A DNA stretch of 64,000 nucleotides from Brevibacterium ravenspurgense (GTDB lineage: Bacteria; Actinomycetota; Actinomycetes; Actinomycetales; Brevibacteriaceae), in contig NZ_LQQC01000010.1 of the NCBI RefSeq assembly GCF_001584615.1, forward strand, positions 310,001 through 374,000, written 5' to 3'. Positions 1 through 64,000 of this stretch are shown here, piece after piece (position 1 is the stretch's first letter; every line of letters starts with the position of its first letter). The position numbers and the translations under genes are program-made. The notes under the pieces were generated by a model. The model was not told where the DNA came from, did no database searches, and saw nothing but the letters and a program-made list of their open reading frames with translations.

Positions 1-118
1 CGCCATTGCCTAGGATTGCCTTGGCTTCAAACACTGCCCGAGCTGCTATCCGGCGAAAAGCCGGTGCGGGCTGCTGGTGGAGCTCGTTGGACTGTGTACC
101 GGGTGTGTGCGCGCTCAC
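1..118 (-). CDS. ABC-2 type transporter permease, N-terminal fragment (runs off the left edge)
   Basis: A GTG at 118 overlaps the TGA stop of the upstream ATPase gene (GTGA, 4-base overlap). The frame stays open to the window edge, giving about 39 residues. The piece contains FRRIAARAVFEAKAILGNG, which resembles the short cytoplasmic lead-in (basic, then AR.EA..LLRNGE) of actinobacterial ABC-2 permeases encoded beside such ATPases. The membrane part lies outside the window, so the call rests on this short similarity, the translational coupling and the neighbour. It would supply the membrane half of an exporter of unknown substrate. Confidence 0.6.
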   Translation of the reverse strand, partial: MSAHTPGTQSNELHQQPAPAFRRIAARAVFEAKAILGNG

Positions 119-1017
119 CGCAGGCTCCTTCCCGTCAGCTGGAGGAAGACATCCCCCAGGTCACCGGAGCTCATGGACAGGCCGGTCAGCTCTGCTCCGC
201 TGGCTGCGATCTCCGCGGTAATCTGGCTGAGGTCGTCGGCACTGAAGGTGCCGGCTGAGTTCATAGCCGTTGCCGAGGTGGGGCTCAAGCCCCAGCGGGA
301 CCGCAGCTTTTCGCTGAGCTTGCTTGGGGGAGCGTCCGCGAAGGTCAGGCGCAGGGCAGAAGCACGACCGGCAGTGAGTTCCGATGGTGTTCCCTCGGCG
401 ATGATTCGTCCGTGGTCGACGATGTGGACGTTGTCGGCGAGCTCTTGCGCGTCGGACATGTTGTGGGTGGTCAAAACGACAGCGGTTCCACTGTCGGCGA
501 GGCTGCTGACGATTTCCTTGACTGCCAGGGATGCCTGCGGGTCGAGTCCCGCCGTCGGTTCGTCGAGGAACACCAGGCTGGGCCTGCCGATGAGTGCTGC
601 GGCCAGGCCCACTCGCTGTTTCTGTCCGCCGGAGAGCCGACGGATGGACCTGTCGGCGAAAGAGCGGATTCCAAGCTGATCCATGAGCTCGTTCGGGTCA
701 GCAGGATCTGCGTACATGTGAGCCAGGTGTTTGAGGATCGCCGGCGGCTTTGCGGCCATCGGCAGCCCACCATCCTGCAGCATGACCCCGATCATGGCTC
801 TGGCCTGAGTCTCCAGAGGGCTGAGGCCGAAGACTTTAACGGTTCCGGACTGCGGGCGAAGAAGGCCCGTGCACAGTGAGATGAGTGTGGACTTGCCGGC
901 CCCGTTGGGGCCCAGAACCGCGGTCGTCATACCCGGTTCAACAGAAAGCGAAATTCCGTCGACGGCAGGGCTGCGGCCGTAGGAATATCGCACATTGCGG
1001 ACTTGGAGAGCTGTCAC
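115..1017 (-). CDS. ABC transporter ATP-binding protein
   Basis: A 300-residue cytoplasmic ATPase that powers an ABC exporter, presumably with the permease it overlaps. Visible motifs are Walker A GPNGAGKST (about residues 36-44), a Q-loop region, signature LSGGQKQRV, Walker B LVFLDEPTAGLD and a switch His in TTHNMSDA. The C-terminal 75 residues form the usual accessory region of multidrug/antibiotic exporter ATPases. The GTG start at 1017 is preceded by TACAGT eight bases upstream and no ribosome binding site, so translation is probably leaderless. The gene diverges from sufR; a pair of this kind upstream of suf is common in Actinobacteria. The substrate cannot be told. Confidence 0.9.
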   Translation of the reverse strand: MTALQVRNVRYSYGRSPAVDGISLSVEPGMTTAVLGPNGAGKSTLISLCTGLLRPQSGTVKVFGLSPLETQARAMIGVMLQDGGLPMAAKPPAILKHLAHMYADPADPNELMDQLGIRSFADRSIRRLSGGQKQRVGLAAALIGRPSLVFLDEPTAGLDPQASLAVKEIVSSLADSGTAVVLTTHNMSDAQELADNVHIVDHGRIIAEGTPSELTAGRASALRLTFADAPPSKLSEKLRSRWGLSPTSATAMNSAGTFSADDLSQITAEIAASGAELTGLSMSSGDLGDVFLQLTGRSLR

Positions 1018-1025
1018 AGGCGTCC

Positions 1026-1031
1026 ACTGTA
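1026..1031 (-). promoter_or_regulatory. -10 element of a leaderless promoter (ABC transporter)
   Basis: On the minus strand TACAGT lies eight bases before the GTG at 1017 with no Shine-Dalgarno sequence between, placing the transcription start at or next to the start codon. Confidence 0.5.
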
Positions 1032-1074
1032 GCCGGCGCGCCGATCGATCCGGGAGGATGCCCTCGCCCAGCGG

Positions 1075-1103
1075 TTGTGGAACAATTTAGGGCACATTAA
1101 TGT
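1075..1103 (+). promoter_or_regulatory. suf operon promoter with overlapping palindrome (candidate SufR operator)
   Basis: TTGTGG (1075-1080), a 17-base spacer and TAATGT (1098-1103) form a recognisable -35/-10 pair; transcription would begin near 1110 and leave a leader of about 48 bases before sufR. A perfect 10-base palindrome, ACATTAATGT (1094-1103), sits on the -10 element, as expected for a repressor site. SufR is known to repress its own operon, but this half-site has not been matched to a published operator. Confidence 0.5.
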
Positions 1104-1117
1104 TATTGAATGGTGAT

Positions 1118-1132
1118 GAGGCGAAAAGCCTC
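1118..1132 (+). repeat. inverted repeat in the suf leader
   Basis: GAGGC (1118-1122) and GCCTC (1128-1132) are perfect complements around a GAAAA loop, in the transcribed leader just ahead of sufR. It could be an RNA hairpin or a second protein site. Five base pairs only, so chance is possible. Confidence 0.35.
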
Positions 1133-1157
1133 GCAAATCAACACTACAAGGCAGGTT

Positions 1158-1877
1158 ATGTCTCAGCAGAGTTCGCAGGCTGTGCTGCGCACCCGTGCGC
1201 GGGTGCTGCAGGCGGTGTTGGACCACGGGCCGATCACCGCTGCCAGTATCGCCCGCCAGCTCGATCTGACCGCCGCTGCCATCAGGCGGCACCTCGACGC
1301 TCTGACAGACGAAGGGGCAATCGAGGTACGCGAACTCGCCGGTGCGAAGACCGGTCGGGGACGGCCGGCACGGCACTACGTGGTCTCGACCGCGGGGCAC
1401 AGCAGGATCAGCCACTCCTATGACGAGCTGACCGTGGAAGCACTCGAATTCCTCGAAGATAAGCTGGGGGAGGGCGCGATCGAAGAGTTCGCCAGGCAGC
1501 GAATCGGCGAACTCATGGAGCGTGTCGAAGCGCGCGTCGGCCGGCGATCGGCAACCGTGGCGGGACGCTCACGCGATCTCGCCGCAGCGCTGGACGACGA
1601 AGGCTACGCGGCATCGGCCATTCCGGTGGCGGTGGGAACACCGCTGGAGGCCATGCAGCTGTGCCAAGGGCACTGCCCCATACACAAAGCTGCCGCAAGG
1701 TATCCGCAGTTCTGCGAAGCAGAGCTCGATGCCTTCTCTGAATTTCTGGGCGTAGACATCAGGCGCCTGTCGACGCTCGCGGCCGGCGGCCACGTGTGCA
1801 ACACACACGTGCCGACCTCGGACGTCAACAGACCGCTGATCGATGCGCCGGATCAAAACCAAGGAGGAGCAAGGTGA
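1158..1877 (+). CDS. sufR: SufR-type iron-sulfur transcriptional repressor
   Basis: A 239-residue regulator of the suf operon. The N-terminal DeoR/ArsR-like winged helix (about residues 10-75: [23 protein letters not shown], followed by a wing with GRGRPARHY) is followed by a helical region and a cysteine-rich C terminus, [20 protein letters not shown], which fits the Cys ligands that hold a cluster in SufR proteins. The ATG at 1158 (MSQQSSQ) is preferred over an ATG at 1110 because it lies 3' of the predicted transcription start and begins the family-like sequence. Its stop overlaps the sufB start by 3 bases, so sensor and operon are translationally coupled. Confidence 0.9.
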
Positions 1878-3313
1878 CTGACACCACTGAATCCAACTGG
1901 ATTCTGGAAGCCAATCCCGAACTGAAGGACATCGGGAACGCCTACGAATACGGCTGGCGAGATTCTGATGAAGCAGGCGCCAATGCTCAGCGCGGGCTCA
2001 ATGAGGATGTCGTCCGCAACATTTCGAAGCTGAAGGACGAGCCCGAATGGATGCTGCAGCGCCGCCTGCGCGCGCTCGAGCTCTTTGAGAAGAAGCCGCT
2101 GCCGCAGTGGGGCCCGGACCTGGGCGACATCGACTTCGACAGCATCAAGTACTTTGTGCGCTCCACCGAGGAGCAGGCGCAGACGTGGGACGACCTGCCG
2201 GAGGACATCAAGAACACCTACGATCGCCTGGGAATCCCTGAGGCTGAAAAGCAACGCCTGGTCGCAGGTGTTGCCGCCCAGTACGAATCCGAGGTCGTGT
2301 ACCACAAGATCAACGAAGAGCTGGAACGCCAGGGCGTCATCTTCGTTGACACGGACACCGGTCTGCGGGACTACCCGGAGATCTTCGAAGAGTACTTCGG
2401 CACCGTCATCCCGTCTGGTGACAACAAGTTCTCCGCGCTCAACACCGCGGTGTGGTCCGGCGGTTCGTTCGTCTACGTCCCCAAGGGCGTTCACGTCGAA
2501 ATTCCGCTGCAGGCCTACTTCCGCATCAACACCGAGAACATGGGCCAGTTCGAGCGCACGCTCATCATCGCCGACGAAGGTTCGTCGGTGCACTACGTCG
2601 AAGGCTGCACCGCTCCGATCTACAAGTCAGACTCGCTGCACTCGGCGGTCGTCGAAATCGTCGCCAAGAAGGGTGCGAAAGTCCGCTACACGACCGTCCA
2701 GAACTGGTCGAACAACGTGTACAACCTCGTGACCAAGCGCGCGATCGCCGAAGAGGGCGCCACCATGGAGTGGATCGACGGCAACATCGGTTCGAAGGTC
2801 ACCATGAAGTACCCGGCCATCTGGCTGACCGGTGAGCACGCTCGCGGTGAAACCCTGTCGGTTGCCTTCGCCGGCTCCGGTCAGGATCAGGACACCGGTT
2901 CGAAGATGGTGCACGCCGCTCCGAACACGTCCTCGAACATCGTTGCGAAGTCCGTTGCCCGCGGCGGCGGCCGTTCCGCATACCGCGGACTCGTGCACGT
3001 CTACCCGAACGCGTCCGGTTCGGCCAACAACGTGCTGTGTGACGCCCTGCTGGTGGACAACCATTCGCGTTCGGACACGTACCCGTACATCGACATCCGC
3101 AACGACGATGTCACGCTGGGCCACGAGGCAACCGTGTCGAAGGTGTCGGCAGACCAGCTGTTCTACCTCATGAGCCGCGGCCTGGACGAAACCGAGGCCT
3201 ACGCCATGATCGTCCGCGGCTTCGTCGAGCCCATTGCGCGCGAACTGCCGATGGAATACGCACTCGAACTCAACCGCCTTATCGAACTTCAGATGGAAGG
3301 CGCGGTCGGCTGA
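1874..3313 (+). CDS. sufB: Fe-S cluster assembly scaffold protein SufB
   Basis: A 479-residue core subunit of the SufBCD scaffold, which builds Fe-S clusters in the cytoplasm. The GTG start at 1874 has an excellent ribosome binding site (AAGGAGG, 1861-1867) and overlaps the sufR stop; a longer in-frame reading from 1796 would run inside sufR and is not needed. The residues implicated in cluster assembly in SufB proteins are present near the C terminus: Cys in NNVLCDALL (about residue 389) and His-Glu in LGHEAT (about 417-418). The beta-helix core and the C-terminal LFYLMSRGL helix shared with SufD are clear. No intein is inserted, unlike in some mycobacterial SufB proteins. Confidence 0.97.
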
Positions 3314-3353
3314 TCACCTCAGCGAAGACCACGCCGACTGTCAAAGGAGAGAA

Positions 3354-4505
3354 ATGACCCAGACCTCGAGCAGCACCGCTTCCAAGCAGGTGCCTGCCAC
3401 CACTCGTTCGCAGCGTACGCGCAGCTTCGACATTGCCGATTTCCCGGCGGTAACCGGCCGGGAAGAAGAATGGCGCTTCAGCCCGGTCAAGAAGCTTGAC
3501 GCGCTTCTCCAGAATCAGACCGGAAGCGGTTCGCTGGGCCGTGAAGAGACGTTGCCCGAAGGCGTCACCGTCGAGAGGATCACGCTGGAGCGTGCTCGTG
3601 AACTCGGCGCCGTGGCACCGGAAGACCTCCCGGCTGTCGTTGCCGCAAACCAGGCTGAAGCCGTCACCCACTACTCGGTGGAAGCCGGCGCTGAAATCAG
3701 AGAACCCGTCCGCATCGACCTCACGGGTGAAGGCGGCCTCGTCCACGGCCACACCCTCGTGACCGTCGGCGACAATGCCCACGTTGATTTCATCGTCACC
3801 CACAGGGGTGCTGTCGACTACAGCGAGCTCATCACGACCGTTGTGGGCGACGGCGCAAACGTCGACTTCATCGAACTGCAGCTGTGGGACGACACCGCCC
3901 TGCACGCCGCGCAGCACGATGCTGTCGTCGGCAAGGACGCGTACTTCAAGCACGTGCAGATCACGCTCGGCGGAAAGATCGTGCGTCTGAACACCAACGT
4001 CCGCTACTCCGCACCCGGCGGGGAAGCCGAAATGTACGGCCTGTACTTTGCCGATGCCGGACAGCACTTCGAACACCGCACCTACGTGGACCACAACACC
4101 CCGAAGGCCGTGTCGAACGTGCTCTACAAGGGAGCCCTCTACGGCAAGGATGCGCGCACCGTCTGGATTGGCGATGTGCTCATCCGCCCCGAGGCCCTTG
4201 GCATCGACACCTACGAAATGAACCGCAACCTGCTGCTGAGCAAGGGTGCACGCGCCGACTCGGTTCCGAACCTGGAAATCGAAACCGGCGAAATCGAAGG
4301 CGCCGGTCACGCATCGTCGACCGGCCAGTTCGACGAAGAGCACCTGTTCTACCTCATGAGCCGCGGCATTCCCGAAGACGAAGCACGCCGCCTTGTGGTG
4401 CGCGGCTTCTTCAACGAAATCATCCAAAAGATCGAAAACGAGGAAGTCGAAGACGTCCTCAACCAGAAGATCGAAGAAGAGCTCGCCCGGAGCATGGCCG
4501 AATGA
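3354..4505 (+). CDS. sufD: Fe-S cluster assembly protein SufD
   Basis: A 383-residue partner of SufB in the SufBC2D scaffold and a probable route for iron entry. It starts at ATG 3354 after AAAGGAGAG (3344-3352). The C-terminal half shows the SufB/SufD beta-helix and the conserved block MNRNLLLSKGARADSVPNLEIE, then the SufD His in GAGHASS and the terminal LFYLMSRGI helix. The cluster-binding Cys seen in SufB is absent, as expected for SufD. It lies 40 bases after sufB and overlaps the next gene by 4 bases (ATGA). Confidence 0.96.
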   Translation: MTQTSSSTASKQVPATTRSQRTRSFDIADFPAVTGREEEWRFSPVKKLDALLQNQTGSGSLGREETLPEGVTVERITLERARELGAVAPEDLPAVVAANQAEAVTHYSVEAGAEIREPVRIDLTGEGGLVHGHTLVTVGDNAHVDFIVTHRGAVDYSELITTVVGDGANVDFIELQLWDDTALHAAQHDAVVGKDAYFKHVQITLGGKIVRLNTNVRYSAPGGEAEMYGLYFADAGQHFEHRTYVDHNTPKAVSNVLYKGALYGKDARTVWIGDVLIRPEALGIDTYEMNRNLLLSKGARADSVPNLEIETGEIEGAGHASSTGQFDEEHLFYLMSRGIPEDEARRLVVRGFFNEIIQKIENEEVEDVLNQKIEEELARSMAE

Positions 4506-4822
4506 GCGGCAAGCCGGCACTGAAATCGGACGAGCTCGCAGTCGGCACCGCTGTCCGCGTGGTGATCGACGACGTCGAAGTGTGCATTGCGCGCACGGAA
4601 GACGGTGCGGTCCACGCCGTCAACGACGTCTGCACGCACGGCGAAGTATCGCTTGCCGAAGGCGAAGTCTCGGGCTGTTCGATCGAATGCTGGCTGCACG
4701 GCTCGGCCTTCGACCTCACAACGGGCGAGCCGCAGTCACCGCCGGCTTTTGAACCAGTCGCCGTCTACGCCGCCGAAGAGCGCGACGGCACGATCTTCGT
4801 AGACATCAACTCGACGCACTGA
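4502..4822 (+). CDS. Rieske-type [2Fe-2S] ferredoxin in the suf operon
   Basis: A 106-residue single-domain Rieske protein. The two ligand boxes are intact: Cys-x-His in CTHGE (about residues 44-46) and Cys-x2-His in CWLHGSAFD (about 63-66). This domain normally holds a [2Fe-2S] cluster with two Cys and two His ligands. The gene sits between sufD and sufC with a 4-base overlap to sufD, so it is co-translated with the scaffold. An electron-transfer role in cluster assembly, or a reporter client, is plausible, but its partner is not known. Similar ORFs are often annotated as non-haem oxygenase ferredoxin subunits; no oxygenase is nearby. Confidence 0.9.
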   Translation: MSGKPALKSDELAVGTAVRVVIDDVEVCIARTEDGAVHAVNDVCTHGEVSLAEGEVSGCSIECWLHGSAFDLTTGEPQSPPAFEPVAVYAAEERDGTIFVDINSTH

Positions 4823-4833
4823 AAGCAGGAAAC

Positions 4834-5589
4834 ATGTCCATTCTCTCTATCCGCGACCTCCACGTCAGCGTAGAAACCGACGAAGGCCCCAAGGAGATCC
4901 TCAAGGGCCTGTCTCTCGACATCAACTCGAAGAAGACCCACACCGTTATGGGCCCCAACGGCTCGGGTAAGTCGACCCTGGCCTACGCTCTGGCTGGCCA
5001 CCCCGCCTACACCATCACCTCGGGCACGATTGAGCTCGACGGTGAAGACATCACCGAAATGGAAGCCGACGAACGCGCCAAGGCCGGCCTGTTCCTCGCA
5101 ATGCAGTACCCCGTGGAAGTTCCCGGCGTGACCGTCACAAACTTCCTGCGCTCGGCCAAGACCGCCATCGACGGCGAGGCGCCGAAGCTGCGCACCTGGT
5201 CGAAGGAACTGGGCGAAGCAATGGAGAAGCTGCGCGTTGACCCGGCGTTTGCCACCCGCAACGTCAACGAAGGATTCTCCGGCGGTGAAAAGAAGCGCCA
5301 TGAAATCCTCCAGATGGAGCTGCTCAAGCCGCGCTTTGCGATCCTCGACGAAACCGACTCCGGTCTGGACGTCGACGCCCTGCGCATCGTGTCCGAAGGC
5401 GTCAACCGCGCCAAGGAGAACACGGACGTCGGCATCCTGCTCATCACCCACTACACGCGCATCCTGCAGTACATCAAGCCGGACTTCGTGCATGTGATCG
5501 TCGACGGCAAGATCGTCGAAGAGGGCGGCCCGGAACTGGCCGAGCGTCTGGAGAACGAAGGCTACGACCGCTTCTTCCAGAACGCCTGA
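4834..5589 (+). CDS. sufC: Fe-S cluster assembly ATPase SufC
   Basis: A 251-residue ABC-type ATPase that drives conformational change of the SufB-SufD complex. Walker A GPNGSGKST (about residues 41-49), a Q-loop in AMQYPVEVPGV, the SufC-specific signature FSGGEKKRHEILQM and Walker B AILDETDSGLD are all present, with the switch His in ITHYTRIL. The DETDSGLD variant is diagnostic of SufC rather than of a transporter ATPase. It starts at ATG 4834, 11 bases after the Rieske gene, preceded by AAAGCAGGA. Confidence 0.97.
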   Translation: MSILSIRDLHVSVETDEGPKEILKGLSLDINSKKTHTVMGPNGSGKSTLAYALAGHPAYTITSGTIELDGEDITEMEADERAKAGLFLAMQYPVEVPGVTVTNFLRSAKTAIDGEAPKLRTWSKELGEAMEKLRVDPAFATRNVNEGFSGGEKKRHEILQMELLKPRFAILDETDSGLDVDALRIVSEGVNRAKENTDVGILLITHYTRILQYIKPDFVHVIVDGKIVEEGGPELAERLENEGYDRFFQNA

Positions 5590-5607
5590 TCCAACAAGGA
5601 GGACAGT

Positions 5608-5943
5608 GTGACCGAAGTCATCGACTCGCCGAGCAACGCCTCGGCAGAAGAAGTCACAGAAGCGCTCCTTGACGTCGTCGACCCGGAACTCGGCGTCAAC
5701 GTCGTCGACCTCGGGCTCGTCTACGGGGTTGTTGTCGAAGAAGACGGCACTGCTGTCATCGACATCACCCTGACCTCGGCGGCATGCCCGCTGAGCGACG
5801 TCATCGAGGACCAGATTGCCCAGGCTCTCGACGGGATCGTCCCGGCGTTCCGCCTCAACTGGATCTGGATGCCGCCGTGGGGTCCCGAGAAGATCACGGA
5901 AGACGGCCGCATGCAGATGCGCGCTTTGGGCTTCAACATCTGA
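5608..5943 (+). CDS. sufT: SufT-like DUF59/MIP18 metal-sulfur cluster assembly factor
   Basis: A 111-residue DUF59 protein. The family core EALLDVVDPELGVNVVDLGLVY is followed by the conserved Cys in TLTSAACPLSD and the C-terminal PPWGPEKITEDGR segment typical of bacterial SufT. Such proteins assist maturation or transfer of Fe-S clusters. The GTG start (5608) has AAGGAGG upstream. It follows sufC by 18 bases; in many actinobacteria sufS and sufU lie at exactly this point and are absent here. It is the last gene of the operon. Confidence 0.92.
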   Translation: MTEVIDSPSNASAEEVTEALLDVVDPELGVNVVDLGLVYGVVVEEDGTAVIDITLTSAACPLSDVIEDQIAQALDGIVPAFRLNWIWMPPWGPEKITEDGRMQMRALGFNI

Positions 5944-5953
5944 TCATCTGATG

Positions 5954-5990
5954 TTTTGGGGGCGGGTAGAATCTACCCGCCCCCACACTT
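5954..5990 (+). terminator. hairpin terminator after the suf operon
   Basis: A 13-base perfect inverted repeat (5958-5970 and 5972-5984, GC-rich outer stem) directly after sufT. The effective loop is 3-5 bases. A TTTT run precedes the stem and the 3' side is only weakly T-rich, so it may rely on stem strength or act in both directions. Confidence 0.75.
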
Positions 5991-6005
5991 ATTTCTAGGA
6001 GTTCT

Positions 6006-6728
6006 GTGACGATCATCGCCGCCGTTGACGGTTCCGCTCTTGGCAATCCCGGTCCCGCCGGGTGGGCCTGGTACATCAGCGAGGACCAGTGGGCCTCGGG
6101 TGGGTGGCCCAAAGCGACGAACAACCGCGGGGAGCTGCAGGCTGTCATCGAACTGCTGCGGGCCGTTGAGGATTCCGGCTCGGATGTTCACGTTCTGTGC
6201 GATTCGCAGTACGCCATCAACTCCATCACCAAGTGGATGGCCGGGTGGAAGAAGCGCGGATGGAAAAAGGCCGACGGCAAGCCCGTGCTCAACGACGATC
6301 TGATGAAGCAGCTGGACGAACTCATGTCTGCCGCTAAGTCTGCGGGCCGTTCCATTACATACGAATGGGTGAAGGGGCACGCCAATCATCGGATGAACGA
6401 ACGGGCTGACGACCTCGCCCGCGCCGCTGCCGGCGCATACCAGAACGGCACGGAACCCGACAGTGGTCCCGGTTTTGCGGGAATTGTCGGAGACACCCAC
6501 AAGTCCGCCGATACCCGGGCAGAAGAGAACTCCCCAGAAGGCACCTCGGAAGCCGGCACCTCGGCAGCCGGCAGCGCGGCCTCGGAAAAATCAGCCGAAG
6601 ACACCGTGCGCATCTGGGCCGATGTTCCGCGGGACCTCGCCTCCGCAATTGCTGAACAGGCACGCAGCGAGGGCGTCCGGCCGCAGGACTACCTGGCGGG
6701 CCTCGTTGAGAAGGCGGTCCGTGGATGA
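6006..6728 (+). CDS. rnhA: ribonuclease HI with a C-terminal extension
   Basis: A 240-residue enzyme that cleaves the RNA strand of RNA-DNA hybrids. The RNase H fold occupies about residues 1-142, with the carboxylates D8 (VDGS), E43 (RGEL), D66 (CDSQ) and D135 (NERADD), and the mobile-loop His in KGHANH (H125). The remaining roughly 95 residues are unlike standard RNase HI: a low-complexity Ser/Ala/Glu linker (about 145-195), then a compact tail with the helix-rich sequence WADVPRDLASAIAEQARSEG. GTG start at 6006 with TAGGAG. The stop overlaps the next start (ATGA), coupling it to the ABC-F gene. Confidence 0.9.
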   Translation: MTIIAAVDGSALGNPGPAGWAWYISEDQWASGGWPKATNNRGELQAVIELLRAVEDSGSDVHVLCDSQYAINSITKWMAGWKKRGWKKADGKPVLNDDLMKQLDELMSAAKSAGRSITYEWVKGHANHRMNERADDLARAAAGAYQNGTEPDSGPGFAGIVGDTHKSADTRAEENSPEGTSEAGTSAAGSAASEKSAEDTVRIWADVPRDLASAIAEQARSEGVRPQDYLAGLVEKAVRG

Positions 6729-8326
6729 TCGCCGCTTCCGGTCTTGAAATCACCGTCGGAGCACGCGTGCTCATGTCCGATGTCACCTTCCGGGTGGAAA
6801 AGGGCGACCGGGTTGGTCTGGTCGGGCGCAATGGAGCGGGCAAGACAACCTTGACGAAAGTGCTCATGGACGAGGTGCCGCCGAGTGCCGGACAGGTGTT
6901 CCGGTCTGGTTCGGTCGGCTATCTGCCGCAGGACCCGAGGACCGGCAACCTCCGCATGACGGGCAAAGAGAGGATCCTGGCAGGACGTGAGCTCGATGTG
7001 CTCGCCAAACGCCTGCGCCGGACCGAAGAGCAGATGTCCTCGCCCGACCCGGACATTGCATCGAAGGCAATCGACAAGTACCCCCGGATTGAAGACGAGT
7101 TCATCGCGGCCGGAGGCTACGCGGCAGAGTCCGAAGCCCTTGCGATCGCAGCTAATTTGGGGCTGGACGCTGAGCTTTTGAAACAGGAGCTTGAGACTCT
7201 GTCCGGTGGTCAGCGGCGCAGAGTGGAGCTTGCCCGCATCCTGTTCGAAGCGCCGAAGACCATGATCTTGGACGAACCGACCAACCACCTGGATGCCGAA
7301 AGCGTTCTGTGGCTGCGGGACTACCTCGCCAAATACCCCGGTGGGCTGATCATCATTTCGCACGACCTCGATTTGATCGACGAGGTCGTCAACAAGGTGT
7401 TCTTCCTTGACGCCACGCGTCAGTGCATTGACATCTACTCGATGGGCTATCGCCAGTACCTCAAACAGCGCGAAGACGATGAGCGGCGCAGGAGGCGCGA
7501 ACGCGCCAACGCTGAAAAGAAAGCGGCGGCCCTGCACGCCCAGGCCGACAAGATGCGCGCGAAAGCCACGAAGACCGTCGCCGCGCAGAACATGGCCAAG
7601 CGCGCCGACCGCCTGCTGGCCGGCACACAGGGGGAGAGGCAGCGCGAAAAGGTCGCAGACCTCAGGTTCCCCGAACCTGCCAAGTGCGGCCGAGTTCCGC
7701 TTGAAGCCAAGGGCTTGTCCAAGGCCTACGGTTCAACAGAGGTGTTCACGGGTGTTGACCTCGCTGTTGACCGGGGGACGCGGGTGGTCATTCTCGGCTT
7801 CAACGGCGCCGGCAAGACAACCCTTCTGAGGCTTCTGGCTGGCGTAGAAGAACCCGACAGCGGTGAAGTGGTCGCCGGACACGGTCTTAAGCTCGGCTAT
7901 TTTGCGCAGGAACACGACACTCTGGACCTCGACCGGACGGTCCTGGAGAACATGCAGTCAGCCGCACCAGACTCGTTTGACGACACGAAGGTGCGCACCG
8001 TGCTCGGTTCGTTCCTGTTCTCCGGGGACGACGTCGACAAACCGGCTGGAGTCCTGTCCGGTGGTGAGAAGACTCGTCTGGCCCTCGCGTGCCTCGTGGT
8101 GTCCTCAGCAAACGTGCTTCTTCTTGACGAGCCGACGAACAACCTCGACCCCCAGTCGAGGGTCGAGATTCTCTCAGCCATCGAGCGTTACGAGGGCGCG
8201 ATTCTGCTGGTGACGCACGATGCGGGCGCAGTTGAGGCTCTTAACCCCGACAGGGTGCTGCTTCTGCCGGACGCAGACGAAGATCTGTGGAGTGACGACT
8301 ACCTGGAGCTTGTCGAGCTGGCCTGA
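6725..8326 (+). CDS. ABC-F family ATP-binding protein
   Basis: A 533-residue soluble protein with two ABC ATPase domains and no membrane segments, the layout of ABC-F ribosome-associated factors. Domain 1 has Walker A GRNGAGKTT, signature LSGGQRRRVEL and Walker B MILDEPTNHLD; domain 2 has GFNGAGKTT, LSGGEKTRLAL and VLLLDEPTNNLD. The charged helical inter-domain linker (about residues 245-320, rich in Arg/Lys/Ala) is the region that reaches toward the ribosomal P-site in studied members. ABC-F proteins act in translation or antibiotic protection; which applies here cannot be told. It overlaps rnhA by 4 bases. Confidence 0.93.
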   Translation: MIAASGLEITVGARVLMSDVTFRVEKGDRVGLVGRNGAGKTTLTKVLMDEVPPSAGQVFRSGSVGYLPQDPRTGNLRMTGKERILAGRELDVLAKRLRRTEEQMSSPDPDIASKAIDKYPRIEDEFIAAGGYAAESEALAIAANLGLDAELLKQELETLSGGQRRRVELARILFEAPKTMILDEPTNHLDAESVLWLRDYLAKYPGGLIIISHDLDLIDEVVNKVFFLDATRQCIDIYSMGYRQYLKQREDDERRRRRERANAEKKAAALHAQADKMRAKATKTVAAQNMAKRADRLLAGTQGERQREKVADLRFPEPAKCGRVPLEAKGLSKAYGSTEVFTGVDLAVDRGTRVVILGFNGAGKTTLLRLLAGVEEPDSGEVVAGHGLKLGYFAQEHDTLDLDRTVLENMQSAAPDSFDDTKVRTVLGSFLFSGDDVDKPAGVLSGGEKTRLALACLVVSSANVLLLDEPTNNLDPQSRVEILSAIERYEGAILLVTHDAGAVEALNPDRVLLLPDADEDLWSDDYLELVELA

Positions 8327-8381
8327 GTTGCCCTTGCGCGGCTGGGTGCGTTTGGGCCTGTGTTCGGCCGAGCATCTTGCT

Positions 8382-9278
8382 TCAGCCCCAGCCCTGAGAA
8401 TCCAATGCGGCGTCCTCGTCGTCTTCTGCCGAACGGTCGCGGCGACCTGACTTCACACGGCGTCGGCCGTCGCCGTAGCGACTTCCTGACGCCCGCACTC
8501 CGTGGGCGATAGCTGCCTTTTCCAGGACAACGTAGTCGGTGTTCTCTTCGGTCTTGCCTTCTGCAATTGCTTTTCGCTCCCGCACCAGCGCGACGATGAG
8601 AGCGCCGAGGGCCATGAGTCCGAACAGAATCCACTGCATCGTGTAGGACAGGTGGGAACCCGGGTCGACAGACGGCTTCGGCAGCGTCTGCAGGGACTGT
8701 TGCGCCTGCGGGTTTTCGGAGCCCACCTGGAGGTACAGACCCGTGTAGCCGCCCTCGTAGCCGTTCATGACCTTCGGGTCGAGCTGCTTGACGGTGCCGG
8801 GTGTGTTGTCGTCGGCATCGCCTTCTTCTGCCGGGCGGATCCAACCGTCAACCGTGACGGTGCCAGAAGGGGGAGCGGGGACGCTGCTCGGATCCGGATC
8901 GCTGGAGCTGGCGGTCCAGCCGCGCACAACCGCAACAGGACCGGCTTCGGTATTCAGGGGTGTCACGACGAAGTAGCCGGGTTGGCCGCTTAAGGGCCTG
9001 TTGCGCGCCAGTACCGTGCGCTCAGCGTCGTAGGTTCCGGTGACGGTCACGTGTTTCCAGTCGTCGTCATCCGGCAGTTGATCCGATGCCGATGGCACCG
9101 CGGCGTCCAGCTGCTGTGGTTGGGCACTGTAGTTGGCTTCGATGCGCTGGATTTCAGCGTTTCGGGCTTCCCGGCGGCTGTTCTGCCAGTTGGCCAAAAG
9201 CGCACAGGCAATGGCGAAGATGATCGCAATGGCGATGTAGCGAAGCCATTTTGCGGAGAAGATGAATCCGTAGCGCAC
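8382..9278 (-). CDS. SURF1 family cytochrome oxidase assembly protein
   Basis: A 298-residue membrane protein with the SURF1 layout: an N-terminal transmembrane helix (about residues 10-28), a large extracytoplasmic domain and a second helix near residue 215-235 (MQWILFGLMALGALIVALV). SURF1 signatures are visible: W.NSRREARNAEIQ after TM1, RNRPLSGQPGYFVVTPL, VVRGW and the Y-TMQW entry to TM2. Family members help haem a3 insertion into aa3 oxidase. The C-terminal 60 residues form an Arg/Asp-rich cytoplasmic tail. One base separates it from the upstream small gene, indicating an operon. Confidence 0.88.
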   Translation of the reverse strand: MRYGFIFSAKWLRYIAIAIIFAIACALLANWQNSRREARNAEIQRIEANYSAQPQQLDAAVPSASDQLPDDDDWKHVTVTGTYDAERTVLARNRPLSGQPGYFVVTPLNTEAGPVAVVRGWTASSSDPDPSSVPAPPSGTVTVDGWIRPAEEGDADDNTPGTVKQLDPKVMNGYEGGYTGLYLQVGSENPQAQQSLQTLPKPSVDPGSHLSYTMQWILFGLMALGALIVALVRERKAIAEGKTEENTDYVVLEKAAIAHGVRASGSRYGDGRRRVKSGRRDRSAEDDEDAALDSQGWG

Positions 9279-9488
9279 TTATCCAGCTCCTGGGGGGATA
9301 CGATCTGCGGGCACAGTTTCACGCAGAAATGATCGAAGTGTGAGGAATTCTTCGAGGGTTTCTCGATGCAGACTGCAGGCCAGCCACACTTTGCGGCGTT
9401 CGTCCGAGTGCAGTTTCGGGTTGTTCCACAGGAGCGCCCACGACGCCAATGCTGGGCAGCCTTTGGCTGAGCACTGCAGGTCAGTCAT
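9279..9488 (-). CDS. small Cys/His protein, conserved unknown
   Basis: A 69-residue protein starting at ATG 9488 (MTDLQCSAKGC), which overlaps the end of the upstream DUF3099 gene by 8 bases; a longer reading to 9536 would lie wholly inside that gene. It carries C-x4-C (CSAKGC, residues 6-11) and C-x2-H (ACSLH), a plausible single metal site, plus WALLWNNPKLHSDERRKVWLAC, a pattern I recall from small actinobacterial proteins often misnamed acetone carboxylase. It is sandwiched between DUF3099 and SURF1, so a link to respiratory-complex biogenesis is possible but unproven. Confidence 0.75.
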   Translation of the reverse strand: MTDLQCSAKGCPALASWALLWNNPKLHSDERRKVWLACSLHRETLEEFLTLRSFLRETVPADRIPPGAG

Positions 9489-9840
9489 CGTCGCCCTCCA
9501 CGATTTCGCCATCGATGATGATCGGAACGTCGACATCAGAGTGGTCCGGTTGGCTTCGTTCGCCGGGTGAGCCGAGTGAGGCGGCCGTCGGCACGGACGG
9601 CTCGGCGTCGGTTTGCTGGTAGCGGCTCTTGACAGCGTTGGCTATGAGAACTGCGATCCACGGCAGAACAACGGCGCCGGCGACGAGCGCCCAGCGAAAC
9701 CAGCCGTGTGCAAAGACCGCCCCGACAAAGCAGACCATGCGAATGGCCATGAGAATCAGGTATTTGCGGGTGCGGGCGTTGAGATCAGCTTCGTGAGATT
9801 CGCTGGCCGAGGTGATGCTGACCGCGGGCCTGCTCTTCAC
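9481..9840 (-). CDS. DUF3099 family membrane protein
   Basis: A 119-residue protein of unknown function. A short basic N terminus (SASESHEADLNARTRKYLI) leads into two adjacent transmembrane helices (about residues 28-45 and 48-68), followed by an acidic hydrophilic tail ending in VDVPIIIDGEIVEGDDD. GTG start at 9840 with GAAAGGTGGGG upstream on the minus strand. It is the first gene of a three-gene minus-strand operon with the Cys protein and SURF1, and diverges from fabG. Confidence 0.85.
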   Translation of the reverse strand: MKSRPAVSITSASESHEADLNARTRKYLILMAIRMVCFVGAVFAHGWFRWALVAGAVVLPWIAVLIANAVKSRYQQTDAEPSVPTAASLGSPGERSQPDHSDVDVPIIIDGEIVEGDDD

Positions 9841-9935
9841 GTTTCCCCACCTTTCAAACGGACTACAAAAGCATATCGCTCCTTTGTTGTGCAGCCACGC
9901 CCCACTGGGCTTTAGGCTAGGTTGGGAGAGATTGA

Positions 9936-10667
<732 letters not shown>

Positions 10668-10693
10668 CAGCAGAATCCTAAGAAAGGAACACC

Positions 10694-11452
10694 ATGGGAA
10701 TTCTTGAAGGCAAGCGCATCCTCGTCACGGGTGTGCTCACCGAATCGTCTATCGCCTTTTCGGCGGCCCGCCTGGCCCAGGAACAGGGTGCCGAAGTCAT
10801 CCTGTCCTCCTTCGGCCGCCAGATGAAGATCACCTCGATCATCGCTGAACGTCTGCCGAAGCCCGCCGAAGTCATCGAACTCGACGCAACCAACGAAGAC
10901 GACCTCGCGGCGCTGCCCGAACGTCTGGGCGGAAACATCGACGGCATTGTCCACGCAATCGCATTCGCCCCGAAGGACGCACTCGGCGGTGTTTTCCTCG
11001 ACACCCCGTGGGAGTCGGTGTCAAACGCGCTCCACGTGTCGGCGTACTCGCTCAAGGCCATTGCCGTGGCAGCTCAGCCGGTGCTCAACAAGGGAGCATC
11101 GATTGTCGGCCTGACTTTCGATGCAACTGTTGCCTGGCCCGCATACGACTGGATGGGTGTGTCCAAGGCCGCCCTTGAATCCACCAGCCGCTACCTGGCC
11201 CGCTACCTGGGTGAGCACGACATCCGCGTCAACCTCATTTCGGCAGGCCCGCTCAAGACGACCGCAGCGAAATCCATCCCCGGCTTCGAGGCTTTCGAAG
11301 ACGTGTGGGGCGACCGCGCACCACTCGGCTGGGATCAGAGCGACACGGAACCGGCCGGCCGCGGCATCGTCGCCCTGCTGTCCGACTGGTTCCCCAAGAC
11401 CACCGGTTCGATGATTCACGTCGACGGCGGCCTGCACTCGACCGGATCCTGA
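10694..11452 (+). CDS. fabI: enoyl-[acyl-carrier-protein] reductase (FabI/InhA type)
   Basis: A 252-residue NADH-dependent enoyl-ACP reductase. The FabI-type nucleotide loop GVLTESSIAF (about residues 13-22) replaces the classical SDR glycine motif, and the catalytic Tyr-x6-Lys is Y151-K158 in YDWMGVSK. The C-terminal HVDGGLHSTG is typical. AAAGGAA lies before ATG 10694. The fabG-fabI (mabA-inhA-like) order is the same as in mycobacteria, but neither FAS-I nor mycolate genes are visible in this window. Confidence 0.94.
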   Translation: MGILEGKRILVTGVLTESSIAFSAARLAQEQGAEVILSSFGRQMKITSIIAERLPKPAEVIELDATNEDDLAALPERLGGNIDGIVHAIAFAPKDALGGVFLDTPWESVSNALHVSAYSLKAIAVAAQPVLNKGASIVGLTFDATVAWPAYDWMGVSKAALESTSRYLARYLGEHDIRVNLISAGPLKTTAAKSIPGFEAFEDVWGDRAPLGWDQSDTEPAGRGIVALLSDWFPKTTGSMIHVDGGLHSTGS

Positions 11453-11462
11453 GGCTGGGGCC

Positions 11463-11933
11463 ATGCCGATTCTGATCTTCGCCCGCCACGCGCACGCTTC
11501 GCACGAACCCGGTCCGGACTATGGACGTCCGCTGACTCAGGAGGGCCGTGATGAGGCTCGCAGGGCTGGTGAATTTCTTGCTGATCTGCCGATCGACAGT
11601 GCCATCGCTTCGAGCGCGCGGCGCATAGCGGAAACCGCGCAGCTCATCATCGAACAGCTGAACGCTGAGCCTGAGCTCCGCCTGGATGACGCTCTGTACC
11701 AGGCGCAGGTGCTGGACTGGCGGGAAGCTGTAGCGACGATTCCGGCGGAGTCACAGGCGGCGATCATCGTGGGCCACAACCCCACCGTCGCCGATGCCGT
11801 GGCTGAGTTCTCAGGCCGTCCGGTTGAGAAGTTCCGCCCCAGCTCTATCGCAGTATTCGAGTTCGACAGCTGGGATGATGCGGCAGGAATCCTCCCTCAA
11901 CCGCAGATCCGCGATTTCGTCCAAAGGGCGTGA
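11463..11933 (+). CDS. sixA: SixA-like histidine phosphatase
   Basis: A 156-residue histidine phosphatase. The phosphohistidine motif is RHAHAS (about residues 8-13), and the second catalytic His is in VGHNP (about 103-107), the SixA pattern. SixA in Escherichia coli removes phosphate from a His-containing phosphotransfer protein; the target here is unknown. It follows fabI by 10 bases and probably shares its transcript, which ends at the long hairpin at 11975-12024. Confidence 0.88.
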   Translation: MPILIFARHAHASHEPGPDYGRPLTQEGRDEARRAGEFLADLPIDSAIASSARRIAETAQLIIEQLNAEPELRLDDALYQAQVLDWREAVATIPAESQAAIIVGHNPTVADAVAEFSGRPVEKFRPSSIAVFEFDSWDDAAGILPQPQIRDFVQRA

Positions 11934-11974
11934 TTCAGCAGGTATGACAGCGGTTTGAGATCGACTGCATATAG

Positions 11975-12024
11975 ACAGATGAGGCGGTGAGCACTCCAAG
12001 CTAGGTGCTCACCGCCTCATCTGT
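11975..12024. terminator. bidirectional hairpin terminator between sixA and serB
   Basis: A perfect 20-base-pair inverted repeat (11975-11994 and 12005-12024) with a 10-base loop between two convergent genes. There is no long T run on either side. The position between converging ends suggests it stops transcription from both directions. Confidence 0.85.
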
Positions 12025-12060
12025 GTTGGCCTCTGCTCAGCGGTGCGAAGGTCGAATCGG

Positions 12061-12852
12061 TTAGAGGCTCATGCCCGTAAGCCCGGGGTAGACCGCGTCA
12101 AGGCGCCGGGTGCGCAGCTGGGCATCCGCGTGCTCCACGAGTGCCGGCTTGGCACAGAAGGCGATTCCGAAGCCGGCGGTTTCAATCATGTCGATGTCGT
12201 TTGCGCCATCGCCGATCGCCACGGTGCGGGCAATGTCGAGCCCTTCGTCTTCAACGATTTCCAGAAGTCGGCGGGCTTTCGTCTGCCTGTCGACTATCGG
12301 CCCGCTGACCCTGCCGGTGAGAACACCGTCGACGATCTCCAAGCCGTTGGCGGTGACATCGTCAATGCCGAGGGGACCGGCGATCTGCTCGACGATCGCG
12401 GTGAAGCCACCAGAGACCAGCGCGATGTGGCATTCGGCATTGTGCAGGTTCGCAACGAGCTTTTCTACACCCGGGGTCAGGGTGACAGACGCGGCGACTT
12501 CGTCAAGGGCTGAGGCCGGCACGCCTTTCAGCTGTTCGACGCGGTGAATGAGAGATTCGGCGAAGTCGAGCTCACCGGCCATCGCGCGCTCCGTCACGGC
12601 TCGCACCTCGGCTTCGCGGCCGGCGTGGGCTGCGAGCTTTTCAATGACCTCTTCGTTGATGAAAGTCGAATCGACGTCCATCACGACAAGCTCCGGGCCC
12701 AGCAGGCCCAACGGCAGCGGGACGGCCCACAGATCGCCGCCGGGGTACTGCTCCAGCAGTTCGCGGGCAACGATATCGCGTTCGTCTTCGTCAAACAGAT
12801 CCGAGTGTACGAAGAGACCGCCGTCGTCGGTGATGATGCTGAGTCGATCCAT
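12061..12852 (-). CDS. serB: phosphoserine phosphatase SerB
   Basis: A 263-residue HAD phosphatase for the last step of serine synthesis. Motif I is VMDVDSTFI (Asp nucleophile and DxDST), motif II Ser in ALVSGGF, the conserved Lys is in RQTKARRL and motif III is IGDGANDIDM. The first 60 residues precede the HAD core. ATG start at 12852 with TAGAAT six bases upstream and no ribosome binding site, so it appears leaderless. It converges on sixA across the strong hairpin. Confidence 0.94.
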   Translation of the reverse strand: MDRLSIITDDGGLFVHSDLFDEDERDIVARELLEQYPGGDLWAVPLPLGLLGPELVVMDVDSTFINEEVIEKLAAHAGREAEVRAVTERAMAGELDFAESLIHRVEQLKGVPASALDEVAASVTLTPGVEKLVANLHNAECHIALVSGGFTAIVEQIAGPLGIDDVTANGLEIVDGVLTGRVSGPIVDRQTKARRLLEIVEDEGLDIARTVAIGDGANDIDMIETAGFGIAFCAKPALVEHADAQLRTRRLDAVYPGLTGMSL

Positions 12853-12858
12853 GCCGCG

Positions 12859-12864
12859 ATTCTA
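12859..12864 (-). promoter_or_regulatory. -10 element of the leaderless serB promoter
   Basis: TAGAAT on the minus strand, six bases before ATG 12852, with no Shine-Dalgarno sequence in between. Confidence 0.55.
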
Positions 12865-12880
12865 TGTGAGTGCATCCGGT

Positions 12881-13636
12881 CTACTGAGCTCGGGTAACAG
12901 ACCACACGACGGCCGCTGCCGCAGCGTGCAGGCGGGCCAGCAGCGCTCCGAATTCCGGCGGCTGCATGGTGTGGGGAGCCAAAACCGGTGACAGCAGTGA
13001 ATGGATTTCGCAGGCTGTGACGAGACTTGCCGCCCACCTCGGCTCCGGCAGAAGGTCCCCGATGTTGTCTGCCAGGCGGCCCAGCGCCATGTCCGCCTGC
13101 CAGTCTCGCCACGGCGCCTGCCGCAGGTTCTCCGGCAGTTCGTCTCCCAGCCGCTCAACAAGAGCCAGCCACTCCATCGTGCATTCGCGCAGCTCCCGCA
13201 CCGCCTCGGCAGCCGAAACAGTGCCCAGAGGAGCAGAAGACACGGCAGCAGTGGGAATCACCTGGGCAGCTCCGTCGGCATTGAGCACGACGATGGCGCG
13301 CGAAACACCAGCCTGTTCAAGGACTGTGACGCTTGAGACCCGAGCCAACAGACGCCGGTGCTCCCGATCGGTCCGCGGCACCCGGTGGGGAAGCGTGGGG
13401 TGGATGAAAACGGTGTGTGCCGAGTCGATGCCCTCCCGTCGCAGCTGTGCGGCCCACAGAAGAAGCCCCTGAGGCGTGTCAGAGCCGAACACCGGGTCGT
13501 CGACGATGAGGGGAACCGGGGTGCTGGCCGAGGCGTAGGCATCGACAATCGTGTCCGGTGAACGGCGCTGGGAAAGCAGGCTCTGCAGCGCCGCGGCGAA
13601 GAACACAGCCGAAGCATCGGGAGAAAGGGGATTCAT
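12881..13636 (-). CDS. conserved hypothetical protein
   Basis: A 251-residue protein that I do not recognise. It is predicted soluble, Ala/Leu-rich and mostly helical, with no signal peptide, no cysteine cluster and only one Cys pair far apart (RECTMEW, TACEIH). Residues 40-120 (LIVDDPVFGSDTPQGLLLW, FIHPTLPHRVPRTDREHRRLL) look like a Rossmann-type region without a clear nucleotide motif. A TATACT box seven bases before ATG 13636 suggests leaderless expression. It lies 28 bases ahead of serB on the same strand and diverges from an ABC ATPase gene. Confidence 0.7.
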   Translation of the reverse strand: MNPLSPDASAVFFAAALQSLLSQRRSPDTIVDAYASASTPVPLIVDDPVFGSDTPQGLLLWAAQLRREGIDSAHTVFIHPTLPHRVPRTDREHRRLLARVSSVTVLEQAGVSRAIVVLNADGAAQVIPTAAVSSAPLGTVSAAEAVRELRECTMEWLALVERLGDELPENLRQAPWRDWQADMALGRLADNIGDLLPEPRWAASLVTACEIHSLLSPVLAPHTMQPPEFGALLARLHAAAAAVVWSVTRAQ

Positions 13637-13643
13637 CCGCCCG

Positions 13644-13668
13644 AGTATAGGTGCCAGTGCGTTAGAGT
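13644..13668. promoter_or_regulatory. compact divergent promoter with two leaderless -10 elements
   Basis: TATACT on the minus strand (13649-13644) is seven bases before ATG 13636; TAGAGT on the plus strand (13663-13668) is seven bases before ATG 13676. The two start codons are separated by only 39 bases, so both polymerases must compete for the same DNA. Confidence 0.55.
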
Positions 13669-13675
13669 CTGATAC

Positions 13676-14464
13676 ATGAGCACTGTCCTGCAGCTAGACA
13701 ACGTCGGTGTCCGCCGAGGAGCCAACCACCTCCTCTCTGATTTCTCCCTCACGGTTGAAGAAGGTCAGCACTGGGCTGTTCTCGGCCCCAACGGCGCCGG
13801 AAAGACAACCCTTTTGGAGCTTGCGGCCGGACGCATGCATCCCACGGAAGGCACCGTCGACATCCTCGAGGAGCGCCTTGGACGCGTTGACGTCTTCGAG
13901 CTGCGCCCACGGATCGGCTACACGTCATCGCAGCTGGCAAAGCGCATTCCCGGCAGCGAAAAAGTTCACGATGTCGTGCTCACCGCCGCCTACGGCGTGC
14001 TGGGCCGCTGGGTCGAAGAGTACGACGAGATCGACCTCGACCGTGCTGATGACCTCCTGTCGGCCTTCGGCATTGCCGGCTTCGGCACCCGCCGCTTCGG
14101 CACACTGTCAGACGGCGAAAAGAAGCGCGTGCAGATTGCCCGTTCGCTCATGACCGACCCCGAACTCCTGCTGCTGGACGAACCGGCAACCGGTCTTGAC
14201 CTGGGTGGACGCGAAGAGCTCCTGCAGGCACTGACTGAGATCATCGGCTCGAAGTACGCGCCGACCACCGTCATGGTGACCCACCACGTTGAAGAGATCC
14301 CGCAGTCGATGACGCACGCTCTGCTCATCCGCGAAGGCGGTGTCGTTGCAGCCGGCGACATCAAGGACACCATCACAGAAGCCAACCTGTCGGAGACATT
14401 CGGCCTGCCCATCCAGCTCACCGTCACCGAAGGGCGCTTCCACGCGCAGGCACGCCTGAGCTGA
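13676..14464 (+). CDS. stand-alone ABC ATPase (ModF/iron-type ATP-binding protein)
   Basis: A 262-residue ATP-binding protein with Walker A GPNGAGKTT (about residues 37-45), signature LSDGEKKRVQIAR and Walker B LLLLDEPATGLDLGG. LSDGE in place of LSGGQ and the MVTHHVEEIPQSMTHALLIREGG C-terminal segment resemble ModF/YlmA-type ATPases whose permease is not encoded beside them. No cognate permease follows; the next gene is a TSUP carrier that does not need an ATPase. ATG start at 13676 with a leaderless -10 element. Confidence 0.85.
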   Translation: MSTVLQLDNVGVRRGANHLLSDFSLTVEEGQHWAVLGPNGAGKTTLLELAAGRMHPTEGTVDILEERLGRVDVFELRPRIGYTSSQLAKRIPGSEKVHDVVLTAAYGVLGRWVEEYDEIDLDRADDLLSAFGIAGFGTRRFGTLSDGEKKRVQIARSLMTDPELLLLDEPATGLDLGGREELLQALTEIIGSKYAPTTVMVTHHVEEIPQSMTHALLIREGGVVAAGDIKDTITEANLSETFGLPIQLTVTEGRFHAQARLS

Positions 14465-15267
14465 TGGGTTCATTCACCCTCGTCGAGGCCCTGCTCATCT
14501 TCTCGGCGGGCCTCGGCGCCGGAGCAATCAACGCTGCTGTCGGCTCCGGCACGCTCATCACATTCCCGGCTCTCGTCGCCTTCGGCGTCCCACCGCAGAC
14601 AGCGACTATGAGCAACGCACTGGGTCTTATCCCCGGCAATGTGGCCAGCTCCTTCGGCTACCGCAAGCAGATGGCCGGCTACGGCAAACAGGTGGCCGCT
14701 TGGCTGCCCGCGTCGATCCTCGGTTCAATCGTCGGCGCGCTGTTGCTGGTGGTTCTGCCGTCAACGACCTTTGAAGCTGTCGTTCCCGTGCTCATCGTGC
14801 TTGCGGTCATCATGGTGATCGGCCAGCCCTTCCTCAAGAGGGCGCTTGCCAAACGTGCCGCAAAAGCTGGCCGCACAGCTCCGGCCAAGCCGGAAGACGC
14901 CTCGAGCGCTATGAAGGCGGCAGTCCTTGCCGCGATCTTCTTCACCGCGATCTACGGCGGCTACTTCGCTGCCGCGCAGGGTGTTCTGCTCGTCGGTCTC
15001 CTGGGTGTGCTCACGGCGTACTCGCTGCAGCAGATCAACGGCTTCAAAAACGTTTTGGTGCTCGGTGTCAACACGGTTGCGGCGATCGTCTACATGATCG
15101 TCGGCTTTGACAAGATCAACTGGACGGCCGTGCTCTTGGTGGCAGCCGGTTCGCTCATCGGCGGATACGCGGGTGCGAAGTTCGCCCAGAAACTGCCAGA
15201 CCCGCTGTTGCGCGGCATCATCGTCGTCCTCAGCATCATCGCTTTCTTCCGCATCATCCAACTGTGA
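14464..15267 (+). CDS. TSUP (TauE/SafE) family membrane transporter
   Basis: A 267-residue integral membrane protein of about eight transmembrane helices in two homologous halves. The N-terminal half has the family pattern GLGAGAINAAVGSGTLITFPAL-like Gly-rich re-entrant region (about residues 18-40), and the second half repeats it in GGYFAAAQGVLLVGLLG (about 160-176). TSUP proteins export or import sulfite, sulfonates or organic anions; the substrate cannot be inferred. ATG at 14464 overlaps the preceding stop by one base, and it overlaps the next gene by 4 bases. Confidence 0.88.
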   Translation: MGSFTLVEALLIFSAGLGAGAINAAVGSGTLITFPALVAFGVPPQTATMSNALGLIPGNVASSFGYRKQMAGYGKQVAAWLPASILGSIVGALLLVVLPSTTFEAVVPVLIVLAVIMVIGQPFLKRALAKRAAKAGRTAPAKPEDASSAMKAAVLAAIFFTAIYGGYFAAAQGVLLVGLLGVLTAYSLQQINGFKNVLVLGVNTVAAIVYMIVGFDKINWTAVLLVAAGSLIGGYAGAKFAQKLPDPLLRGIIVVLSIIAFFRIIQL

Positions 15268-16151
15268 ACACGCCGGCCAAACGCGATATCGACGACGCGC
15301 AGATACAGCAGATCCTCCGTGCTCACGGAATCGACGAATCTCGCGTTGTTCGCTCCGCCCACGCGCCTGCGTCGCTGCTTGCGGACTATACGGATCTGAC
15401 GGACGTTCAGCTGCGCAGCAAGCGGGAACCGGCCGAGGGCCTGTTCATTGCAGAGTCCTCCAAAATCGTCACGCGGGCTCTCGCGGCCGGTTACGCGGCA
15501 CGTTCGTTTCTTCTGCGGCCCAACTGGCTGGAGGATCTCGCGCCGCAGCTGGCTGGATCAGACGCTCCGATCATCCTGGGGACGCCCGCAGAACTCGAGA
15601 GAATCGTCGGTTTCCACCTGCACAGGGGTGCCCTGGCCTCCATGGAACGGAAACCTCAGCCGGAGCTTAGGGAAATCCTTGGCCGGGCTGAGCGGATCGT
15701 GGTGCTGGAGGACATTGTCGACCACACCAATGTCGGTGCGATCTTCCGTTCCGCGGCGGCTCTGGGTGCCGATGCGGTTCTCATCAGCCCACGATGCGCC
15801 GACCCCCTGTACCGTCGGTCGATCCGGGTGTCGATGGGCACCGTGTTCTCGGTGCCGTGGGCGCGGATCGACCCCTGGCCGGCAGGTATCGACCTGCTGC
15901 GCGAACACGGCTTCACGACCGCGGCTCTCGCTCTGCGCGACGGAGCGAGCAGCGTTCGCGAGTTCGCCCGTGCCGGGCATGCCAAAACCGCGCTGATCAT
16001 GGGCACGGAAGGCGCTGGGCTCAGCCGCCGGACGATCGAAGCCGCCGATGCCTGCGTCATCATTCCTATGTCTCACGGAATCGATTCGCTCAATGTAGCC
16101 GCGGCAGCAGCCGTGGCTGTCTTTGCACTCCAGGAGGATGCCGATGGCTGA
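15264..16151 (+). CDS. SpoU family RNA 2'-O-methyltransferase
   Basis: A 295-residue SPOUT methyltransferase. An N-terminal substrate-binding region (to about residue 130) precedes the knotted catalytic domain with motif 1 DHTNVGAIFRSAAALGADA, motif 2 LIMGTEGAGL and motif 3 IPMSHGIDSLNVAAAAAV. The best guess is an rRNA or tRNA ribose methyltransferase of the TrmH/TsnR-like group; the target base is not evident. GTG start at 15264, inside a GTGA overlap with the TSUP gene. Confidence 0.9.
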   Translation: MNTPAKRDIDDAQIQQILRAHGIDESRVVRSAHAPASLLADYTDLTDVQLRSKREPAEGLFIAESSKIVTRALAAGYAARSFLLRPNWLEDLAPQLAGSDAPIILGTPAELERIVGFHLHRGALASMERKPQPELREILGRAERIVVLEDIVDHTNVGAIFRSAAALGADAVLISPRCADPLYRRSIRVSMGTVFSVPWARIDPWPAGIDLLREHGFTTAALALRDGASSVREFARAGHAKTALIMGTEGAGLSRRTIEAADACVIIPMSHGIDSLNVAAAAAVAVFALQEDADG

Positions 16152-16908
16152 AATCACGCGCGATGCCGCTGCCGAATCTCTGGTTGAAGGCGGGGTGACG
16201 GGAGAAGTCGCCACTCCGCGAGAGAACAACCTGTCGCACATCCACAGGTTCTTGGCGCAGGAGCGCAACTTCGACTTCGGTGTGCCGCTCATCCAAGACT
16301 GGGATTACGACTCCGTGTTTGACGTCATGGTCGCCCGCTGCGGTATCCGCCCGGAACGCGATTACACGGAGGGCGTTGACACGATCTCCACTGAACTGTG
16401 CCTTGATGGGCTGGATCGTCTGCGCGCTGCTGTATCCGAAGTCGCCGGACGCGGCGGGCGAATCCTGTTCGCCACGGGCCACCCTTCTGGTCTGCTGCCG
16501 GTTCACGAAGCCACGGCCGCCTGGGCTGAACAGTTGGGTGCTGACATTGTGTGCCTGAACCAGTTCATTCCGCTGCAGTCTGAAGGCGGTGACGTCCGCC
16601 AGATCGGCGCTGTGTGGCACTGGCACATTCACGGCGGTCTGCCGCACACCCACCTGGCAGAGCCCATGCACGCTCTGCTTGACGCACTGGAAGAAGCGGG
16701 CCAGCCCATGCCCGACCTCGTGGTTGCCGACCACGGCTGGGCGGGAGCAGCGGCCAGCAGGGGACTTCGCACCGTGGGCTATGCCGACTGCAACGACCCG
16801 GCGCTCTTCGTTGCCGAAGCTCAGGGACAGGTGGAAGTCTGTGTGCCGCTGGATGACAACATTCCTCCGTACAACTACGCGGGGCTCATTCGCTGGCTGA
16901 CTCGGTGA
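16144..16908 (+). CDS. predicted phosphatase, actinobacterial family
   Basis: A 254-residue soluble protein of a conserved actinobacterial family commonly annotated only as phosphatase. Visible conserved features are an acidic GVPLIQDWDYDSVFD segment (about residues 46-60), ILFATGHPSGLLPVH, WHWHIHGGLPHTHL and VVADHGWAGAA. The His/Asp-rich motifs suggest a metal-dependent hydrolase; I cannot assign a substrate. ATG 16144 is preferred over 16138 because CAGGAGG (16131-16137) abuts the latter. It overlaps the SpoU gene by 8 bases. Confidence 0.75.
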   Translation: MAEITRDAAAESLVEGGVTGEVATPRENNLSHIHRFLAQERNFDFGVPLIQDWDYDSVFDVMVARCGIRPERDYTEGVDTISTELCLDGLDRLRAAVSEVAGRGGRILFATGHPSGLLPVHEATAAWAEQLGADIVCLNQFIPLQSEGGDVRQIGAVWHWHIHGGLPHTHLAEPMHALLDALEEAGQPMPDLVVADHGWAGAAASRGLRTVGYADCNDPALFVAEAQGQVEVCVPLDDNIPPYNYAGLIRWLTR

Positions 16909-16954
16909 GGCAATCCTGAAACACCATGGACCGCTGGCACGCCCGTCGCTTCGG

Positions 16955-17008
16955 TTCGCTTTGCAGGGGATGAGCCGGTATAGTTTCATAGGTTGACGCC
17001 TCAGCGTC
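16955..17008 (+). promoter_or_regulatory. rpmE2 promoter and leader stem
   Basis: TTCGCT (16955-16960) and TATAGT (16979-16984) form a possible -35/-10 pair with an 18-base spacer. The resulting leader of about 90 bases contains a small stem (GACGC 16995-16999, loop CTCA, GCGTC 17004-17008). A long leader fits ribosomal-protein autoregulation, but no known motif was recognised. Confidence 0.35.
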
Positions 17009-17083
17009 GATCAATCCGAATTTGAGCAGCTGGCAGGCGACTCGGTCGCACCAGGGGCTCTGACGAATTCAAAGGAAAGACTT

Positions 17084-17341
17084 ATGCAGAAGGACATTCA
17101 CCCCGAATACCAGGCGGTTGTCTTCAACGACCTCGCTTCGGGCAAGAAGCTCCTGACCCGTTCGACGGTCAAGAGCGACAAGACCATCGAGTGGGAAGAC
17201 GGCAACACCTACCCGCTCGTCGACGTTGAAATCTCGTCGGAATCGCACCCGTTCTACACCGGCAAGCAGCGCATTCTCGACTCCGCTGGCCGTGTCGAAA
17301 AGTTCAAGGACCGCTACAAGTCCTTCGGCAAGCGCAAGTAA
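17084..17341 (+). CDS. rpmE2: 50S ribosomal protein L31 type B
   Basis: An 85-residue ribosomal protein. It begins [14 protein letters not shown] and continues through [13 protein letters not shown] to a basic FGKRK end, the type B form. The CxxC zinc-binding pairs of type A L31 are absent, so this is the zinc-independent (C-minus) version often induced under zinc shortage. AAAGGAAAG precedes ATG 17084. It is a single-gene unit with its own promoter and terminator; no Zur-like palindrome was recognised upstream. Confidence 0.95.
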
Positions 17342-17350
17342 GCAGCGCCG

Positions 17351-17390
17351 AAAAAGCCGCCGGATCCCTGCGTGGGACCGGCGGCTTTCT
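17351..17390 (+). terminator. rpmE2 intrinsic terminator
   Basis: An 11-base stem (17353-17363 with 17378-17388), a small bulge, three more pairs and a TGCGT loop. It starts with an A run and ends in TTTCTGCTTT, 10 bases after the rpmE2 stop. Confidence 0.85.
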
Positions 17391-17471
17391 GCTTTCCGGA
17401 CGCGAACCCTGGAATGCGCGCTTGCCGAACACCGCCTGCGAGGTGGATCTCACCTGATGGGCGGGACTGCT

Positions 17472-18302
17472 TCAGCTGACGGTGACGGCGACATCCGGGT
17501 GCGGCCAGACGCGGGCTGCCGGATGGAACATCGAGTTGACGCCCATAGCATTGGGCATGGAGCGGGCAATCCCGTGGGCAACCTTCACCTTGGCGCTGAC
17601 GACCGCGTCGAGTGGTTTGTGCCCCAGCGCGAGGCCCGCAGCGATGGAGGACGCAAAGGAGCATCCGGCGCCGTTGACGAGTTCGTCATTGACCTTACGC
17701 GAGCGCAGCACGTGGACTTCCGAACCGTCGTAGAAGACATCGACGGCGTCGGATCCGGGGAAGCGGGCGCCGCCCTTGACGACGACGCTTGCAGCGCCGA
17801 GTGCGTGCAGCTGTTTGGCGGCGGCGGTCATGTCCTCAACAGAGTCAAGGGAGTCGGCCCCAACCAGCTTTGCCGCTTCGTCCAGATTGGGCGTCATGAC
17901 CGAGGCGGCGGGCACGTAGGTCTCCAACATCATCTGGGACAGATCGATCACACCCTTGCCGGTGCCCTTGTAGGTCAGCACGGGATCGAAGACGTACGGG
18001 GCGTCAATGTCGCGCAGGCGCTCGGCAAGCATGGGTGCCGTGTCAACACTTCCGAGCATGCCTGATTTGACGGCGTGGAAACGGTGGATGCCGAGCGTGG
18101 AATCGAACTGTCGGATCACGCTTTCGGGCGTGGTGAAGTCAATAGTGTGATCAAAGCCCTCCGCCGGATCGAAGGTGACGATGCAGGTGAGGACAGATGC
18201 GCCGAAGACCCCGTATTCGTTGAACATCTTGAGGTCCGCGGCAATGCCGGCGCCACCGGAAACATCGGATCCGGCAACTGTCAGCGCGCGTCGATGCGTC
18301 AT
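17472..18302 (-). CDS. pdxK: pyridoxal/hydroxymethylpyrimidine kinase (PdxK/ThiD family)
   Basis: A 276-residue ribokinase-fold kinase. The N-terminal AGSDVSGGAGIAADLKMF motif, VFDPVLTYKGTG, TPNLDEAAKL and the anion-hole/catalytic segment NGAGCSFASS are present. The KGTG region and overall pattern are closer to the Gram-positive PdxK branch, which phosphorylates B6 vitamers, than to classical ThiD; the two are hard to separate by eye. No thiamine genes are adjacent. ATG 18302 has AAGGAG upstream; it lies 20 bases downstream of trmL on the same strand. Confidence 0.8.
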   Translation of the reverse strand: MTHRRALTVAGSDVSGGAGIAADLKMFNEYGVFGASVLTCIVTFDPAEGFDHTIDFTTPESVIRQFDSTLGIHRFHAVKSGMLGSVDTAPMLAERLRDIDAPYVFDPVLTYKGTGKGVIDLSQMMLETYVPAASVMTPNLDEAAKLVGADSLDSVEDMTAAAKQLHALGAASVVVKGGARFPGSDAVDVFYDGSEVHVLRSRKVNDELVNGAGCSFASSIAAGLALGHKPLDAVVSAKVKVAHGIARSMPNAMGVNSMFHPAARVWPHPDVAVTVS

Positions 18303-18322
18303 AGTCTGTCTCCTTCTGACGT

Positions 18323-18790
18323 TCAGCTGCCGCCGGGGTAGCCCAGCTGGCGCCAGGCTTCGTAGGCGGCGATGGATGCGGAGTTGGCGAGGTTGAGGGA
18401 GCGGCGACTGGGCAGCATGGGGATGCGCACGCGCTCGTCAATCCGCGGGTCGTCGGCAACGCTCTGCGGCAGGCCCGTGGATTCGCGACCGAAGAGCAGG
18501 ACGTCGTCTTCGCGGTACTCAAGGCTGCCGAAGTGCTTGTCGGTGTGGGTTGTGAACGCAATGATGCGCCGGCCGGCCAGCTGTTCGAAGGCGTCGTCGA
18601 TATTCGGGTGAACCGTAACGTGCGCGAGGTCGTGATAGTCCAGTCCTGCGCGGCGCAGCTTTGCGTCAGACAAATCGAAGCCCAGCGGTTCCACCAGGTG
18701 AAGATGAGCTCCCGTCACAGCGGCCAGACGGATGGCGTTGCCCGTATTGCCGGGGATTTCGGGAGTGTGGAAGACGATGCTGAGCTTCAT
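18323..18790 (-). CDS. trmL: tRNA (cytidine/uridine-34-2'-O)-methyltransferase TrmL
   Basis: A 155-residue minimal SPOUT enzyme that methylates the wobble ribose of certain leucine tRNAs. Diagnostic segments are PEIPGNTGNAIRLAA, HLHLVEPLGFDL, LLFGRESTGLP and IPMLPSRRSLNLANSASI. The length equals the family norm. It diverges from imuA' across a 63-base spacer that also holds the LexA box; a TAGACT element nine bases from its ATG suggests a very short leader. Confidence 0.92.
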   Translation of the reverse strand: MKLSIVFHTPEIPGNTGNAIRLAAVTGAHLHLVEPLGFDLSDAKLRRAGLDYHDLAHVTVHPNIDDAFEQLAGRRIIAFTTHTDKHFGSLEYREDDVLLFGRESTGLPQSVADDPRIDERVRIPMLPSRRSLNLANSASIAAYEAWRQLGYPGGS

Positions 18791-18799
18791 AGGGCCACC

Positions 18800-18805
18800 A
18801 GTCTA
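18800..18805 (-). promoter_or_regulatory. -10 element of the trmL promoter
   Basis: TAGACT on the minus strand, nine bases before the ATG at 18790; the transcript would have a leader of at most a few bases. Confidence 0.45.
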
Positions 18806-18827
18806 TTCGAAAATCCATTTGCGCTAT

Positions 18828-18843
18828 TAGAACACACGTTCGA
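18828..18843 (+). promoter_or_regulatory. LexA (SOS) box upstream of imuA'
   Basis: TAGAACACACGTTCGA matches the actinobacterial LexA consensus TCGAAC-N4-GTTCGA at 11 of 12 defined bases. It overlaps a possible -10 element (TATTAG, 18825-18830) and ends 10 bases before ATG 18854, an ideal repressor position for the mutasome operon. Confidence 0.88.
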
Positions 18844-18853
18844 TACTGGAGGT

Positions 18854-19510
18854 ATGTCCGTTCACGCCGTGCCCGCTGCACTCGCGCAGCTTCGTCGTCT
18901 GCCGGGCGTGAGCACTGCTCGCGACCTGGCGGACGCTAAGCTCACGTTCCCCGTGGTCTCTGCTCTGCGCTCAGTGTTTCCTACTGGGCTTCCGCGCGGC
19001 GAGGTGACTGAGATCGTCGGTCCGCAGGCTCTGTCGCTGGCACTGGCCGCCGTGGCTCGTCTGAGCGCGGAGGACCACTGGGCGGCCGCCGTGGGGGTGG
19101 GGGAGCCCGCTGTGCAGGCGATTGCCGACTACGGGGTTTCGCTCAGCCGCTTCGCCAGCGTTGAGGTCGACGCTCGCGACTGGCTGCGGGCAGTGTCGAT
19201 TCTCGTGGAGTCCTTTTCCGCGATCATCGTCCGTCCGGGCTTTTCTCTCACACCCACCGAACAGGCGCGCCTGCGAGCGAAAGTGCGTGAACGCAGCATG
19301 AGCCTCCTGGTGGTGGGCAGCAGCCGACAGCCGAAGGGAACCGCGGACCGCACGGTGTCTGTCTCTGCTCCGCGGTGGGCGGGCCTGGCCCAGGGCGCGG
19401 GAACGCTGAGCGAATGCGCCGTCACGGTCGACCACGGTCGCGAACGCGTCCACCTGCTGCTGCCCGGAGCATCCGGCCGCGCTGAGGAAAGGGGCATCCG
19501 CCTTGTCTGA
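18854..19510 (+). CDS. imuA: ImuA' mutasome protein (RecA-like fold)
   Basis: A 218-residue member of the ImuA'/SulA-related branch of RecA-like proteins that accompanies ImuB and DnaE2 in SOS mutagenesis. The core FPTGLPRGEVTEIVGPQALSLALAAVARL matches the region around the former Walker A of RecA, but no canonical GxxxxGKT survives, so ATP binding is unlikely. ATG 18854 follows TGGAGG. Positioned directly after the SOS box as first gene of an overlapping three-gene operon. Confidence 0.85.
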   Translation: MSVHAVPAALAQLRRLPGVSTARDLADAKLTFPVVSALRSVFPTGLPRGEVTEIVGPQALSLALAAVARLSAEDHWAAAVGVGEPAVQAIADYGVSLSRFASVEVDARDWLRAVSILVESFSAIIVRPGFSLTPTEQARLRAKVRERSMSLLVVGSSRQPKGTADRTVSVSAPRWAGLAQGAGTLSECAVTVDHGRERVHLLLPGASGRAEERGIRLV

Positions 19511-21143
19511 TGCTCACCGCAGCGGCACCGCGGGCTCAGCGGTCCAGAAGCAGCCGGCTGAGCCCGGCGGAACACTGCGCACACTCGTGCTTCACGTACC
19601 GGACTTCACCGCCGTCGCCCATGCCGAAGCCGCCGGTGTTTCGCCGAGCACCCCAGCGGTTGTTCTGCACGCCGGGCGGGTCATCAGCGCAGACGCACAG
19701 GCCAGGGCCGCGGGTATTGCCGTGGGGCTGAACCGACGAGCAGTCGGCCACCGCTGCCCGCAGGCTGCCGTACTCAACTACAGCGAAGACACCGAACAGC
19801 GGCTTTTTGCCCGCAGCGTGGGAATCCTCGAAGACCGCATGGCTCGCTTCACCCTGCTTCGACCAGGCACCATCGGCGTTCCCGTCAGCTCTTTCGCCCG
19901 CACCCACACGGAAGACACCGCTGCAGAAGAGCTGCTGACGGCGCTGACCGACGCCACCGGCTGGGAAGTGCTGGCAGGCATTGCCGATTCACCGTTTGCA
20001 GCAGTTCTTGCAGCACATCGCTCACACCGCGTTGAACCAGGGCAAACAGCAGAGTTCCTCGCACCGCTGCCGGTCAGCACACTGGCAGAAGCCCACCCGG
20101 AGCGCTACGCGGACTTCACACAGCAGCTGGGCCGTCTGGGACTTGGAACTCTGGGCGATCTCGCAGCACTGTCAGCTGACAGCGTCTACACGCGCTTCGG
20201 CTCTGTCGGTCAGACAGCCAGGCTGTTGGCGGCGGGACTGACCGAATCTCTTCCAGCCACGCACCTTCGGACAGCCGATGTGACCGTCTCCTGTCCCATT
20301 GAACCGCCCACGGGCCGAACCGACGCACTGTCCTTCTACGCGCGCAGTGCTGCCGCAGACCTCTTCCGTCGTGTTCGCAGCACCGGGCTGGTGTGCACGC
20401 AGGTGACAGTCGTCCTCCATGCTTCCGGCGCAGAGGCCGAACAGCGCACGTGGCGACTGCCGGACATGGACGAATCGCACATCGCCGACCGTGTCCGCTG
20501 GCAGGCTGACGGCTGGCTGGCCACACGAGGCGGGAGCGCAGAACCGCAGGCCTCGACGGCTGCCAGCCCACCTGATACGGGTGACGGAACAGATGACGGC
20601 ATCAGCCTCATCGAACTCACAGCGGCTGAACTCGTCCGACCGCTGGAAAACACCGCGGACCTCTTCAGCACGCGTTCAGGGGACGTCAGCCGCACACTCG
20701 AGCGTCTACAGGGCCTCTTCGGCCCCGACGCTGTACGCGTACCGCACGTGCAAGGCGGCCGTGAGCCCAGCGAAACGAACCTGTGGACCCCGTGGCAGCA
20801 GACACCTCGGCCGCTCAGGGACAGCCGGGCACCCTGGCCCGGTGCTCTCCCGGCACCCCAGCCGACCCTCGTCGACACAGCTGACATCGACCTTCTTGAC
20901 GCCCACGGCAGCACTGTCGTGGCCAGACCCTCGGGGCTGGACAGTCCACCGGACAGGATTGTGTGGCCGGGCGGGGAGCACAGTCGTGTCATCGCCTACT
21001 CATCGGCGTGGCCGGTCGAAGCCGAATGGTGGGACCCACCGGGACAGTACCGGGTGCGTCTGCAGGTGCTGACCGACGACGACCGCGCCCTGCTGCTGAA
21101 AAAGGAAAACGGCCAGTGGTCAATAGCCGGCAGGTACGAATGA
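19503..21143 (+). CDS. imuB: ImuB, catalytically inactive Y-family polymerase homologue
   Basis: A 546-residue adaptor that bridges DnaE2 and the beta clamp in known mutasomes. It keeps the Y-family layout, but the metal-binding motifs are lost: the N-terminal DxDxFFAS motif reads LHVPDFTAV (about residues 29-37) and the SxDE motif is absent. Helix-hairpin-helix-like LGRLGLGTLGDLAAL (about 209-224) is retained. The TTG start at 19503 with GAGGAAAGG upstream overlaps imuA' by 8 bases; no nearer ATG suits. The long C-terminal region (after about 340) is Pro/Asp-rich. Confidence 0.88.
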   Translation: MSDAHRSGTAGSAVQKQPAEPGGTLRTLVLHVPDFTAVAHAEAAGVSPSTPAVVLHAGRVISADAQARAAGIAVGLNRRAVGHRCPQAAVLNYSEDTEQRLFARSVGILEDRMARFTLLRPGTIGVPVSSFARTHTEDTAAEELLTALTDATGWEVLAGIADSPFAAVLAAHRSHRVEPGQTAEFLAPLPVSTLAEAHPERYADFTQQLGRLGLGTLGDLAALSADSVYTRFGSVGQTARLLAAGLTESLPATHLRTADVTVSCPIEPPTGRTDALSFYARSAAADLFRRVRSTGLVCTQVTVVLHASGAEAEQRTWRLPDMDESHIADRVRWQADGWLATRGGSAEPQASTAASPPDTGDGTDDGISLIELTAAELVRPLENTADLFSTRSGDVSRTLERLQGLFGPDAVRVPHVQGGREPSETNLWTPWQQTPRPLRDSRAPWPGALPAPQPTLVDTADIDLLDAHGSTVVARPSGLDSPPDRIVWPGGEHSRVIAYSSAWPVEAEWWDPPGQYRVRLQVLTDDDRALLLKKENGQWSIAGRYE

Positions 21144-24100
21144 GCGGCTTCAACCCCCGCACACCGTGGTCAGAACTCGAACGCCGCCTATCAGCCACAA
21201 AGCCCGACCCCGCGGCCAGCCGCCCCGTCGGCGCCGGCTGGCCCGCCGCCTCGTCAGCGGAGCCCGCTCAGGCCCAGGCCGCACCGGCAGTGCGCACGGC
21301 TCCACACTCCGTCCGCTATGCCGAACTGCACGCGCATTCGGTCTACAGCTTCCTCGACGGAGCATCGCAGCCAGACGAACTGATAGCTGAAGCATCCCGG
21401 GTGGGACTGAGCGCAATGGCGCTGACAGACCACAACAGTCTCGGCGGTGCCGTGCAGTTCGCTCAGGCCGCCCGCGAACACGATGTCCCCACGGTGTTCG
21501 GTGCGGAACTGTCGCTCGGACTGCAGGAAAAGATTCCCGGTCAGATCGACCCGGAGGCTCACCACCTGCAGGTGCTCGCCGTCGGAGTGGAGGGGTACCG
21601 TCAGCTCTCAGCGGCGATCACCCGAGCCAATATGCGCGGCGAAAAGAACCGGCCGGTGTTCGAACTCGAAGAACTCGCCGCTCTTGAGGCCGACTGGAAG
21701 ATCCTCACCGGCTGCCGCAAAGGGCATTTGGGGCGGGCACTCAATGATCCCGACGGGGGAGCTGCGGCGCTGCGACGGCTTGTTGACCTGTTCGGCCGCG
21801 ATCGGGTCGTCGTCGAGCTCACTCGCTTCGGACTGCCGGGCGACGATGCGCGCATAGCCCACCTGCAGGAGCTCGCCGCCCAGTTTCGTCTGCCCGCTGC
21901 GGCAACAAACGCAGTGCACTACGCCGACCGCACAAGATTCCACGATGCGCAGGTGCGGGCCTCCATCCGCTCGCGCCTGCCGCTGTCTGAACTGGCCGGG
22001 TGGCTGCCTCCAACAGCCTCGGCCAGGATTCACACACCCGCCGAAATGCTGGCGCGCTTCGGCCACGGCCCGGTCACGACTGCTGCAGCCATCGGCGAGG
22101 AATGCGCGTTCGAGCTGCGCGCAGCACGCGCCGGACTGCCCAGCCCACCCGTACCAGCTGGGAGAACAGACACCGAGCACCTGCGCGACCTGGTGATTCA
22201 AGGAGCCCGGCAACGATACGGCAATCCGGAACAGGCACCTCGGGCGTGGGAGCAGATCCACAGTGAACTCGACGTCATCGATTCCATGGGACTGGCCGGC
22301 TACTTCCTCATAGTCGAAGACATTGCGCGATTCTGCCGTGAGAACAACATCTTCTGCCAGGGGAGAGGGTCAGCGGCGAACTCGGCGGTGTGCTTTGTCC
22401 TCGGCGTAACCGCCGTCGACGCCGTCCAGTTCCAGCTGCTGTTCGACCGCTTCCTCAGCCCCGAGCGTGCGGGCTACCCGGACATCGACCTCGACATCGA
22501 ATCCAGTCGCCGCGAAGAGGTCATCCAGTACACCTACCGCACATACGGGCGCGACCGTGCCGCACAGGTGGCCAACTACATCACCTACAGGCCCCGCTCA
22601 GCCATTCGCGATGCCGCACACGCCCTGGGCTACAGTCCCGGCCAGCAGGACGCCTTCACGAAGGGCGTCAGCCGCTGGCGAACCCTGCCTCCCGCAGACG
22701 AATCCCCGGCTCCGCCCCAAGTGCTCCAGCTTGCGGAGGGTCTGCTGGGCACACCGCGTCACCTGGGGATCCACTCCGGCGGCATGGTGCTTGCCGACCG
22801 CCCACTGGGCGAAGTCGTGCCCATCGAACAGGCTTCTATGCCCGGCCGCACCGTCCTGCAGTGGGACAAAGACGACTGCGCGGCAATGGACTTAGTGAAG
22901 TTCGATCTTCTGGGACTCGGCATGCTCGGTGCCCTGCACGAAATGGTCGACCTCGTTCAGCAGCACACGGGAACACGCATCGACAGGGCACAGATACCCC
23001 AGGAGGACGGGGTCTACGACATGCTGTGCCGGGCCGATGCCCTGGGCGTGTTCCAAGTGGAGTCACGCGCTCAGCTGGCCACACTCCCCAGACTCAAACC
23101 CCGCAACTTCTATGACCTCGCGGTACAGGTGGCGCTCATCCGCCCCGGCCCCATCCAGGGTGGATCCGTCCACCCGTATATTCGCCGCCGGCAGGGTCTG
23201 GAGGACGTTGACTACATTCACCCCAGCACGCGGCGGGCACTGGAAAAGACGCTCGGCGTTCCGCTGTTTCAGGAACAGCTCATGCAGCTGGCAATCGATG
23301 TTGCGGGTTTTTCGGGAACGGATGCCGATGAGCTGCGCCGCGCCATGGGTGCTTCCCGCAGTCAGCGGAAGATGCGCGAACTTCAGCAGCGCTTCCACAC
23401 AGGGTGCAGACAGCGAGGGATTGACGAACAGACAGCGCAGGTCATCTTCGACAAGATCGCAGCGTTTGCCAACTACGGCTTTCCCGAATCCCACGCTCTG
23501 TCCTTTGCCGGCCTGGTCTATGAGTCCGCGTGGTTCAAATACCGCCACCACGCGGCCTTCACAGCTGGGCTTCTGCGCAGTCAGCCGATGGGCTTCTATT
23601 CGTCGCAGTCGCTCATTTCCGACGCCCGGCGCCACGGCATTGCCATCCGCCCGGTGCACATCAATCTTTCCGCTGCACGCACGGATCTCGAGGCGGATGC
23701 TGAGTCTTCCGGCGGGTTCGCCATCCGCTTGGGACTGGATGAGGTCAAAGGCGTTGCCGATGCTGCTTCTGCCCTAGAGCGGGAACGGCAGGTGGGGGAG
23801 TACACCTCGATCGTCGATGTCGCCGAACGCACCGGGGTGGGGGTGCGGGTCCTTGAGGCTCTTGCCACGGCCGGGGCTTTTGACTGTTTCGAGGTGGATC
23901 GCCGGCAGGCACTGTGGACGGCCGGTGCTTTGGGACGGGCGGGACCGCAGACGCTGCCGGGGACCGCACCGGCTGCACAGCCTCCCACGCTGCCGGCTAT
24001 GGACGACTTCGATGTCACGCTCGCGCAGCTGTTCTCTACCGGAATCACGGTCGAGGGCTATCCGACGGAGCACCTGCGCGCGCAGCTTGCTGCTCGCGGC

Positions 24101-24412
24101 TGCTGGTCGACGGCGGACGTGCAGCGTGCCGCCCAGGGCCAGCGCGTGACCGTTGCCGGAATTGTGACGCACCGTCAGCGGCCGAGTACGTCCCAGGGCA
24201 TCACCTTTATCAACCTGGAAGACGAATTCGGCATGCTCAACATCGTGTGCACCCGCGGGCTCATCCGCCGTTTTTCACCCCACGCGCTGACCCGCAGCGC
24301 AATTGCCGTCACGGGGCTCATCCAGCGTGCGGGAAGCGTCATCAGCCTCTACGCCCACAGCATCGTGCCGCTGGAAGTCGACGTCCCCATCCGCTCCCGC
24401 GACTTCCAGTAG
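21140..24412 (+). CDS. dnaE2: error-prone DNA polymerase III alpha subunit DnaE2 (ImuC)
   Basis: A 1090-residue C-family polymerase for translesion synthesis. The PHP domain begins at about residue 60 (YAELHAHSVYSFLDGAS), the palm Asp triad starts in YPDIDLDIE (D448, D450), the tau/HhH region follows, and an OB fold sits near the C terminus (VTVAGIVTHRQRPSTSQG). ATG 21140 overlaps the imuB stop (ATGA). The first 55 residues are a Pro/Ala-rich leader. It is the last gene of the SOS operon. Confidence 0.95.
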   Translation: MSGFNPRTPWSELERRLSATKPDPAASRPVGAGWPAASSAEPAQAQAAPAVRTAPHSVRYAELHAHSVYSFLDGASQPDELIAEASRVGLSAMALTDHNSLGGAVQFAQAAREHDVPTVFGAELSLGLQEKIPGQIDPEAHHLQVLAVGVEGYRQLSAAITRANMRGEKNRPVFELEELAALEADWKILTGCRKGHLGRALNDPDGGAAALRRLVDLFGRDRVVVELTRFGLPGDDARIAHLQELAAQFRLPAAATNAVHYADRTRFHDAQVRASIRSRLPLSELAGWLPPTASARIHTPAEMLARFGHGPVTTAAAIGEECAFELRAARAGLPSPPVPAGRTDTEHLRDLVIQGARQRYGNPEQAPRAWEQIHSELDVIDSMGLAGYFLIVEDIARFCRENNIFCQGRGSAANSAVCFVLGVTAVDAVQFQLLFDRFLSPERAGYPDIDLDIESSRREEVIQYTYRTYGRDRAAQVANYITYRPRSAIRDAAHALGYSPGQQDAFTKGVSRWRTLPPADESPAPPQVLQLAEGLLGTPRHLGIHSGGMVLADRPLGEVVPIEQASMPGRTVLQWDKDDCAAMDLVKFDLLGLGMLGALHEMVDLVQQHTGTRIDRAQIPQEDGVYDMLCRADALGVFQVESRAQLATLPRLKPRNFYDLAVQVALIRPGPIQGGSVHPYIRRRQGLEDVDYIHPSTRRALEKTLGVPLFQEQLMQLAIDVAGFSGTDADELRRAMGASRSQRKMRELQQRFHTGCRQRGIDEQTAQVIFDKIAAFANYGFPESHALSFAGLVYESAWFKYRHHAAFTAGLLRSQPMGFYSSQSLISDARRHGIAIRPVHINLSAARTDLEADAESSGGFAIRLGLDEVKGVADAASALERERQVGEYTSIVDVAERTGVGVRVLEALATAGAFDCFEVDRRQALWTAGALGRAGPQTLPGTAPAAQPPTLPAMDDFDVTLAQLFSTGITVEGYPTEHLRAQLAARGCWSTADVQRAAQGQRVTVAGIVTHRQRPSTSQGITFINLEDEFGMLNIVCTRGLIRRFSPHALTRSAIAVTGLIQRAGSVISLYAHSIVPLEVDVPIRSRDFQ

Positions 24413-24465
24413 AGCCGCAGCTTTGGGCAGAAACCGGTCCTTTTGGGTCGAGCAGGACAGGTTCA

Positions 24466-24521
24466 TGACGCGAACAGACGACTCTATGACCGAATGTGAC
24501 GAGCCGTGACGCAGACATGAC
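24466..24521 (+). promoter_or_regulatory. array of five phased TGAC repeats upstream of metY
   Basis: TGAC occurs at 24466, 24487, 24497, 24507 and 24518, i.e. with spacings of 21, 10, 10 and 11 bases (one or two helical turns). Four of five copies fit YRTGACGMR. The array lies 30-90 bases upstream of a TAGCGT box (24553-24558), where an activator would bind. No known methionine regulator site or SAM riboswitch was recognised. Its 3' neighbour is a 12-base palindrome of C and G (24526-24537). Nothing else was seen in the 24413-24612 gap. Confidence 0.4.
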
Positions 24522-24612
24522 GAGACCGCGGCCGCGGGCCAGAAGCCGAACCTAGCGTGAGCATCAGCATCCCAGACCACACCAGATCCGGGAAAAGACT
24601 TAGGAGATTCCC

Positions 24613-25923
24613 TTGACTGAACAGGCTTTTGAAACCCGTCAGATCCACGCCGGCCAGGTAGTGGACAGCGAAACCGGCGCACGTGCGCTGCCCATCTACC
24701 AGACCACCTCGTTCGTCTTCGACTCCACGAAGACCGCTGCAAACCGCTTTGCCCTTGCAGAGCTGGGCCCCATTTACACCCGCCTGACCAACCCGACGAC
24801 CGAAGCGGTTGAAAACCGGATCGCGAGCCTCGAAGGCGGCGTCCACGCGGTTCTCGTGTCCTCGGGTCAGTCGGCAGAGTTCCTGTCGCTGATCAACATC
24901 GTCGAGGCCGGTGACCACATCGTGTCCAGCCCCAGCCTCTACGGCGGCACCTACAACCTGCTCAATGTGACCCTGCGCAAGCTCGGCATCGAAACGACCT
25001 TCGTTGACGACCCCAGCGACATCGACGCGTGGAAGCGTGCCGTGAAGCCCAACACCAAGGCCTTCTTCGGCGAAACAATCTCTAATCCTCGTTCGGACGT
25101 GCTCGACATCCGCGCCGTTTCCGATGTCGCACACGAAGCCGGTGTGCCGCTCATTGTCGACAACACCCTTGCCACCCCGTACCTGCTGCGCCCCATCGAG
25201 CACGGTGCTGACGTTGTCGTCCACTCGGCAACCAAGTTCCTCGGCGGACACGGCACCTCGATCGCCGGTGTCATCGTCGACTCCGGCAACTTCGACTACG
25301 GCAAGAACCCAGAGAAGTTCCCCGGCTTCAACGAACCGGACGACTCCTACAACGGTTTGGTGTTCGCCCGTGACCTCGGGGCTGACTCGCCATTCGGCGC
25401 GAACGTGTCCTATGGCCTGAAGATCCGCGTCCAACTGCTGCGCGACCTCGGCACTTCAGCGTCGCCGTTCAACGCGTTCCTCCTGCAGCAGGGTATTGAA
25501 ACCCTGTCTTTGCGCATGGAGCGTCACGTAGAGAACGCCACGCGTGTCGCCCAGTGGCTCGAAGAGCGTGATGACGTCGAATCGGTGTCCTACGCGGGAC
25601 TGGAGTCCTCGCCGTGGCACGAACTGGGCAAGAAATACCTGCCCAAGGGTGTCGGCGCGGTTCTTGGCTTCAACATCGGCGGCGGCTATGACGCAGCGGT
25701 GAAGTTCGTTGAGGCACTCGAACTGCACAGCCACGTGGCCAATATCGGCGATGTCCGCTCGCTGGTCATCCACCCGGCTTCGACTACCCACTCGCAGCTG
25801 AGTGAAGAAGAGCAGCTCGCAGCGGGCGTCAACCCCGCATTCGTTCGCCTGTCGGTGGGCATTGAGGGCATTGACGACATCATCGCCGACCTCGAGAAGG
25901 GCTTTGCCGCAGCCCGCGGCTGA
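24613..25923 (+). CDS. metY: O-acetylhomoserine aminocarboxypropyltransferase (sulfhydrylase) MetY
   Basis: A 436-residue PLP enzyme of the Cys/Met metabolism family that makes homocysteine from O-acetylhomoserine and sulfide. The internal lysine is K208 in [18 protein letters not shown]; substrate and cofactor motifs include [22 protein letters not shown] and SSGQSAEFL. The length above 420 residues fits MetY rather than the approximately 390-residue MetB/MetC enzymes. TTG start at 24613 with TAGGAG (24601-24606). metX follows after 6 bases. Confidence 0.94.
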
Positions 25924-25929
25924 TCCACG

Positions 25930-27009
25930 ATGACAGTCACCAGTGTGAACAGAGTTCTTGAGATCGACGGCTTCACCCTTGAATCCGGGGTTCTCGATCA
26001 CATCAGCCTCGCATACGAAACATTCGGCACGCTCAACGCTGAAAAGTCGAATGCGGTGATTGTCGAACATGCTCTCACCGGTGACTCCCACGTGACGTCC
26101 GGCCGCACGGATTCCCGTGCGGCCGGCGCCGCGCCCGGGTGGTGGGAGGAACTCGTCGGCCCGGGGCGACCTATTGACACTGACCGCTTCTTCGTCATCT
26201 GCACCAACGCTCTCGGCGGATGCACCGGCACTACGGGTCCGCTGTCAACAGCACCTGACGGCCTGCCCTACGGCGGACGGTTCCCGCGGGTCAGCATCCG
26301 CGACATGGCGCGTTTGGAGCTTCTCCTGCTGGACCACTTGGGCATTGATCACCTGTACGCCGCGATCGGCGGTTCGATGGGCGGAGCACGTGCTCTGGAA
26401 CTGGCGCTCGAAGCGCCGGAGCGGGTGCAGCGGCTGACGGTTCTTGCCGCGCCCGCCTATTCGGAGGCCGACCAGATCGCCTGGGCTCACGCGCAGGTCG
26501 CCGCCATCACTATGGATCCTGACTACGCAGGCGGTGACTACGCTGCGCTGGGCTCGGTGCCTGAAAGGGGTCTGGGCTTGGCCCGCCAGATTGCCCACCT
26601 GACCTACCGCAGCGACGCGGAGCTCAACTCGCGTTTCGGTCGGAATCTCCAGCACATGTCTGACGACCCCTATTACGCCGTGCAGTCCTATTTGGACTAC
26701 CACGGGGACAAGCTCGTGGGTCGTTTTGATGCTCAGGCGTACATTCTTCTGACGGAAGCGCTGCGCGACCACGATGTGCGCCGCGGTCGTGCTGACACGC
26801 TCAATGAGGCCCTTGCGCGCTACACGGGTCCGGCATTGGTTCTGTCGCTGTCGACAGACCGGCTGTACCCGCCGAAGCAGGTGAAGCTCATCGCCGACAA
26901 CCTGCCGGGGCAGGTTGAGTACGCCGAGATTCCCACGGACGTGGGCCACGACGGCTTCCTCACGGAAGCTCGCGCGGTCGGTGCGTACGTGTCGCAGTTC
27001 CTCAGCTGA
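25930..27009 (+). CDS. metX: homoserine O-acetyltransferase MetX
   Basis: A 359-residue alpha/beta-hydrolase-fold acyltransferase that activates homoserine for MetY. The catalytic triad is visible: nucleophile S149 in GGSMGG, D310 in STDRLYPP and H340 in GHDGF. Other family blocks are EHALTGDSHV, WWEELVGPGRPIDT and NALGGCTGTTGP. The gene lies directly downstream of metY and completes the direct-sulfhydrylation route to homocysteine. The acyl donor (acetyl versus succinyl) is inferred from the actinobacterial context. Confidence 0.94.
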   Translation: MTVTSVNRVLEIDGFTLESGVLDHISLAYETFGTLNAEKSNAVIVEHALTGDSHVTSGRTDSRAAGAAPGWWEELVGPGRPIDTDRFFVICTNALGGCTGTTGPLSTAPDGLPYGGRFPRVSIRDMARLELLLLDHLGIDHLYAAIGGSMGGARALELALEAPERVQRLTVLAAPAYSEADQIAWAHAQVAAITMDPDYAGGDYAALGSVPERGLGLARQIAHLTYRSDAELNSRFGRNLQHMSDDPYYAVQSYLDYHGDKLVGRFDAQAYILLTEALRDHDVRRGRADTLNEALARYTGPALVLSLSTDRLYPPKQVKLIADNLPGQVEYAEIPTDVGHDGFLTEARAVGAYVSQFLS

Positions 27010-27059
27010 CGAGGCGGAGCAGCCTTTTCGGCTTCACCAGCGAGGGGTTGAGGGCCGGT

Positions 27060-27707
27060 TCACTTCCACATGACGAAGTCTGAGGCCTGAGGGTCCGGAT
27101 CGTACTGCGGAGGCGCTGTCATATCGAGACGCCAGTCGCCGGCGTCGTCATCCCAGACGAGCCGGTAGGTGAATGCACCCTTGGTGGTGTCTTTCGTCGC
27201 GTAGAGAGTCACTTCCGCGCCAGCTTCTGTGTAGCTTTCAATCCGAAACCCCTCGGGCTGCATGAATATGCCGTTTTCGCCCTGCAGCTTTTCGGCTTCG
27301 AGCTGCTTCTTCGCTTCGGGTGAATCCGCTGCGGCCTCTATTTCCTTGCCGATGGAAAATGCGGCTGCGAGGTTGGCTGCTGCGTAGGCAGCACCTGTCG
27401 GGGAATGGGCGAAGCACCTTGGCATTGCGCCGTCGTGGTCGAGCGGTCCGAATTCGTCTGACGTAGGAAGCGTGAAAGGTGAATCGCCATACGACTCCCA
27501 CGTGGTGTTCGGTGCAGCGCTGGGACTGGCCTGATCATCCGAAAGGCCCGAACAGTCGTTTCCCGTCGTCTCGGCCTGCAGCTTTCCCGTTGCCGTTATG
27601 GCAACAACGATGATCACGAGCACTGCGACAAGCCCGAGCGCACCAACACCCCACGCCCACGGTTTGATTCTGCGGGTCTGTCGGCTGCTGGTGTGCTCGG
27701 TGGCCAT
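27060..27707 (-). CDS. membrane-anchored unknown protein (DUF8175-like)
   Basis: A 215-residue protein with a basic N terminus, one transmembrane helix (about residues 19-41) and an extracytoplasmic domain. ATG 27707 has GAGGAGAA upstream, so a longer reading to 27752 is rejected. The domain shows TTWESYGDSPFTLPTSDEFGP, then CFAHSPTGAAYAAANL, a pattern I associate with DUF8175-type proteins that occur near conjugation or secretion genes. None are nearby here. Two Cys (NDC, PRC) could form a disulfide. It converges on metX; no clear terminator was seen. Confidence 0.7.
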   Translation of the reverse strand: MATEHTSSRQTRRIKPWAWGVGALGLVAVLVIIVVAITATGKLQAETTGNDCSGLSDDQASPSAAPNTTWESYGDSPFTLPTSDEFGPLDHDGAMPRCFAHSPTGAAYAAANLAAAFSIGKEIEAAADSPEAKKQLEAEKLQGENGIFMQPEGFRIESYTEAGAEVTLYATKDTTKGAFTYRLVWDDDAGDWRLDMTAPPQYDPDPQASDFVMWK

Positions 27708-27799
27708 TGTTCTCCTCGATTCGCTTCCAAACCGGCCGTCAGTACGATGCATACGACATTAACGGCAGCGGTGGACGCTGTCAGACGCCTTGCCGCAGC

Positions 27800-29875
27800 T
27801 CAGCGCTCTGCTGATTTTTCTTTCAGCTGCGCTTCTCGCTGCTGTTTGCGACGATAGATGTCCTTTTCATCCTGCGGCATGTTTCCGCTGCGCTTGAGCT
27901 CGGCGTAGTAGTCCCGTGTTTCCTGCTGGCGCTGTTCTTCGGCACCGTCGGCAATCGGGCAGCGACGGTGTTCGGGGCCATAGCCGAACGCGGCAACAGC
28001 ATCACCGGCGTTGGCGGCGAGTTTGCGCACCAGACGGTTGATGGTCGGCTCGATCTGGCGGGCACGGTTCATGGACAGACGTCCGTTGGCAATGTGCCAT
28101 CCGGCGTGAGCGCTGATCAGCTCGAGGCCGTAGAGGTCGCGAATGCGGCGCAGGAACTTCGCTTCTGCCGGGTTGTCCTTCGGATCGACGGAGTGCATGA
28201 GGTCATTGAGTGCGCGCCACTTGTGCAGCTCAATGAATGCGCGTGCGGTTTCGATGAGGTCGTTCTGGTGGTCGTTGAAGAGTTCGGCGGCGTCGGTCGA
28301 GCTCATCTTGTTCGCCGGTCGGAGGTTCGCTGCCAGTTCAGTCAGCGTCACCTCTGCTCGGGATGCCAGAAGAGCTTCTTGCAGGCGGCCGGACCGGATG
28401 CGCTTTTCGTTCATTGCCGGGGTGAAGAGGTCCCCGATGGTCGAGCTGACATTGGCAATGCCGGAGCGGAAGAGAGTGCGCTCAGCGGCGTAGCTGCCGA
28501 CGTAGCGGGCAATGCCGCCGACGTCGAGGTCGCGCATTTCGCTCGCGTAGTCCGTCAGGAGGCGCTTGCCGACCAGCTGCAGCAGGACCGTGTTGTCACC
28601 TTCGAAGGTGGCGTACACGTCGAGGTCGTGGCGCAGCCCCACGAGCCGGTTTTCGGCCATGAAGCCAGCACCACCGCAGGCTTCGCGTGCTTCCTGGATG
28701 ATGTCGAGGGCTTCCCAGGTGGTTGTGGCCTTCAGTCCGGCGGCCAGCGTTTCGAGTTCCGCTCGGGCTTCTTCGGTGTCGTCCCGTCCGGAGAACACCG
28801 CGTCGAATTGGTCCAGAAGGCGCTCGTATGCGGCTTGGTTGGCCCAGATCTGTGCGAGCTTCGGCATGAGTCGGCGCTGATGACGGCGGTAGGAAAGCAG
28901 TGTGGATTCTTCCGCGGCGTCTGGTGATTGGAATTGGCGCCTGGCGCGTGCGTAGCGCACTGCGATGTCAGCGGCCAGTTTCGCCGCCGTGTTGGATGCT
29001 CCGACAAGGGAGACACGGCCCTGCACCAGGGTGCCGAGCATTGTGAAGAAGCGCCGGCCGGGGGATTCGATGGGCGAAGAGTACTCGCCGTCTTCTGAGA
29101 CGCTTCCGTAGCGGTCCAGGAGGTTGGTGCGGGGGACGCGCACGTGGTCGAAGGCAAAGCGGCCGTTGTCGACACCGGGAAGTCCGCCCTTGTATCCGTC
29201 GTCTTCGATCGAGATGCCCGGCAAGGGGTTGCCGGATTCATCGCGTACGGGTACGAACAGTGCGTGTACGCCGTGATCAACCCCGGCGGTGATGAGGCGG
29301 GCGAACACGACTGCTGCCTGTGCGTGGCAGGCCGCGTTGCCGATGTATTCCTTGTAGGCCGCACGGAAGGGGGTGTTGATGACGAATTCCTGTGTTTCAG
29401 GGTCGTACTCGGCGGTTGTGGCGACCGCCGCGACGTCGGAGCCGTGGCCGATTTCCGTCATCGCGAAAGAGCCCAGAAGGCGGCCTTCTATTGCGTCGAG
29501 CAGCCAGGCATCGTGCTGTTCTTCATTGCCCAGGTGCTGAATGGCGCCGGCGAACAGTCCGATCTGCACGCCCGCTTTGATCTGTAGGGAAGGACTGACC
29601 GTGACGATCTCTTCGAACATTGTGATGTGCTGGTCGTGCTGGTTCTCGCCGCCGAGTCGCTCGGGCAGGGGAGTGCGCGCGATGCCCGTTTCAACCAGCT
29701 TCTGCAGGCTTTCGCGCGTTGCTTCGCGCTTTTCCTCCAGCGTCCAGCTGTCTTCGAGCAGAAGGCCGTCGCCTCCTGCGAATGCACGGCCGGCGGCGCG
29801 AGATTCTGCACGTGTCCCATCCAGCAGGGCTGAGAGGACTTCAACGTCGAGTGTCAGGCGGTCTTTGCTTCTCAT
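27800..29875 (-). CDS. acyl-CoA dehydrogenase/oxidase family flavoprotein
   Basis: A 691-residue FAD-dependent enzyme for the first step of fatty acid beta-oxidation. FAD/acyl-CoA motifs include FAMTEIGHGSDV (about residues 137-148), the Arg-rich helix before SLLSYRRHQRR-type segment, REACGGAGF and the catalytic-type Glu in YATFEGDNTVLLQ. The extended C terminus is like acyl-CoA oxidases and FadE5-type dehydrogenases. ATG 29875 overlaps the upstream tetR stop by 4 bases, so regulator and enzyme are co-transcribed. Oxidase versus dehydrogenase cannot be decided by eye. Confidence 0.9.
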   Translation of the reverse strand: MRSKDRLTLDVEVLSALLDGTRAESRAAGRAFAGGDGLLLEDSWTLEEKREATRESLQKLVETGIARTPLPERLGGENQHDQHITMFEEIVTVSPSLQIKAGVQIGLFAGAIQHLGNEEQHDAWLLDAIEGRLLGSFAMTEIGHGSDVAAVATTAEYDPETQEFVINTPFRAAYKEYIGNAACHAQAAVVFARLITAGVDHGVHALFVPVRDESGNPLPGISIEDDGYKGGLPGVDNGRFAFDHVRVPRTNLLDRYGSVSEDGEYSSPIESPGRRFFTMLGTLVQGRVSLVGASNTAAKLAADIAVRYARARRQFQSPDAAEESTLLSYRRHQRRLMPKLAQIWANQAAYERLLDQFDAVFSGRDDTEEARAELETLAAGLKATTTWEALDIIQEAREACGGAGFMAENRLVGLRHDLDVYATFEGDNTVLLQLVGKRLLTDYASEMRDLDVGGIARYVGSYAAERTLFRSGIANVSSTIGDLFTPAMNEKRIRSGRLQEALLASRAEVTLTELAANLRPANKMSSTDAAELFNDHQNDLIETARAFIELHKWRALNDLMHSVDPKDNPAEAKFLRRIRDLYGLELISAHAGWHIANGRLSMNRARQIEPTINRLVRKLAANAGDAVAAFGYGPEHRRCPIADGAEEQRQQETRDYYAELKRSGNMPQDEKDIYRRKQQREAQLKEKSAER

Positions 29876-30480
29876 GATTCTCCTGGAAGGGTGCGGGCTG
29901 ATGCGTACAGCCAGTCGGTCAGCGTGGCGGCAAGATGATCGTGGGAGGGAAGGCTGTCAGCCGGCAGGTCAGCAGCGGGCTGTGCGGGGGCCTGGGCTAG
30001 CCAGTGCTGGGTGGCGGAGTGGATGAACCCGAGCGCGCCGTAGGACCATGCCAGTCCATCAGGTCCGGCCAAACGCAGCCGGGAGGCGATGAGCTCTGCA
30101 ATGCCCTTCATAAAAGGGCTGTCAGGGCTTACCGCTATATCGCAGAAGCGGTAGACATTGGGGGATCCGGCTGCGAACTGGGCGAACGCAAAGACCATGT
30201 CGCGCAGTTCGCCTTGCGGGCTGCCCTGCCCGCCGGTGTCGAGGCTGCGCTCTATGCGGCCCAGAGCCCATTCGCCCATAGCGCGACGCAGGCCGGTGCG
30301 ATCACCGAAGTAGCGGTAGAGAACAGTTTTTGACGTCCCGATCTGGGCGGCGATGTCGTCCATTGAAAGATCGCCGTGGGCATCGACCGCTTTGCGCGCC
30401 GATCGAAGCAGGTCAGCACGCCTGCGGGCGCGGTGAGCGTCCCATCGTGCTGCGCGGCCGTCGCGTCTCTGCGGTTCCAT
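29872..30480 (-). CDS. TetR family regulator of the fatty-acid cluster
   Basis: A 202-residue repressor-type protein. The helix-turn-helix is LSMDDIAAQIGTSKTVLYRYFGDRTGL (about residues 38-64), followed by the effector-binding helical domain. It diverges from the thiolase gene with 53 bases between starts; that space holds an inverted repeat likely to be its operator, so it probably controls both arms in response to an acyl-CoA or fatty acid. Start at ATG 30480, possibly leaderless. Confidence 0.9.
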   Translation of the reverse strand: MEPQRRDGRAARWDAHRARRRADLLRSARKAVDAHGDLSMDDIAAQIGTSKTVLYRYFGDRTGLRRAMGEWALGRIERSLDTGGQGSPQGELRDMVFAFAQFAAGSPNVYRFCDIAVSPDSPFMKGIAELIASRLRLAGPDGLAWSYGALGFIHSATQHWLAQAPAQPAADLPADSLPSHDHLAATLTDWLYASARTLPGES

Positions 30481-30487
30481 ACCGCCA

Positions 30488-30512
30488 CAGTATCAAGTAC
30501 TGTTCGTATCAG
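30488..30512. promoter_or_regulatory. candidate TetR operator in the divergent fatty-acid promoter
   Basis: CAGTA (30488-30492) and TACTG (30498-30502) form a perfect inverted repeat with a 5-base centre. GTATCA occurs at 30490-30495 and again at 30506-30511, spaced 16 bases. The site overlaps the likely -10 region of tetR on the minus strand and precedes the AGGAGG of the thiolase gene. Confidence 0.55.
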
Positions 30513-30533
30513 ATAACTCTTCAGGAGGTTCCC

Positions 30534-31814
30534 GTGTCACAGACTCCGGCCGCAATTCTCGGCGGCAACCGCATTCCTTTCGCCCGCGCCAACCGTGAGT
30601 ACGCCGAAGCTTCCGTGCAGGACATGCTCACATCAGCCATCGACGGTCTCAGCGCCCGCTTCGGCCTTGCAGGACAGACCCTTGGGGCTGTTGCCGGTGG
30701 AGCCGTTCTTCGCCACTCACGTGATCTCAACATCACACGCGAGGCGGTGCTCGGCTCAGCTCTCGCACCTCAGACTCCCGCTTTTGACCTGGGGCAGGCC
30801 TGCGCCACGGGCCTCGAATCCGTCGTCTCGATCGCCCAGAAGATCAAGGTGGGCCAGATCGAAGCCGGCATCGCATCAGGAGTTGACTCCGCCTCGGACG
30901 CTCCGATCGCAGTCAGCGAGGGCCTGCGCAGGGCACTGCTCGAGGCTTCCCGGGCACGCACCCTGCCCGCCCGCCTCAAAGCGCTGGCGAGCATTCGCCC
31001 TGCCGACCTCGCCCCCGCGCCACCGAGCAACACCGAACCGCGCACCGGACTGTCGATGGGTGAACACCAGGCCCGCACAACCGCCGCGTGGGGCATCAGC
31101 CGCGAAGACCAGGACATCCTCGCAGCCGCCTCGCACCAGAACCTCGCCGCGGCATGGGAACGCGGTTTCTTCGACGACCTCGTCACCCCGTACTTGGGGC
31201 TCACCCGCGATGGCAACCTGCGCCCAGACTCGACCCCGGAAGCGCTGGCAAAACTCGGCACGGTCTTCGGGCACAGCCTCGACACTCCGGCAACCATGAC
31301 CGCCGGCAACTCGACACCGCTGACCGACGGCGCATCGACGGTTCTTCTGGCAAGCCCGGACTGGGCTCAGGCACACGGCTTCGAGCCGCTTGCCTACCTC
31401 AAGGACGCCGAGGTCGCGGCAGTCGACTTCGTCACCGGCAACGAGGGCATGCTCATGGCACCCGCCTACGCAGTTCCGCGCCTGCTGGACCGCAACGGGC
31501 TGACCTTCGCTGATTTCGACTTCTTTGAGATCCACGAGGCGTTCGCGTCGACCGTTCTGTGTCACCTGGCCGCGTGGGAATCTGAAGAGTTCTGCCGCGA
31601 ACGCCTGGGTTTGGAATCGCCACTCGGTGTGATTGAGCGCAGCAAGATCAACCCGAACGGATCGTCGCTGGCCGCCGGACATCCGTTCGCGGCAACCGGT
31701 GGACGGATCGTCGCTTCGGCGGCCAAACACCTGAAGGAAATCGGCGGTAAGCGCGCACTCATCTCCATCTGCGCGGCCGGCGGTCAGGGACTCGCAGCAA
31801 TCGTGGAGGCATGA
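30534..31814 (+). CDS. fadI: acetyl-CoA acyltransferase (thiolase, FadA2/FadI-like)
   Basis: A 426-residue thiolase that cleaves 3-ketoacyl-CoA in beta-oxidation. The nucleophilic Cys is C90 in QACATGLES; the His in IHEAF, GHPFAATGGR and the second Cys in SICAAGGQG complete the active site. GTG start at 30534 after AGGAGG. It starts the plus-strand arm of the cluster; the next gene follows after 1 base. The closest remembered counterpart is mycobacterial FadA2, which is encoded near FabG4, HtdX and FadE5. Confidence 0.92.
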   Translation: MSQTPAAILGGNRIPFARANREYAEASVQDMLTSAIDGLSARFGLAGQTLGAVAGGAVLRHSRDLNITREAVLGSALAPQTPAFDLGQACATGLESVVSIAQKIKVGQIEAGIASGVDSASDAPIAVSEGLRRALLEASRARTLPARLKALASIRPADLAPAPPSNTEPRTGLSMGEHQARTTAAWGISREDQDILAAASHQNLAAAWERGFFDDLVTPYLGLTRDGNLRPDSTPEALAKLGTVFGHSLDTPATMTAGNSTPLTDGASTVLLASPDWAQAHGFEPLAYLKDAEVAAVDFVTGNEGMLMAPAYAVPRLLDRNGLTFADFDFFEIHEAFASTVLCHLAAWESEEFCRERLGLESPLGVIERSKINPNGSSLAAGHPFAATGGRIVASAAKHLKEIGGKRALISICAAGGQGLAAIVEA

Positions 31815-31815
31815 C

Positions 31816-33156
31816 ATGGCTGATAAGTACATCGAAATCGCAAATGGCCCGCTGGCCGGGATCGTCAAGAAGCTCGGCCTGCCATCGCCCGTGAAGCTGC
31901 GTCGCTTCGATTCTGGCGCGGCCTATCTGAAAGAACCGATTCTTCTGGTGGGCGCCGGCCGTGCAGCAGACACGCTGGCACAGCTGCTGGAAGACAACGG
32001 CTTCCTCGTGCATCGAAGCTTTGATCCGGCCTACCGCTACGGCGGAATCGTCGCCGACTACACGCAGATCGAAACACCAGCAGACCTCGCAGAGATCACG
32101 CTGGAAATTGGCTCTGCTCTGAAGCGGCTGGCCGCATGCGCCCGGATCATCACGATTGCGCACGCCCCTGACACCAGCGCATCTGCAGAGCTCAACTCTG
32201 CACGCCAGGCCGTCGAGGGCATCACGCGTTCGCTGGCACACGAAATGCTGCGCGGTTCAACGACAAACGGCATTCAGCTGGAAGGCGTGGGCCTCGATGC
32301 CCCGAGCGTCCGGGGCGCCCTGTGGTTCCTCCTGTCGTCGAAGTCGGCCTATGTGTCCGGTCAGTTCCTGCGCGTGAACTCGACAGCCGGTACGTCGATT
32401 GACGCCGAACAGTTCGCTGCCACCGGGCAGGCCGGCCCCCTGGCAGGGAAGACGGCTGTCGTTACGGGTGCCGCCCGGGGCATTGGCGCAGCGATTGCGA
32501 AGACCCTCGCCCGCGACGGTGCCGACGTCGTCGGCGTTGACGTCCCGCCGGCCGGCGATGCTCTCGCAAAAACCATGAACTCGATCGGCGGGCGCGCCTG
32601 CGCACTCGATGTCACTGCTGAAGACGCCGGTGTGCGCCTTGCTGAGGCTGTTGGCGCTCCCGTGGACATCCTCGTGCACAACGCCGGCATCACCCGCGAC
32701 AAGCTGCTGGCGAATATGAATCAGCAGCAGTGGGATTCGGTTCTTGCGGTCAACCTTGAATCCCAATTGCGGATCAACTCCCAGCTGGCCGATGCGTGGG
32801 GGAGCGAACCACACGTGGTGAGCCTCGCCTCGACATCGGGAATTGCCGGCAACCGCGGTCAGACGAACTACTCTGCGTCCAAGGCTGGTGTCATCGGCAT
32901 TGCCGCGGCGTGCGCGGAAGACTTCGCCGCTCGCGGCGGAAGCATCAACGCGGTGGCGCCGGGCTTTATTGAAACCGATATGACCGCGGCGATGCCGTTT
33001 CTCACCCGCCAGGTGGCCAGGCGCCTGTCCAGCCTGCAGCAGGGCGGCCTTCCCGTCGATGTCGCTGAGGCCATTGCATTCCTTGCAAGCCCAGCTGCCG
33101 GCGGCATCAACGGGCAGACGCTGCGCGTTTGCGGACAGAACATGGTCGGTGCGTGA
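31816..33156 (+). CDS. fabG: FabG4-like 3-oxoacyl reductase with duplicated Rossmann domains
   Basis: A 446-residue high-molecular-weight FabG. The C-terminal half (from about residue 210) is a complete SDR: cofactor motif TGAARGIG, NAGITRD, catalytic Ser in SLASTSGIAG and Tyr-x3-Lys in YSASKAG. The N-terminal half is a degenerate Rossmann domain without these residues. This architecture matches mycobacterial FabG4, a reductase for 3-ketoacyl-CoA or the reverse hydroxyacyl oxidation. ATG 31816 directly follows the thiolase stop, and its own stop overlaps the MaoC gene by 1 base. Confidence 0.9.
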   Translation: MADKYIEIANGPLAGIVKKLGLPSPVKLRRFDSGAAYLKEPILLVGAGRAADTLAQLLEDNGFLVHRSFDPAYRYGGIVADYTQIETPADLAEITLEIGSALKRLAACARIITIAHAPDTSASAELNSARQAVEGITRSLAHEMLRGSTTNGIQLEGVGLDAPSVRGALWFLLSSKSAYVSGQFLRVNSTAGTSIDAEQFAATGQAGPLAGKTAVVTGAARGIGAAIAKTLARDGADVVGVDVPPAGDALAKTMNSIGGRACALDVTAEDAGVRLAEAVGAPVDILVHNAGITRDKLLANMNQQQWDSVLAVNLESQLRINSQLADAWGSEPHVVSLASTSGIAGNRGQTNYSASKAGVIGIAAACAEDFAARGGSINAVAPGFIETDMTAAMPFLTRQVARRLSSLQQGGLPVDVAEAIAFLASPAAGGINGQTLRVCGQNMVGA

Positions 33157-33992
33157 TGAGCGCTTCAACCTACGCGAAGGCCGCTCTGACTGCATTGCGT
33201 CGAGGGCCGCAGAAAGCAGCCGCACCCGCGCGAACAGTGACCGAGGAACATCGCATCGACCCTGCCGCGTGGGCTCGTTTCCAGCGCGTCACGTCCGGGC
33301 CCGTTGGCAACAGCGTCAGCCCCGCCTATCTGCACACGCTTGGGTTCCTGCCCTCACTTGAGCTCATGGCTGACAGCCAGTTTCCTCTGCCGGTGCTCGG
33401 CATGGTCCACGTCTATAACCGCTTTGAGCTTCTCGCACCCGTGTGGGTGGGTGACGAACTGACCGTGGAGACATCCGTTTCCGCTCCCCGCCGGCACCCC
33501 AAGGGTGCCGTTGTGGACATCAGGGTCACGGGCCGCCGAGGTGGAGCCCCGGTTTTCGAAGAAACCTCGGTTTATCTGGCTAAGGGTGCGGAACTGATCG
33601 ATGCTGATGAAGGCGAAGCGATTCCGCGGATTGAATGGCAGGCGGACAGCCTGCCGACAGCTCAGTGGAAGCTCGATCCTGCTATCGGCCGCAGCTATGC
33701 CGCGGTGTCAGGGGACCGCAACCCGATTCATCTCAGCGGTGTTGCCGCAAAGGCCTTCGGCTTCCCGCGGCGCATTGCCCACGGAATGTACACGGCCGCG
33801 CGTGCGCTCAATGCGACTGATGTCGCAAGTGAAACATATGTGTGGGAGATTCAGTTCGCCAAGCCTCTTCTGCTGCCAAGCACGGTTGATTTCAGCCTGC
33901 AGCGGGCTGGAGAAAGCGTTACAACGGCTGTCACCCGCAAGTCCGATGGGGCGCCTCACGTGATCTCCAAAATCACCCCGTTGGGCGCGTGA
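33156..33992 (+). CDS. MaoC-like (R)-specific enoyl-CoA hydratase (HtdX-like)
   Basis: A 278-residue double hot-dog hydratase. The catalytic Asp-His motif is in YAAVSGDRNPIHLS (about residues 185-198), followed by AFGFPRRIAHGMYTAA; the N-terminal hot-dog is degenerate. It starts at ATG 33156 overlapping the reductase stop. Together with the acyl-CoA dehydrogenase, reductase and thiolase it supplies a full beta-oxidation-like cycle. Mycobacterial HtdX is the likely counterpart; direction (breakdown or synthesis) is not evident. Confidence 0.9.
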   Translation: MSASTYAKAALTALRRGPQKAAAPARTVTEEHRIDPAAWARFQRVTSGPVGNSVSPAYLHTLGFLPSLELMADSQFPLPVLGMVHVYNRFELLAPVWVGDELTVETSVSAPRRHPKGAVVDIRVTGRRGGAPVFEETSVYLAKGAELIDADEGEAIPRIEWQADSLPTAQWKLDPAIGRSYAAVSGDRNPIHLSGVAAKAFGFPRRIAHGMYTAARALNATDVASETYVWEIQFAKPLLLPSTVDFSLQRAGESVTTAVTRKSDGAPHVISKITPLGA

Positions 33993-34025
33993 ATACACGG
34001 CGCAACCGGTGACGCACAGTCGATT

Positions 34026-34053
34026 TTGCAATCGTCTTACCAGGGTGTAGAGT
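34026..34053 (+). promoter_or_regulatory. tRNA-Leu promoter
   Basis: TTGCAA (34026-34031), 16-base spacer, TAGAGT (34048-34053). The predicted start near 34060 is about nine bases ahead of the mature tRNA. Confidence 0.65.
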
Positions 34054-34068
34054 GTCAGCTGTTGCCCA

Positions 34069-34156
34069 GCGCGGGTGGCGGAATTGGTAGACGCGCTAGC
34101 TTGAGGTGCTAGTGGCCATTTATACGGTCGTGGGGGTTCAAGTCCCCCTCCGCGCA
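34069..34156 (+). tRNA. tRNA-Leu (anticodon GAG)
   Basis: An 88-base gene folds as a class II tRNA. Acceptor strands are 34069-34075 and 34149-34155 with discriminator A at 34156; the anticodon loop TTGAGGT, between CTAGC and GCTAG, gives GAG for CUC/CUU codons. The D-arm has GGAATTGGTAGAC and the long variable arm spans roughly GTGGCCATTTATACGGTCGT; the T-arm is GGGGG-TTCAAGT-CCCCC. CCA is not encoded. Confidence 0.95.
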
Positions 34157-34164
34157 CAGCGAAA

Positions 34165-34200
34165 CAAGGCCCGGAACTTAAGGTTCCGGGCCTTGTGCTT
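34165..34200 (+). terminator. terminator after tRNA-Leu
   Basis: A perfect 13-base stem (34165-34177 and 34183-34195) with loop TTAAG, starting nine bases after the tRNA and followed by TGCTTT. Confidence 0.85.
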
Positions 34201-34286
34201 TACACGGCTGAATTGCATGAGCCCTCTTGTGCCCCGCGGTACGCTTAGAAATCAGCTGAAAGAGCGCTGGGATGAACGGAGAACGC

Positions 34287-34916
34287 ATGACAGAAGCGCA
34301 TCTCGAATCGGAGCTGACCACCGCTGCGGTTTTGGCAGCCTACGCGCGCATCCACCGGCTGCAGGCCCATGTGAGTGTCCGCGTCCTCACCCCTGAAGTG
34401 CGCGCTCTTCTCCTGAACCGCTTCGAACAGCAGGGCACCCCCACAGAGAAGATCAGCGAAGTTGAGGGCCTCATCGCAGCGGCCCAGCAGCACATCGGAT
34501 CGGACGAGGCGAAGCCGCTCAGCGCTGTTTCCTACGACAAGACCCGCAGGCAGTTTGTTTCGCGTCTTGTCCGCGCCGGCAGTGCGGGAGTCCGCCTGTG
34601 GCCGCCCACCAGCCAAACCGTGCGCGCCCAGCTTGGCGGCCAGCAGTGGAACACAGCCATGCGCAGCCTTGGCATTCCCATTTCCTCGCGAGGCAAAGCT
34701 CCCGGGCCTACACGCTTCAGCAGAGATCAGTACGTGCGGGCTGTGACGGACTTTATTGCAGAATCTTCGACCGATCAGTCCTTCCGGGCATACGGTGAGT
34801 GGGTGGCTCGCCAGAACGCCGCGGGAGCGCACCGCCCCTCAGGACCGGCGCTGCGCAAATTCTTCGGCAGCTGGTCCGCCGCAAAGGAAGCACAGGCTGA
34901 CGAAACACAGGAGTAA
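34287..34916 (+). CDS. unknown protein with two homing-endonuclease-associated-repeat-like units
   Basis: A 209-residue soluble protein of unknown function. ATG 34287 has CGGAG five bases upstream, better than ATG 34272. The N-terminal half is helical. The second half contains two segments with the pattern P-S/T-x(3,4)-R-x(2)-F/L-G-x-W-x2-A: PTSQTVRAQLGGQQWNTA (about 104-121) and PSGPALRKFFGSWSAA (about 184-199), each preceded by a helix. That pattern resembles the homing-endonuclease-associated repeat, a small DNA-binding unit. No nuclease domain is present. It lies just downstream of tRNA-Leu and 3 bases ahead of an M20 peptidase gene. Confidence 0.7.
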   Translation: MTEAHLESELTTAAVLAAYARIHRLQAHVSVRVLTPEVRALLLNRFEQQGTPTEKISEVEGLIAAAQQHIGSDEAKPLSAVSYDKTRRQFVSRLVRAGSAGVRLWPPTSQTVRAQLGGQQWNTAMRSLGIPISSRGKAPGPTRFSRDQYVRAVTDFIAESSTDQSFRAYGEWVARQNAAGAHRPSGPALRKFFGSWSAAKEAQADETQE

Positions 34917-34919
34917 CCC

Positions 34920-36230
34920 ATGACCATCGACTTCTCCGCCGCTCAGTCCGAAGTTGTGCAGATCTGTTCGGATCTCATCAAGATTGACACGCAGAACTGG
35001 GGTGAAGGCAAAGCCAACCCGGAACGGCCCGCCGCCGACTACATCGCAGAGAAGTTCCACGAAGTCGGGCTTGACTCCGAAATCTACGAATCAGCCCCCG
35101 GCCGGGCCAATCTCGTGGCACGCATCAAAGGCAAGAATCCTGATCGCCCAGCACTCGTCATGCACGGGCATACGGATGTCGTCCCCGCTGACGCCTCGGA
35201 GTGGAGCGTTGACCCGTTCGGCGGCGAAGTCAAGGACGGTCTTCTGTGGGGCCGAGGTGCCGTCGACATGAAGAACGGCTGCGCCATGATCATTGCCGTA
35301 GTGCGCCAGATGATGCGCGAGAACATTGTCCCGGACCGTGACATCCTCGTGGTCTTCTTCGCTGACGAAGAAGCCGGCGGAACGTACGGCTCCGGCTGGA
35401 TGGTCGATAACCACCCCGAGGTGTTCGCAGGCGCTGCCGAGGCGGTTTCGGAAGTCGGCGGCTACTCCGTTGATGTGCGCGGTGAGAAGATCTACTTGGT
35501 CCAGACCGCCGAAAAGGGCCTGCAGTGGCTCAAACTGGTAGCCAAGGGCTCCGCCGGACACGGCTCGCAGCGCAACGACGACAATCCGATTGTGAAACTC
35601 GCCGAAGCTGTGGCGCGGATCGGGCGCTACGAATGGCCCGTCGAGATTCCTCAGGCGACCCGTGAGCTGCTCAAGGGCGTCGCCGACCTCACCGGGATCG
35701 AATACACGGAAGACAATTTCCCAGCGCTGCTGAAAGAACTCGGCTCGGTCGAAAAGTTCGTCGGCCCCACATTCGCGACGAGCGCCAATCCGACCGCTCT
35801 CGGTGGGGGATACAAGCACAATGTCATCCCCGGTTCCGCTGAGGCGCTTATCGACTGCCGTCCGATTCCCGGCCGGACGGAGGATGCGCTTCTCACACTG
35901 AAAGAACTCGCAGGCCCTGACGTGGACATCGTTCCAGTCGTGCAGCACGTGTCATTGGAAACGCCGTTCGAAGGCGATCTGGTCGAGCAGATGAAGAAGA
36001 GCGTCCACGCCTACGACCCTGAAGCTCACGTTCTGCCCTACGCGCTGTCTGCCGGTACTGATAACAAGGCTCTGAGCTTTTTGGGGATCACCGGCTACGG
36101 TTTCATTCCGCTGCGTCTGCCGGCCGACCTTGACTTCCCCGCAATGTTCCACGGGGCTGACGAACGGGTGCCGACCGAAACGCTGGAGTTCGGCACCCAG
36201 ATCCTGGGAGATTTCCTCGTCAACGCGTAA
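34920..36230 (+). CDS. M20/M25/M40 family metallo-hydrolase (peptidase/deacylase)
   Basis: A 436-residue dinuclear zinc enzyme. Metal and catalytic residues are visible: His and Asp in HGHTDVVP (about residues 81-88), the bridging Asp in GRGAVDMKNG, the Glu pair in FFADEEAGGTYG, a further ligand His in the lid-hinge region AGHGSQ and the final His in MFHGADERVP. The lid domain sits at about 200-330. It likely hydrolyses dipeptides or N-acyl amino acids; the exact substrate is open. It follows the unknown gene by 3 bases, so the pair is co-transcribed. Confidence 0.92.
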   Translation: MTIDFSAAQSEVVQICSDLIKIDTQNWGEGKANPERPAADYIAEKFHEVGLDSEIYESAPGRANLVARIKGKNPDRPALVMHGHTDVVPADASEWSVDPFGGEVKDGLLWGRGAVDMKNGCAMIIAVVRQMMRENIVPDRDILVVFFADEEAGGTYGSGWMVDNHPEVFAGAAEAVSEVGGYSVDVRGEKIYLVQTAEKGLQWLKLVAKGSAGHGSQRNDDNPIVKLAEAVARIGRYEWPVEIPQATRELLKGVADLTGIEYTEDNFPALLKELGSVEKFVGPTFATSANPTALGGGYKHNVIPGSAEALIDCRPIPGRTEDALLTLKELAGPDVDIVPVVQHVSLETPFEGDLVEQMKKSVHAYDPEAHVLPYALSAGTDNKALSFLGITGYGFIPLRLPADLDFPAMFHGADERVPTETLEFGTQILGDFLVNA

Positions 36231-36276
36231 CCACCACGCGTTTGCCCTTTAAGCCTGACGGACGGCGAACACAGGC

Positions 36277-37251
36277 TCAGCCCTCGACGTCGATTCTTGC
36301 GCGCACTGCCCGGCGGCCGCCGAAAACCGGCCTGCCGGGCAGTGTTGCAATGACAACTCCGAGTACGACCAGCGCAATCGAGGTCAGAGCGGTAATCGTG
36401 AACGCCTGTTCATTTCCGGCCAGCGCATCAATGATGAGCGAACCGCCCATATTGCCGACCAACGTGGACAGGCTCAGTATGAGCACACCCAGGCGGGGAA
36501 CGATGAGAGCGGACACCAGGATGAAGGCAACGCCGAACACACCACCGGAGTACAGCAGAGGTTCGGGCGGGAAACGCAGCGGGGGAGTGCCGGAGGCGAA
36601 CACCACAGCGCACGCAACGGCCAGAGCCGTAAAGCCGACAACGAAGTTCATGGTTGTCGCAGCAAGTGCGGAGCCCGAAGCGGCTGACAGCCTGCCGTTG
36701 AAAGCGTGCTGCAGTCCGGTGAGAACGCCCGAGGCAAAGGGAACGAGCGGAATCCACCACTGCAGTCCGGACGTGACGGCTCCCGCACTCATGATTGCAA
36801 CACCGGCCAGAACAACAGCGACGCCTACTAGACGGCCCAGAGTGATGGGCTTCGGTCCGCCGGCCGGCAGCCGCGTGCTGTCGACGACGAGCGCACCGAG
36901 CAGCTGCCCGGATGTGAAGCTCATGGTGAATACGGCAACGCCGAAAGCGGGAACCGTGACACCCTGAGCGATGACGATCGTCGCTCCGCCGAGCCCGCCC
37001 AGGCACATCCACCAGGGGAACTCACCAGAACGCAGAAGTTTGATGGTCGTGGCAATGGCCCGGCGCCCAGCCGGCAGGGCTGCGGTGACTGCCGCAATGA
37101 TGATGAGTCCGCCGCCGAAAGACACTGCCGCACTGTAGATCCAGTGACCGATTTCAACGGTGAGTTCGCCGTTGTACTTTCCCTGCAGGGAAACAGCGAG
37201 TCCGGTCGCAATCGCCGGAAGAATGTAGAGGAGATTTGCGCCGGACCTCAT
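36277..37251 (-). CDS. DMT family transporter (DUF606/YdcZ-like duplicated)
   Basis: A 324-residue membrane protein of about ten transmembrane helices in two similar halves, each with a TSGQLLGALVVD or LVGNMGGSLIIDA-like element in its centre. That internal duplication fits the DUF606 branch of drug/metabolite transporters. ATG 37251 (MRSGANLLY) overlaps the stop of the upstream small gene (ATGA), which decides the start over a longer reading to 37338. Substrate unknown. It converges on the M20 gene with a 46-base gap without a clear hairpin. Confidence 0.85.
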   Translation of the reverse strand: MRSGANLLYILPAIATGLAVSLQGKYNGELTVEIGHWIYSAAVSFGGGLIIIAAVTAALPAGRRAIATTIKLLRSGEFPWWMCLGGLGGATIVIAQGVTVPAFGVAVFTMSFTSGQLLGALVVDSTRLPAGGPKPITLGRLVGVAVVLAGVAIMSAGAVTSGLQWWIPLVPFASGVLTGLQHAFNGRLSAASGSALAATTMNFVVGFTALAVACAVVFASGTPPLRFPPEPLLYSGGVFGVAFILVSALIVPRLGVLILSLSTLVGNMGGSLIIDALAGNEQAFTITALTSIALVVLGVVIATLPGRPVFGGRRAVRARIDVEG

Positions 37252-37442
37252 GCGGTGCGCACGACCGTCATAACGCGGCGACGAAGCCAAACGGTCTTCT
37301 GCCCACCCATACCGACGACCGTCCGTGCCAGCTCCCACCGACCGGTGTCGGCAGCTTCGGTCAGTGCGCGCAGAGATTCGCTGCGCGAAATCTTCGGGTG
37401 AAATGTCACCTGCCGCATTTCGTATTCGACTTCTCGCTTCAC
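37248..37442 (-). CDS. DUF5703 family small protein
   Basis: A 64-residue basic protein: EYEMRQVTFHPKISRSE, then L.EAADTGRWELARTVV and VWLRRRVMTVVRT, the conserved pattern of actinobacterial DUF5703 proteins. Function unknown; the length is normal for the family. GTG start at 37442 with GAAGGAG about 11 bases upstream. It is translationally coupled to the DMT transporter by a 4-base overlap and diverges from a phosphatase gene. Confidence 0.85.
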   Translation of the reverse strand: MKREVEYEMRQVTFHPKISRSESLRALTEAADTGRWELARTVVGMGGQKTVWLRRRVMTVVRTA

Positions 37443-37490
37443 CTGGGCTTGTGCTCCTTCCCTGGGGTGGCCGTCACTGTATCATCGCGC

Positions 37491-37496
37491 TAGCCT
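37491..37496 (+). promoter_or_regulatory. -10 element of a leaderless promoter (histidine phosphatase)
   Basis: TAGCCT ends six bases before ATG 37503, with no Shine-Dalgarno sequence between. Confidence 0.5.
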
Positions 37497-37502
37497 GATT
37501 CT

Positions 37503-38168
37503 ATGGTGAAGATCATCTTCGCGCGCCACGGACAATCGGAGGCAAATCTCGCTGGCGTACTCGCAGGCCGGCGGGGCGCCAATCCGCTGACTGCTGCTGG
37601 CCGTCAGCAGGCCTGTGCCGCGGCTGATCTGCTGCCTTCCAGCATCGCCCTGTGGAAGGTCTCTGAAGTAGCACGATGCGCCGAAACGGCTGATCTGCTG
37701 ATGCGCACCCATGCGAAGAACCACGACTCTGCCGTACCTGCCGCCGCCGTCATGGGGGAATTCTCAGAAGTCGACTACGGGGATTGGTCCGGCCGTCCCC
37801 TTGAAGAACTGCGCAGACTGCCGGAATGGGAACGCGTCCAGAACACTCCGCAGGACATGGTGTTTCCCGGTGGGGAAGCACAGCACGACGCCTGGCTTCG
37901 CACCCGCCAAGGTGTTGAGAAAGTCCTCGACGAACTTCGCGAACGCAACAGTGAAGCCGTCGCAGTTGTCGTCACTCATGGAGACATCATCAAAATGGCC
38001 GTCGCAGACGCCTTGGGGCTGCAGCTGCAGAACTTTCAGCGAACAGCAGTCGCACCCGGTTCGCTGACGACAATCGACTATGCGAGCAGAGTTCCCGTGC
38101 TCACCGCACTGTCCGTGACACCAGCCGGAAGAACCGGCCAAGCGAGCACCCTCGGGGGAGGAGCCTGA
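37503..38168 (+). CDS. histidine phosphatase (MSMEG_4193 family)
   Basis: A 221-residue histidine phosphatase/phosphoglycerate-mutase-like protein. The catalytic motif is ARHGQSEAN (about residues 7-15), with the proton donor Glu in FSEVDYGDW and the second His in VTHGDIIKM. The region FQRTAVAPGSLTTIDY and the extended C terminus fit the actinobacterial MSMEG_4193 subfamily often found near mshC, DUF3090 and SCO1664 genes, as here. Physiological substrate unknown. Confidence 0.88.
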   Translation: MVKIIFARHGQSEANLAGVLAGRRGANPLTAAGRQQACAAADLLPSSIALWKVSEVARCAETADLLMRTHAKNHDSAVPAAAVMGEFSEVDYGDWSGRPLEELRRLPEWERVQNTPQDMVFPGGEAQHDAWLRTRQGVEKVLDELRERNSEAVAVVVTHGDIIKMAVADALGLQLQNFQRTAVAPGSLTTIDYASRVPVLTALSVTPAGRTGQASTLGGGA

Positions 38169-38190
38169 AAAGCCGACCGGCACCTCGTGA

Positions 38191-39036
38191 TCAGGAAGCC
38201 GCGAGAACTCCCGTGCCCAGCAAAACGTAGATGACCAGACCCAGCGCAATGCGGTACCACACGAAGATCGCAAACGACTTCGTCTGCACGAATTTCAGGA
38301 AGCCGACGATGACGGCGTAGCCGACTGCAAAAGACACGACGGTGGCCAGCAGGGTGGGTCCCCAGCCGATTGTCATCGACGCAGTCCCGTCTACTTGATC
38401 CTTGATCGCTTTGAAAAGACTGTAAACACCGGAGGCCATGACGGCCGGGATTGCCAACAGGAACGAATAGCGTGCCGCTGCAGGACGCGTGAAGCCCATG
38501 ATGCGACCGGCCATGATCGTGCCGCCGGAACGCGATACACCGGGCACAAGAGCCAGTGCCTGCGCAAAGCCGAACGTGAGGCCCTGACCCCAGTGCATGG
38601 AGTCAAGCGTGTTGACCCGCTTGCCGAAGGCATCAGCAAGGCCGATGAAGATTGCGAAGACGATGAGCATCGTCGCGACAATCCACAGTGAGCGGAACGT
38701 CGAGGTGATCTGATCTTCGAACAGCAGGCCCAGCACACCAATCGGGATCGAGCCGATGATGATCAGCCAGCCGAGCCGCACCTCGGGATCACGCCGGTCG
38801 TGCTTGCCGAACAGGGCTTTGAACCACTTGGTGATGATCGTGACGATGTCATTCCAGAAGTACACGAGAACGGCCAGCTCAGTGCCGATCTGGATAATTG
38901 CGGTGAAGAATGCGCCCGGTTCACGGCCGGGCATGAGGAATTCGCCGACGATCCTCAGATGTGCAGACGAGGACACCGGCAAGAACTCGGTGAGCCCCTG
39001 CACGATTCCCAAAACGGTCGCCACTAGCCAGTCCAT
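38191..39036 (-). CDS. uppP: undecaprenyl-diphosphatase UppP
   Basis: A 281-residue integral membrane phosphatase that recycles undecaprenyl pyrophosphate for cell-wall synthesis. The two active-site blocks are present: GLTEFLPVSSSAHL (about residues 14-27) and LVPGVSRSGGTI (about 172-183). Around seven transmembrane helices are evident. ATG 39036 has GAAGGGA upstream. Its loss or high dose affects bacitracin sensitivity in other bacteria. It converges on the phosphatase gene. Confidence 0.95.
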   Translation of the reverse strand: MDWLVATVLGIVQGLTEFLPVSSSAHLRIVGEFLMPGREPGAFFTAIIQIGTELAVLVYFWNDIVTIITKWFKALFGKHDRRDPEVRLGWLIIIGSIPIGVLGLLFEDQITSTFRSLWIVATMLIVFAIFIGLADAFGKRVNTLDSMHWGQGLTFGFAQALALVPGVSRSGGTIMAGRIMGFTRPAAARYSFLLAIPAVMASGVYSLFKAIKDQVDGTASMTIGWGPTLLATVVSFAVGYAVIVGFLKFVQTKSFAIFVWYRIALGLVIYVLLGTGVLAAS

Positions 39037-39171
39037 GCGATCCCTTCGAAAACGACAGTCGGTCCTGTCAGTCTGAGCAGGCCCTACGGGACTCTAACGG
39101 ACAAGGCTGGCCAGTGCGCGGAAACGCGCCCGCGGTCGGCTTAGAGCTTGCACACAGTTGACCGGCGGCGG

Positions 39172-39480
39172 TCAGTCGTCGTCTTCGTCATCCTCGTCGT
39201 CGTATTCTTCGTCGTCATCGAAGTCGTCGAAGTCATCGTCGAAGTCATCAAAGGTGCCGTCTTCGCGGGCGTCCTCGATGTCGTCGAAAAGCTCAAACGG
39301 AGTCACTTCGTCGTAGGCGACGTACAGGGCGTCTTCGTAGATTTCATAGGCGTCAGCCAGCGCCATGTAGGCGGCTTCGACGCGTTCGTCGGTGTCGGAG
39401 GTCCGGTTGACTGAGGCCGCGTAGTGTTCGCGAATCGCTGCGATGAAGGCTTCGAGGGCGACTTCCGGTTCTGAGCTCAT
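39172..39480 (-). CDS. small protein with a poly-Asp/Glu tail, unknown
   Basis: A 102-residue protein of unknown function. Residues 1-60 are a predicted helical domain (EVALEAFIAAIREHYAAS, VEAAYMALADAYEIYEDALY), and the last 30 residues are almost only Asp, Glu, Phe and Tyr, encoded by GAC/GAT/GAA repeats. ATG 39480 has TACGAT six bases upstream, deciding this start over a longer reading. Similar genes beside DUF3090 are sometimes labelled primosomal protein, which I see no basis for. Confidence 0.8.
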   Translation of the reverse strand: MSSEPEVALEAFIAAIREHYAASVNRTSDTDERVEAAYMALADAYEIYEDALYVAYDEVTPFELFDDIEDAREDGTFDDFDDDFDDFDDDEEYDDEDDEDDD

Positions 39481-39486
39481 GGCTCC

Positions 39487-39519
39487 ATCGTAACCGCGCG
39501 GGGCCGAAGCGACTACCCT
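39487..39519. promoter_or_regulatory. compact divergent leaderless promoter
   Basis: TACGAT on the minus strand (39492-39487) is six bases before ATG 39480; TACCCT on the plus strand (39514-39519) is seven bases before ATG 39527. Start codons are 46 bases apart. Confidence 0.5.
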
Positions 39520-39526
39520 GTTGACC

Positions 39527-40066
39527 ATGGCTGAAAGCGAATATGTTTTTCCCGCCCCCGAACGGTTCATAGTCGGCACCGTCGGCCTGCCGGGAGATCG
39601 CTCTTTCTACCTTCAGGCAAAGGACGCCGACAGGGTCGTTACGGCAGCTGTCGAAAAGGAGCAGGTGGAGCTCCTTGGTGAGCGCATCAACGAGCTTCTG
39701 GACATGGTGCGGTCACGCTCCGCCGACGGCTACATGATCCCGGCCGGTCCGGATCCGGCAGATGCTGACAACGCCAACCTCGAAATGCCGGTGGAACCCG
39801 AATTTCGCGTGGGCACCATGAGCCTGGGGTGGGACACGCGTCGCCGGCATTTGGAAATCGAGTGCTCGGCCATCAGCTTCGGGCACGACGACGAGGACTC
39901 CCAATCGCCTGTCCTGCGCGTTGTTCTTTCCGCCGAAGCCGCTCGCGAGTTCGCTCGCCGTGCCGACCAGGTGGTCAACGCGGGCCGTGCTGACTGCCCC
40001 TTCTGCTCGCTTCCGCTGGATCCAGGCGGTCACCTGTGCCCGCGGGCCAACGGGGTGCCCAGGTGA
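39527..40066 (+). CDS. DUF3090 family protein
   Basis: A 179-residue conserved actinobacterial protein. Sequence blocks VFPAPERFIVGTVGLPGDRSFYLQA, EFRVGTMSLGWD and the C-terminal zinc-ribbon-like CPFCSLPLDPGGHLCPR are diagnostic of DUF3090. Function unknown; it is encoded with the SCO1664-type kinase-like gene, the MSMEG_4193 phosphatase and mshC in many actinobacteria, suggesting a shared process. ATG 39527 is favoured over TTG 39521 by the leaderless -10 spacing. It overlaps the next gene by 4 bases. Confidence 0.9.
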   Translation: MAESEYVFPAPERFIVGTVGLPGDRSFYLQAKDADRVVTAAVEKEQVELLGERINELLDMVRSRSADGYMIPAGPDPADADNANLEMPVEPEFRVGTMSLGWDTRRRHLEIECSAISFGHDDEDSQSPVLRVVLSAEAAREFARRADQVVNAGRADCPFCSLPLDPGGHLCPRANGVPR

Positions 40067-40860
40067 TCGAATCGGCGTTGGCCGAAGCACACATGACGGT
40101 GCTCGGCCGGGTGCCCGGCGCCTCGAATGCGGTTTTTCTGTGCCTGCTGGAAGGGGACTTCGGAACCGGCCCCACCGTACGCCGAGGCATCTACAAGCCG
40201 GTGCGCGGCGAAAGGCCGCTGCACGACTTTCCCGCAGGAACACTCGCACGCAGGGAAGTGGCCGCCTACCGCTTGGCTCACCACTTGGGAATTGACGAGG
40301 TGCCGCCGACGGTCTTTCTTGATGACGGCCCGCTGGGGCCAGGGTCTCTGCAGGCCTATGTGCTTTCAGACGGCGACGACGAACCGCCCGTGACGATCTG
40401 CCTGCCCTCTGAGCTTCCCGACGGCTGGCTCCCCGCTGCGGCAGGTGAAACCGAAACGGGCGAACAGGTGGTCATCGCCCACAGTCCCGATGAGCAGATC
40501 CTGCGCCTGGCAGTGTTCGACATCGTTGCCAACAACGCCGACCGCAAGGGCAGCCACATCCTTTCCGGGGCATGGGATCCGCTGGCGGAAGCTCAATTCT
40601 TCGGAATCGACAACGGCCTTACGTTCCACACGGAGCCAAAGCTGCGCACGATCCTGTGGGGGTTTGATCGAGTACCGGTGCCGGGCGACCTGTGCGAAGC
40701 GCTGGATTCTATCGCCGGCGCAGTTCCCGCTGAGCTGTCAGAGCTCCTCACTCCGGACGAAAACCGAGCTCTCGCGCTGCGTGCCGGACAGCTCGCAGGC
40801 AACGGCACCATGCCGTCGATGCCACAGGACCGAATTCCGATTCCCTGGCCCCCGGTGTAG
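40063..40860 (+). CDS. SCO1664 family protein (PI3/4-kinase-like fold)
   Basis: A 265-residue protein of the SCO1664 family. The kinase-like features are the lysine-containing [12 protein letters not shown] (about residues 44-55), the catalytic-loop-like [15 protein letters not shown] (about 158-172) and [10 protein letters not shown], the metal-binding position. Similarity to phosphatidylinositol 3/4-kinases is structural; the substrate in bacteria is unknown. GTG 40063 lies in a GTGA overlap with DUF3090. It ends 25 bases before mshC. Confidence 0.88.
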
Positions 40861-40872
40861 ACACATGACGGT

Positions 40873-40878
40873 TATGCT
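40873..40878 (+). promoter_or_regulatory. -10 element of the leaderless mshC promoter
   Basis: TATGCT ends seven bases before GTG 40886 and supports that codon over the in-frame ATG at 40874, which lies inside the -10 element. Confidence 0.5.
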
Positions 40879-40885
40879 GGGTGGC

Positions 40886-42139
40886 GTGAAACCTTGGTCA
40901 GCTCCCGCAGTCCCGTCCCTGTCCGACTTCCCAGTCCTGCCGGCAGCTCCAGCCGACAGCACTGTCTACAGCACTTCGGCCAGGGGCCCCGTCAGCGGCC
41001 TCCTCGTAGATGGGACGGCCCGGCTCTACGTGTGCGGCATCACTCCCTACGATGCAACGCACCTGGGCCACGCATCGACCTACGTCACCTTCGACGTCCT
41101 GCTGCGCAGCTGGATTGATGCTGGAGCTGATGTCGTCTACGTCCAGAACACAACGGATATTGACGACCCCCTCCTTGAACGCGCTGAGGCGACCGGAGTT
41201 GACTGGCGCGAACTGGCCGACAGCCAGATTGAGCTGTTCTTTTCTGACATGGAGGCGCTGCGCGTCATCCCGCCGAAGCACTACATCGGCGCTGTCGAAT
41301 CGATTCCGGACGTTGTTGAAGCCGTAGAAAAGCTGCTTGAGCGCGGCGCCGCCTACACCCTGGACAACGGCGACGTCTACTACCGCATCAGCACGGAAGT
41401 CGAACCGCCGTTCGGTTCGGAATCGCACTACAGCCGCGAACACATGCTTGAAATCTTCCCCGAACGCGGGGGAGACCCAGACACACCCGGCAAAGAAGAT
41501 CCGCTCGACGCTCTTCTGTGGCGCGCTGCCCGCGAAGGCGAACCGCAGTGGCCCGGCGGCAAACTGGGACCGGGCCGCCCAGGCTGGCACATCGAATGCG
41601 CTGTCATCGCCGGCAAGTACGCGGGGTACCCGCTGACCGTGCAGGGCGGAGGATCAGACCTCATCTTCCCGCACCACGAAATGGGTGCGGCTCACGCAAT
41701 CGCCCTGACGGACACACCGTTTGCCGATGCCTACATGCACACCGGCATGGTCGCCTACGAAGGCGAAAAGATGAGCAAGTCCCTGGGCAACCTGGTGCTT
41801 GTGTCGAACCTGACAGCCGCCGGAACCGACCCCATGGCCATCCGCCTGGCGATTCTCGGCAACCACTACCGGTCGGACTGGGAGTACAGCGACGGTGTGC
41901 TGGCCGCCGCTGAGAACCGCTTGGCAGCCTGGCGCGCAGCAGCCGGCTGTGGAAACTCGTCTGATCCGGCTGAGGTCGTTGCCGAGATCCGCCGCGAACT
42001 GGCGGACGACCTCGACACGCCCAACGCGCTGTGCGTCATTGACGACTGGGCGGCTGCCCGGCAGACCGAAGCAGATGCGGACGAGAACACTCAGGCTGTC
42101 GTCGCCGCAGTTGATGCTCTCCTGGGCATCAAGCTCTGA
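40886..42139 (+). CDS. mshC: L-cysteine:1D-myo-inositol 2-amino-2-deoxy-alpha-D-glucopyranoside ligase MshC
   Basis: A 417-residue ligase that couples cysteine to GlcN-inositol in mycothiol synthesis. It is a cysteinyl-tRNA synthetase paralogue: zinc Cys in [13 protein letters not shown]-like THLGHAS, zinc-side GWHIECAVI and KMSKS in GEKMSKSLG. The tRNA-binding C-terminal domain of CysS is missing, which identifies MshC. GTG 40886 gives the family N terminus (KPWSAPAVP). Presence of mshC implies mycothiol is the main thiol of the organism. Confidence 0.95.
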
Positions 42140-42158
42140 CTTCTGTCCCTGAGGCCTA

Positions 42159-42992
42159 TCAGCGGTCCTCTTCGCGCCTGCGCAGCAGTTTTTCGAACTC
42201 CCGGGCAATGTCTTCGCCGTCGTGCTCGGTCGCGAGGTCGTACTCTTCTTCCATCATCGCGATCCTCTTGGCAAGGTCCGAGTCTGATTCTGCGAACATG
42301 TCGACGCTGTCCGACCAGGCTCGGGATGCTTCGGTCAGGTCCTCGGGGTCGAACGTCATCCCGGTGATGTCTTCGAGCGCGGACAGAAGGGCCAGTGCCG
42401 CCTTCGGCGATGGTGAAAGAGCCGCGTAGTCGGGGATCTCGCATGTCAGCGAGACTGTGGGAATTCCCTTTTCGTACAGGGCCACGGCCATGACATCCTG
42501 CAGGTTCGCTGTTCCTTCGTATTCCGCCGTCTGGACTTCTGAGATGTCCACGATGTCCGGGTCCTCTGATGTCAGCCGGACTGGCAGGCTGCGCGTGTGC
42601 GGGACAGCGGCTGGCTCTGAGGCCAGGAGCATAACGACGTCGCTTTCTGGGCGCAGCGGCATCAGCAGGTCTTCGATGAGCTCTTCCCACATGTCGAGCG
42701 GCGTCGGCCCTGTGACCAGCAGGGTCTGCACAAACCTGCCGGCTCGCTCGATTGAGCCTTCGATGCCGACGACCTGCGGATGAACGACGACGGGCTCCCC
42801 TTCGGAGCGGATGATGAACGGCGGGTACTGCGTGCGGTCATAGCTTTCTGCCACGCTGACATCGATCAGGTGATAGTCGTCCAGGTGCCGTTTGAGGATG
42901 TCGATGACGACTGCCGCAGCGTCGTCGGGGCTGTTGGGCCCCTGCAGGCCGACGATCACGATCTGTCCGTCTTGACTCGGAAGAAATGCCAT
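42159..42992 (-). CDS. PAC2 family protein
   Basis: A 277-residue member of the PAC2 (proteasome assembly chaperone 2-like) family: IVIVGLQGPNSPDDAAAV, YPPFIIRSEGE and the GIPTVSLTCEIPDYAA block are visible. The fold resembles the archaeal/eukaryotic PAC2 chaperone by sequence family only; no role in the bacterial proteasome has been shown to my knowledge, though the proteasome locus is only 4 kb away. The C-terminal 60 residues are acidic and helical. ATG 42992 appears leaderless (TAGGCT, six bases upstream). Confidence 0.88.
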   Translation of the reverse strand: MAFLPSQDGQIVIVGLQGPNSPDDAAAVVIDILKRHLDDYHLIDVSVAESYDRTQYPPFIIRSEGEPVVVHPQVVGIEGSIERAGRFVQTLLVTGPTPLDMWEELIEDLLMPLRPESDVVMLLASEPAAVPHTRSLPVRLTSEDPDIVDISEVQTAEYEGTANLQDVMAVALYEKGIPTVSLTCEIPDYAALSPSPKAALALLSALEDITGMTFDPEDLTEASRAWSDSVDMFAESDSDLAKRIAMMEEEYDLATEHDGEDIAREFEKLLRRREEDR

Positions 42993-42998
42993 GTGACC

Positions 42999-43053
42999 AG
43001 CCTAGTCGTGTTCACCGGGGTGTTGCCCGAAAGCCGCGCAGAGCTCTTAGGGT
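42999..43053. promoter_or_regulatory. divergent leaderless promoters of PAC2 and HAD genes
   Basis: TAGGCT on the minus strand (43004-42999) is six bases before ATG 42992; TAGGGT on the plus strand (43048-43053) is six bases before ATG 43060. No ribosome binding site precedes either gene. Confidence 0.55.
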
Positions 43054-43059
43054 TGAAGC

Positions 43060-43719
43060 ATGGAATTCTCTGGAGTCCTATGGGACATGGACGGCACTAT
43101 CGTCGACACCGAACCGTACTGGATCGAAGCCGAACATCGGCTGACTGCCGAATTCGGCCTCCCGTGGTCACAAGAAGACGGGCTGAAGCTGGTGGGCAAT
43201 GCCCTTACGGTTTCAGCGCAGGTGTTCATCGACCTCGGCGTTCCGCTTGAGCCGCTGGAGATCATCAATCGGCTCACGCGCGATGTCATTGCCCAGGTGC
43301 AGGAGCGCGTGCCGTTCCGTCCCGGTGTGCGGGAGCTGTTTGCACAGCTGCGCGAAGCGGGGATTCCGTCCGCAATGGTCACGATGTCGTTTCGCCCCCT
43401 GGCTGATGCTGTTGTCGCCAGCCTGCCCGAGGGCACCTTTGATGCTGTCATCACCGGTGACGAGGTTCAGCACGGCAAACCGCACCCGGAACCCTACGAG
43501 GTGGGAGCGAAGGCCCTCGGTCTGCGCCCGCAGGAGTGCATAGCGATTGAGGACTCCCTCAATGGGGCACTCTCAGCTTCAAGTGCTGGGGCACACACGC
43601 TCGTCGTGCCGTGCCACGTTGACATTCCCGAAGACCCGCGCTGGTCGATTGCCCAGAGCCTGGAAGGCCTGTCGCTGGCAGAGTTTCAGCGAGCGGCTAT
43701 CGCCCGGCAATCGCAGTGA
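43060..43719 (+). CDS. HAD superfamily hydrolase (beta-phosphoglucomutase-like)
   Basis: A 219-residue HAD-IA phosphatase or mutase: motif I DMDGTIVDTEP (about residues 9-19), cap domain about 20-85, motif II Thr/Ser in AMVTMSF, Lys in HGKPHPEPY and motif III IEDSLNGALSA. The substrate is probably a sugar phosphate or a damaged metabolite. Its 3' end overlaps the opposing RecB-like gene by 23 bases. Confidence 0.9.
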   Translation: MEFSGVLWDMDGTIVDTEPYWIEAEHRLTAEFGLPWSQEDGLKLVGNALTVSAQVFIDLGVPLEPLEIINRLTRDVIAQVQERVPFRPGVRELFAQLREAGIPSAMVTMSFRPLADAVVASLPEGTFDAVITGDEVQHGKPHPEPYEVGAKALGLRPQECIAIEDSLNGALSASSAGAHTLVVPCHVDIPEDPRWSIAQSLEGLSLAEFQRAAIARQSQ

Positions 43720-44509
43720 TTTCGGGGGTTTCCGGGGCCCGTCCGCCCCAGGCGGGGCAGATGTCTTTGAAGTGACACCACCCGCACAAGGGCGATTTCT
43801 TCGGCCGCCAGGTGTCCGTCAGGGCAGCCTGCACGATGTCATCCCAAATGTGCAGGATCTCCGCTTCCGTCCTCTCAATGTCCGACATCTGTGGGCGCAT
43901 GGCTTTGATGGTGCCGGAGCCTAGGTACATCAGCTGCAGCGTGTGGGCCAAAGTGCCGTCAGTGCGGTGCTTGAGGACGCCGTAGAACCGCATCTGGAAC
44001 TCCGCTTCCCGCGAATACTGGGGCTTGGGCTCCTTGCCGGTCTTGTAGTCGACGAGTCGCACTTCGCCGCCGGGAGCCACGTCGACCCTGTCAATGAATC
44101 CGCGCAGCAGCAGTCCGTTGTCCAGCTTCGTCTGCACAAACTGCTCACGTCCCGCCGGTTCCAGCCGGTCTGGAAGTTCGAGGGTGAAATAGCGGTCAAC
44201 GAGTTCACCTGCCTGCGCGAACAGCCTCAGACGAGACGGTTCGTCGGGAAAGAGCTCTGCGATCTCCGCTGTGTTTTTGCTCTCAAGTTCGGCAAAGCTC
44301 GGCTCGATGAGCGATCGCCCTGCTCCAGAAGTCCTCTCTTCAGCGGGCAGGTCGAAGAGCCCCTCAAGCACCGAGTGGACGAGCGTTCCCTTGAACGCGG
44401 CTTCACTCGGCGGTTCGGGAAGCTTGTCGATTGTGCGGAATCGAAACTTCAGCGGACACGACACGAAGTCGTTGGCGCGTGACGGTGAAAGAGCATTGAG
44501 CGAGACCAT
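43697..44509 (-). CDS. RecB/Cas4-like PD-(D/E)xK nuclease with Fe-S cysteines
   Basis: A 270-residue nuclease of the RecB-family exonuclease group. The nuclease core shows GTLVHSVLEGLF (His), GFIDRVDVAPGGEVRLVDYKTGK (Asp...Asp-x-Lys) and a downstream QMRFYGVL helix (Gln/Tyr motif). One Cys at the N terminus (VSCPLKF, C18) and three at the C terminus (CGWCHFKDICP) form the Fe-S nail seen in AddB and Cas4. No CRISPR genes are near, so a repair role is more likely. ATG 44509 matches a TAGGCT leaderless element. It is a potential client of the suf system. Confidence 0.9.
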   Translation of the reverse strand: MVSLNALSPSRANDFVSCPLKFRFRTIDKLPEPPSEAAFKGTLVHSVLEGLFDLPAEERTSGAGRSLIEPSFAELESKNTAEIAELFPDEPSRLRLFAQAGELVDRYFTLELPDRLEPAGREQFVQTKLDNGLLLRGFIDRVDVAPGGEVRLVDYKTGKEPKPQYSREAEFQMRFYGVLKHRTDGTLAHTLQLMYLGSGTIKAMRPQMSDIERTEAEILHIWDDIVQAALTDTWRPKKSPLCGWCHFKDICPAWGGRAPETPEITAIAGR

Positions 44510-44515
44510 GACCAC

Positions 44516-44571
44516 AGCCTAGTAGGCACGCGGTCGAAGGTCGCGATGTTGTCGACTCCGGCAGTTAGGAT
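44516..44571. promoter_or_regulatory. divergent promoters of the RecB-like nuclease and the site-2 protease
   Basis: Minus strand: TAGGCT (44521-44516) six bases before ATG 44509. Plus strand: TAGGAT (44566-44571) seven bases before ATG 44579. The plus-strand promoter also has TTGTCG starting exactly 17 bases before the -10 (44549), the spacing of the PafBC-dependent mycobacterial motif TTGTCRGTG-N8-TAnnnT, though the last three bases of the nonamer differ. Confidence 0.5.
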
Positions 44572-44578
44572 GGCGCAT

Positions 44579-45751
44579 ATGTCTCAAGCGAATGCGAGTA
44601 AGGACGGCACAGCCGGCGGCCTTGTGATCGGCCGCGCCCTCGGCGCGCCCATTGTGCTGTCATGGACGTGGTTCATTGCCGCGATCCTCATCACGGCCCT
44701 TCTGGCGCCCTTCATTCGCACGCTATCGCCCAGCATGAGCGTTCCGACGTCGATGTTCGTCGCGTTCCTCTACGCGATCCTTCTGTTCACCTCGGTGTTT
44801 CTGCACGAATTCGCCCACGGTGTTGCAGGCACGCTCGGCGGACAGAAGGTGTCCGTCATCGAACTCAACGTGTGGGGCGGCTTCACCAAGTTCGAACCCA
44901 AAATCGACGACGACGCGAAGCGCACTGCGATGACGAGCTTCTACGTGTCGATCGTGGGCCCCGTCGTCAACATCATTCTTGCCGCAGGCGGCTGGATCGG
45001 CATGAATCACTCCAGTCCGGGAAGCATCCCGTGGCTGCTGTGTGCCGCCCTGACCTTTGCCAATGTGGCACTTGGCGTCATCAACCTGCTGCCCGGCATC
45101 CCGCTGGACGGCGGGTGGGCCCTGCAGGCGCTCATCTGGCGGTTCACCGGCAGCCAGTTCCGCGGCACCATGATCGCCAGCCTCATCGGCCGGATCGTGG
45201 CGGTCGGATTCGTCGTCGGCGCTGTCGCATACCCCTACACGGTGGGATCCAAACCGGACCTCGTGACCGTCATCTGGACGACAGCAATTGCGGTCATGCT
45301 GTGGGTTTCGGCAGCTGATGCCGCGGCTCACGCCAAACGCGCCCGCCGCATGGAAACCTACGATCTCGACCAGGTCATCCAACCGGCAATCGCAGCGGCC
45401 TTCGACGCTGATGTAGAAGAAACACTGCGCGCCGCAGACGCCGCGAGAACCGCTGACGGTGCAGCGCTGGTGGTGATCCTCGACCGCTCAGGTCTGCCCA
45501 CCGGTCTGCTCAACAGGCAGCTTGCAGAAAGGTCGGCAACGACCGTCGGCGGCCCCGGCAGCGCTGTGGTCGGCGATTTCTCCAGTCCGCTGGGTGCGTG
45601 GATCGGCGTGCCGCGCGGAATTTCCGCACCGCATCTTCTGGAATCCCTCACCCACAGGCCCAAAGCGCAGTTCTGCCTCATCATGGAGGGTTCGACGCTT
45701 GCAGGCATCATCGATCTGCAGGAGTTCTTCCACGAGCTTCTCGAAGACTGA
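44579..45751 (+). CDS. site-2 protease family M50 metallopeptidase with C-terminal CBS-like domain
   Basis: A 390-residue intramembrane zinc protease (Rip3-like). Six or so transmembrane helices occupy about residues 25-250. The zinc motif is HEFAH in VFLHEFAHGVAG, and the second ligand motif is NLLPGIPLDGGWAL. The C-terminal 130 residues (AADAARTADGAALVVILD, FCLIMEGSTLAGIIDLQEF) look like CBS repeats that may sense nucleotides. Such proteases cleave anti-sigma factors or other membrane proteins; the substrate here is unknown. ATG 44579 fits a leaderless start. Confidence 0.92.
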   Translation: MSQANASKDGTAGGLVIGRALGAPIVLSWTWFIAAILITALLAPFIRTLSPSMSVPTSMFVAFLYAILLFTSVFLHEFAHGVAGTLGGQKVSVIELNVWGGFTKFEPKIDDDAKRTAMTSFYVSIVGPVVNIILAAGGWIGMNHSSPGSIPWLLCAALTFANVALGVINLLPGIPLDGGWALQALIWRFTGSQFRGTMIASLIGRIVAVGFVVGAVAYPYTVGSKPDLVTVIWTTAIAVMLWVSAADAAAHAKRARRMETYDLDQVIQPAIAAAFDADVEETLRAADAARTADGAALVVILDRSGLPTGLLNRQLAERSATTVGGPGSAVVGDFSSPLGAWIGVPRGISAPHLLESLTHRPKAQFCLIMEGSTLAGIIDLQEFFHELLED

Positions 45752-45791
45752 GACTGCACCCGAGGGGCCCTCACAGCAGAACCTGCCCGGC

Positions 45792-45797
45792 TAGACT
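45792..45797 (+). promoter_or_regulatory. -10 element of a leaderless promoter for trmI-arc
   Basis: TAGACT ends eight bases before ATG 45806, with no Shine-Dalgarno sequence; it would drive trmI and the downstream arc gene. Confidence 0.55.
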
Positions 45798-45805
45798 GGG
45801 GAATC

Positions 45806-46843
45806 ATGAGTCTTGAATCCGCACCCGTTCCGGCCGGCGCCGATGACCGTCGGGGTCTTCTCAAAGCAGGAGACAAGGTCCAGCTGACCGACTCCAAAGG
45901 CAGGATGAACACCATCGTCCTCAAACCCGGCGGAGAATTCCACACTCATCGCGGGATCATCGCCCACGACGACATCATCGGCGCACCCGACGGTGTGACC
46001 GTGCAGAATTCCGTCGGCGTTGAATACCAGGTTCTCAAACCCCTGTATTCGGACTTCGTTCTCTCAATGCCGCGCGGTGCCGCGATCATCTATCCGAAAG
46101 ACGCCGCCCTGATCACCGGTTTCGGTGACATCTTCCCCGGTGCCCGGGTTGTCGAGGCGGGTGTGGGCTCTGGTGCTCTCACAATCGCCCTGCTTCGAGC
46201 CGTGGGCGATTCCGGAAGCGTCCACTCCTTTGAGCTGCGTGAAGAATTCGCGCAGATCGCCGAGGGCAATATCTCTGATTTCTTCGCAGGCCCGCACCCC
46301 GCGTGGAACATCACGGTGGGAGACCTCGCAGAAGAGCTTCCCAAGGCCTACGGACCGGGCGAAGTCGACCGCGTCGTGCTCGACATGCTCGCCCCCTGGG
46401 ACTGCCTGGACGCTGTGACAGAAGCACTTGTGCCCGGCGGAGTGCTCGTGGTCTACGTTGCGACGGTTACGCAGATGTCCCGCACCGTGCAGGCGCTGCA
46501 GGAGTCGGGCAACTACACAAAGCCGCACGCTTTGGAGTCAACCGTCCGCGACTGGCACCTCGACGGCCTGGCAGTCAGGCCCGAGCACCGCATGATCGGC
46601 CACACCGGCTTCCTTGTCTTCGCCCGTCGCGTGGCACAGGGAACAACCCCGCTGCGCCGCACAAAACGCGGCCAGCAGGCCGAACCGGACCAGAAGGATC
46701 TCGACGTGTGGTTCGGTCCCGAAGTCACCGACGAATCCGTTGGGGTCAAGTACCCCACGCCGAAGAAGATCCGCCGTTCCGTCCGCGAGGCGGGTTCCCG
46801 GCTTGACATTCTCAACAGCAGCGAAGGAGAGCTCAATGGATGA
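45806..46843 (+). CDS. trmI: tRNA (adenine-58-N1)-methyltransferase TrmI
   Basis: A 345-residue SAM-dependent enzyme that forms m1A58 in tRNA. The N-terminal beta-barrel-like region (residues 15-95) precedes a Rossmann methyltransferase with [15 protein letters not shown] (about 114-128), acidic ribose-binding FELREEF and the catalytic-pocket LDMLAPWD. A lysine/arginine-rich C-terminal tail follows. The trmI-arc order, with an 8-base overlap here, is conserved in many proteasome-bearing actinobacteria. Confidence 0.93.
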
Positions 46844-48503
46844 TTCGACAATGCGACAAGAACTGTCGAAGGTCCGTCAGGACGCAGCTGGCCTCCGCCA
46901 GCAGCTGTTCTCAGCTTCCCAGCGCAACGAACAGCTCAGCACAGCACTCAAAGCTGCTCGGGCTGAACTGGACAGGCTGAAGACCGAGGCCGAAAGGATT
47001 GCCGAACCGCCGAACTCCTACGCAGTAGTGCTCGGCACCGTGCGCGAAGGCGATGTCGTCTTCGCCGACGTCCACTACGCGGGCCGTCCCATGCGCCTGT
47101 CTGTAAGCACGGAAGTTCCGCTGCGCGACCTCACGCCGGGTCGACGCGTTCGCCTGACTGAAGGCCTCGTCATCGTCGAAGCACTCGGCTTTGTTGACGA
47201 AGGCTCGGTGGTCACAGTGCGTGAACTCATCGACGACACCCGCGTGCTCGCTGCGACATCCACGGACGAAGAACGGGTCGTGACACTGGCTCAGCCGCTG
47301 CGCGACAAGCCCGTTCGAGTGGGGGATTCGCTCGTCTTCGATTCCCGCAGCGGGCTGGTTGTCGAAAGGCTTGAAAGGGCCGAAACGGCATCCCTTATGC
47401 TGGAAACCGTTCCGGACATTTCGTACTCCGACATCGGCGGCCTGTCCGCACAGATCAGCGAAATCCGCGATGCTGTCGAACTGCCCTTCGAGCACCCTCA
47501 GCTGTACACCGAGCACGGACTCAAGCCGCCCAAGGGCATTCTGCTGTACGGGCCGCCCGGCAACGGCAAGACTCTCATCGCGAAGGCTGTTGCAAACTCG
47601 CTTGCCCAGCGTCGCGGCGGAGAAAACACCCGCTCGTACTTCCTCAACATCAAAGGTCCGGAGCTGCTGGACAAGTACGTCGGCGAAACCGAGCGTCAGC
47701 TGCGCACCATCTTCGCCCGCGCCCGCGAAAAGGCCACGGCCGGTTCGCCAGTCGTCGTGTTCTTCGACGAAATGGAAGCCCTGTTCCGCACGCGCGGAAC
47801 AGGCAAGTCCTCCGATGTCGAAACCACGATCGTGCCGCAGCTGCTGACCGAAATCGACGGTGTTGAACAGCTGGACAACGTCATCGTGATTGGTGCGTCC
47901 AACCGCGAAGACCTCATCGACCCCGCCATCCTCCGGCCCGGACGACTCGACGTGAAGATCCGCATCGAACGTCCCGACAGGGAAGGCGCGAAGGACATCT
48001 TCAGCAAATACCTGACAGAGGACCTGCCGGTCGCAGAATCCGAGATCACGACGACAAAGGCCGCCGCCGTCGAAAGCCTCATCGAACGCTGTGTTGAGGA
48101 AATGTACGCCGAGACCGACCGCAACCGCTTCGTCGAAGTGACCTACGCCAACGGTCGGCGCGAAATGCTCTACTTTGCCGAGTTCACCTCGGGAGCCATG
48201 ATCTCCAACGTCGTCGATCGGGCGAAGAAGCACGCCATCAAGGCCTACCTCGACCTGGGCGAACACGGTATTACGTGGGATCACCTGTACCGGGGCATCC
48301 GGGAAGAGTTCAGCGAACACGAAGACCTGCCGAACACGACGAACCCAGACGAATGGGCTCGCATCTCCGGGAGGAAGGGCGAAAGGATCACACACCTGGT
48401 CCTGGCAGCCGATGTCGCCGACCGGGAAAACCGTGCGGACAGCGGTGCCGGCAGCGGCACCTCGTCCGTTCAGACCGCCAGGGGAGACAGCAGCCTCATC
48501 TGA
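46836..48503 (+). CDS. arc: proteasome-associated AAA+ ATPase ARC/Mpa
   Basis: A 555-residue ring ATPase that recognises Pup and unfolds tagged proteins for the 20S core. An N-terminal coiled coil (about residues 5-55) is followed by tandem OB folds (about 58-200) and one AAA domain: Walker A GPPGNGKT, Walker [12 protein letters not shown], sensor/Arg finger [19 protein letters not shown]. In mycobacterial Mpa the protein ends GQYL, whose Tyr docks into the proteasome; here the terminus reads TARGDSSLI with no such motif. ATG 46836 lies inside the trmI 3' end. Confidence 0.95.
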
Positions 48504-48524
48504 AGAACTGCCCCTGTGCTTTCT

Positions 48525-48902
48525 TCAGCGTTTGGCTGATCGCCCGCCGACAGCGCGGGCGATCACACGCCAGCCCACCAGCGTCAGGAAGTTCAAAGCG
48601 GAGGCCACGATGATGAACGGCCCGGCGATTCCCGCACCCACTGCAAAGCGGACGATCATGCCGAGCAGGATCGTCGTCGACCAGATCGCAACACCGGTGC
48701 GCATGGGTGCCAGGGGAGCGGTCCAAGCCGCGCTGAGAATCCACGCACACCCAAGGCCCACCAGGAAAGGCCACGAGGTCTGAACAACACCGTCGACCGT
48801 GAGAACCTGGGCGTGGGTGTAGAAGCCGACAGCCGCAAAGGCGATCACCAAGATGATGTCGGCGACGAGTGCAGTGAAAATATGAGAAGAACGCTTAGCC
48901 AC
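48525..48902 (-). CDS. DUF3054 family membrane protein
   Basis: A 125-residue membrane protein with four transmembrane helices (about residues 6-26, 40-58, 66-88, 93-115). Family traits are ADIILVIAFAAVGFYTHA, SWPFLVGLGCAWIL, the GMIVRFAVGAGIAG segment and the final GWRVIAR. Function unknown. GTG 48902 is preceded by TAGACT with a seven-base gap and no ribosome binding site, which favours it over a longer reading to 48935. It lies as a minus-strand insert between arc and dop. Confidence 0.85.
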   Translation of the reverse strand: MAKRSSHIFTALVADIILVIAFAAVGFYTHAQVLTVDGVVQTSWPFLVGLGCAWILSAAWTAPLAPMRTGVAIWSTTILLGMIVRFAVGAGIAGPFIIVASALNFLTLVGWRVIARAVGGRSAKR

Positions 48903-48909
48903 AGGCCAC

Positions 48910-48915
48910 AGTCTA
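48910..48915 (-). promoter_or_regulatory. -10 element of a leaderless promoter (DUF3054)
   Basis: TAGACT on the minus strand, seven bases before GTG 48902. Confidence 0.55.
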
Positions 48916-48934
48916 CGAAAGGCAGTGAGGCACA

Positions 48935-50476
48935 ATGATCACCGTCCAGCGGATCATGGGCTCAGAAACCGAGTTCGGCATTGTCGCCGTCGGCGGTCGC
49001 CCGCAAGCGCCCATGCGCGACTCCGCGCGTGTCGTCGATGCCTACGCGGGCCCGCGCGGCCTGAAGTCCGCGCAGAGTTTCTGGGACTTCGGTTCGGAAA
49101 CACCGCTGGCAGACGCACGCGGCTTTCTCATGAACCTTGCCGACGCGCACGAATCGCAGCTGACCCACCTGCCGCAGGCGCAGCCGGAAGCGCAGTACTT
49201 GGCCAATGTTGTGCTGGAAAACGGAGCGCGCCTCTATGTTGACCACGCTCATCCCGAGTATTCATCGCCGGAGGTCACCAATCCGCGCGACATCGTCACG
49301 TGGGACCGCGCGGGCGACCGAGTAGCAGAAGAGGCCGTCAAACAGCTGCTGACAACGGGGCAGCCTGTCGACCTCTACAAAAACAACACGGACTCCAAGG
49401 GAGCCTCGTACGGTACACACGAAAACTACCTCGTCGACCGCAACACCGATTTCGAGAAGATTGTCGAAGGGCTGCTGCCGTTCTTCGCCACGCGGCAGAT
49501 TTTCTGCGGAGCCGGCAAGGTCGGCATCGGCAGGGAAGGCGAAGAACCCGGCTTCCAGATTTCTCAGCGGGCAGACTTCTTCGAAGAATGCGTGGGGCTT
49601 GAAACGACCCTGCGCCGGCCGATCGTCAACACGCGCGATGAGCCGCACGCTGACCCTGTCAAATACCGGCGCCTGCACGTCATCATCGGCGATGCGACCC
49701 TCGCCGAAGTCGCCACTTTCGTGCGCTTCGGCTCTACGAGTCTCGTGCTGAGCCTGATCGAACAGGGTCTGGCACCCGTCATCGAGCTGGCTGACCCGGT
49801 GGCCGCACTGCAGACGGTGTCGCACGACTTAAGCCTCAGCGCTCCGCTTGAACTGGCTGATGGGTCGACCATGACTGCACTCGAAATTCAGCGCGCGTTC
49901 TATACTGCGGCTGCCAATGCAGCAGATCCGAGTGACGAACAGACCGCGCAGGTGCTTGCGGAATGGGACCGCTTGCTCACAGGACTTGCAACCGACCCCA
50001 TGAGCCTGGCCGATTCGATTGACTGGGTTGGCAAACTGGCGCTCATGAACAGCTACCGCCAGCGTGAGGGCCTCGACTGGAACAGCCCGAAGCTCGCCCT
50101 CATCGACGTGCAGTACACGGACGTCCGCCAGGAGAAGGGACTGTTCTACCGCCTGGAGCGGGCAGGACGCTTCCGCAGGCTCACGACTGACGAAGAGGTC
50201 GAGCGCGCCATGACGACACCACCGGAGGACACGCGCGCCTATCTGCGCGGCACGGTCGTCGACCGGCTGCGCGAAGACCTCGTTGCCGCCAGCTGGGAGT
50301 CAATCGTCATGCGCCGGGGCGATTCTGCAGTCAGAATCCCCATGAGCGAACCGCTCAAGGGCACACGCGAACTTCTTGAAGAGCGGCTGAGCAGGGCCGT
50401 TGACACCGACAGCCTGTTGGCTGCACTCGGTGTCACTACAATCGACAACAACAGCACAGACGACTACGGGATGTGA
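48935..50476 (+). CDS. dop: Pup deamidase/depupylase Dop
   Basis: A 513-residue carboxylate-amine-ligase-fold enzyme. It converts the C-terminal Gln of Pup to Glu and also removes Pup from substrates. The N-terminal metal-ligand Glu is in MGSETEFG, with GTHENYLVDR, RPIVNTRDEPHAD and RRLHVIIGDA as further active-site strands. The insertion after about residue 38 (GPRGLKSAQSFWDFGSE, the Dop loop region) distinguishes it from PafA. ATG 48935 has GAAAGG...GAGG upstream. It precedes pup by 3 bases. Confidence 0.95.
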   Translation: MITVQRIMGSETEFGIVAVGGRPQAPMRDSARVVDAYAGPRGLKSAQSFWDFGSETPLADARGFLMNLADAHESQLTHLPQAQPEAQYLANVVLENGARLYVDHAHPEYSSPEVTNPRDIVTWDRAGDRVAEEAVKQLLTTGQPVDLYKNNTDSKGASYGTHENYLVDRNTDFEKIVEGLLPFFATRQIFCGAGKVGIGREGEEPGFQISQRADFFEECVGLETTLRRPIVNTRDEPHADPVKYRRLHVIIGDATLAEVATFVRFGSTSLVLSLIEQGLAPVIELADPVAALQTVSHDLSLSAPLELADGSTMTALEIQRAFYTAAANAADPSDEQTAQVLAEWDRLLTGLATDPMSLADSIDWVGKLALMNSYRQREGLDWNSPKLALIDVQYTDVRQEKGLFYRLERAGRFRRLTTDEEVERAMTTPPEDTRAYLRGTVVDRLREDLVAASWESIVMRRGDSAVRIPMSEPLKGTRELLEERLSRAVDTDSLLAALGVTTIDNNSTDDYGM

Positions 50477-50479
50477 ACA

Positions 50480-50677
50480 ATGGCTGGTCAGGATCAGATT
50501 CACAGGCACTCAGGCGGAGCAGAAGGACCGGAAGAACCCGGCGATCTGAACGTCGGCGGAGGCCAGGCACAGATCAACACGCAGGGTCTCGACGACATCC
50601 TCGATGACATCGACTCCGTACTGGAGACCAATGCCGAAGACTTCGTGAAGAACTTCGTGCAGAAGGGCGGACAGTGA
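50480..50677 (+). CDS. pup: prokaryotic ubiquitin-like protein Pup
   Basis: A 65-residue intrinsically disordered tag. The N-terminal half is polar and Gly/Glu-rich; the C-terminal half has the ARC-binding helix [30 protein letters not shown]-like region (about residues 36-65) ending in GGQ. The terminal Gln means Dop must deamidate it before PafA can attach it to lysines. It overlaps prcB by 4 bases (GTGA), so tag and protease are co-translated. Confidence 0.97.
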
Positions 50678-51477
50678 CAGGTCTGTCATCCGCCTATCTG
50701 AGCACCGCCTCGAACTCCTTTGTTGAGTTCGCACGGACTGTTGCCCCGCACGTGCTGCCTTCGGGTGACCTTCCAGTGTCGGACAGCATCGCCCCGCACG
50801 CTACGACCATCGTCGCACTGACAACGGCAGATGGTGTGCTCATGGCCGGCGATCGCCGAGCGACCATCGGTTCGCTCATTGCCAGCCGCACCATGGAGAA
50901 GGTTCACCGGGCCGATGACGCCTCGGTTGTCGGCATCGCCGGAACCGCGGGGATTGCGCTTGAGCTCGTCCGGCTGTTCCAGTTGGAGCTCGAACACTAC
51001 GAAAAGATCGAGGGCACGGTCCTGTCCCTTGACGGCAAAGCCAACCGTTTGGCTTCAATGCTGCGAGCCAATCTCGGCTTCGCACTGCGCGGTCTCGCCG
51101 TTGTTCCGCTGTTCGCCGGTGTCGACCAGAAGGCAGAAGGCGAAACTCCCGGCAGGATCTTCTCGTTTGACGTCACGGGCGGCAGGTACGAAGAAGAGGA
51201 CTACCACTCGGTGGGCTCCGGTTCGACTTTTGCCCGCGGTTCGCTCAAAAAGCGGTGGAAGCCAGGCTTAAGCGAAGAAGCCGCTGTCGAGGTGGCAGTC
51301 GAAGCCCTTTTCGACGCCGCCGACGACGATTCGGGAACCGCCGGACCAGACCTCATCCGCCGCATCGGGCCGACCATGATGGTGGTTGACTCCGACGGTG
51401 CCAGGGAAGTCGAAACTGACGTCATTTTGGCCGCGGCAGCTGAGGTCGCAGCACGCCGAGGAGGCGGATCGGCATGA
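50674..51477 (+). CDS. prcB: 20S proteasome subunit beta PrcB
   Basis: A 267-residue catalytic subunit. A propeptide of 43 residues ends at HA|TTIVAL, so T44 becomes the N-terminal nucleophile after self-processing; the active-site Asp/Lys-type partners are in LMAGDRRAT and the conserved [14 protein letters not shown] region. GTG start within the pup stop. It overlaps prcA by 4 bases. Confidence 0.96.
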
Positions 51478-52160
51478 GTATGCCCTTCTACGTTTCACCC
51501 GAACAGCTCATGAAAGACCGGGCCGAGTTTGCCCGGAAGGGGATTTCGCGCGGCCGCTGCGTCCTTGTTGCCCGCTGCTCAGACGGGATTGCGCTCGTTG
51601 CCGAAAACCCGTCGACAACACTGCACAAGATTGCTGAAATCTACGATCGAATCGGGTTCGCAGCAGTCGGCAAGTACAACGAGTTCGAGTCGCTGCGCCA
51701 GGCCGGTGTGCGCTATGCGGACCTGCGCGGATACTCTTACGACAGGGCGGATGTGACTGCGCGAGGGCTGACAAATGCCTACGCCCAGACGCTGGCCTCT
51801 GTCTTCACAACCGAATCGAAGCCTTTCGAGGTTGAGATCATCGTCGCCGAGCTCGGTGCTGATGCTGACGACGACAGGATCTACAGGCTGTCCTATGACG
51901 GTTCAGTTGCGGATGAGGCCAGTGCGGTCATCATCGGCGGGGACTCGGAAGCGCACAGCCAGAAGCTGGCTGAAATCGACACGACCGCCATGACGAGTGC
52001 AGAAGTCCTGCGGTGGGCAGCCAGCGCTCTTGGTGCTGACGCTCCGATTCCCGCCCAGCACATCGAAGCGGCACTGTTGGACCGCAACGCTGAAGGGCAC
52101 AGAACATTCCGCCGGCTGAACACAGAGATCGTCGAGCAGATCATCGGGGGAGAAGCATGA
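51474..52160 (+). CDS. prcA: 20S proteasome subunit alpha PrcA
   Basis: A 228-residue non-catalytic subunit that forms the outer rings and gate. The N-terminal [26 protein letters not shown] matches the gating segment of PrcA, followed by [31 protein letters not shown] 51474 overlaps prcB (ATGA), and its own end overlaps pafA by 4 bases. The outer alpha ring is where ARC should dock. Confidence 0.96.
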
Positions 52161-53617
52161 AGCGCATCTACGGCATCGAGACAGAGTACGGTCTGACCTA
52201 CTCCGCCGGCAGCGGCAGGCACCTCGGCCCCGAAGAAACCGCACGCTACCTGTTCAAACCGGTCGTCAGCAGGTTCCGTTCGTCCAACGCCTTTTTGGCC
52301 AACGGCGGTCGCCTGTACCTGGACGTGGGATCTCACCCCGAATATGCGACTGCGGAATGCTCAACGCTCGATGAGCTCATTGCGCAAGAAGAAGCCGGCA
52401 CCCTGCTGCTGACGCAGAATCTCGAGACCGCTCAGCGTGAACTGACGGCTGACGGGCTCGACGGCACGGCGCACATGCTGAAGAACAACCGCGATTCGGC
52501 GGGCAATTCCTTCGGCAGCCACGAAAACTTCCTCGTGCGCCGCACCATGGACTTCACGCGCCTGACCACCTCGTTGCTGCCGTTCCTCGTGGTCCGGCAG
52601 CTCATTGCAGGTGCCGGCTGCGTCATTCCCGCTCGCGCCAGCACCGATATGCCCGCAGCTGACTCCCAGCGGGCGTCGCTCAGCGGCCACGCGACAAAGG
52701 TCGAACCGCTGCACGGCGATATCGTCTACGGCCTATCCGGCCGTTCCGACGTCATGTGGGAGGGCGTGTCATCAGCAACCACGCGCTCCAGGCCGATCAT
52801 CAACGCCCGCGATGAACCCCATGCCGATGCCGAAAAATACCGCCGACTGCACGTGATCGTCGGCGATTCCTCGATGTCGCAGACCACGACCGAACTCAAA
52901 GTCGGATCGGCAGGTCTCGTGCTTGACCTGCTGGAAACCGGTGTGCCGCTTGCAGACCACACTCTGCGCAATCCCATCCGAGATATCCGCACCGTGGCCC
53001 GCGACCTCACCGGCACTGCTCAGCTGGAGCTGCGCTCTGGCGAAACCACGACCCCACTTGAGCTGCTGGGCTTCTACTGGGAGCACGCCCAGCAGCTCGC
53101 AGACAGGGGCGACCACAGCCTCGGCAGCGACGAAACCGCACAGCGCGTACTCGACCGGTGGAAGCGCGTTCTCGAGGCAGTTGAAAGCGGTGATTTCAGC
53201 TCGGTCGACACTGAAATCGACTGGGTCATCAAGAAGAAGCTCTTTGACCGCTACCTCGAACGCGAAGGCCTAAGCCTGAAGGATCCGAAGATCACGCGTC
53301 TCGACTACGCCTACCACGATGTCACCCCCGGCATTGGCCTGTTCCCGAAACTAGAACAGGCCGGCTTGGCTCAGCGCTCGGTGTCTTTGGAAGACTCCCA
53401 GCGGGCAATGAGCACACCGCCGCAGAGCACTCGAGCCAGACTGCGCGGTGAATTCATTGCACAGGCGTTGGAACACCGCCGTGATTTCACGGTCGACTGG
53501 GTGCACCTGCGACTGAATGACCAGACTCAGAAGGCCGTGGTTCTCCGCGATCCGTTCGCAACTGAGGACGACAGGGCTCGCGCCCTGACAGAGGCTCTGG
53601 CCGAACCGGTCATCTGA
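52157..53617 (+). CDS. pafA: Pup-protein ligase PafA
   Basis: A 486-residue ligase that phosphorylates the C-terminal Glu of Pup and joins it to substrate lysines. It is a paralogue of Dop with the metal-ligand motif GIETEYG at the N terminus, GSHENFLVRR, RPIINARDEPHADAEKYRRLHVIVGD and the C-terminal domain with LDYAYHDV and STPPQSTRARLRGE. It lacks the Dop-loop insertion. It overlaps prcA, forming pup-prcB-prcA-pafA as a chain of 4-base overlaps. Confidence 0.96.
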   Translation: MKRIYGIETEYGLTYSAGSGRHLGPEETARYLFKPVVSRFRSSNAFLANGGRLYLDVGSHPEYATAECSTLDELIAQEEAGTLLLTQNLETAQRELTADGLDGTAHMLKNNRDSAGNSFGSHENFLVRRTMDFTRLTTSLLPFLVVRQLIAGAGCVIPARASTDMPAADSQRASLSGHATKVEPLHGDIVYGLSGRSDVMWEGVSSATTRSRPIINARDEPHADAEKYRRLHVIVGDSSMSQTTTELKVGSAGLVLDLLETGVPLADHTLRNPIRDIRTVARDLTGTAQLELRSGETTTPLELLGFYWEHAQQLADRGDHSLGSDETAQRVLDRWKRVLEAVESGDFSSVDTEIDWVIKKKLFDRYLEREGLSLKDPKITRLDYAYHDVTPGIGLFPKLEQAGLAQRSVSLEDSQRAMSTPPQSTRARLRGEFIAQALEHRRDFTVDWVHLRLNDQTQKAVVLRDPFATEDDRARALTEALAEPVI

Positions 53618-53655
53618 GCCTGAGGACACTCAGCCGAAGCCCAGACTCGCCCCAC

Positions 53656-53661
53656 TAGGAT
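53656..53661 (+). promoter_or_regulatory. -10 element upstream of the FKBP lipoprotein gene
   Basis: TAGGAT lies 31 bases before GTG 53693, giving a short leader with an AAAGGGA ribosome binding site; the paired isomerases may thus have their own promoter within the proteasome locus. Confidence 0.4.
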
Positions 53662-53692
53662 TGGCGTGAGCTATCGAAAGGGATGTATCTAC

Positions 53693-54613
53693 GTGCGCAG
53701 ACAGGTGATCGGTTCCGCCGCCATCGCAGCTCTTCTTCTGACAGGCTGCTCTAAGGGCGACGATCAAACGGCCGAAAGCACAGCCACCGAACAGGCACAG
53801 GATGCCAAAACAACGAGCCTCGACGGTGTCAAGGTCAGCGGTAAGCAAGACGAAAAGCCGAAGGTTGAGTTCGACGCTCCCTTTGCCGTCGAAAAGGCCG
53901 AATCAAAGGTCTACACGGAAGGCGACGGCGACGTCATCAAGGATGGCGAACAGGTCACCGCCCACATGACGACCGTCGACGGCAGCGATCCGAAGAACAA
54001 GCAGACCACCTACGACCAGGGCAAGCCCTCCGGCTTCCCCATGGACGAAGAGCAGGTTGCCAAGGAACTCGTCGATGCTCTCGTCGGCCAGAAGGTCGGC
54101 TCCCGCGTTGTTCTCGCCACCCCGGGTGAAAACGGACCGAGCATCCTGTACGTCATCGACGTTGTGAAGACCGAAGAGCTCAAGACCCGTGCCGAAGGCA
54201 AGGAGCTTCCGCAGAAGAAGGATCTCCCACAGGTCAGCCGCGATAAGAACGGCAAGCCGTCGATCAGCAAGCCCGAGGGCGATCCGCCGAAGAAGCTCGT
54301 CGTCGAACCGACAATCGAAGGTGACGGCCCCAAGGTCAGCAAGGACCAGGAAGTCACGGTTCAGTACTCCGGGTGGCTGTGGGATGACTCCTCGAAGACC
54401 TTTGACTCGTCCTGGGATCGCGGTCAGCCGGCCACTTTCCCGCTTGACGGCGTGATCAAGGGCTGGACCGAAGGTCTTGAAGGCCAGAAGGTAGGTTCGC
54501 AGGTTCTGCTCATTGCACCGCCGGACAAGGCCTACGGCGAAGCCGGCAGCCCACCGAACATCGGCCCAAACAAAACTCTCGTGTTCGTCGTCGACATTCT
54601 CGCCGCAAACTGA
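53693..54613 (+). CDS. FKBP-type peptidyl-prolyl isomerase lipoprotein, two domains
   Basis: A 306-residue exported isomerase. GTG 53693 is preferred over GTG 53666 because it begins a clean lipoprotein signal (MRRQVIGSAAIAALLLTGC, lipobox Cys at residue 19) with AAAGGGA upstream. After a linker, an eroded FKBP domain (about residues 80-160) is followed by a full one (about 215-305: VTVQYSGWLWDD, FDSSWDRGQPATFPL, VIKGWTEGLEGQKVGS, AYGEAGSPPNIGPNKTLVFVVDI). It probably folds secreted proteins at the membrane surface. Confidence 0.9.
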   Translation: MRRQVIGSAAIAALLLTGCSKGDDQTAESTATEQAQDAKTTSLDGVKVSGKQDEKPKVEFDAPFAVEKAESKVYTEGDGDVIKDGEQVTAHMTTVDGSDPKNKQTTYDQGKPSGFPMDEEQVAKELVDALVGQKVGSRVVLATPGENGPSILYVIDVVKTEELKTRAEGKELPQKKDLPQVSRDKNGKPSISKPEGDPPKKLVVEPTIEGDGPKVSKDQEVTVQYSGWLWDDSSKTFDSSWDRGQPATFPLDGVIKGWTEGLEGQKVGSQVLLIAPPDKAYGEAGSPPNIGPNKTLVFVVDILAAN

Positions 54614-54625
54614 TTGGAGATACTC

Positions 54626-55000
54626 GTGTCCCGCACTAAACCCGAAGTCGAATTCCCCGGCGAAAGCGCCCCAACAGAACTCGAAATCATTGACGACATT
54701 GAGGGTACCGGCCGCGAAGTCGAGGCCGGCGACACCGTCAGCGTTCATTACGTCGGCGTCGGCTTTTCCACCGGCGAACAGTTTGATGCCAGCTGGGACC
54801 GCGGTCAGCCGCTGAACTTCCGCGTCGGCGTCGGCATGGTCATTCCCGGCTGGGACCAGGGTCTGCTCGGTATGAAAGTCGGCGGCCGTCGCACCCTGCG
54901 GATTCCCTCTCACCTGGCCTATGGCAGCCAGGGCGTGCCCGGCGTCATCGCACCGGGTGAATCGCTTATCTTCGTCTGCGATCTCGAGGCCATCGCCTGA
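54626..55000 (+). CDS. FKBP-type peptidyl-prolyl cis-trans isomerase, cytoplasmic
   Basis: A 124-residue single-domain FKBP with the drug/peptide pocket residues in VSVHYVGVGFSTGEQFDASWDRGQPLNF, VIPGWDQGLLGMKVGGRRTL and AYGSQGVPGVIAPGESLIFVCDL. No signal peptide. GTG 54626 has TTGGAGA upstream; an in-frame TTG at 54614 has no ribosome binding site. It follows the lipoprotein gene by 12 bases, and pafB follows after 2. Confidence 0.92.
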   Translation: MSRTKPEVEFPGESAPTELEIIDDIEGTGREVEAGDTVSVHYVGVGFSTGEQFDASWDRGQPLNFRVGVGMVIPGWDQGLLGMKVGGRRTLRIPSHLAYGSQGVPGVIAPGESLIFVCDLEAIA

Positions 55001-55002
55001 CG

Positions 55003-56019
55003 ATGTCCGATATCGACCGTCCGAAGACCGGCCGCGCGCGTCGGCAGACTGAGCGCCTGCTCAACCTGCTCATCGCGCTGCGGTCGGTTTCCGGTTGGCT
55101 CGACCGCGATGTTCTGCGCCAGACAATCGCGGACTACCGCGACAAAGACGATGAAGCCTTCGACCGGATGTTCAACCGCGACAAGAAGGCACTGCGGGAT
55201 TTGGGCATTGAGATCAGCACGACCGACTGGTCCGACCCGTTCACCGGCGAGTCCGCCTACGGCTACCGGATCAGCGACGAAGACTACCTGCTGCCACCCA
55301 TCGATCTGAGTCCCGAGGACATTTCGCTTCTGGCTGCCGCACTCGACGTCATGCGCAGCTCCGCTGTTTCCGGTGCGGCAGTCGCAGCCGTGAACAAGCT
55401 GCGTGGCCAAGCCGCCCCTCCGGCAGGAAGCATCGACACGGCCGCGGCTTTTGACCTGCGTGCTGTTGATAGCCGCTATGCCGAAATCATGGAGTACGTG
55501 GCTGACCGGCGCCCCATGCGCTTTCAGTATCGAAAGCCCGGCTCAGCCCCTCAGAGGCGGGAAGTCGTTGGATATTGCCTGCTGACCCGCGGTGAGAAGA
55601 CCTACGTCGTCGGCTACGACCTCGAGCGCAAAGCGCAGCGCGCCTTCCGCCTGTCCCGCATTATCGGACGCATCACGCCACTGGCCGAGTCTCTTCGCGA
55701 CGCAGTGCCGGAAGACTTCGCGGTCAGTCCCCGCGCGGTCGGCGAGACCGCGCACACCGGAACCCGCACGCAGAAAGCCGTGCTCCGCCTCGTGCCCGGC
55801 AAGGGCCGGCCCCTGCGTCTGAGGGGTACAAAAACCGCCGACGGGACGTACGAGGTGCCGTTTGCTGATCTGCAGTCCTTCGCCGAAGAGCTGCTCGGGT
55901 TCGGCGACAGCGTCAGCGTTGTCTCCCCGCAGGAACTGCGCGAAGCCCACGTGAAGCTAGCTCAGGCCACCCTGGCGGCACTGGAGTCGGTTGACAACGG
56001 GGGAGACGCGCATGTGTGA
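55003..56019 (+). CDS. pafB: WYL-domain transcriptional regulator PafB
   Basis: A 338-residue regulator: an N-terminal winged helix (about residues 10-75, TERLLNLLIALRSVSGWLDRDVLRQTI), a WYL domain (about 145-230, containing MRFQYRKPGSAPQRREV and YVVGYDLERKAQRAFRLSRI) and a C-terminal WCX extension. PafB and PafC act together in mycobacteria as an activator of LexA-independent DNA-damage genes, although the genes sit with the proteasome. It overlaps pafC by 8 bases. Confidence 0.93.
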   Translation: MSDIDRPKTGRARRQTERLLNLLIALRSVSGWLDRDVLRQTIADYRDKDDEAFDRMFNRDKKALRDLGIEISTTDWSDPFTGESAYGYRISDEDYLLPPIDLSPEDISLLAAALDVMRSSAVSGAAVAAVNKLRGQAAPPAGSIDTAAAFDLRAVDSRYAEIMEYVADRRPMRFQYRKPGSAPQRREVVGYCLLTRGEKTYVVGYDLERKAQRAFRLSRIIGRITPLAESLRDAVPEDFAVSPRAVGETAHTGTRTQKAVLRLVPGKGRPLRLRGTKTADGTYEVPFADLQSFAEELLGFGDSVSVVSPQELREAHVKLAQATLAALESVDNGGDAHV

Positions 56020-56938
56020 AGCAACTCAGAGACTGTCGCGCCTGTTGGGGCTCGTTCCTTTCATCACGGCGAATCCCGGTACTCAGCTGGAAGACCTCGC
56101 CGCCCACTTCAACGTCCCTGTTGAAACGATCGAAGACGATCTTCAGCTGCTGTTCGTCAGCGGTCGGCCCGGCCACATGCCGGACGACCTCATTGACGCT
56201 CGTTGGGGACCCGACGGCGTTTTCATTGACAACGCCGCGGAAGTCGATGCCCCTGTGCGGCTCAGCGGTGCGGAAGCCTCGAGCCTTGTTGTAGCGCTTG
56301 ACTATCTGCAGGCTGCTCACCCTGACGTCGCGGGCATCGAAAACCTGCGCGCAAAGCTGCAGTCAGCCGACCGGTCGGCTGAGCCCGTTGTCGACGTGCC
56401 CGCCGTTCCGGATGACCTGCGCCGCGCCCTGCAGAGTTCTTCAGCTTCCGGCACGCCCATCGTGATTGACTACTACGTCACATCTCGGGACGAACTCACC
56501 CGCCGCGTCATCCGTCCCCACGGACTGCGGCTGGCCGGCCGCTGGTACCTCGACGCCTACTGTGAAACCTCCGGGGGAGAGCGCACGTTCAGCGTCGACA
56601 ACATCGAAACAGCCGCTCTGGCAGACGGCGCCGCCGACATCGCTCCCGCACCCCAGAAAACAGAAGAACCCATTGACTACCGCTTCGGCTTCGCCTCGGC
56701 AGCGGCGTGGATACTCGACGAGTTCGCCTTTCGCGACGTTGAGTTCGACGACGCAGCAGGCATCGCCTACGGCACCATCACGGTTCTCTCTCAGGCGTGG
56801 CTGGATCGTCAGCTTCTGCAGTGGGGCCGTTGGATCCGCTCAATCGACCCGGTGCCCGATCTGGCCGACACGCTCGGCATTCTGAAGCGCGTTATCGAAC
56901 AAGGCGAAGCAGGCGAGTACACTGGTGGGGCACGCTGA
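56012..56938 (+). CDS. pafC: WYL-domain transcriptional regulator PafC
   Basis: A 308-residue paralogue of PafB: N-terminal winged helix (about residues 5-60, TQRLSRLLGLVPFITANPGTQLEDLAAHFNV), a WYL domain (about 150-215, IVIDYYVTSRDELTRRVIRPHGLRLAGRWYLDAYC) and WCX region. ATG 56012 has GGGGAGA upstream. Expected to form the PafBC complex. Overlapping translation supports an equal amount of both proteins. Confidence 0.93.
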   Translation: MCEATQRLSRLLGLVPFITANPGTQLEDLAAHFNVPVETIEDDLQLLFVSGRPGHMPDDLIDARWGPDGVFIDNAAEVDAPVRLSGAEASSLVVALDYLQAAHPDVAGIENLRAKLQSADRSAEPVVDVPAVPDDLRRALQSSSASGTPIVIDYYVTSRDELTRRVIRPHGLRLAGRWYLDAYCETSGGERTFSVDNIETAALADGAADIAPAPQKTEEPIDYRFGFASAAAWILDEFAFRDVEFDDAAGIAYGTITVLSQAWLDRQLLQWGRWIRSIDPVPDLADTLGILKRVIEQGEAGEYTGGAR

Positions 56939-56954
56939 CAACTAAGGAGCACAT

Positions 56955-57227
56955 GTGAGACCCGGAATCTGGCAAATCGTCATCGTCGTTCTGGTGATCG
57001 TTCTGATCTTCGGCGCTTCCCGCCTGCCCGGTGTCGCCAAGAACGTCGGCAAGTCGATGAAGATCTTCCGCGACGAAATGAAGGACTTCGGCAAGGACGA
57101 ACCGAGCGTCTCAGCTCCCAAGGACCCCAGTTCCATCGAATCAAAGAACGCACAGCCCGGCAGCTCTGACAGCGCCGGCGAACAGGCATCGGCGCAGACC
57201 GAAGCGGACGACGACAAGCGAAAGTGA
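56955..57227 (+). CDS. tatA: Sec-independent translocase subunit TatA
   Basis: A 90-residue protein with a single N-terminal transmembrane helix (residues 6-22), the FG hinge in IFGASRLPG, an amphipathic helix (about 26-47, Lys-rich) and an acidic/Ser-rich soluble tail. It forms the pore or membrane-thinning element of the twin-arginine pathway with TatC. GTG 56955 follows AAGGAG. It overlaps tatC by 4 bases. Confidence 0.95.
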   Translation: MRPGIWQIVIVVLVIVLIFGASRLPGVAKNVGKSMKIFRDEMKDFGKDEPSVSAPKDPSSIESKNAQPGSSDSAGEQASAQTEADDDKRK

Positions 57228-58030
57228 GCCCGCGCAAGCGCCTGCCGCTCAAGGGCAATCCGCAGAAGCGGATGAAGCTCCTCGATCATTTCCGGGAGCT
57301 TCGCAACAGGGCGATAGTGGCAGCCGTTGCCCTGCTCATCGCCTCGGTTCTCGGCTGGTTCCTCTACGACGACGTTCTCGGTCTTCTGCAGAAGCCGCTG
57401 GATGACATTGCAGCAGCGGATGGTAAAACCGCCATGCTCAATTTCGCCGGCGTTGTTTCGCCCTTCGACATGAAGATCAAAATCTCGATCTTCATCGGCA
57501 TCATTCTTTCTGCCCCGGTGTGGCTGTACGAAATCTGGGCGTTCATCATGCCCGGGCTGCACCGCAAGGAGAAGCTCTACACCATCGGCTTTCTCGGCAC
57601 CGCGCTGCCGCTTTTCTTAGCCGGCGGCGCCCTTGCGTTCTTCGCTCTGCCCAATGCGGTGCGCACAATGGGCGGACTCGTGCCGCAGGGAACCTCGTAC
57701 ATCGTTCCCGCACAGGACTACCTGTCGTTCGTCACCGTCGTCATCATCGCCTTCGGTGCTGCCTTCGTGCTTCCTGTCCTCATGGTGGGGCTCAACATGC
57801 TCGACCTGCTGTCAGCCAGGACCATCCGCCGGTCCTGGCGGTGGCTGGTGGTGCTCGTCTTCGTCTTCGCCGCTATTGCCACACCCACACCGGATGCCGT
57901 ATCGATGTTCTACCTGGTCATCCCGATGCTGTTCATGTTCTTCCTGGCATGGCTCATCTGCGCGATCATCGATCGGGGGCGGAAGAAGCGCCGGATCGCC
58001 GACGGCACGTGGGTCGAACCTATTGACTGA
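57224..58030 (+). CDS. tatC: twin-arginine translocase subunit TatC
   Basis: A 268-residue receptor with six transmembrane helices. It has the N-terminal LLDHFRELRNRAI signature (the Glu and Arg needed for signal-peptide recognition), FDMKIKISIFIGIILSAPVWLYEIWAFIMPGL and the later ATPTPDAVSMFYLVIPML segment. A basic leader of 16 residues precedes the first helix. GTG start in the tatA overlap. Clients plausibly include Rieske and other cofactor proteins. Confidence 0.95.
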   Translation: MSPRKRLPLKGNPQKRMKLLDHFRELRNRAIVAAVALLIASVLGWFLYDDVLGLLQKPLDDIAAADGKTAMLNFAGVVSPFDMKIKISIFIGIILSAPVWLYEIWAFIMPGLHRKEKLYTIGFLGTALPLFLAGGALAFFALPNAVRTMGGLVPQGTSYIVPAQDYLSFVTVVIIAFGAAFVLPVLMVGLNMLDLLSARTIRRSWRWLVVLVFVFAAIATPTPDAVSMFYLVIPMLFMFFLAWLICAIIDRGRKKRRIADGTWVEPID

Positions 58031-58031
58031 G

Positions 58032-58037
58032 TAGACT
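58032..58037 (+). promoter_or_regulatory. -10 element of the leaderless helY promoter
   Basis: TAGACT ends seven bases before ATG 58045; it overlaps the end of tatC and there is no Shine-Dalgarno sequence. Confidence 0.55.
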
Positions 58038-58044
58038 GGGGGAC

Positions 58045-60741
58045 ATGGAATCCAACCTGTCTCCGGCTGACGCATATTCACAGTTTCTTCAGCGCCAGAG
58101 CGAAGCGGGTTCACCACTGGAGGCTTTCCGCCGTTCCCTGGACTACGAACTCGATGACTTCCAGCTGCGCGCATGCCGCAGTCTGCAGGATGATCACTCT
58201 GTTCTTGTTGCCGCACCCACGGGTGCTGGTAAGACTGTTGTCGCTCAGTTCTCGATTGCGCTGGCTGTTGCCCGCGGAGTGCGTGTCTTCTACACCGCGC
58301 CGATTAAGGCTCTGTCCAACCAGAAGTTCAATGAGCTCGTTGAGGCGTACGGGGCTGACCGCGTTGGTCTGCTGACTGGGGATACGAGCATCAACCGCGA
58401 TGCGCAGATCGTCGTCATGACGACCGAGGTTCTGCGCAACATGATCTATTCGGGCACTGATCTGTCTGAACTCGGTTTCGTGGTGCTCGATGAAGTGCAC
58501 TACCTGGGGGACAGGTTCCGCGGACCGGTGTGGGAAGAGGTCATCATCCACCTGCCGGCTCACGTGTTGCTTGTCAGCTTGTCTGCAACCGTGTCGAACG
58601 CGGAAGAGTTCGGTGCCTGGCTGGCTGAGGTTCGCGGCACCACTGACATCATCGTGTCCGAACACCGTCCGGTTCCGCTGCACAACCACGTGGCCGTCGG
58701 CACTGATCTGATGCCGCTGTTCGCGCCGAACGGCAAAGACATCAACAAGGGTCTCGAGGCGGCTGTCCGCCCGTACTCCGGTTTCGGCTCCCGCCGTGAC
58801 CGCCGCCGAGGCGGAGCTCGGCACCGCTTCATGCGCCCGGCTCGGGCTGCTGTCATCGCAGAACTCGACAAACTGTCGCTGCTGCCGGCCATTTTCTTCA
58901 TCTTCAGTCGCAAGGGGTGCGATGAAGCGCTCGATCACTGTTTGGCCGCGGGTCTGGACCTGACCACGAAGAATGAAAAGCGCAAGATCGCTGCTGCCTT
59001 GGAAGAACTCGAAGAGTCCCTGGTCGCCGAAGACCTCGGTGTCCTCGGCTTCCGTTCTTTCGCCGCCGGTCTCATGTCCGGTTTCGGCGTCCATCACGCC
59101 GGTCTCATCCCGCAGTTCAAGGAGCTTGTCGAAAAGCTGTTCGTCGAAGGACTCATGCGGGTTGTGTTCGCAACCGAAACGCTGGCTCTGGGCATCAACA
59201 TGCCGGCCCGTTCGGTGGTGCTCGACAAGCTCAAGAAGTTCAACGGCGAATCCCACGTGCAGATCACGCCGGGGGAGTACACGCAGCTGACGGGCCGTGC
59301 CGGCAGGCGCGGCATCGACATCGAGGGGCACGCGGTCACGGTGTGGCATCCCACGATCGAAGTCGCGGACATCGCCTCCCTTGCTTCTAAGCGAACCTAC
59401 GCGCTCAACAGCCGCTTTGTGCCCACCTACAACATGGCTGCGAACCTGCTTGCCCGCATGACTCACGATGACGCACGGAAGGTGCTGGAAACCTCGTTCG
59501 CCCAGTACCAGGCCGACTCATCCGTTGTGGGGCTTGCCAAACGGGTGCGCAAAACGGACGAAGCGCTTGCCGGCTACAGGGAGGCCGCACAGTGCGACCG
59601 GGGTGATTTCTCGGAGTACTTCGGCTACCGCCTTTCGATTGCGCAAATGGAGAAGCAGGCGGGCAAGCAGCGCACAAAGCTCAAGCAGCGCGACGTTGTC
59701 GAATCTCTGTCGCACCTGCAGTTCGGCAGTGTCATCCTCCTGCCCTCGCGGCTGAAATTCGGCGCATGCGTTGTGCTCAATCCCATGCACAACGACCACA
59801 CTGGCCTGCGTCTGCCGACCGTGCTCACGAGCGCCGGCAAGGTGTGGCACCTGCGCCCGCACGAAGTCACAGAACCTGCGGTGAGCCTCGGCAAAATCAA
59901 AAGCCCGCGAAAGTTCAATCACCGCAATCCGCGTGAACGCAACCGCCTGCTCGACATCCTGGATCAAGCCATTGAACAGGGACGCGTCAAAGATCCGGCC
60001 ACTGTTCAGGTGCGCAAGACCAAGGGCCCTAAGGTCGGTTCGGAGGATGTTGACGCGCTGCGCCAGCAGATGCGCGCCCACCCGTGCCATGAATGCCCCG
60101 AACGCGAACAGCACGCCCGGTGGGCCGAAAGGGCACACCGGCTTGAACGCGACCGAGCGAAGCTCACCAGCCAGATAACATCGCGCACCTCGTCAATTGC
60201 CGAGGTGTTCGACCGAGTCTGCTCGGTTCTGCGGACCCTGGAATTCCTGCCGGATGACACCGCGATTCTGCGGCGCATCTACGGTGATCGGGACCTGCTG
60301 ATCGCCATGTCGGTGCGCGCCGGACTGTGGGAGGGTCTGACAGAGCCGGAAGCTGCGGCAATGGCGTCGTGCCTCGTGTATGAAAGCAGGCGCGAGCTTT
60401 TGACCCATACGCGCATGCCCACTCAAACTCTGCGACAGTGCGTGGGCGCTTTGGAAGACCTGTGGCGCACACTCGCAAAGACCGAAAGCGATGCTCGAAC
60501 GGCAATCACCCCAGAGCCTGAATCCGGGATTGCCGTGCCGATCTACAGGTGGACAGACGGCAAGAACCTTGCCGCAGCGCTCGAGGGCACAGACATCTCG
60601 GCCGGTGACTTCGTCCGCTGGGCCAAGCAGACACTCGACGTTCTGGGCCAGATTGAGAACGTGGTGGGCCCTGAATCAGCGGAGACGATTGCTCGCGCTG
60701 CGGACGCCATGCGCCGCGGCGTGGTTATGGACCACTACTAA
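58045..60741 (+). CDS. helY: Ski2-like DEAD/DEAH-box RNA helicase HelY
   Basis: An 898-residue superfamily 2 helicase. Core motifs: Walker A APTGAGKT (about residues 55-62), DEVH box VLDEVHYLGD, SLSATVSN, and motif VI QLTGRAGRRG; the C-terminal DSHCT-type helical domain is at about 700-890. A Cys-rich element HPCHECPEREQHARW (about 677-692) could bind metal. Relatives (Mtr4/Ski2) unwind RNA for degradation; mycobacterial HelY is thought to act on RNA. It ends 2 bases before the convergent secA2. Confidence 0.93.
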   Translation: MESNLSPADAYSQFLQRQSEAGSPLEAFRRSLDYELDDFQLRACRSLQDDHSVLVAAPTGAGKTVVAQFSIALAVARGVRVFYTAPIKALSNQKFNELVEAYGADRVGLLTGDTSINRDAQIVVMTTEVLRNMIYSGTDLSELGFVVLDEVHYLGDRFRGPVWEEVIIHLPAHVLLVSLSATVSNAEEFGAWLAEVRGTTDIIVSEHRPVPLHNHVAVGTDLMPLFAPNGKDINKGLEAAVRPYSGFGSRRDRRRGGARHRFMRPARAAVIAELDKLSLLPAIFFIFSRKGCDEALDHCLAAGLDLTTKNEKRKIAAALEELEESLVAEDLGVLGFRSFAAGLMSGFGVHHAGLIPQFKELVEKLFVEGLMRVVFATETLALGINMPARSVVLDKLKKFNGESHVQITPGEYTQLTGRAGRRGIDIEGHAVTVWHPTIEVADIASLASKRTYALNSRFVPTYNMAANLLARMTHDDARKVLETSFAQYQADSSVVGLAKRVRKTDEALAGYREAAQCDRGDFSEYFGYRLSIAQMEKQAGKQRTKLKQRDVVESLSHLQFGSVILLPSRLKFGACVVLNPMHNDHTGLRLPTVLTSAGKVWHLRPHEVTEPAVSLGKIKSPRKFNHRNPRERNRLLDILDQAIEQGRVKDPATVQVRKTKGPKVGSEDVDALRQQMRAHPCHECPEREQHARWAERAHRLERDRAKLTSQITSRTSSIAEVFDRVCSVLRTLEFLPDDTAILRRIYGDRDLLIAMSVRAGLWEGLTEPEAAAMASCLVYESRRELLTHTRMPTQTLRQCVGALEDLWRTLAKTESDARTAITPEPESGIAVPIYRWTDGKNLAAALEGTDISAGDFVRWAKQTLDVLGQIENVVGPESAETIARAADAMRRGVVMDHY

Positions 60742-60743
60742 TA

Positions 60744-62999
60744 TCAGCGGCGAATCCGCTTGACCACGGACTCGATGTCGGAGCCGAAGGTCGATTCAGC
60801 AGCAACATAGGTCCACGTTGACGACGGGCGCTTCATTCCGACGGCAGGAAGGTCGACCCCATCAGAGGTGAATTCGACTTCCTCGAGCACGTCCTCGGTG
60901 CTTGCCATGACGTCTGACCAGAACTGGCTGAACTGAGCCATGGATTCCTTGTTGAACGCTTCGTGCGGACGTTCTTTTGCCAGTGTGCGCAGGTGAATGC
61001 CTTCACGCAGATCATTCAGAAACGCCAGGTGGGCAACCCAGCGGTCGTCGATCTGGAACAGGAGAATATCGCGCAGCGCCTCACGAACAGCGCCGTCGCC
61101 TGCGGACTTGACATCGTCACGGTCTCTGACTTTCTCCAGCAGCTCATCAATGCCGTAGTCCTCCGTGAGCACAGCCTCGCGGCGGCTGAGCACCTGTTTG
61201 CGCTGCTTCGACATGAGGTCGTTGAAGCGCCTGGTGTCACGGTGGACGCCGGTGTTTTCACCTTCAGCCATGCGCTGGGCGTGTTCGACCAGTTGGGCCG
61301 CTTTGCGCGACTGGATGAAGCCGGTTTCGTCGCCGTCTTCCACAAAGCGCTGGATTTCGGGAACGCGGGTGAGCAGTTCGTCTTCCAGGCTGGTGAAGAA
61401 GACTGATGTTCCCGGGTCGCCCTGGCGGCCGGAGCGTCCGCGCAGCTGATCGTCTAGACGTGATGAGTCATAGCGGCCAGCGCCGATGACGAGCAGACCG
61501 CCCGCGTCGCGTGCCTCGTCGTCAGCTAGGCGAATATCGGTTCCGCGGCCTGCCATCTGGGTAGAGACGGTGACAGCGCCGGATTCACCGGCCCGGGCAA
61601 TGATGTCTGCTTCGCGTGAATCGTCTTTGGCGTTGAGAACCCTGACCTCGACTCCGCGCTGCTTGAGCCTGTGCGCGAGGCTTTCGGATTCAGCAACCGA
61701 ACGGGTGCCGATCAGGATCGGCCGACCTTCGCGGTGCTCTTCGAGAACCTGGTCGACAATAGCCCGCTCTTTGGACTCCTGGTACGTGTACAGGCGATCT
61801 GGCTCATCAATACGGATGACGTCCTCGTTGGGCTCAACAGCACTGATTTCGAGGTCGTAGAACTCTTTGAGGTCATCGCCGACGGCCAGCGCAGTACCCG
61901 TCATACCGCACACGGTGCTGTAGGTCTGGATGAGCTCTTCGACTGTCATCTGGTCGAGAATTTCACCGGATGACGACGTTGTCAGGCCTTCCTTGGCTTC
62001 AACGGCGGCCTGCAGGCCATCTGGCCAACGCTGCAGGTCAGCAACGCGGCCTCGGGAATCCGAAATCAGCTTGATGCTGCCGTCAACAACGAGGTAGTCG
62101 ACATCCCGGTGGACAACGGCCAGTGCGTACAGGGCGAGGTTGACCGCGGCCAGCGTTTCCGCATCGTCACCGTATAGGTCCACGCCAAGGGCTTCTTCGA
62201 CGGCGTCGATGCCGGCTTCCGTCAGGGACACAGCGGTGCGATCGTGAGACAGTTCGTAGTGCTTGCCGGCCTCCAGCCCGGCAACAAGGCGCGTGATCTC
62301 GGCATCGACCTGCTCGACGCTTGCGGTGCCGGCCAAAACCAGCGGGACCCTCGCCTCGTCAATGAGAACCGAGTCGGCCTCGTCGACGATCACGACATCA
62401 CGCTGGGCAATGCGGGGCTTCTGGCCCTGAGTGAGGAAACGGTCGCGCAGAGTGTCAAAGCCGACTTCCTGCACCGAGGCGTACACGACTTCCTGCGTGT
62501 AGGACTTTCGGCGAGACTCTTCCGAATCAGATTCGCCCACCGATGCTGCGGTCACACCCAGCAGGTCGAACAGGGGACGCATCCACTCGACGTCACGGGC
62601 GGCCAGGTAGTCGTTGACGCTCACCACGTGAACGGTGCGGCCCTGAAGCGCGTAGCCGGCTGCAGCCATCGCGCCGACAAGGGTCTTGCCTTCACCCGTG
62701 AGCATCTGCACGACCATGCCGTCGAGCAAGCCGATGAGGCCTTTCAGCTGTGTGAAGTAGGGCCGTTCGCCCAGCGCCCGGTCAGCAGCTTCTCGCACAA
62801 GCGCCGCGTAGCGGGTGAGTGATTCGCGGCGGTCCTCCAGGGTGAACAGCTTCGCTGCGGTTTCTGCCAGTTCTTCATCCGGCAGATCCGCGTACTCATC
62901 GCCGTAGCGATCGAGGTCGTTCTGGGCTTTTGCGAACCAGCCGACGCGTTTGTCTGCCTGCGCTCCGGGGCGGCCCAGCAGTCGGTCGAAAAAGCCCAT
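60744..62999 (-). CDS. secA2: accessory Sec ATPase SecA2
   Basis: A 751-residue preprotein translocase ATPase. Motifs are QMLTGEGKT (Walker A, about residues 88-96), VIVDEADSVLIDEARVPLVL (Walker B and DEAD box), SDRGR-like SDSRGRVAD, MAGRGTDI and QLRGRSGRQGDPG. It lacks the long C-terminal linker and zinc-binding tail (CxCxSGxxxxxCH) of SecA1, which with the short length identifies SecA2. ATG 62999 has GAGAGGAA upstream. SecA2 exports a small subset of proteins through SecYEG; no accessory secY is present here. Confidence 0.92.
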   Translation of the reverse strand: MGFFDRLLGRPGAQADKRVGWFAKAQNDLDRYGDEYADLPDEELAETAAKLFTLEDRRESLTRYAALVREAADRALGERPYFTQLKGLIGLLDGMVVQMLTGEGKTLVGAMAAAGYALQGRTVHVVSVNDYLAARDVEWMRPLFDLLGVTAASVGESDSEESRRKSYTQEVVYASVQEVGFDTLRDRFLTQGQKPRIAQRDVVIVDEADSVLIDEARVPLVLAGTASVEQVDAEITRLVAGLEAGKHYELSHDRTAVSLTEAGIDAVEEALGVDLYGDDAETLAAVNLALYALAVVHRDVDYLVVDGSIKLISDSRGRVADLQRWPDGLQAAVEAKEGLTTSSSGEILDQMTVEELIQTYSTVCGMTGTALAVGDDLKEFYDLEISAVEPNEDVIRIDEPDRLYTYQESKERAIVDQVLEEHREGRPILIGTRSVAESESLAHRLKQRGVEVRVLNAKDDSREADIIARAGESGAVTVSTQMAGRGTDIRLADDEARDAGGLLVIGAGRYDSSRLDDQLRGRSGRQGDPGTSVFFTSLEDELLTRVPEIQRFVEDGDETGFIQSRKAAQLVEHAQRMAEGENTGVHRDTRRFNDLMSKQRKQVLSRREAVLTEDYGIDELLEKVRDRDDVKSAGDGAVREALRDILLFQIDDRWVAHLAFLNDLREGIHLRTLAKERPHEAFNKESMAQFSQFWSDVMASTEDVLEEVEFTSDGVDLPAVGMKRPSSTWTYVAAESTFGSDIESVVKRIRR

Positions 63000-63016
63000 A
63001 GTCGTTCCTCTCAGCT

Positions 63017-63970
63017 TTAGATTTCCAGAGGCCAATCGGGGTTTATCGTAGCGTGGCGCCCTTTGGAACGCAGAAACTCTTCTAGATCAGCTGCCTGTGC
63101 GCGCTTCCATTCGATCTGTGCTGCGTGCAGCTCTTCGCCCGATCCAGAAGCCAGCAGCTGATGTTTGTCCGCCATGGCCCACAGAATGCAGCCGGCGGCA
63201 GTCGCATCGGCCAGAGCGTCGTGGTGGTTGTCCAGCTCGACGCCCCACACGGTACACAGGTCTGCGAGCGTCCGCTTGCCCCTGCGGAAACGGTCCACTT
63301 CCCGATCAAGGACCAGGGTGTCGAAGATCGGCGGCAGAACATCGGCAACGGGTGTGGGAAGTCCCAAGCGGCGGCGTTCAGCTTCGAGCACCGTGAGGTC
63401 GTAGACGATGTTGTGTCCGACAACGCTGCCGCCGCGGCGGCGAATGTTCTCAAGGCAGGCGATCACTTCGGCAACAACGGCGGTGCGGTCTGCTCCGTGC
63501 TTACGCGCGTAGTCACTGGTGATGCCGTGCACGCTGCTCGCGGCCTCGGGAATCTCAATTCCCGGATCGGCCAGCCACGTGCGGATCTCCAGCGGCTCGA
63601 TGCCGCCTTCAACCTTGCCCAGGCGCACACAGGCGGCCGTGACGATGTGCACGGTGTGCGGGTCCAGTCCTGTGGTTTCGAGATCGAAACCCCACAGTTC
63701 GGACGTGGTCCAGGACGGGCCCGTGAAGGCGGGGAGCTGGTTCTTGCTCACCCGTCGGTCAGCAGCCGGCGAGGGGCCTGCGGGTGTCGGCGGCACCTCG
63801 CCACCCAGTGTCTTCAGAAGGCGGGCAACGGCCCGGTCTGTGCTCCACTGGGTGCCGAATGCTCGCAGTGCTTCGCGGTTCATGCGCTGCGGCACCGCCG
63901 CGGCATCCTGGGCGGCGTACAGGACGTCGAGGTCTTCTAGAACCGTCATGACCTTTTCGGCTCGGCGCAC
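63017..63970 (-). CDS. DEDDh 3'-5' exonuclease (DNA polymerase III epsilon-like), may extend past the right edge
   Basis: At least 317 residues. An N-terminal region of 90 residues precedes the exonuclease domain: motif I FDLETTGLD (about residues 95-103), motif II HNIVYDLTVL (about 190-199) and motif III NHHDALADATAA (about 257-268), giving the D-E-D-h-D set. A helical tail follows. The GTG at 63970 is one possible start and ATG 63949 another; the frame is still open at base 64000, so the true start may lie outside. It is 17 bases upstream of secA2 on the same strand. Confidence 0.85.
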   Translation of the reverse strand: MRRAEKVMTVLEDLDVLYAAQDAAAVPQRMNREALRAFGTQWSTDRAVARLLKTLGGEVPPTPAGPSPAADRRVSKNQLPAFTGPSWTTSELWGFDLETTGLDPHTVHIVTAACVRLGKVEGGIEPLEIRTWLADPGIEIPEAASSVHGITSDYARKHGADRTAVVAEVIACLENIRRRGGSVVGHNIVYDLTVLEAERRRLGLPTPVADVLPPIFDTLVLDREVDRFRRGKRTLADLCTVWGVELDNHHDALADATAAGCILWAMADKHQLLASGSGEELHAAQIEWKRAQAADLEEFLRSKGRHATINPDWPLEI

Positions 63971-64000
63971 TGCGTCTTCGTTCTCTAGGAGAGCTGCAGC

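Follow-up and report, generated by a model that had tools for sequence, protein, structure and literature searches.

A helically phased TGAC array upstream of metY-metX in Brevibacterium, a putative operator of a sulfur regulon

Brevibacterium is important for cheese aroma and skin. In the 64,000-nt stretch of the Brevibacterium ravenspurgense genome analyzed here (hereafter, the window), five copies of TGAC on one face of the helix precede metY-metX, and the question is what these repeats do and which protein might read them. A first-pass annotation had taken them for a multi-site operator or activator array of sulfur-amino-acid genes. The operator reading held, and three elements missing from that annotation were added to it: a sixth unit (AGAC), a fixed distance of 35 bp to the −10 element, and a probable regulator. 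Judging from sequence comparisons, the array very probably functions as an operator of the activator type for a sulfur regulon.

Layout, conservation, and promoter geometry of the metY array

Re-reading the sequence returned all five TGAC starts listed in the first-pass annotation, with their spacings of 21, 10, 10, and 11 bp, as well as the TAGCGT hexamer, which begins 35 bp downstream of the last TGAC start (Table 1). With the in-phase AGAC inside the 21-bp gap counted as a unit, the array comprises six units of 10–11 bp. The gene names metY and metX were also correct, as shown by the PRK07812 and PRK00175 matches above cut-off, and metX, which begins 6 bases after metY, probably belongs to the same operon. 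On the upstream side, the gene of an error-prone DNA polymerase (20963–24412; PRK05672, 1332 bits) ends 53 bases before the array, and the long-frame start of this ORF is overlapped by another ORF (19503–21143), which may encode an ImuB-type partner.

Table 1. Features of the metY-metX upstream region and its target genes (offsets are distances to the −10-like hexamer, counted in the 26 promoters that match the four-unit pattern)
Feature	Position	Strand	Remark
TGAC unit 1, most distal	24466..24469	+	Offset 87 in 6/26 promoters
Degenerate unit AGAC, in phase	24476..24479	+	Read from the sequence; function putative
TGAC unit 2, first of the genus-conserved four-unit core	24487..24490	+	Offset 66 in 25/26 promoters
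TGAC unit 3	24497..24500	+	Offset 56 in 24/26 promoters
TGAC unit 4	24507..24510	+	Offset 46 in 26/26 (required by the pattern)
TGAC unit 5, promoter-proximal	24518..24521	+	Offset 35 in 26/26 (required by the pattern)
−10-like hexamer TAGCGT	24553..24558	+	xAxxxT at this offset in 24/26 promoters
metY, O-acetylhomoserine sulfhydrylase, target gene	24613..25923	+	PRK07812, 738 bits, cut-off 703
metX, homoserine O-acetyltransferase	25930..27009	+	PRK00175, 433 bits, cut-off 331

The annotation had named an equal TGAC density in unrelated intergenic DNA as an argument against its own reading. Instead, the cluster was unique: the array was the sole span of the window with at least four TGAC in 56 nt of one strand. 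When the window was dinucleotide-shuffled 300 times, two shuffles gave five TGAC in 56 nt and none gave a chain of four at 10/11-bp spacing. Weaker measures were commoner in the shuffles, with a chain of three in 11/300 and four TGAC in 56 nt in 113/300. The 7-mer TGACGMR was at background level in the window (67 observed vs 64.7 expected), so the signal lies in clustering and phasing and not in an extended word. The 9-mer YRTGACGMR, which had been proposed as the motif, was therefore too narrow and was rejected: its 7-mer part is not enriched and varies between species, and the core that stays constant across species is TGAC.

For conservation, we used a set of 30 metY upstream regions, all from Brevibacterium, made up of the region in the window and the best 29 others. 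The pattern TGAC-N6-TGAC-N6-TGAC-N7-TGAC, allowing one free base in the first unit and two in the second, was found in 26 of the 30. When chains were counted with a spacing of 10, 11, or one skipped turn, 29/30 regions had at least three units and 27/30 at least four (L022 had two units only), vs no chain of at least three in the control stretches (0/30 inside metY and 0/29 in the upstream gene body, 0/59 together). In a scan across the genus with at most one mismatch, 54/57 genomes contained a match, vs 6/57 for the reversed control pattern. The exact pattern was present in 19/24 Brevibacterium genomes vs 3/273 other genomes of the order, and the matches in these three look like chance. The annotation had also made its reading depend on conservation in relatives, and the alignment showed that both the repeats and their phasing are conserved. 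The arrangement is thus one of head-to-tail repeats 10–11 bp apart on one face, as in OmpR/PhoB-type sites.

These data bear on the possibility that the array has no function and is either a cluster arisen by chance or the remnant of a repeat expansion. Such an origin would agree with the background level of TGACGMR, with the frequency of four-TGAC clusters in the shuffles, and with a local tandem duplication in one relative (L006). We nevertheless consider it hardly credible, as the TGAC cores and their 10/11-bp spacing are retained in the metY promoters of the genus while the bases between units drift, and as chains occur in nearly all relatives vs none of the controls.

The position of the array relative to the promoter was equally constant. 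Counting 35 bp from where the final patterned TGAC begins, the hexamer reached was GACAGT in 13 of the 26 promoters, TAGCGT in 5, GAGAGT in 5, and one of three others in the remainder. A at position 2 together with T at position 6 was found at this offset in 24/26 promoters and at any other offset from 20 to 59 in at most 9/26. The two exceptions (L025 and L026) have an extra TGAC 10 bp further on, followed by CACGAT 35 bp after this extra TGAC. L019 has the same arrangement of extra TGAC and CACGAT, in L027 the distance is 34 bp, and L015 and L022 do not conform. No consensus −35/−10 pair was detected in 24380–24640 of the promoter in the window, where transcription would start near 24565. 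Because of the fixed 35 bp to a −10-like hexamer and the missing −35 box, the geometry is that of an activator, and we infer activation rather than repression at metY.

We also weighed a repressor operator, to which several protomers would bind across the promoter region under an ample supply of methionine or SAM. Multi-site methionine repressor operators have a precedent in the met boxes of MetJ (tandem palindromes of 8 bp), and negative autoregulation would agree with the reversed orientation of the repeats at the winged-helix gene described below. However, the metY units, of which the nearest is 35 bp before the −10, all lie upstream of the −35 position and leave the core promoter uncovered, and a consensus −35 is lacking. 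Furthermore, they are direct repeats at 10–11 bp, unlike the tandem palindromes of MetJ or the site of McbR. The latter, the TetR-type methionine/cysteine repressor of Corynebacterium glutamicum, acts on metY, metX, and further sulfur genes through a palindromic site. We therefore judge repression through the array to be very unlikely.

Related arrays at other sulfur genes and the SAM-IV riboswitch

A sequence-only model built from 20 metY promoters (R1) gave a best match at E ≤ 1.4e-9 in 49/57 genomes of the genus, a count that includes the genomes from which the training promoters were taken. Among the R1 matches listed, we opened 40 regions, picked by eye and mostly not at metY; because they were opened by choice, the share of sulfur genes among them is not an unbiased rate. 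Sites were found upstream of metB-like genes (L185, L186, L190, and L191, with L190 just below the NCBIfam cut-off), metE (L204, with metF upstream), metF (L230), and cysK (L196). Among organosulfur genes, there were sites at sfnG (L197 above cut-off; L214 and L224 by likeness) and ssuE (L187 and L201 just below cut-off; the ssuE-like frame of L188 is interrupted a few codons in), and one site 1.1 kb before the gene of an SsuA-like binding protein (L226). Three sites preceded an acetate-CoA ligase gene with a metY paralogue behind it (L192, L193, and L199). The remainder stood at transporter genes (L194, L195, L200, L211, L218, L220, and L229), OsmC genes (L212, L216, and L222), and VOC genes (L215 and L223), and no clear sulfur link was seen at L213, L221, or L228. 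L189 was cut by a contig end, and L219 was left out of the gene survey.

Two further matches, L202 and L203, were taken as false positives because they overlap a long inverted repeat. This repeat is near-perfect (CTTCACGGCCCGTCAT/ATGACGGGCCGTGAAG) and is probably a terminator or an operator itself.

The promoter geometry of these sites lends modest support to their assignment. Repeats 24/25, 35, or 45/46 bp before a loose −10 were present at 14/18 non-metY sites, vs 4 to 11 of 18 at each of 18 shifted offsets, and with a tighter −10 hexamer, the counts were 4/18 vs 0 to 2. Among the 18 sites, no −10 candidate was found at cysK, two OsmC genes, and one VOC gene. At metB, four or five TGAC with a constant 45-bp offset were seen in three genomes. 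The annotation's proposal of a multi-site array for sulfur-amino-acid genes was borne out in a wider form, as similar arrays precede other methionine, cysteine, and organosulfur genes. In the open-licence literature, as far as its listings and the opening lines of its abstracts go, we recognized no description of such a regulon.

Strict scans of the own genome, that is, the genome of the window, returned only metY, one three-unit match (vs one control match), and two matches with two mismatches. One match, at C10:187989, was not kept as an array on its scanned strand. On its other strand, TGAC stands 55 and 35 bp before TAGCGT, which is the metY geometry, ahead of a dioxygenase gene. The 2OG-Fe(II)-oxygenase-like gene behind this TGAC pair and TAGCGT (L035:2865-3869; G000:C10, minus strand) is a possible further member of the regulon.

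The annotation had also stated that the array does not correspond to a known SAM riboswitch, and Rfam scans agreed with this. The sample comprised 13 of the 36 inspected metY loci of other genera and 20 of the 30 Brevibacterium metY loci. SAM-IV (RF00634) preceded metY at 10/13 loci of other genera, whereas 0/20 Brevibacterium loci had a match to any Rfam family at gathering score, and a known SAM riboswitch at the array was rejected on these grounds. At the locus in the window, with E up to 1, the only match was an unrelated, sub-threshold chance match inside metY. The array and SAM-IV thus share their position before the same gene, but SAM-IV is an RNA aptamer in the leader and is absent from all 20 Brevibacterium loci scanned. 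A loss of SAM-IV from Brevibacterium altogether was rejected, as 27/37 genomes keep one elsewhere under strict filters.

In some Brevibacterium genomes, SAM-IV precedes metY paralogues (G031:C10, G016:C8, and G030:C7). The element of the own genome (L318; G000:C2:5436-5548) is not at metY and overlaps the 5′ part of an uncharacterised ORF. At one Nakamurella metY locus (L073), a short Cys-rich ORF lies between the SAM-IV element and metY, which may represent a riboswitch and a cysteine leader in tandem; a similar short Cys-rich ORF is present at another (L134).

A candidate winged-helix regulator and its leader ORF

Among the regions opened, R1 sites stood directly upstream of homologues of one winged-helix gene in three genomes (L217, L225, and L227). 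In the own genome, this gene (L210:994-1758; G000:C11:6814-7578) adjoins upp and encodes a protein of 255 aa. It is present in 37/37 Brevibacterium genomes of the relatives set, and at E 1e-25, orthologues were found in 42/198 genomes of the order: 15 in Brevibacterium, 14 in family f6, and 13 in family f19. The only Pfam match is PF00486 at residues 170–240. No receiver domain with a phospho-acceptor Asp was found in the protein with Pfam or with NCBIfam at E 1e-20. Its N-terminal half, which AlphaFold modelled poorly (mean pLDDT 60), may possibly hold a receiver too diverged for Pfam. The best fold matches of the predicted structure were the PhoB effector domain and GlnR, and the sequence matches include VanR, GlnR, RegX3, and PhoB.

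The promoter of the winged-helix gene carries GTCA-N6-GTCA at 27/30 loci (with GTCG first in L245) and lacks it in L234, L248, and L252. At 17/30 loci, the first GTCA unit lies 64 bp from the −10-like AA[TCG]AAT, the pair thus standing at 64/54 bp; in L247 and L250, three units stand at 55, 45, and 35 bp. These repeats have the opposite orientation to the metY units. Because they are reversed and lie at 64/54 bp instead of 55/45/35 bp, negative or other autoregulation is possible.

The own genome encodes five other OmpR-type (PF00486) proteins, with MtrA-, RegX3-, and PrrA-like ones apparently among them. By eye, each of the five genes is beside a kinase-like ORF, and any of their products, or a direct-repeat binder of another type, might bind a sulfur-regulon array of which the winged-helix gene is a mere target. 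Nonetheless, 0/5 of these genes have two phased TGAC/GTCA units within 350 nt upstream, whereas the candidate gene does; this survey covered the OmpR-type proteins. As for direct-repeat binders, PMC5859096 describes BldC-type proteins as binding head-to-tail too, but to AT-rich 9-bp units, AATTXXXX(C), unlike TGAC at 10–11 bp. The array contains no AATT. Overall, another regulator seems rather unlikely, and the winged-helix protein is likely to be the regulator of the array, which it would bind.

Between promoter and winged-helix gene, a leader ORF of the type ...MCMPCVRGR was found at 28/30 loci (in the own genome, MFFQQRMPMLCVRDLTC). The rule used did not find it in L237 and L238, and in L245 it ends in MPRVRDAS. 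At most loci viewed by eye, the ATG follows the −10 by 6–7 nt, which makes leaderless translation likely. The stretch of the ORF behind its final Cys codon serves as one of the two arms of a conserved hairpin, in which both-side changes were seen at 5/10 predicted pairs (19 of 22 sequences). The covariation term was small (−0.81 kcal/mol) and was obtained without a shuffled control. The locus thus combines a short ORF containing codons of the amino acids that would be sensed with an overlapping hairpin, the arrangement expected of an attenuator. On this evidence, we lean towards a Met/Cys attenuator that controls the winged-helix protein, with cysteine or methionine as the presumed signal. Poly-cysteine leaderless leader ORFs have reportedly been described in mycobacteria. 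Like these, the Brevibacterium leader is a short Cys-containing ORF, probably leaderless, before a sulfur-linked gene; it differs in that it precedes a transcription regulator and contains Met as well as Cys. Elsewhere, in a genome of a different family (G046), a Met/Cys-rich frame ending in MMCSMMMMCMMMRMMRRQPSL was observed upstream of another winged-helix gene (L263, ~950–1020).

Variants of these elements were seen in the two other families with orthologues. In f19, metY of one genome (G056) is preceded by TGAC-N6-TTAC-N6-TGAC and, at 35 bp, TAGCGT; no SAM-IV match was found in this genome, the one tested. Across the f19 metY upstream regions (L305–L317), TGAC or TTAC stood 45 bp before TAnnnT in 10/13, within a conserved T(G/T)AC-N6-TTTC-like block, by a rule set after the data had been seen and without a shuffled control. 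In f19, the leaders of L304 and L262 end in CCRMCR. The 12 f6 loci viewed showed no TGAC array ahead of the winged-helix orthologue; TTGTTAC occurs there twice, 20 bp apart (21 in L286), at 7/12 loci, and a leader ORF ending in CCRM(H/Q)A is present at 6/12. These f6 and f19 leaders resemble the poly-cysteine leaders of mycobacteria. The seven loci with the TTGTTAC pair are L286, L290, L292, L296, L298, L300, and L301, most of which also have the CCRM(H/Q)A leader. The pair and the leader may represent the same control in diverged form.

Comparison with known regulators and proposed circuit

Among known systems, the pho box of Escherichia coli PhoB also consists of direct repeats about one turn apart, and the candidate's winged helix is a match for the effector domain of PhoB. 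The array differs from the pho box in that it serves sulfur and not phosphate genes, has four to six units, is spaced at 10 and 11 bp, and carries the GTCA of the metY units on the antisense strand; its candidate regulator has no detected receiver. The PhoB half-site is given as TGTCA(T/C) in PMC3264566. In the complement of the array, GTCA is mostly followed by T or C, and GGTCAT occurs in one unit of the own array.

GlnR is, like the candidate, an orphan OmpR-type regulator of a nutrient regulon; it has paired sites about one turn apart and keeps an atypical receiver. The GlnR boxes, with the consensus gTnAc-n6-GaAAc, differ from the array, whose core is TGAC throughout and in which GAAAC follows directly after unit 1 in many species and not 6 bp away. 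Moreover, a GlnR-like protein of another genus (L265, named by eye) differs from the candidate.

Taking these observations together, we favor, with reasonable confidence, an activator array for metY-metX and a wider sulfur regulon, with the winged-helix protein as its activator and attenuation in the leader of its gene. The array would be the platform of an activator that switches on metY-metX and other sulfur genes upon a shortage of sulfur amino acids. Each TGAC (GTCA on the other strand) would be the half-site of one DNA-binding domain and, if TAGCGT is the −10, protomers would sit head-to-tail on successive turns at −47, −58, −68, −78, and further, the proximal one touching RNA polymerase on a promoter whose −10 is weak and which lacks a −35. 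The activator would be the 255-aa PhoB/OmpR-type protein without a detected receiver, of which more would be made when ribosomes stall at the Cys/Met codons of the leader, that is, when those amino acids are scarce. Put as a whole, and only tentatively, since we rate this fullest form at somewhat short of an even chance, the circuit would be a relay: a Met/Cys leader senses a shortage of charged tRNA and raises a receiver-less, phosphorylation-free PhoB-type activator, which fills phased GTCA/TGAC arrays whose helical phase to the −10 is fixed at metY, metB, metE, and organosulfur genes. This relay would replace, at metY in Brevibacterium, the SAM-IV of other actinobacteria and exist in a diverged form in f19.

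What emerges from the sequences is the outline of a sulfur regulon that spans the genus, together with an operator, a promoter geometry, and a candidate regulator. A putative protein-binding array stands at metY where other genera have a riboswitch, and a PhoB-type regulator is possibly under amino-acid attenuation instead of phosphorylation.
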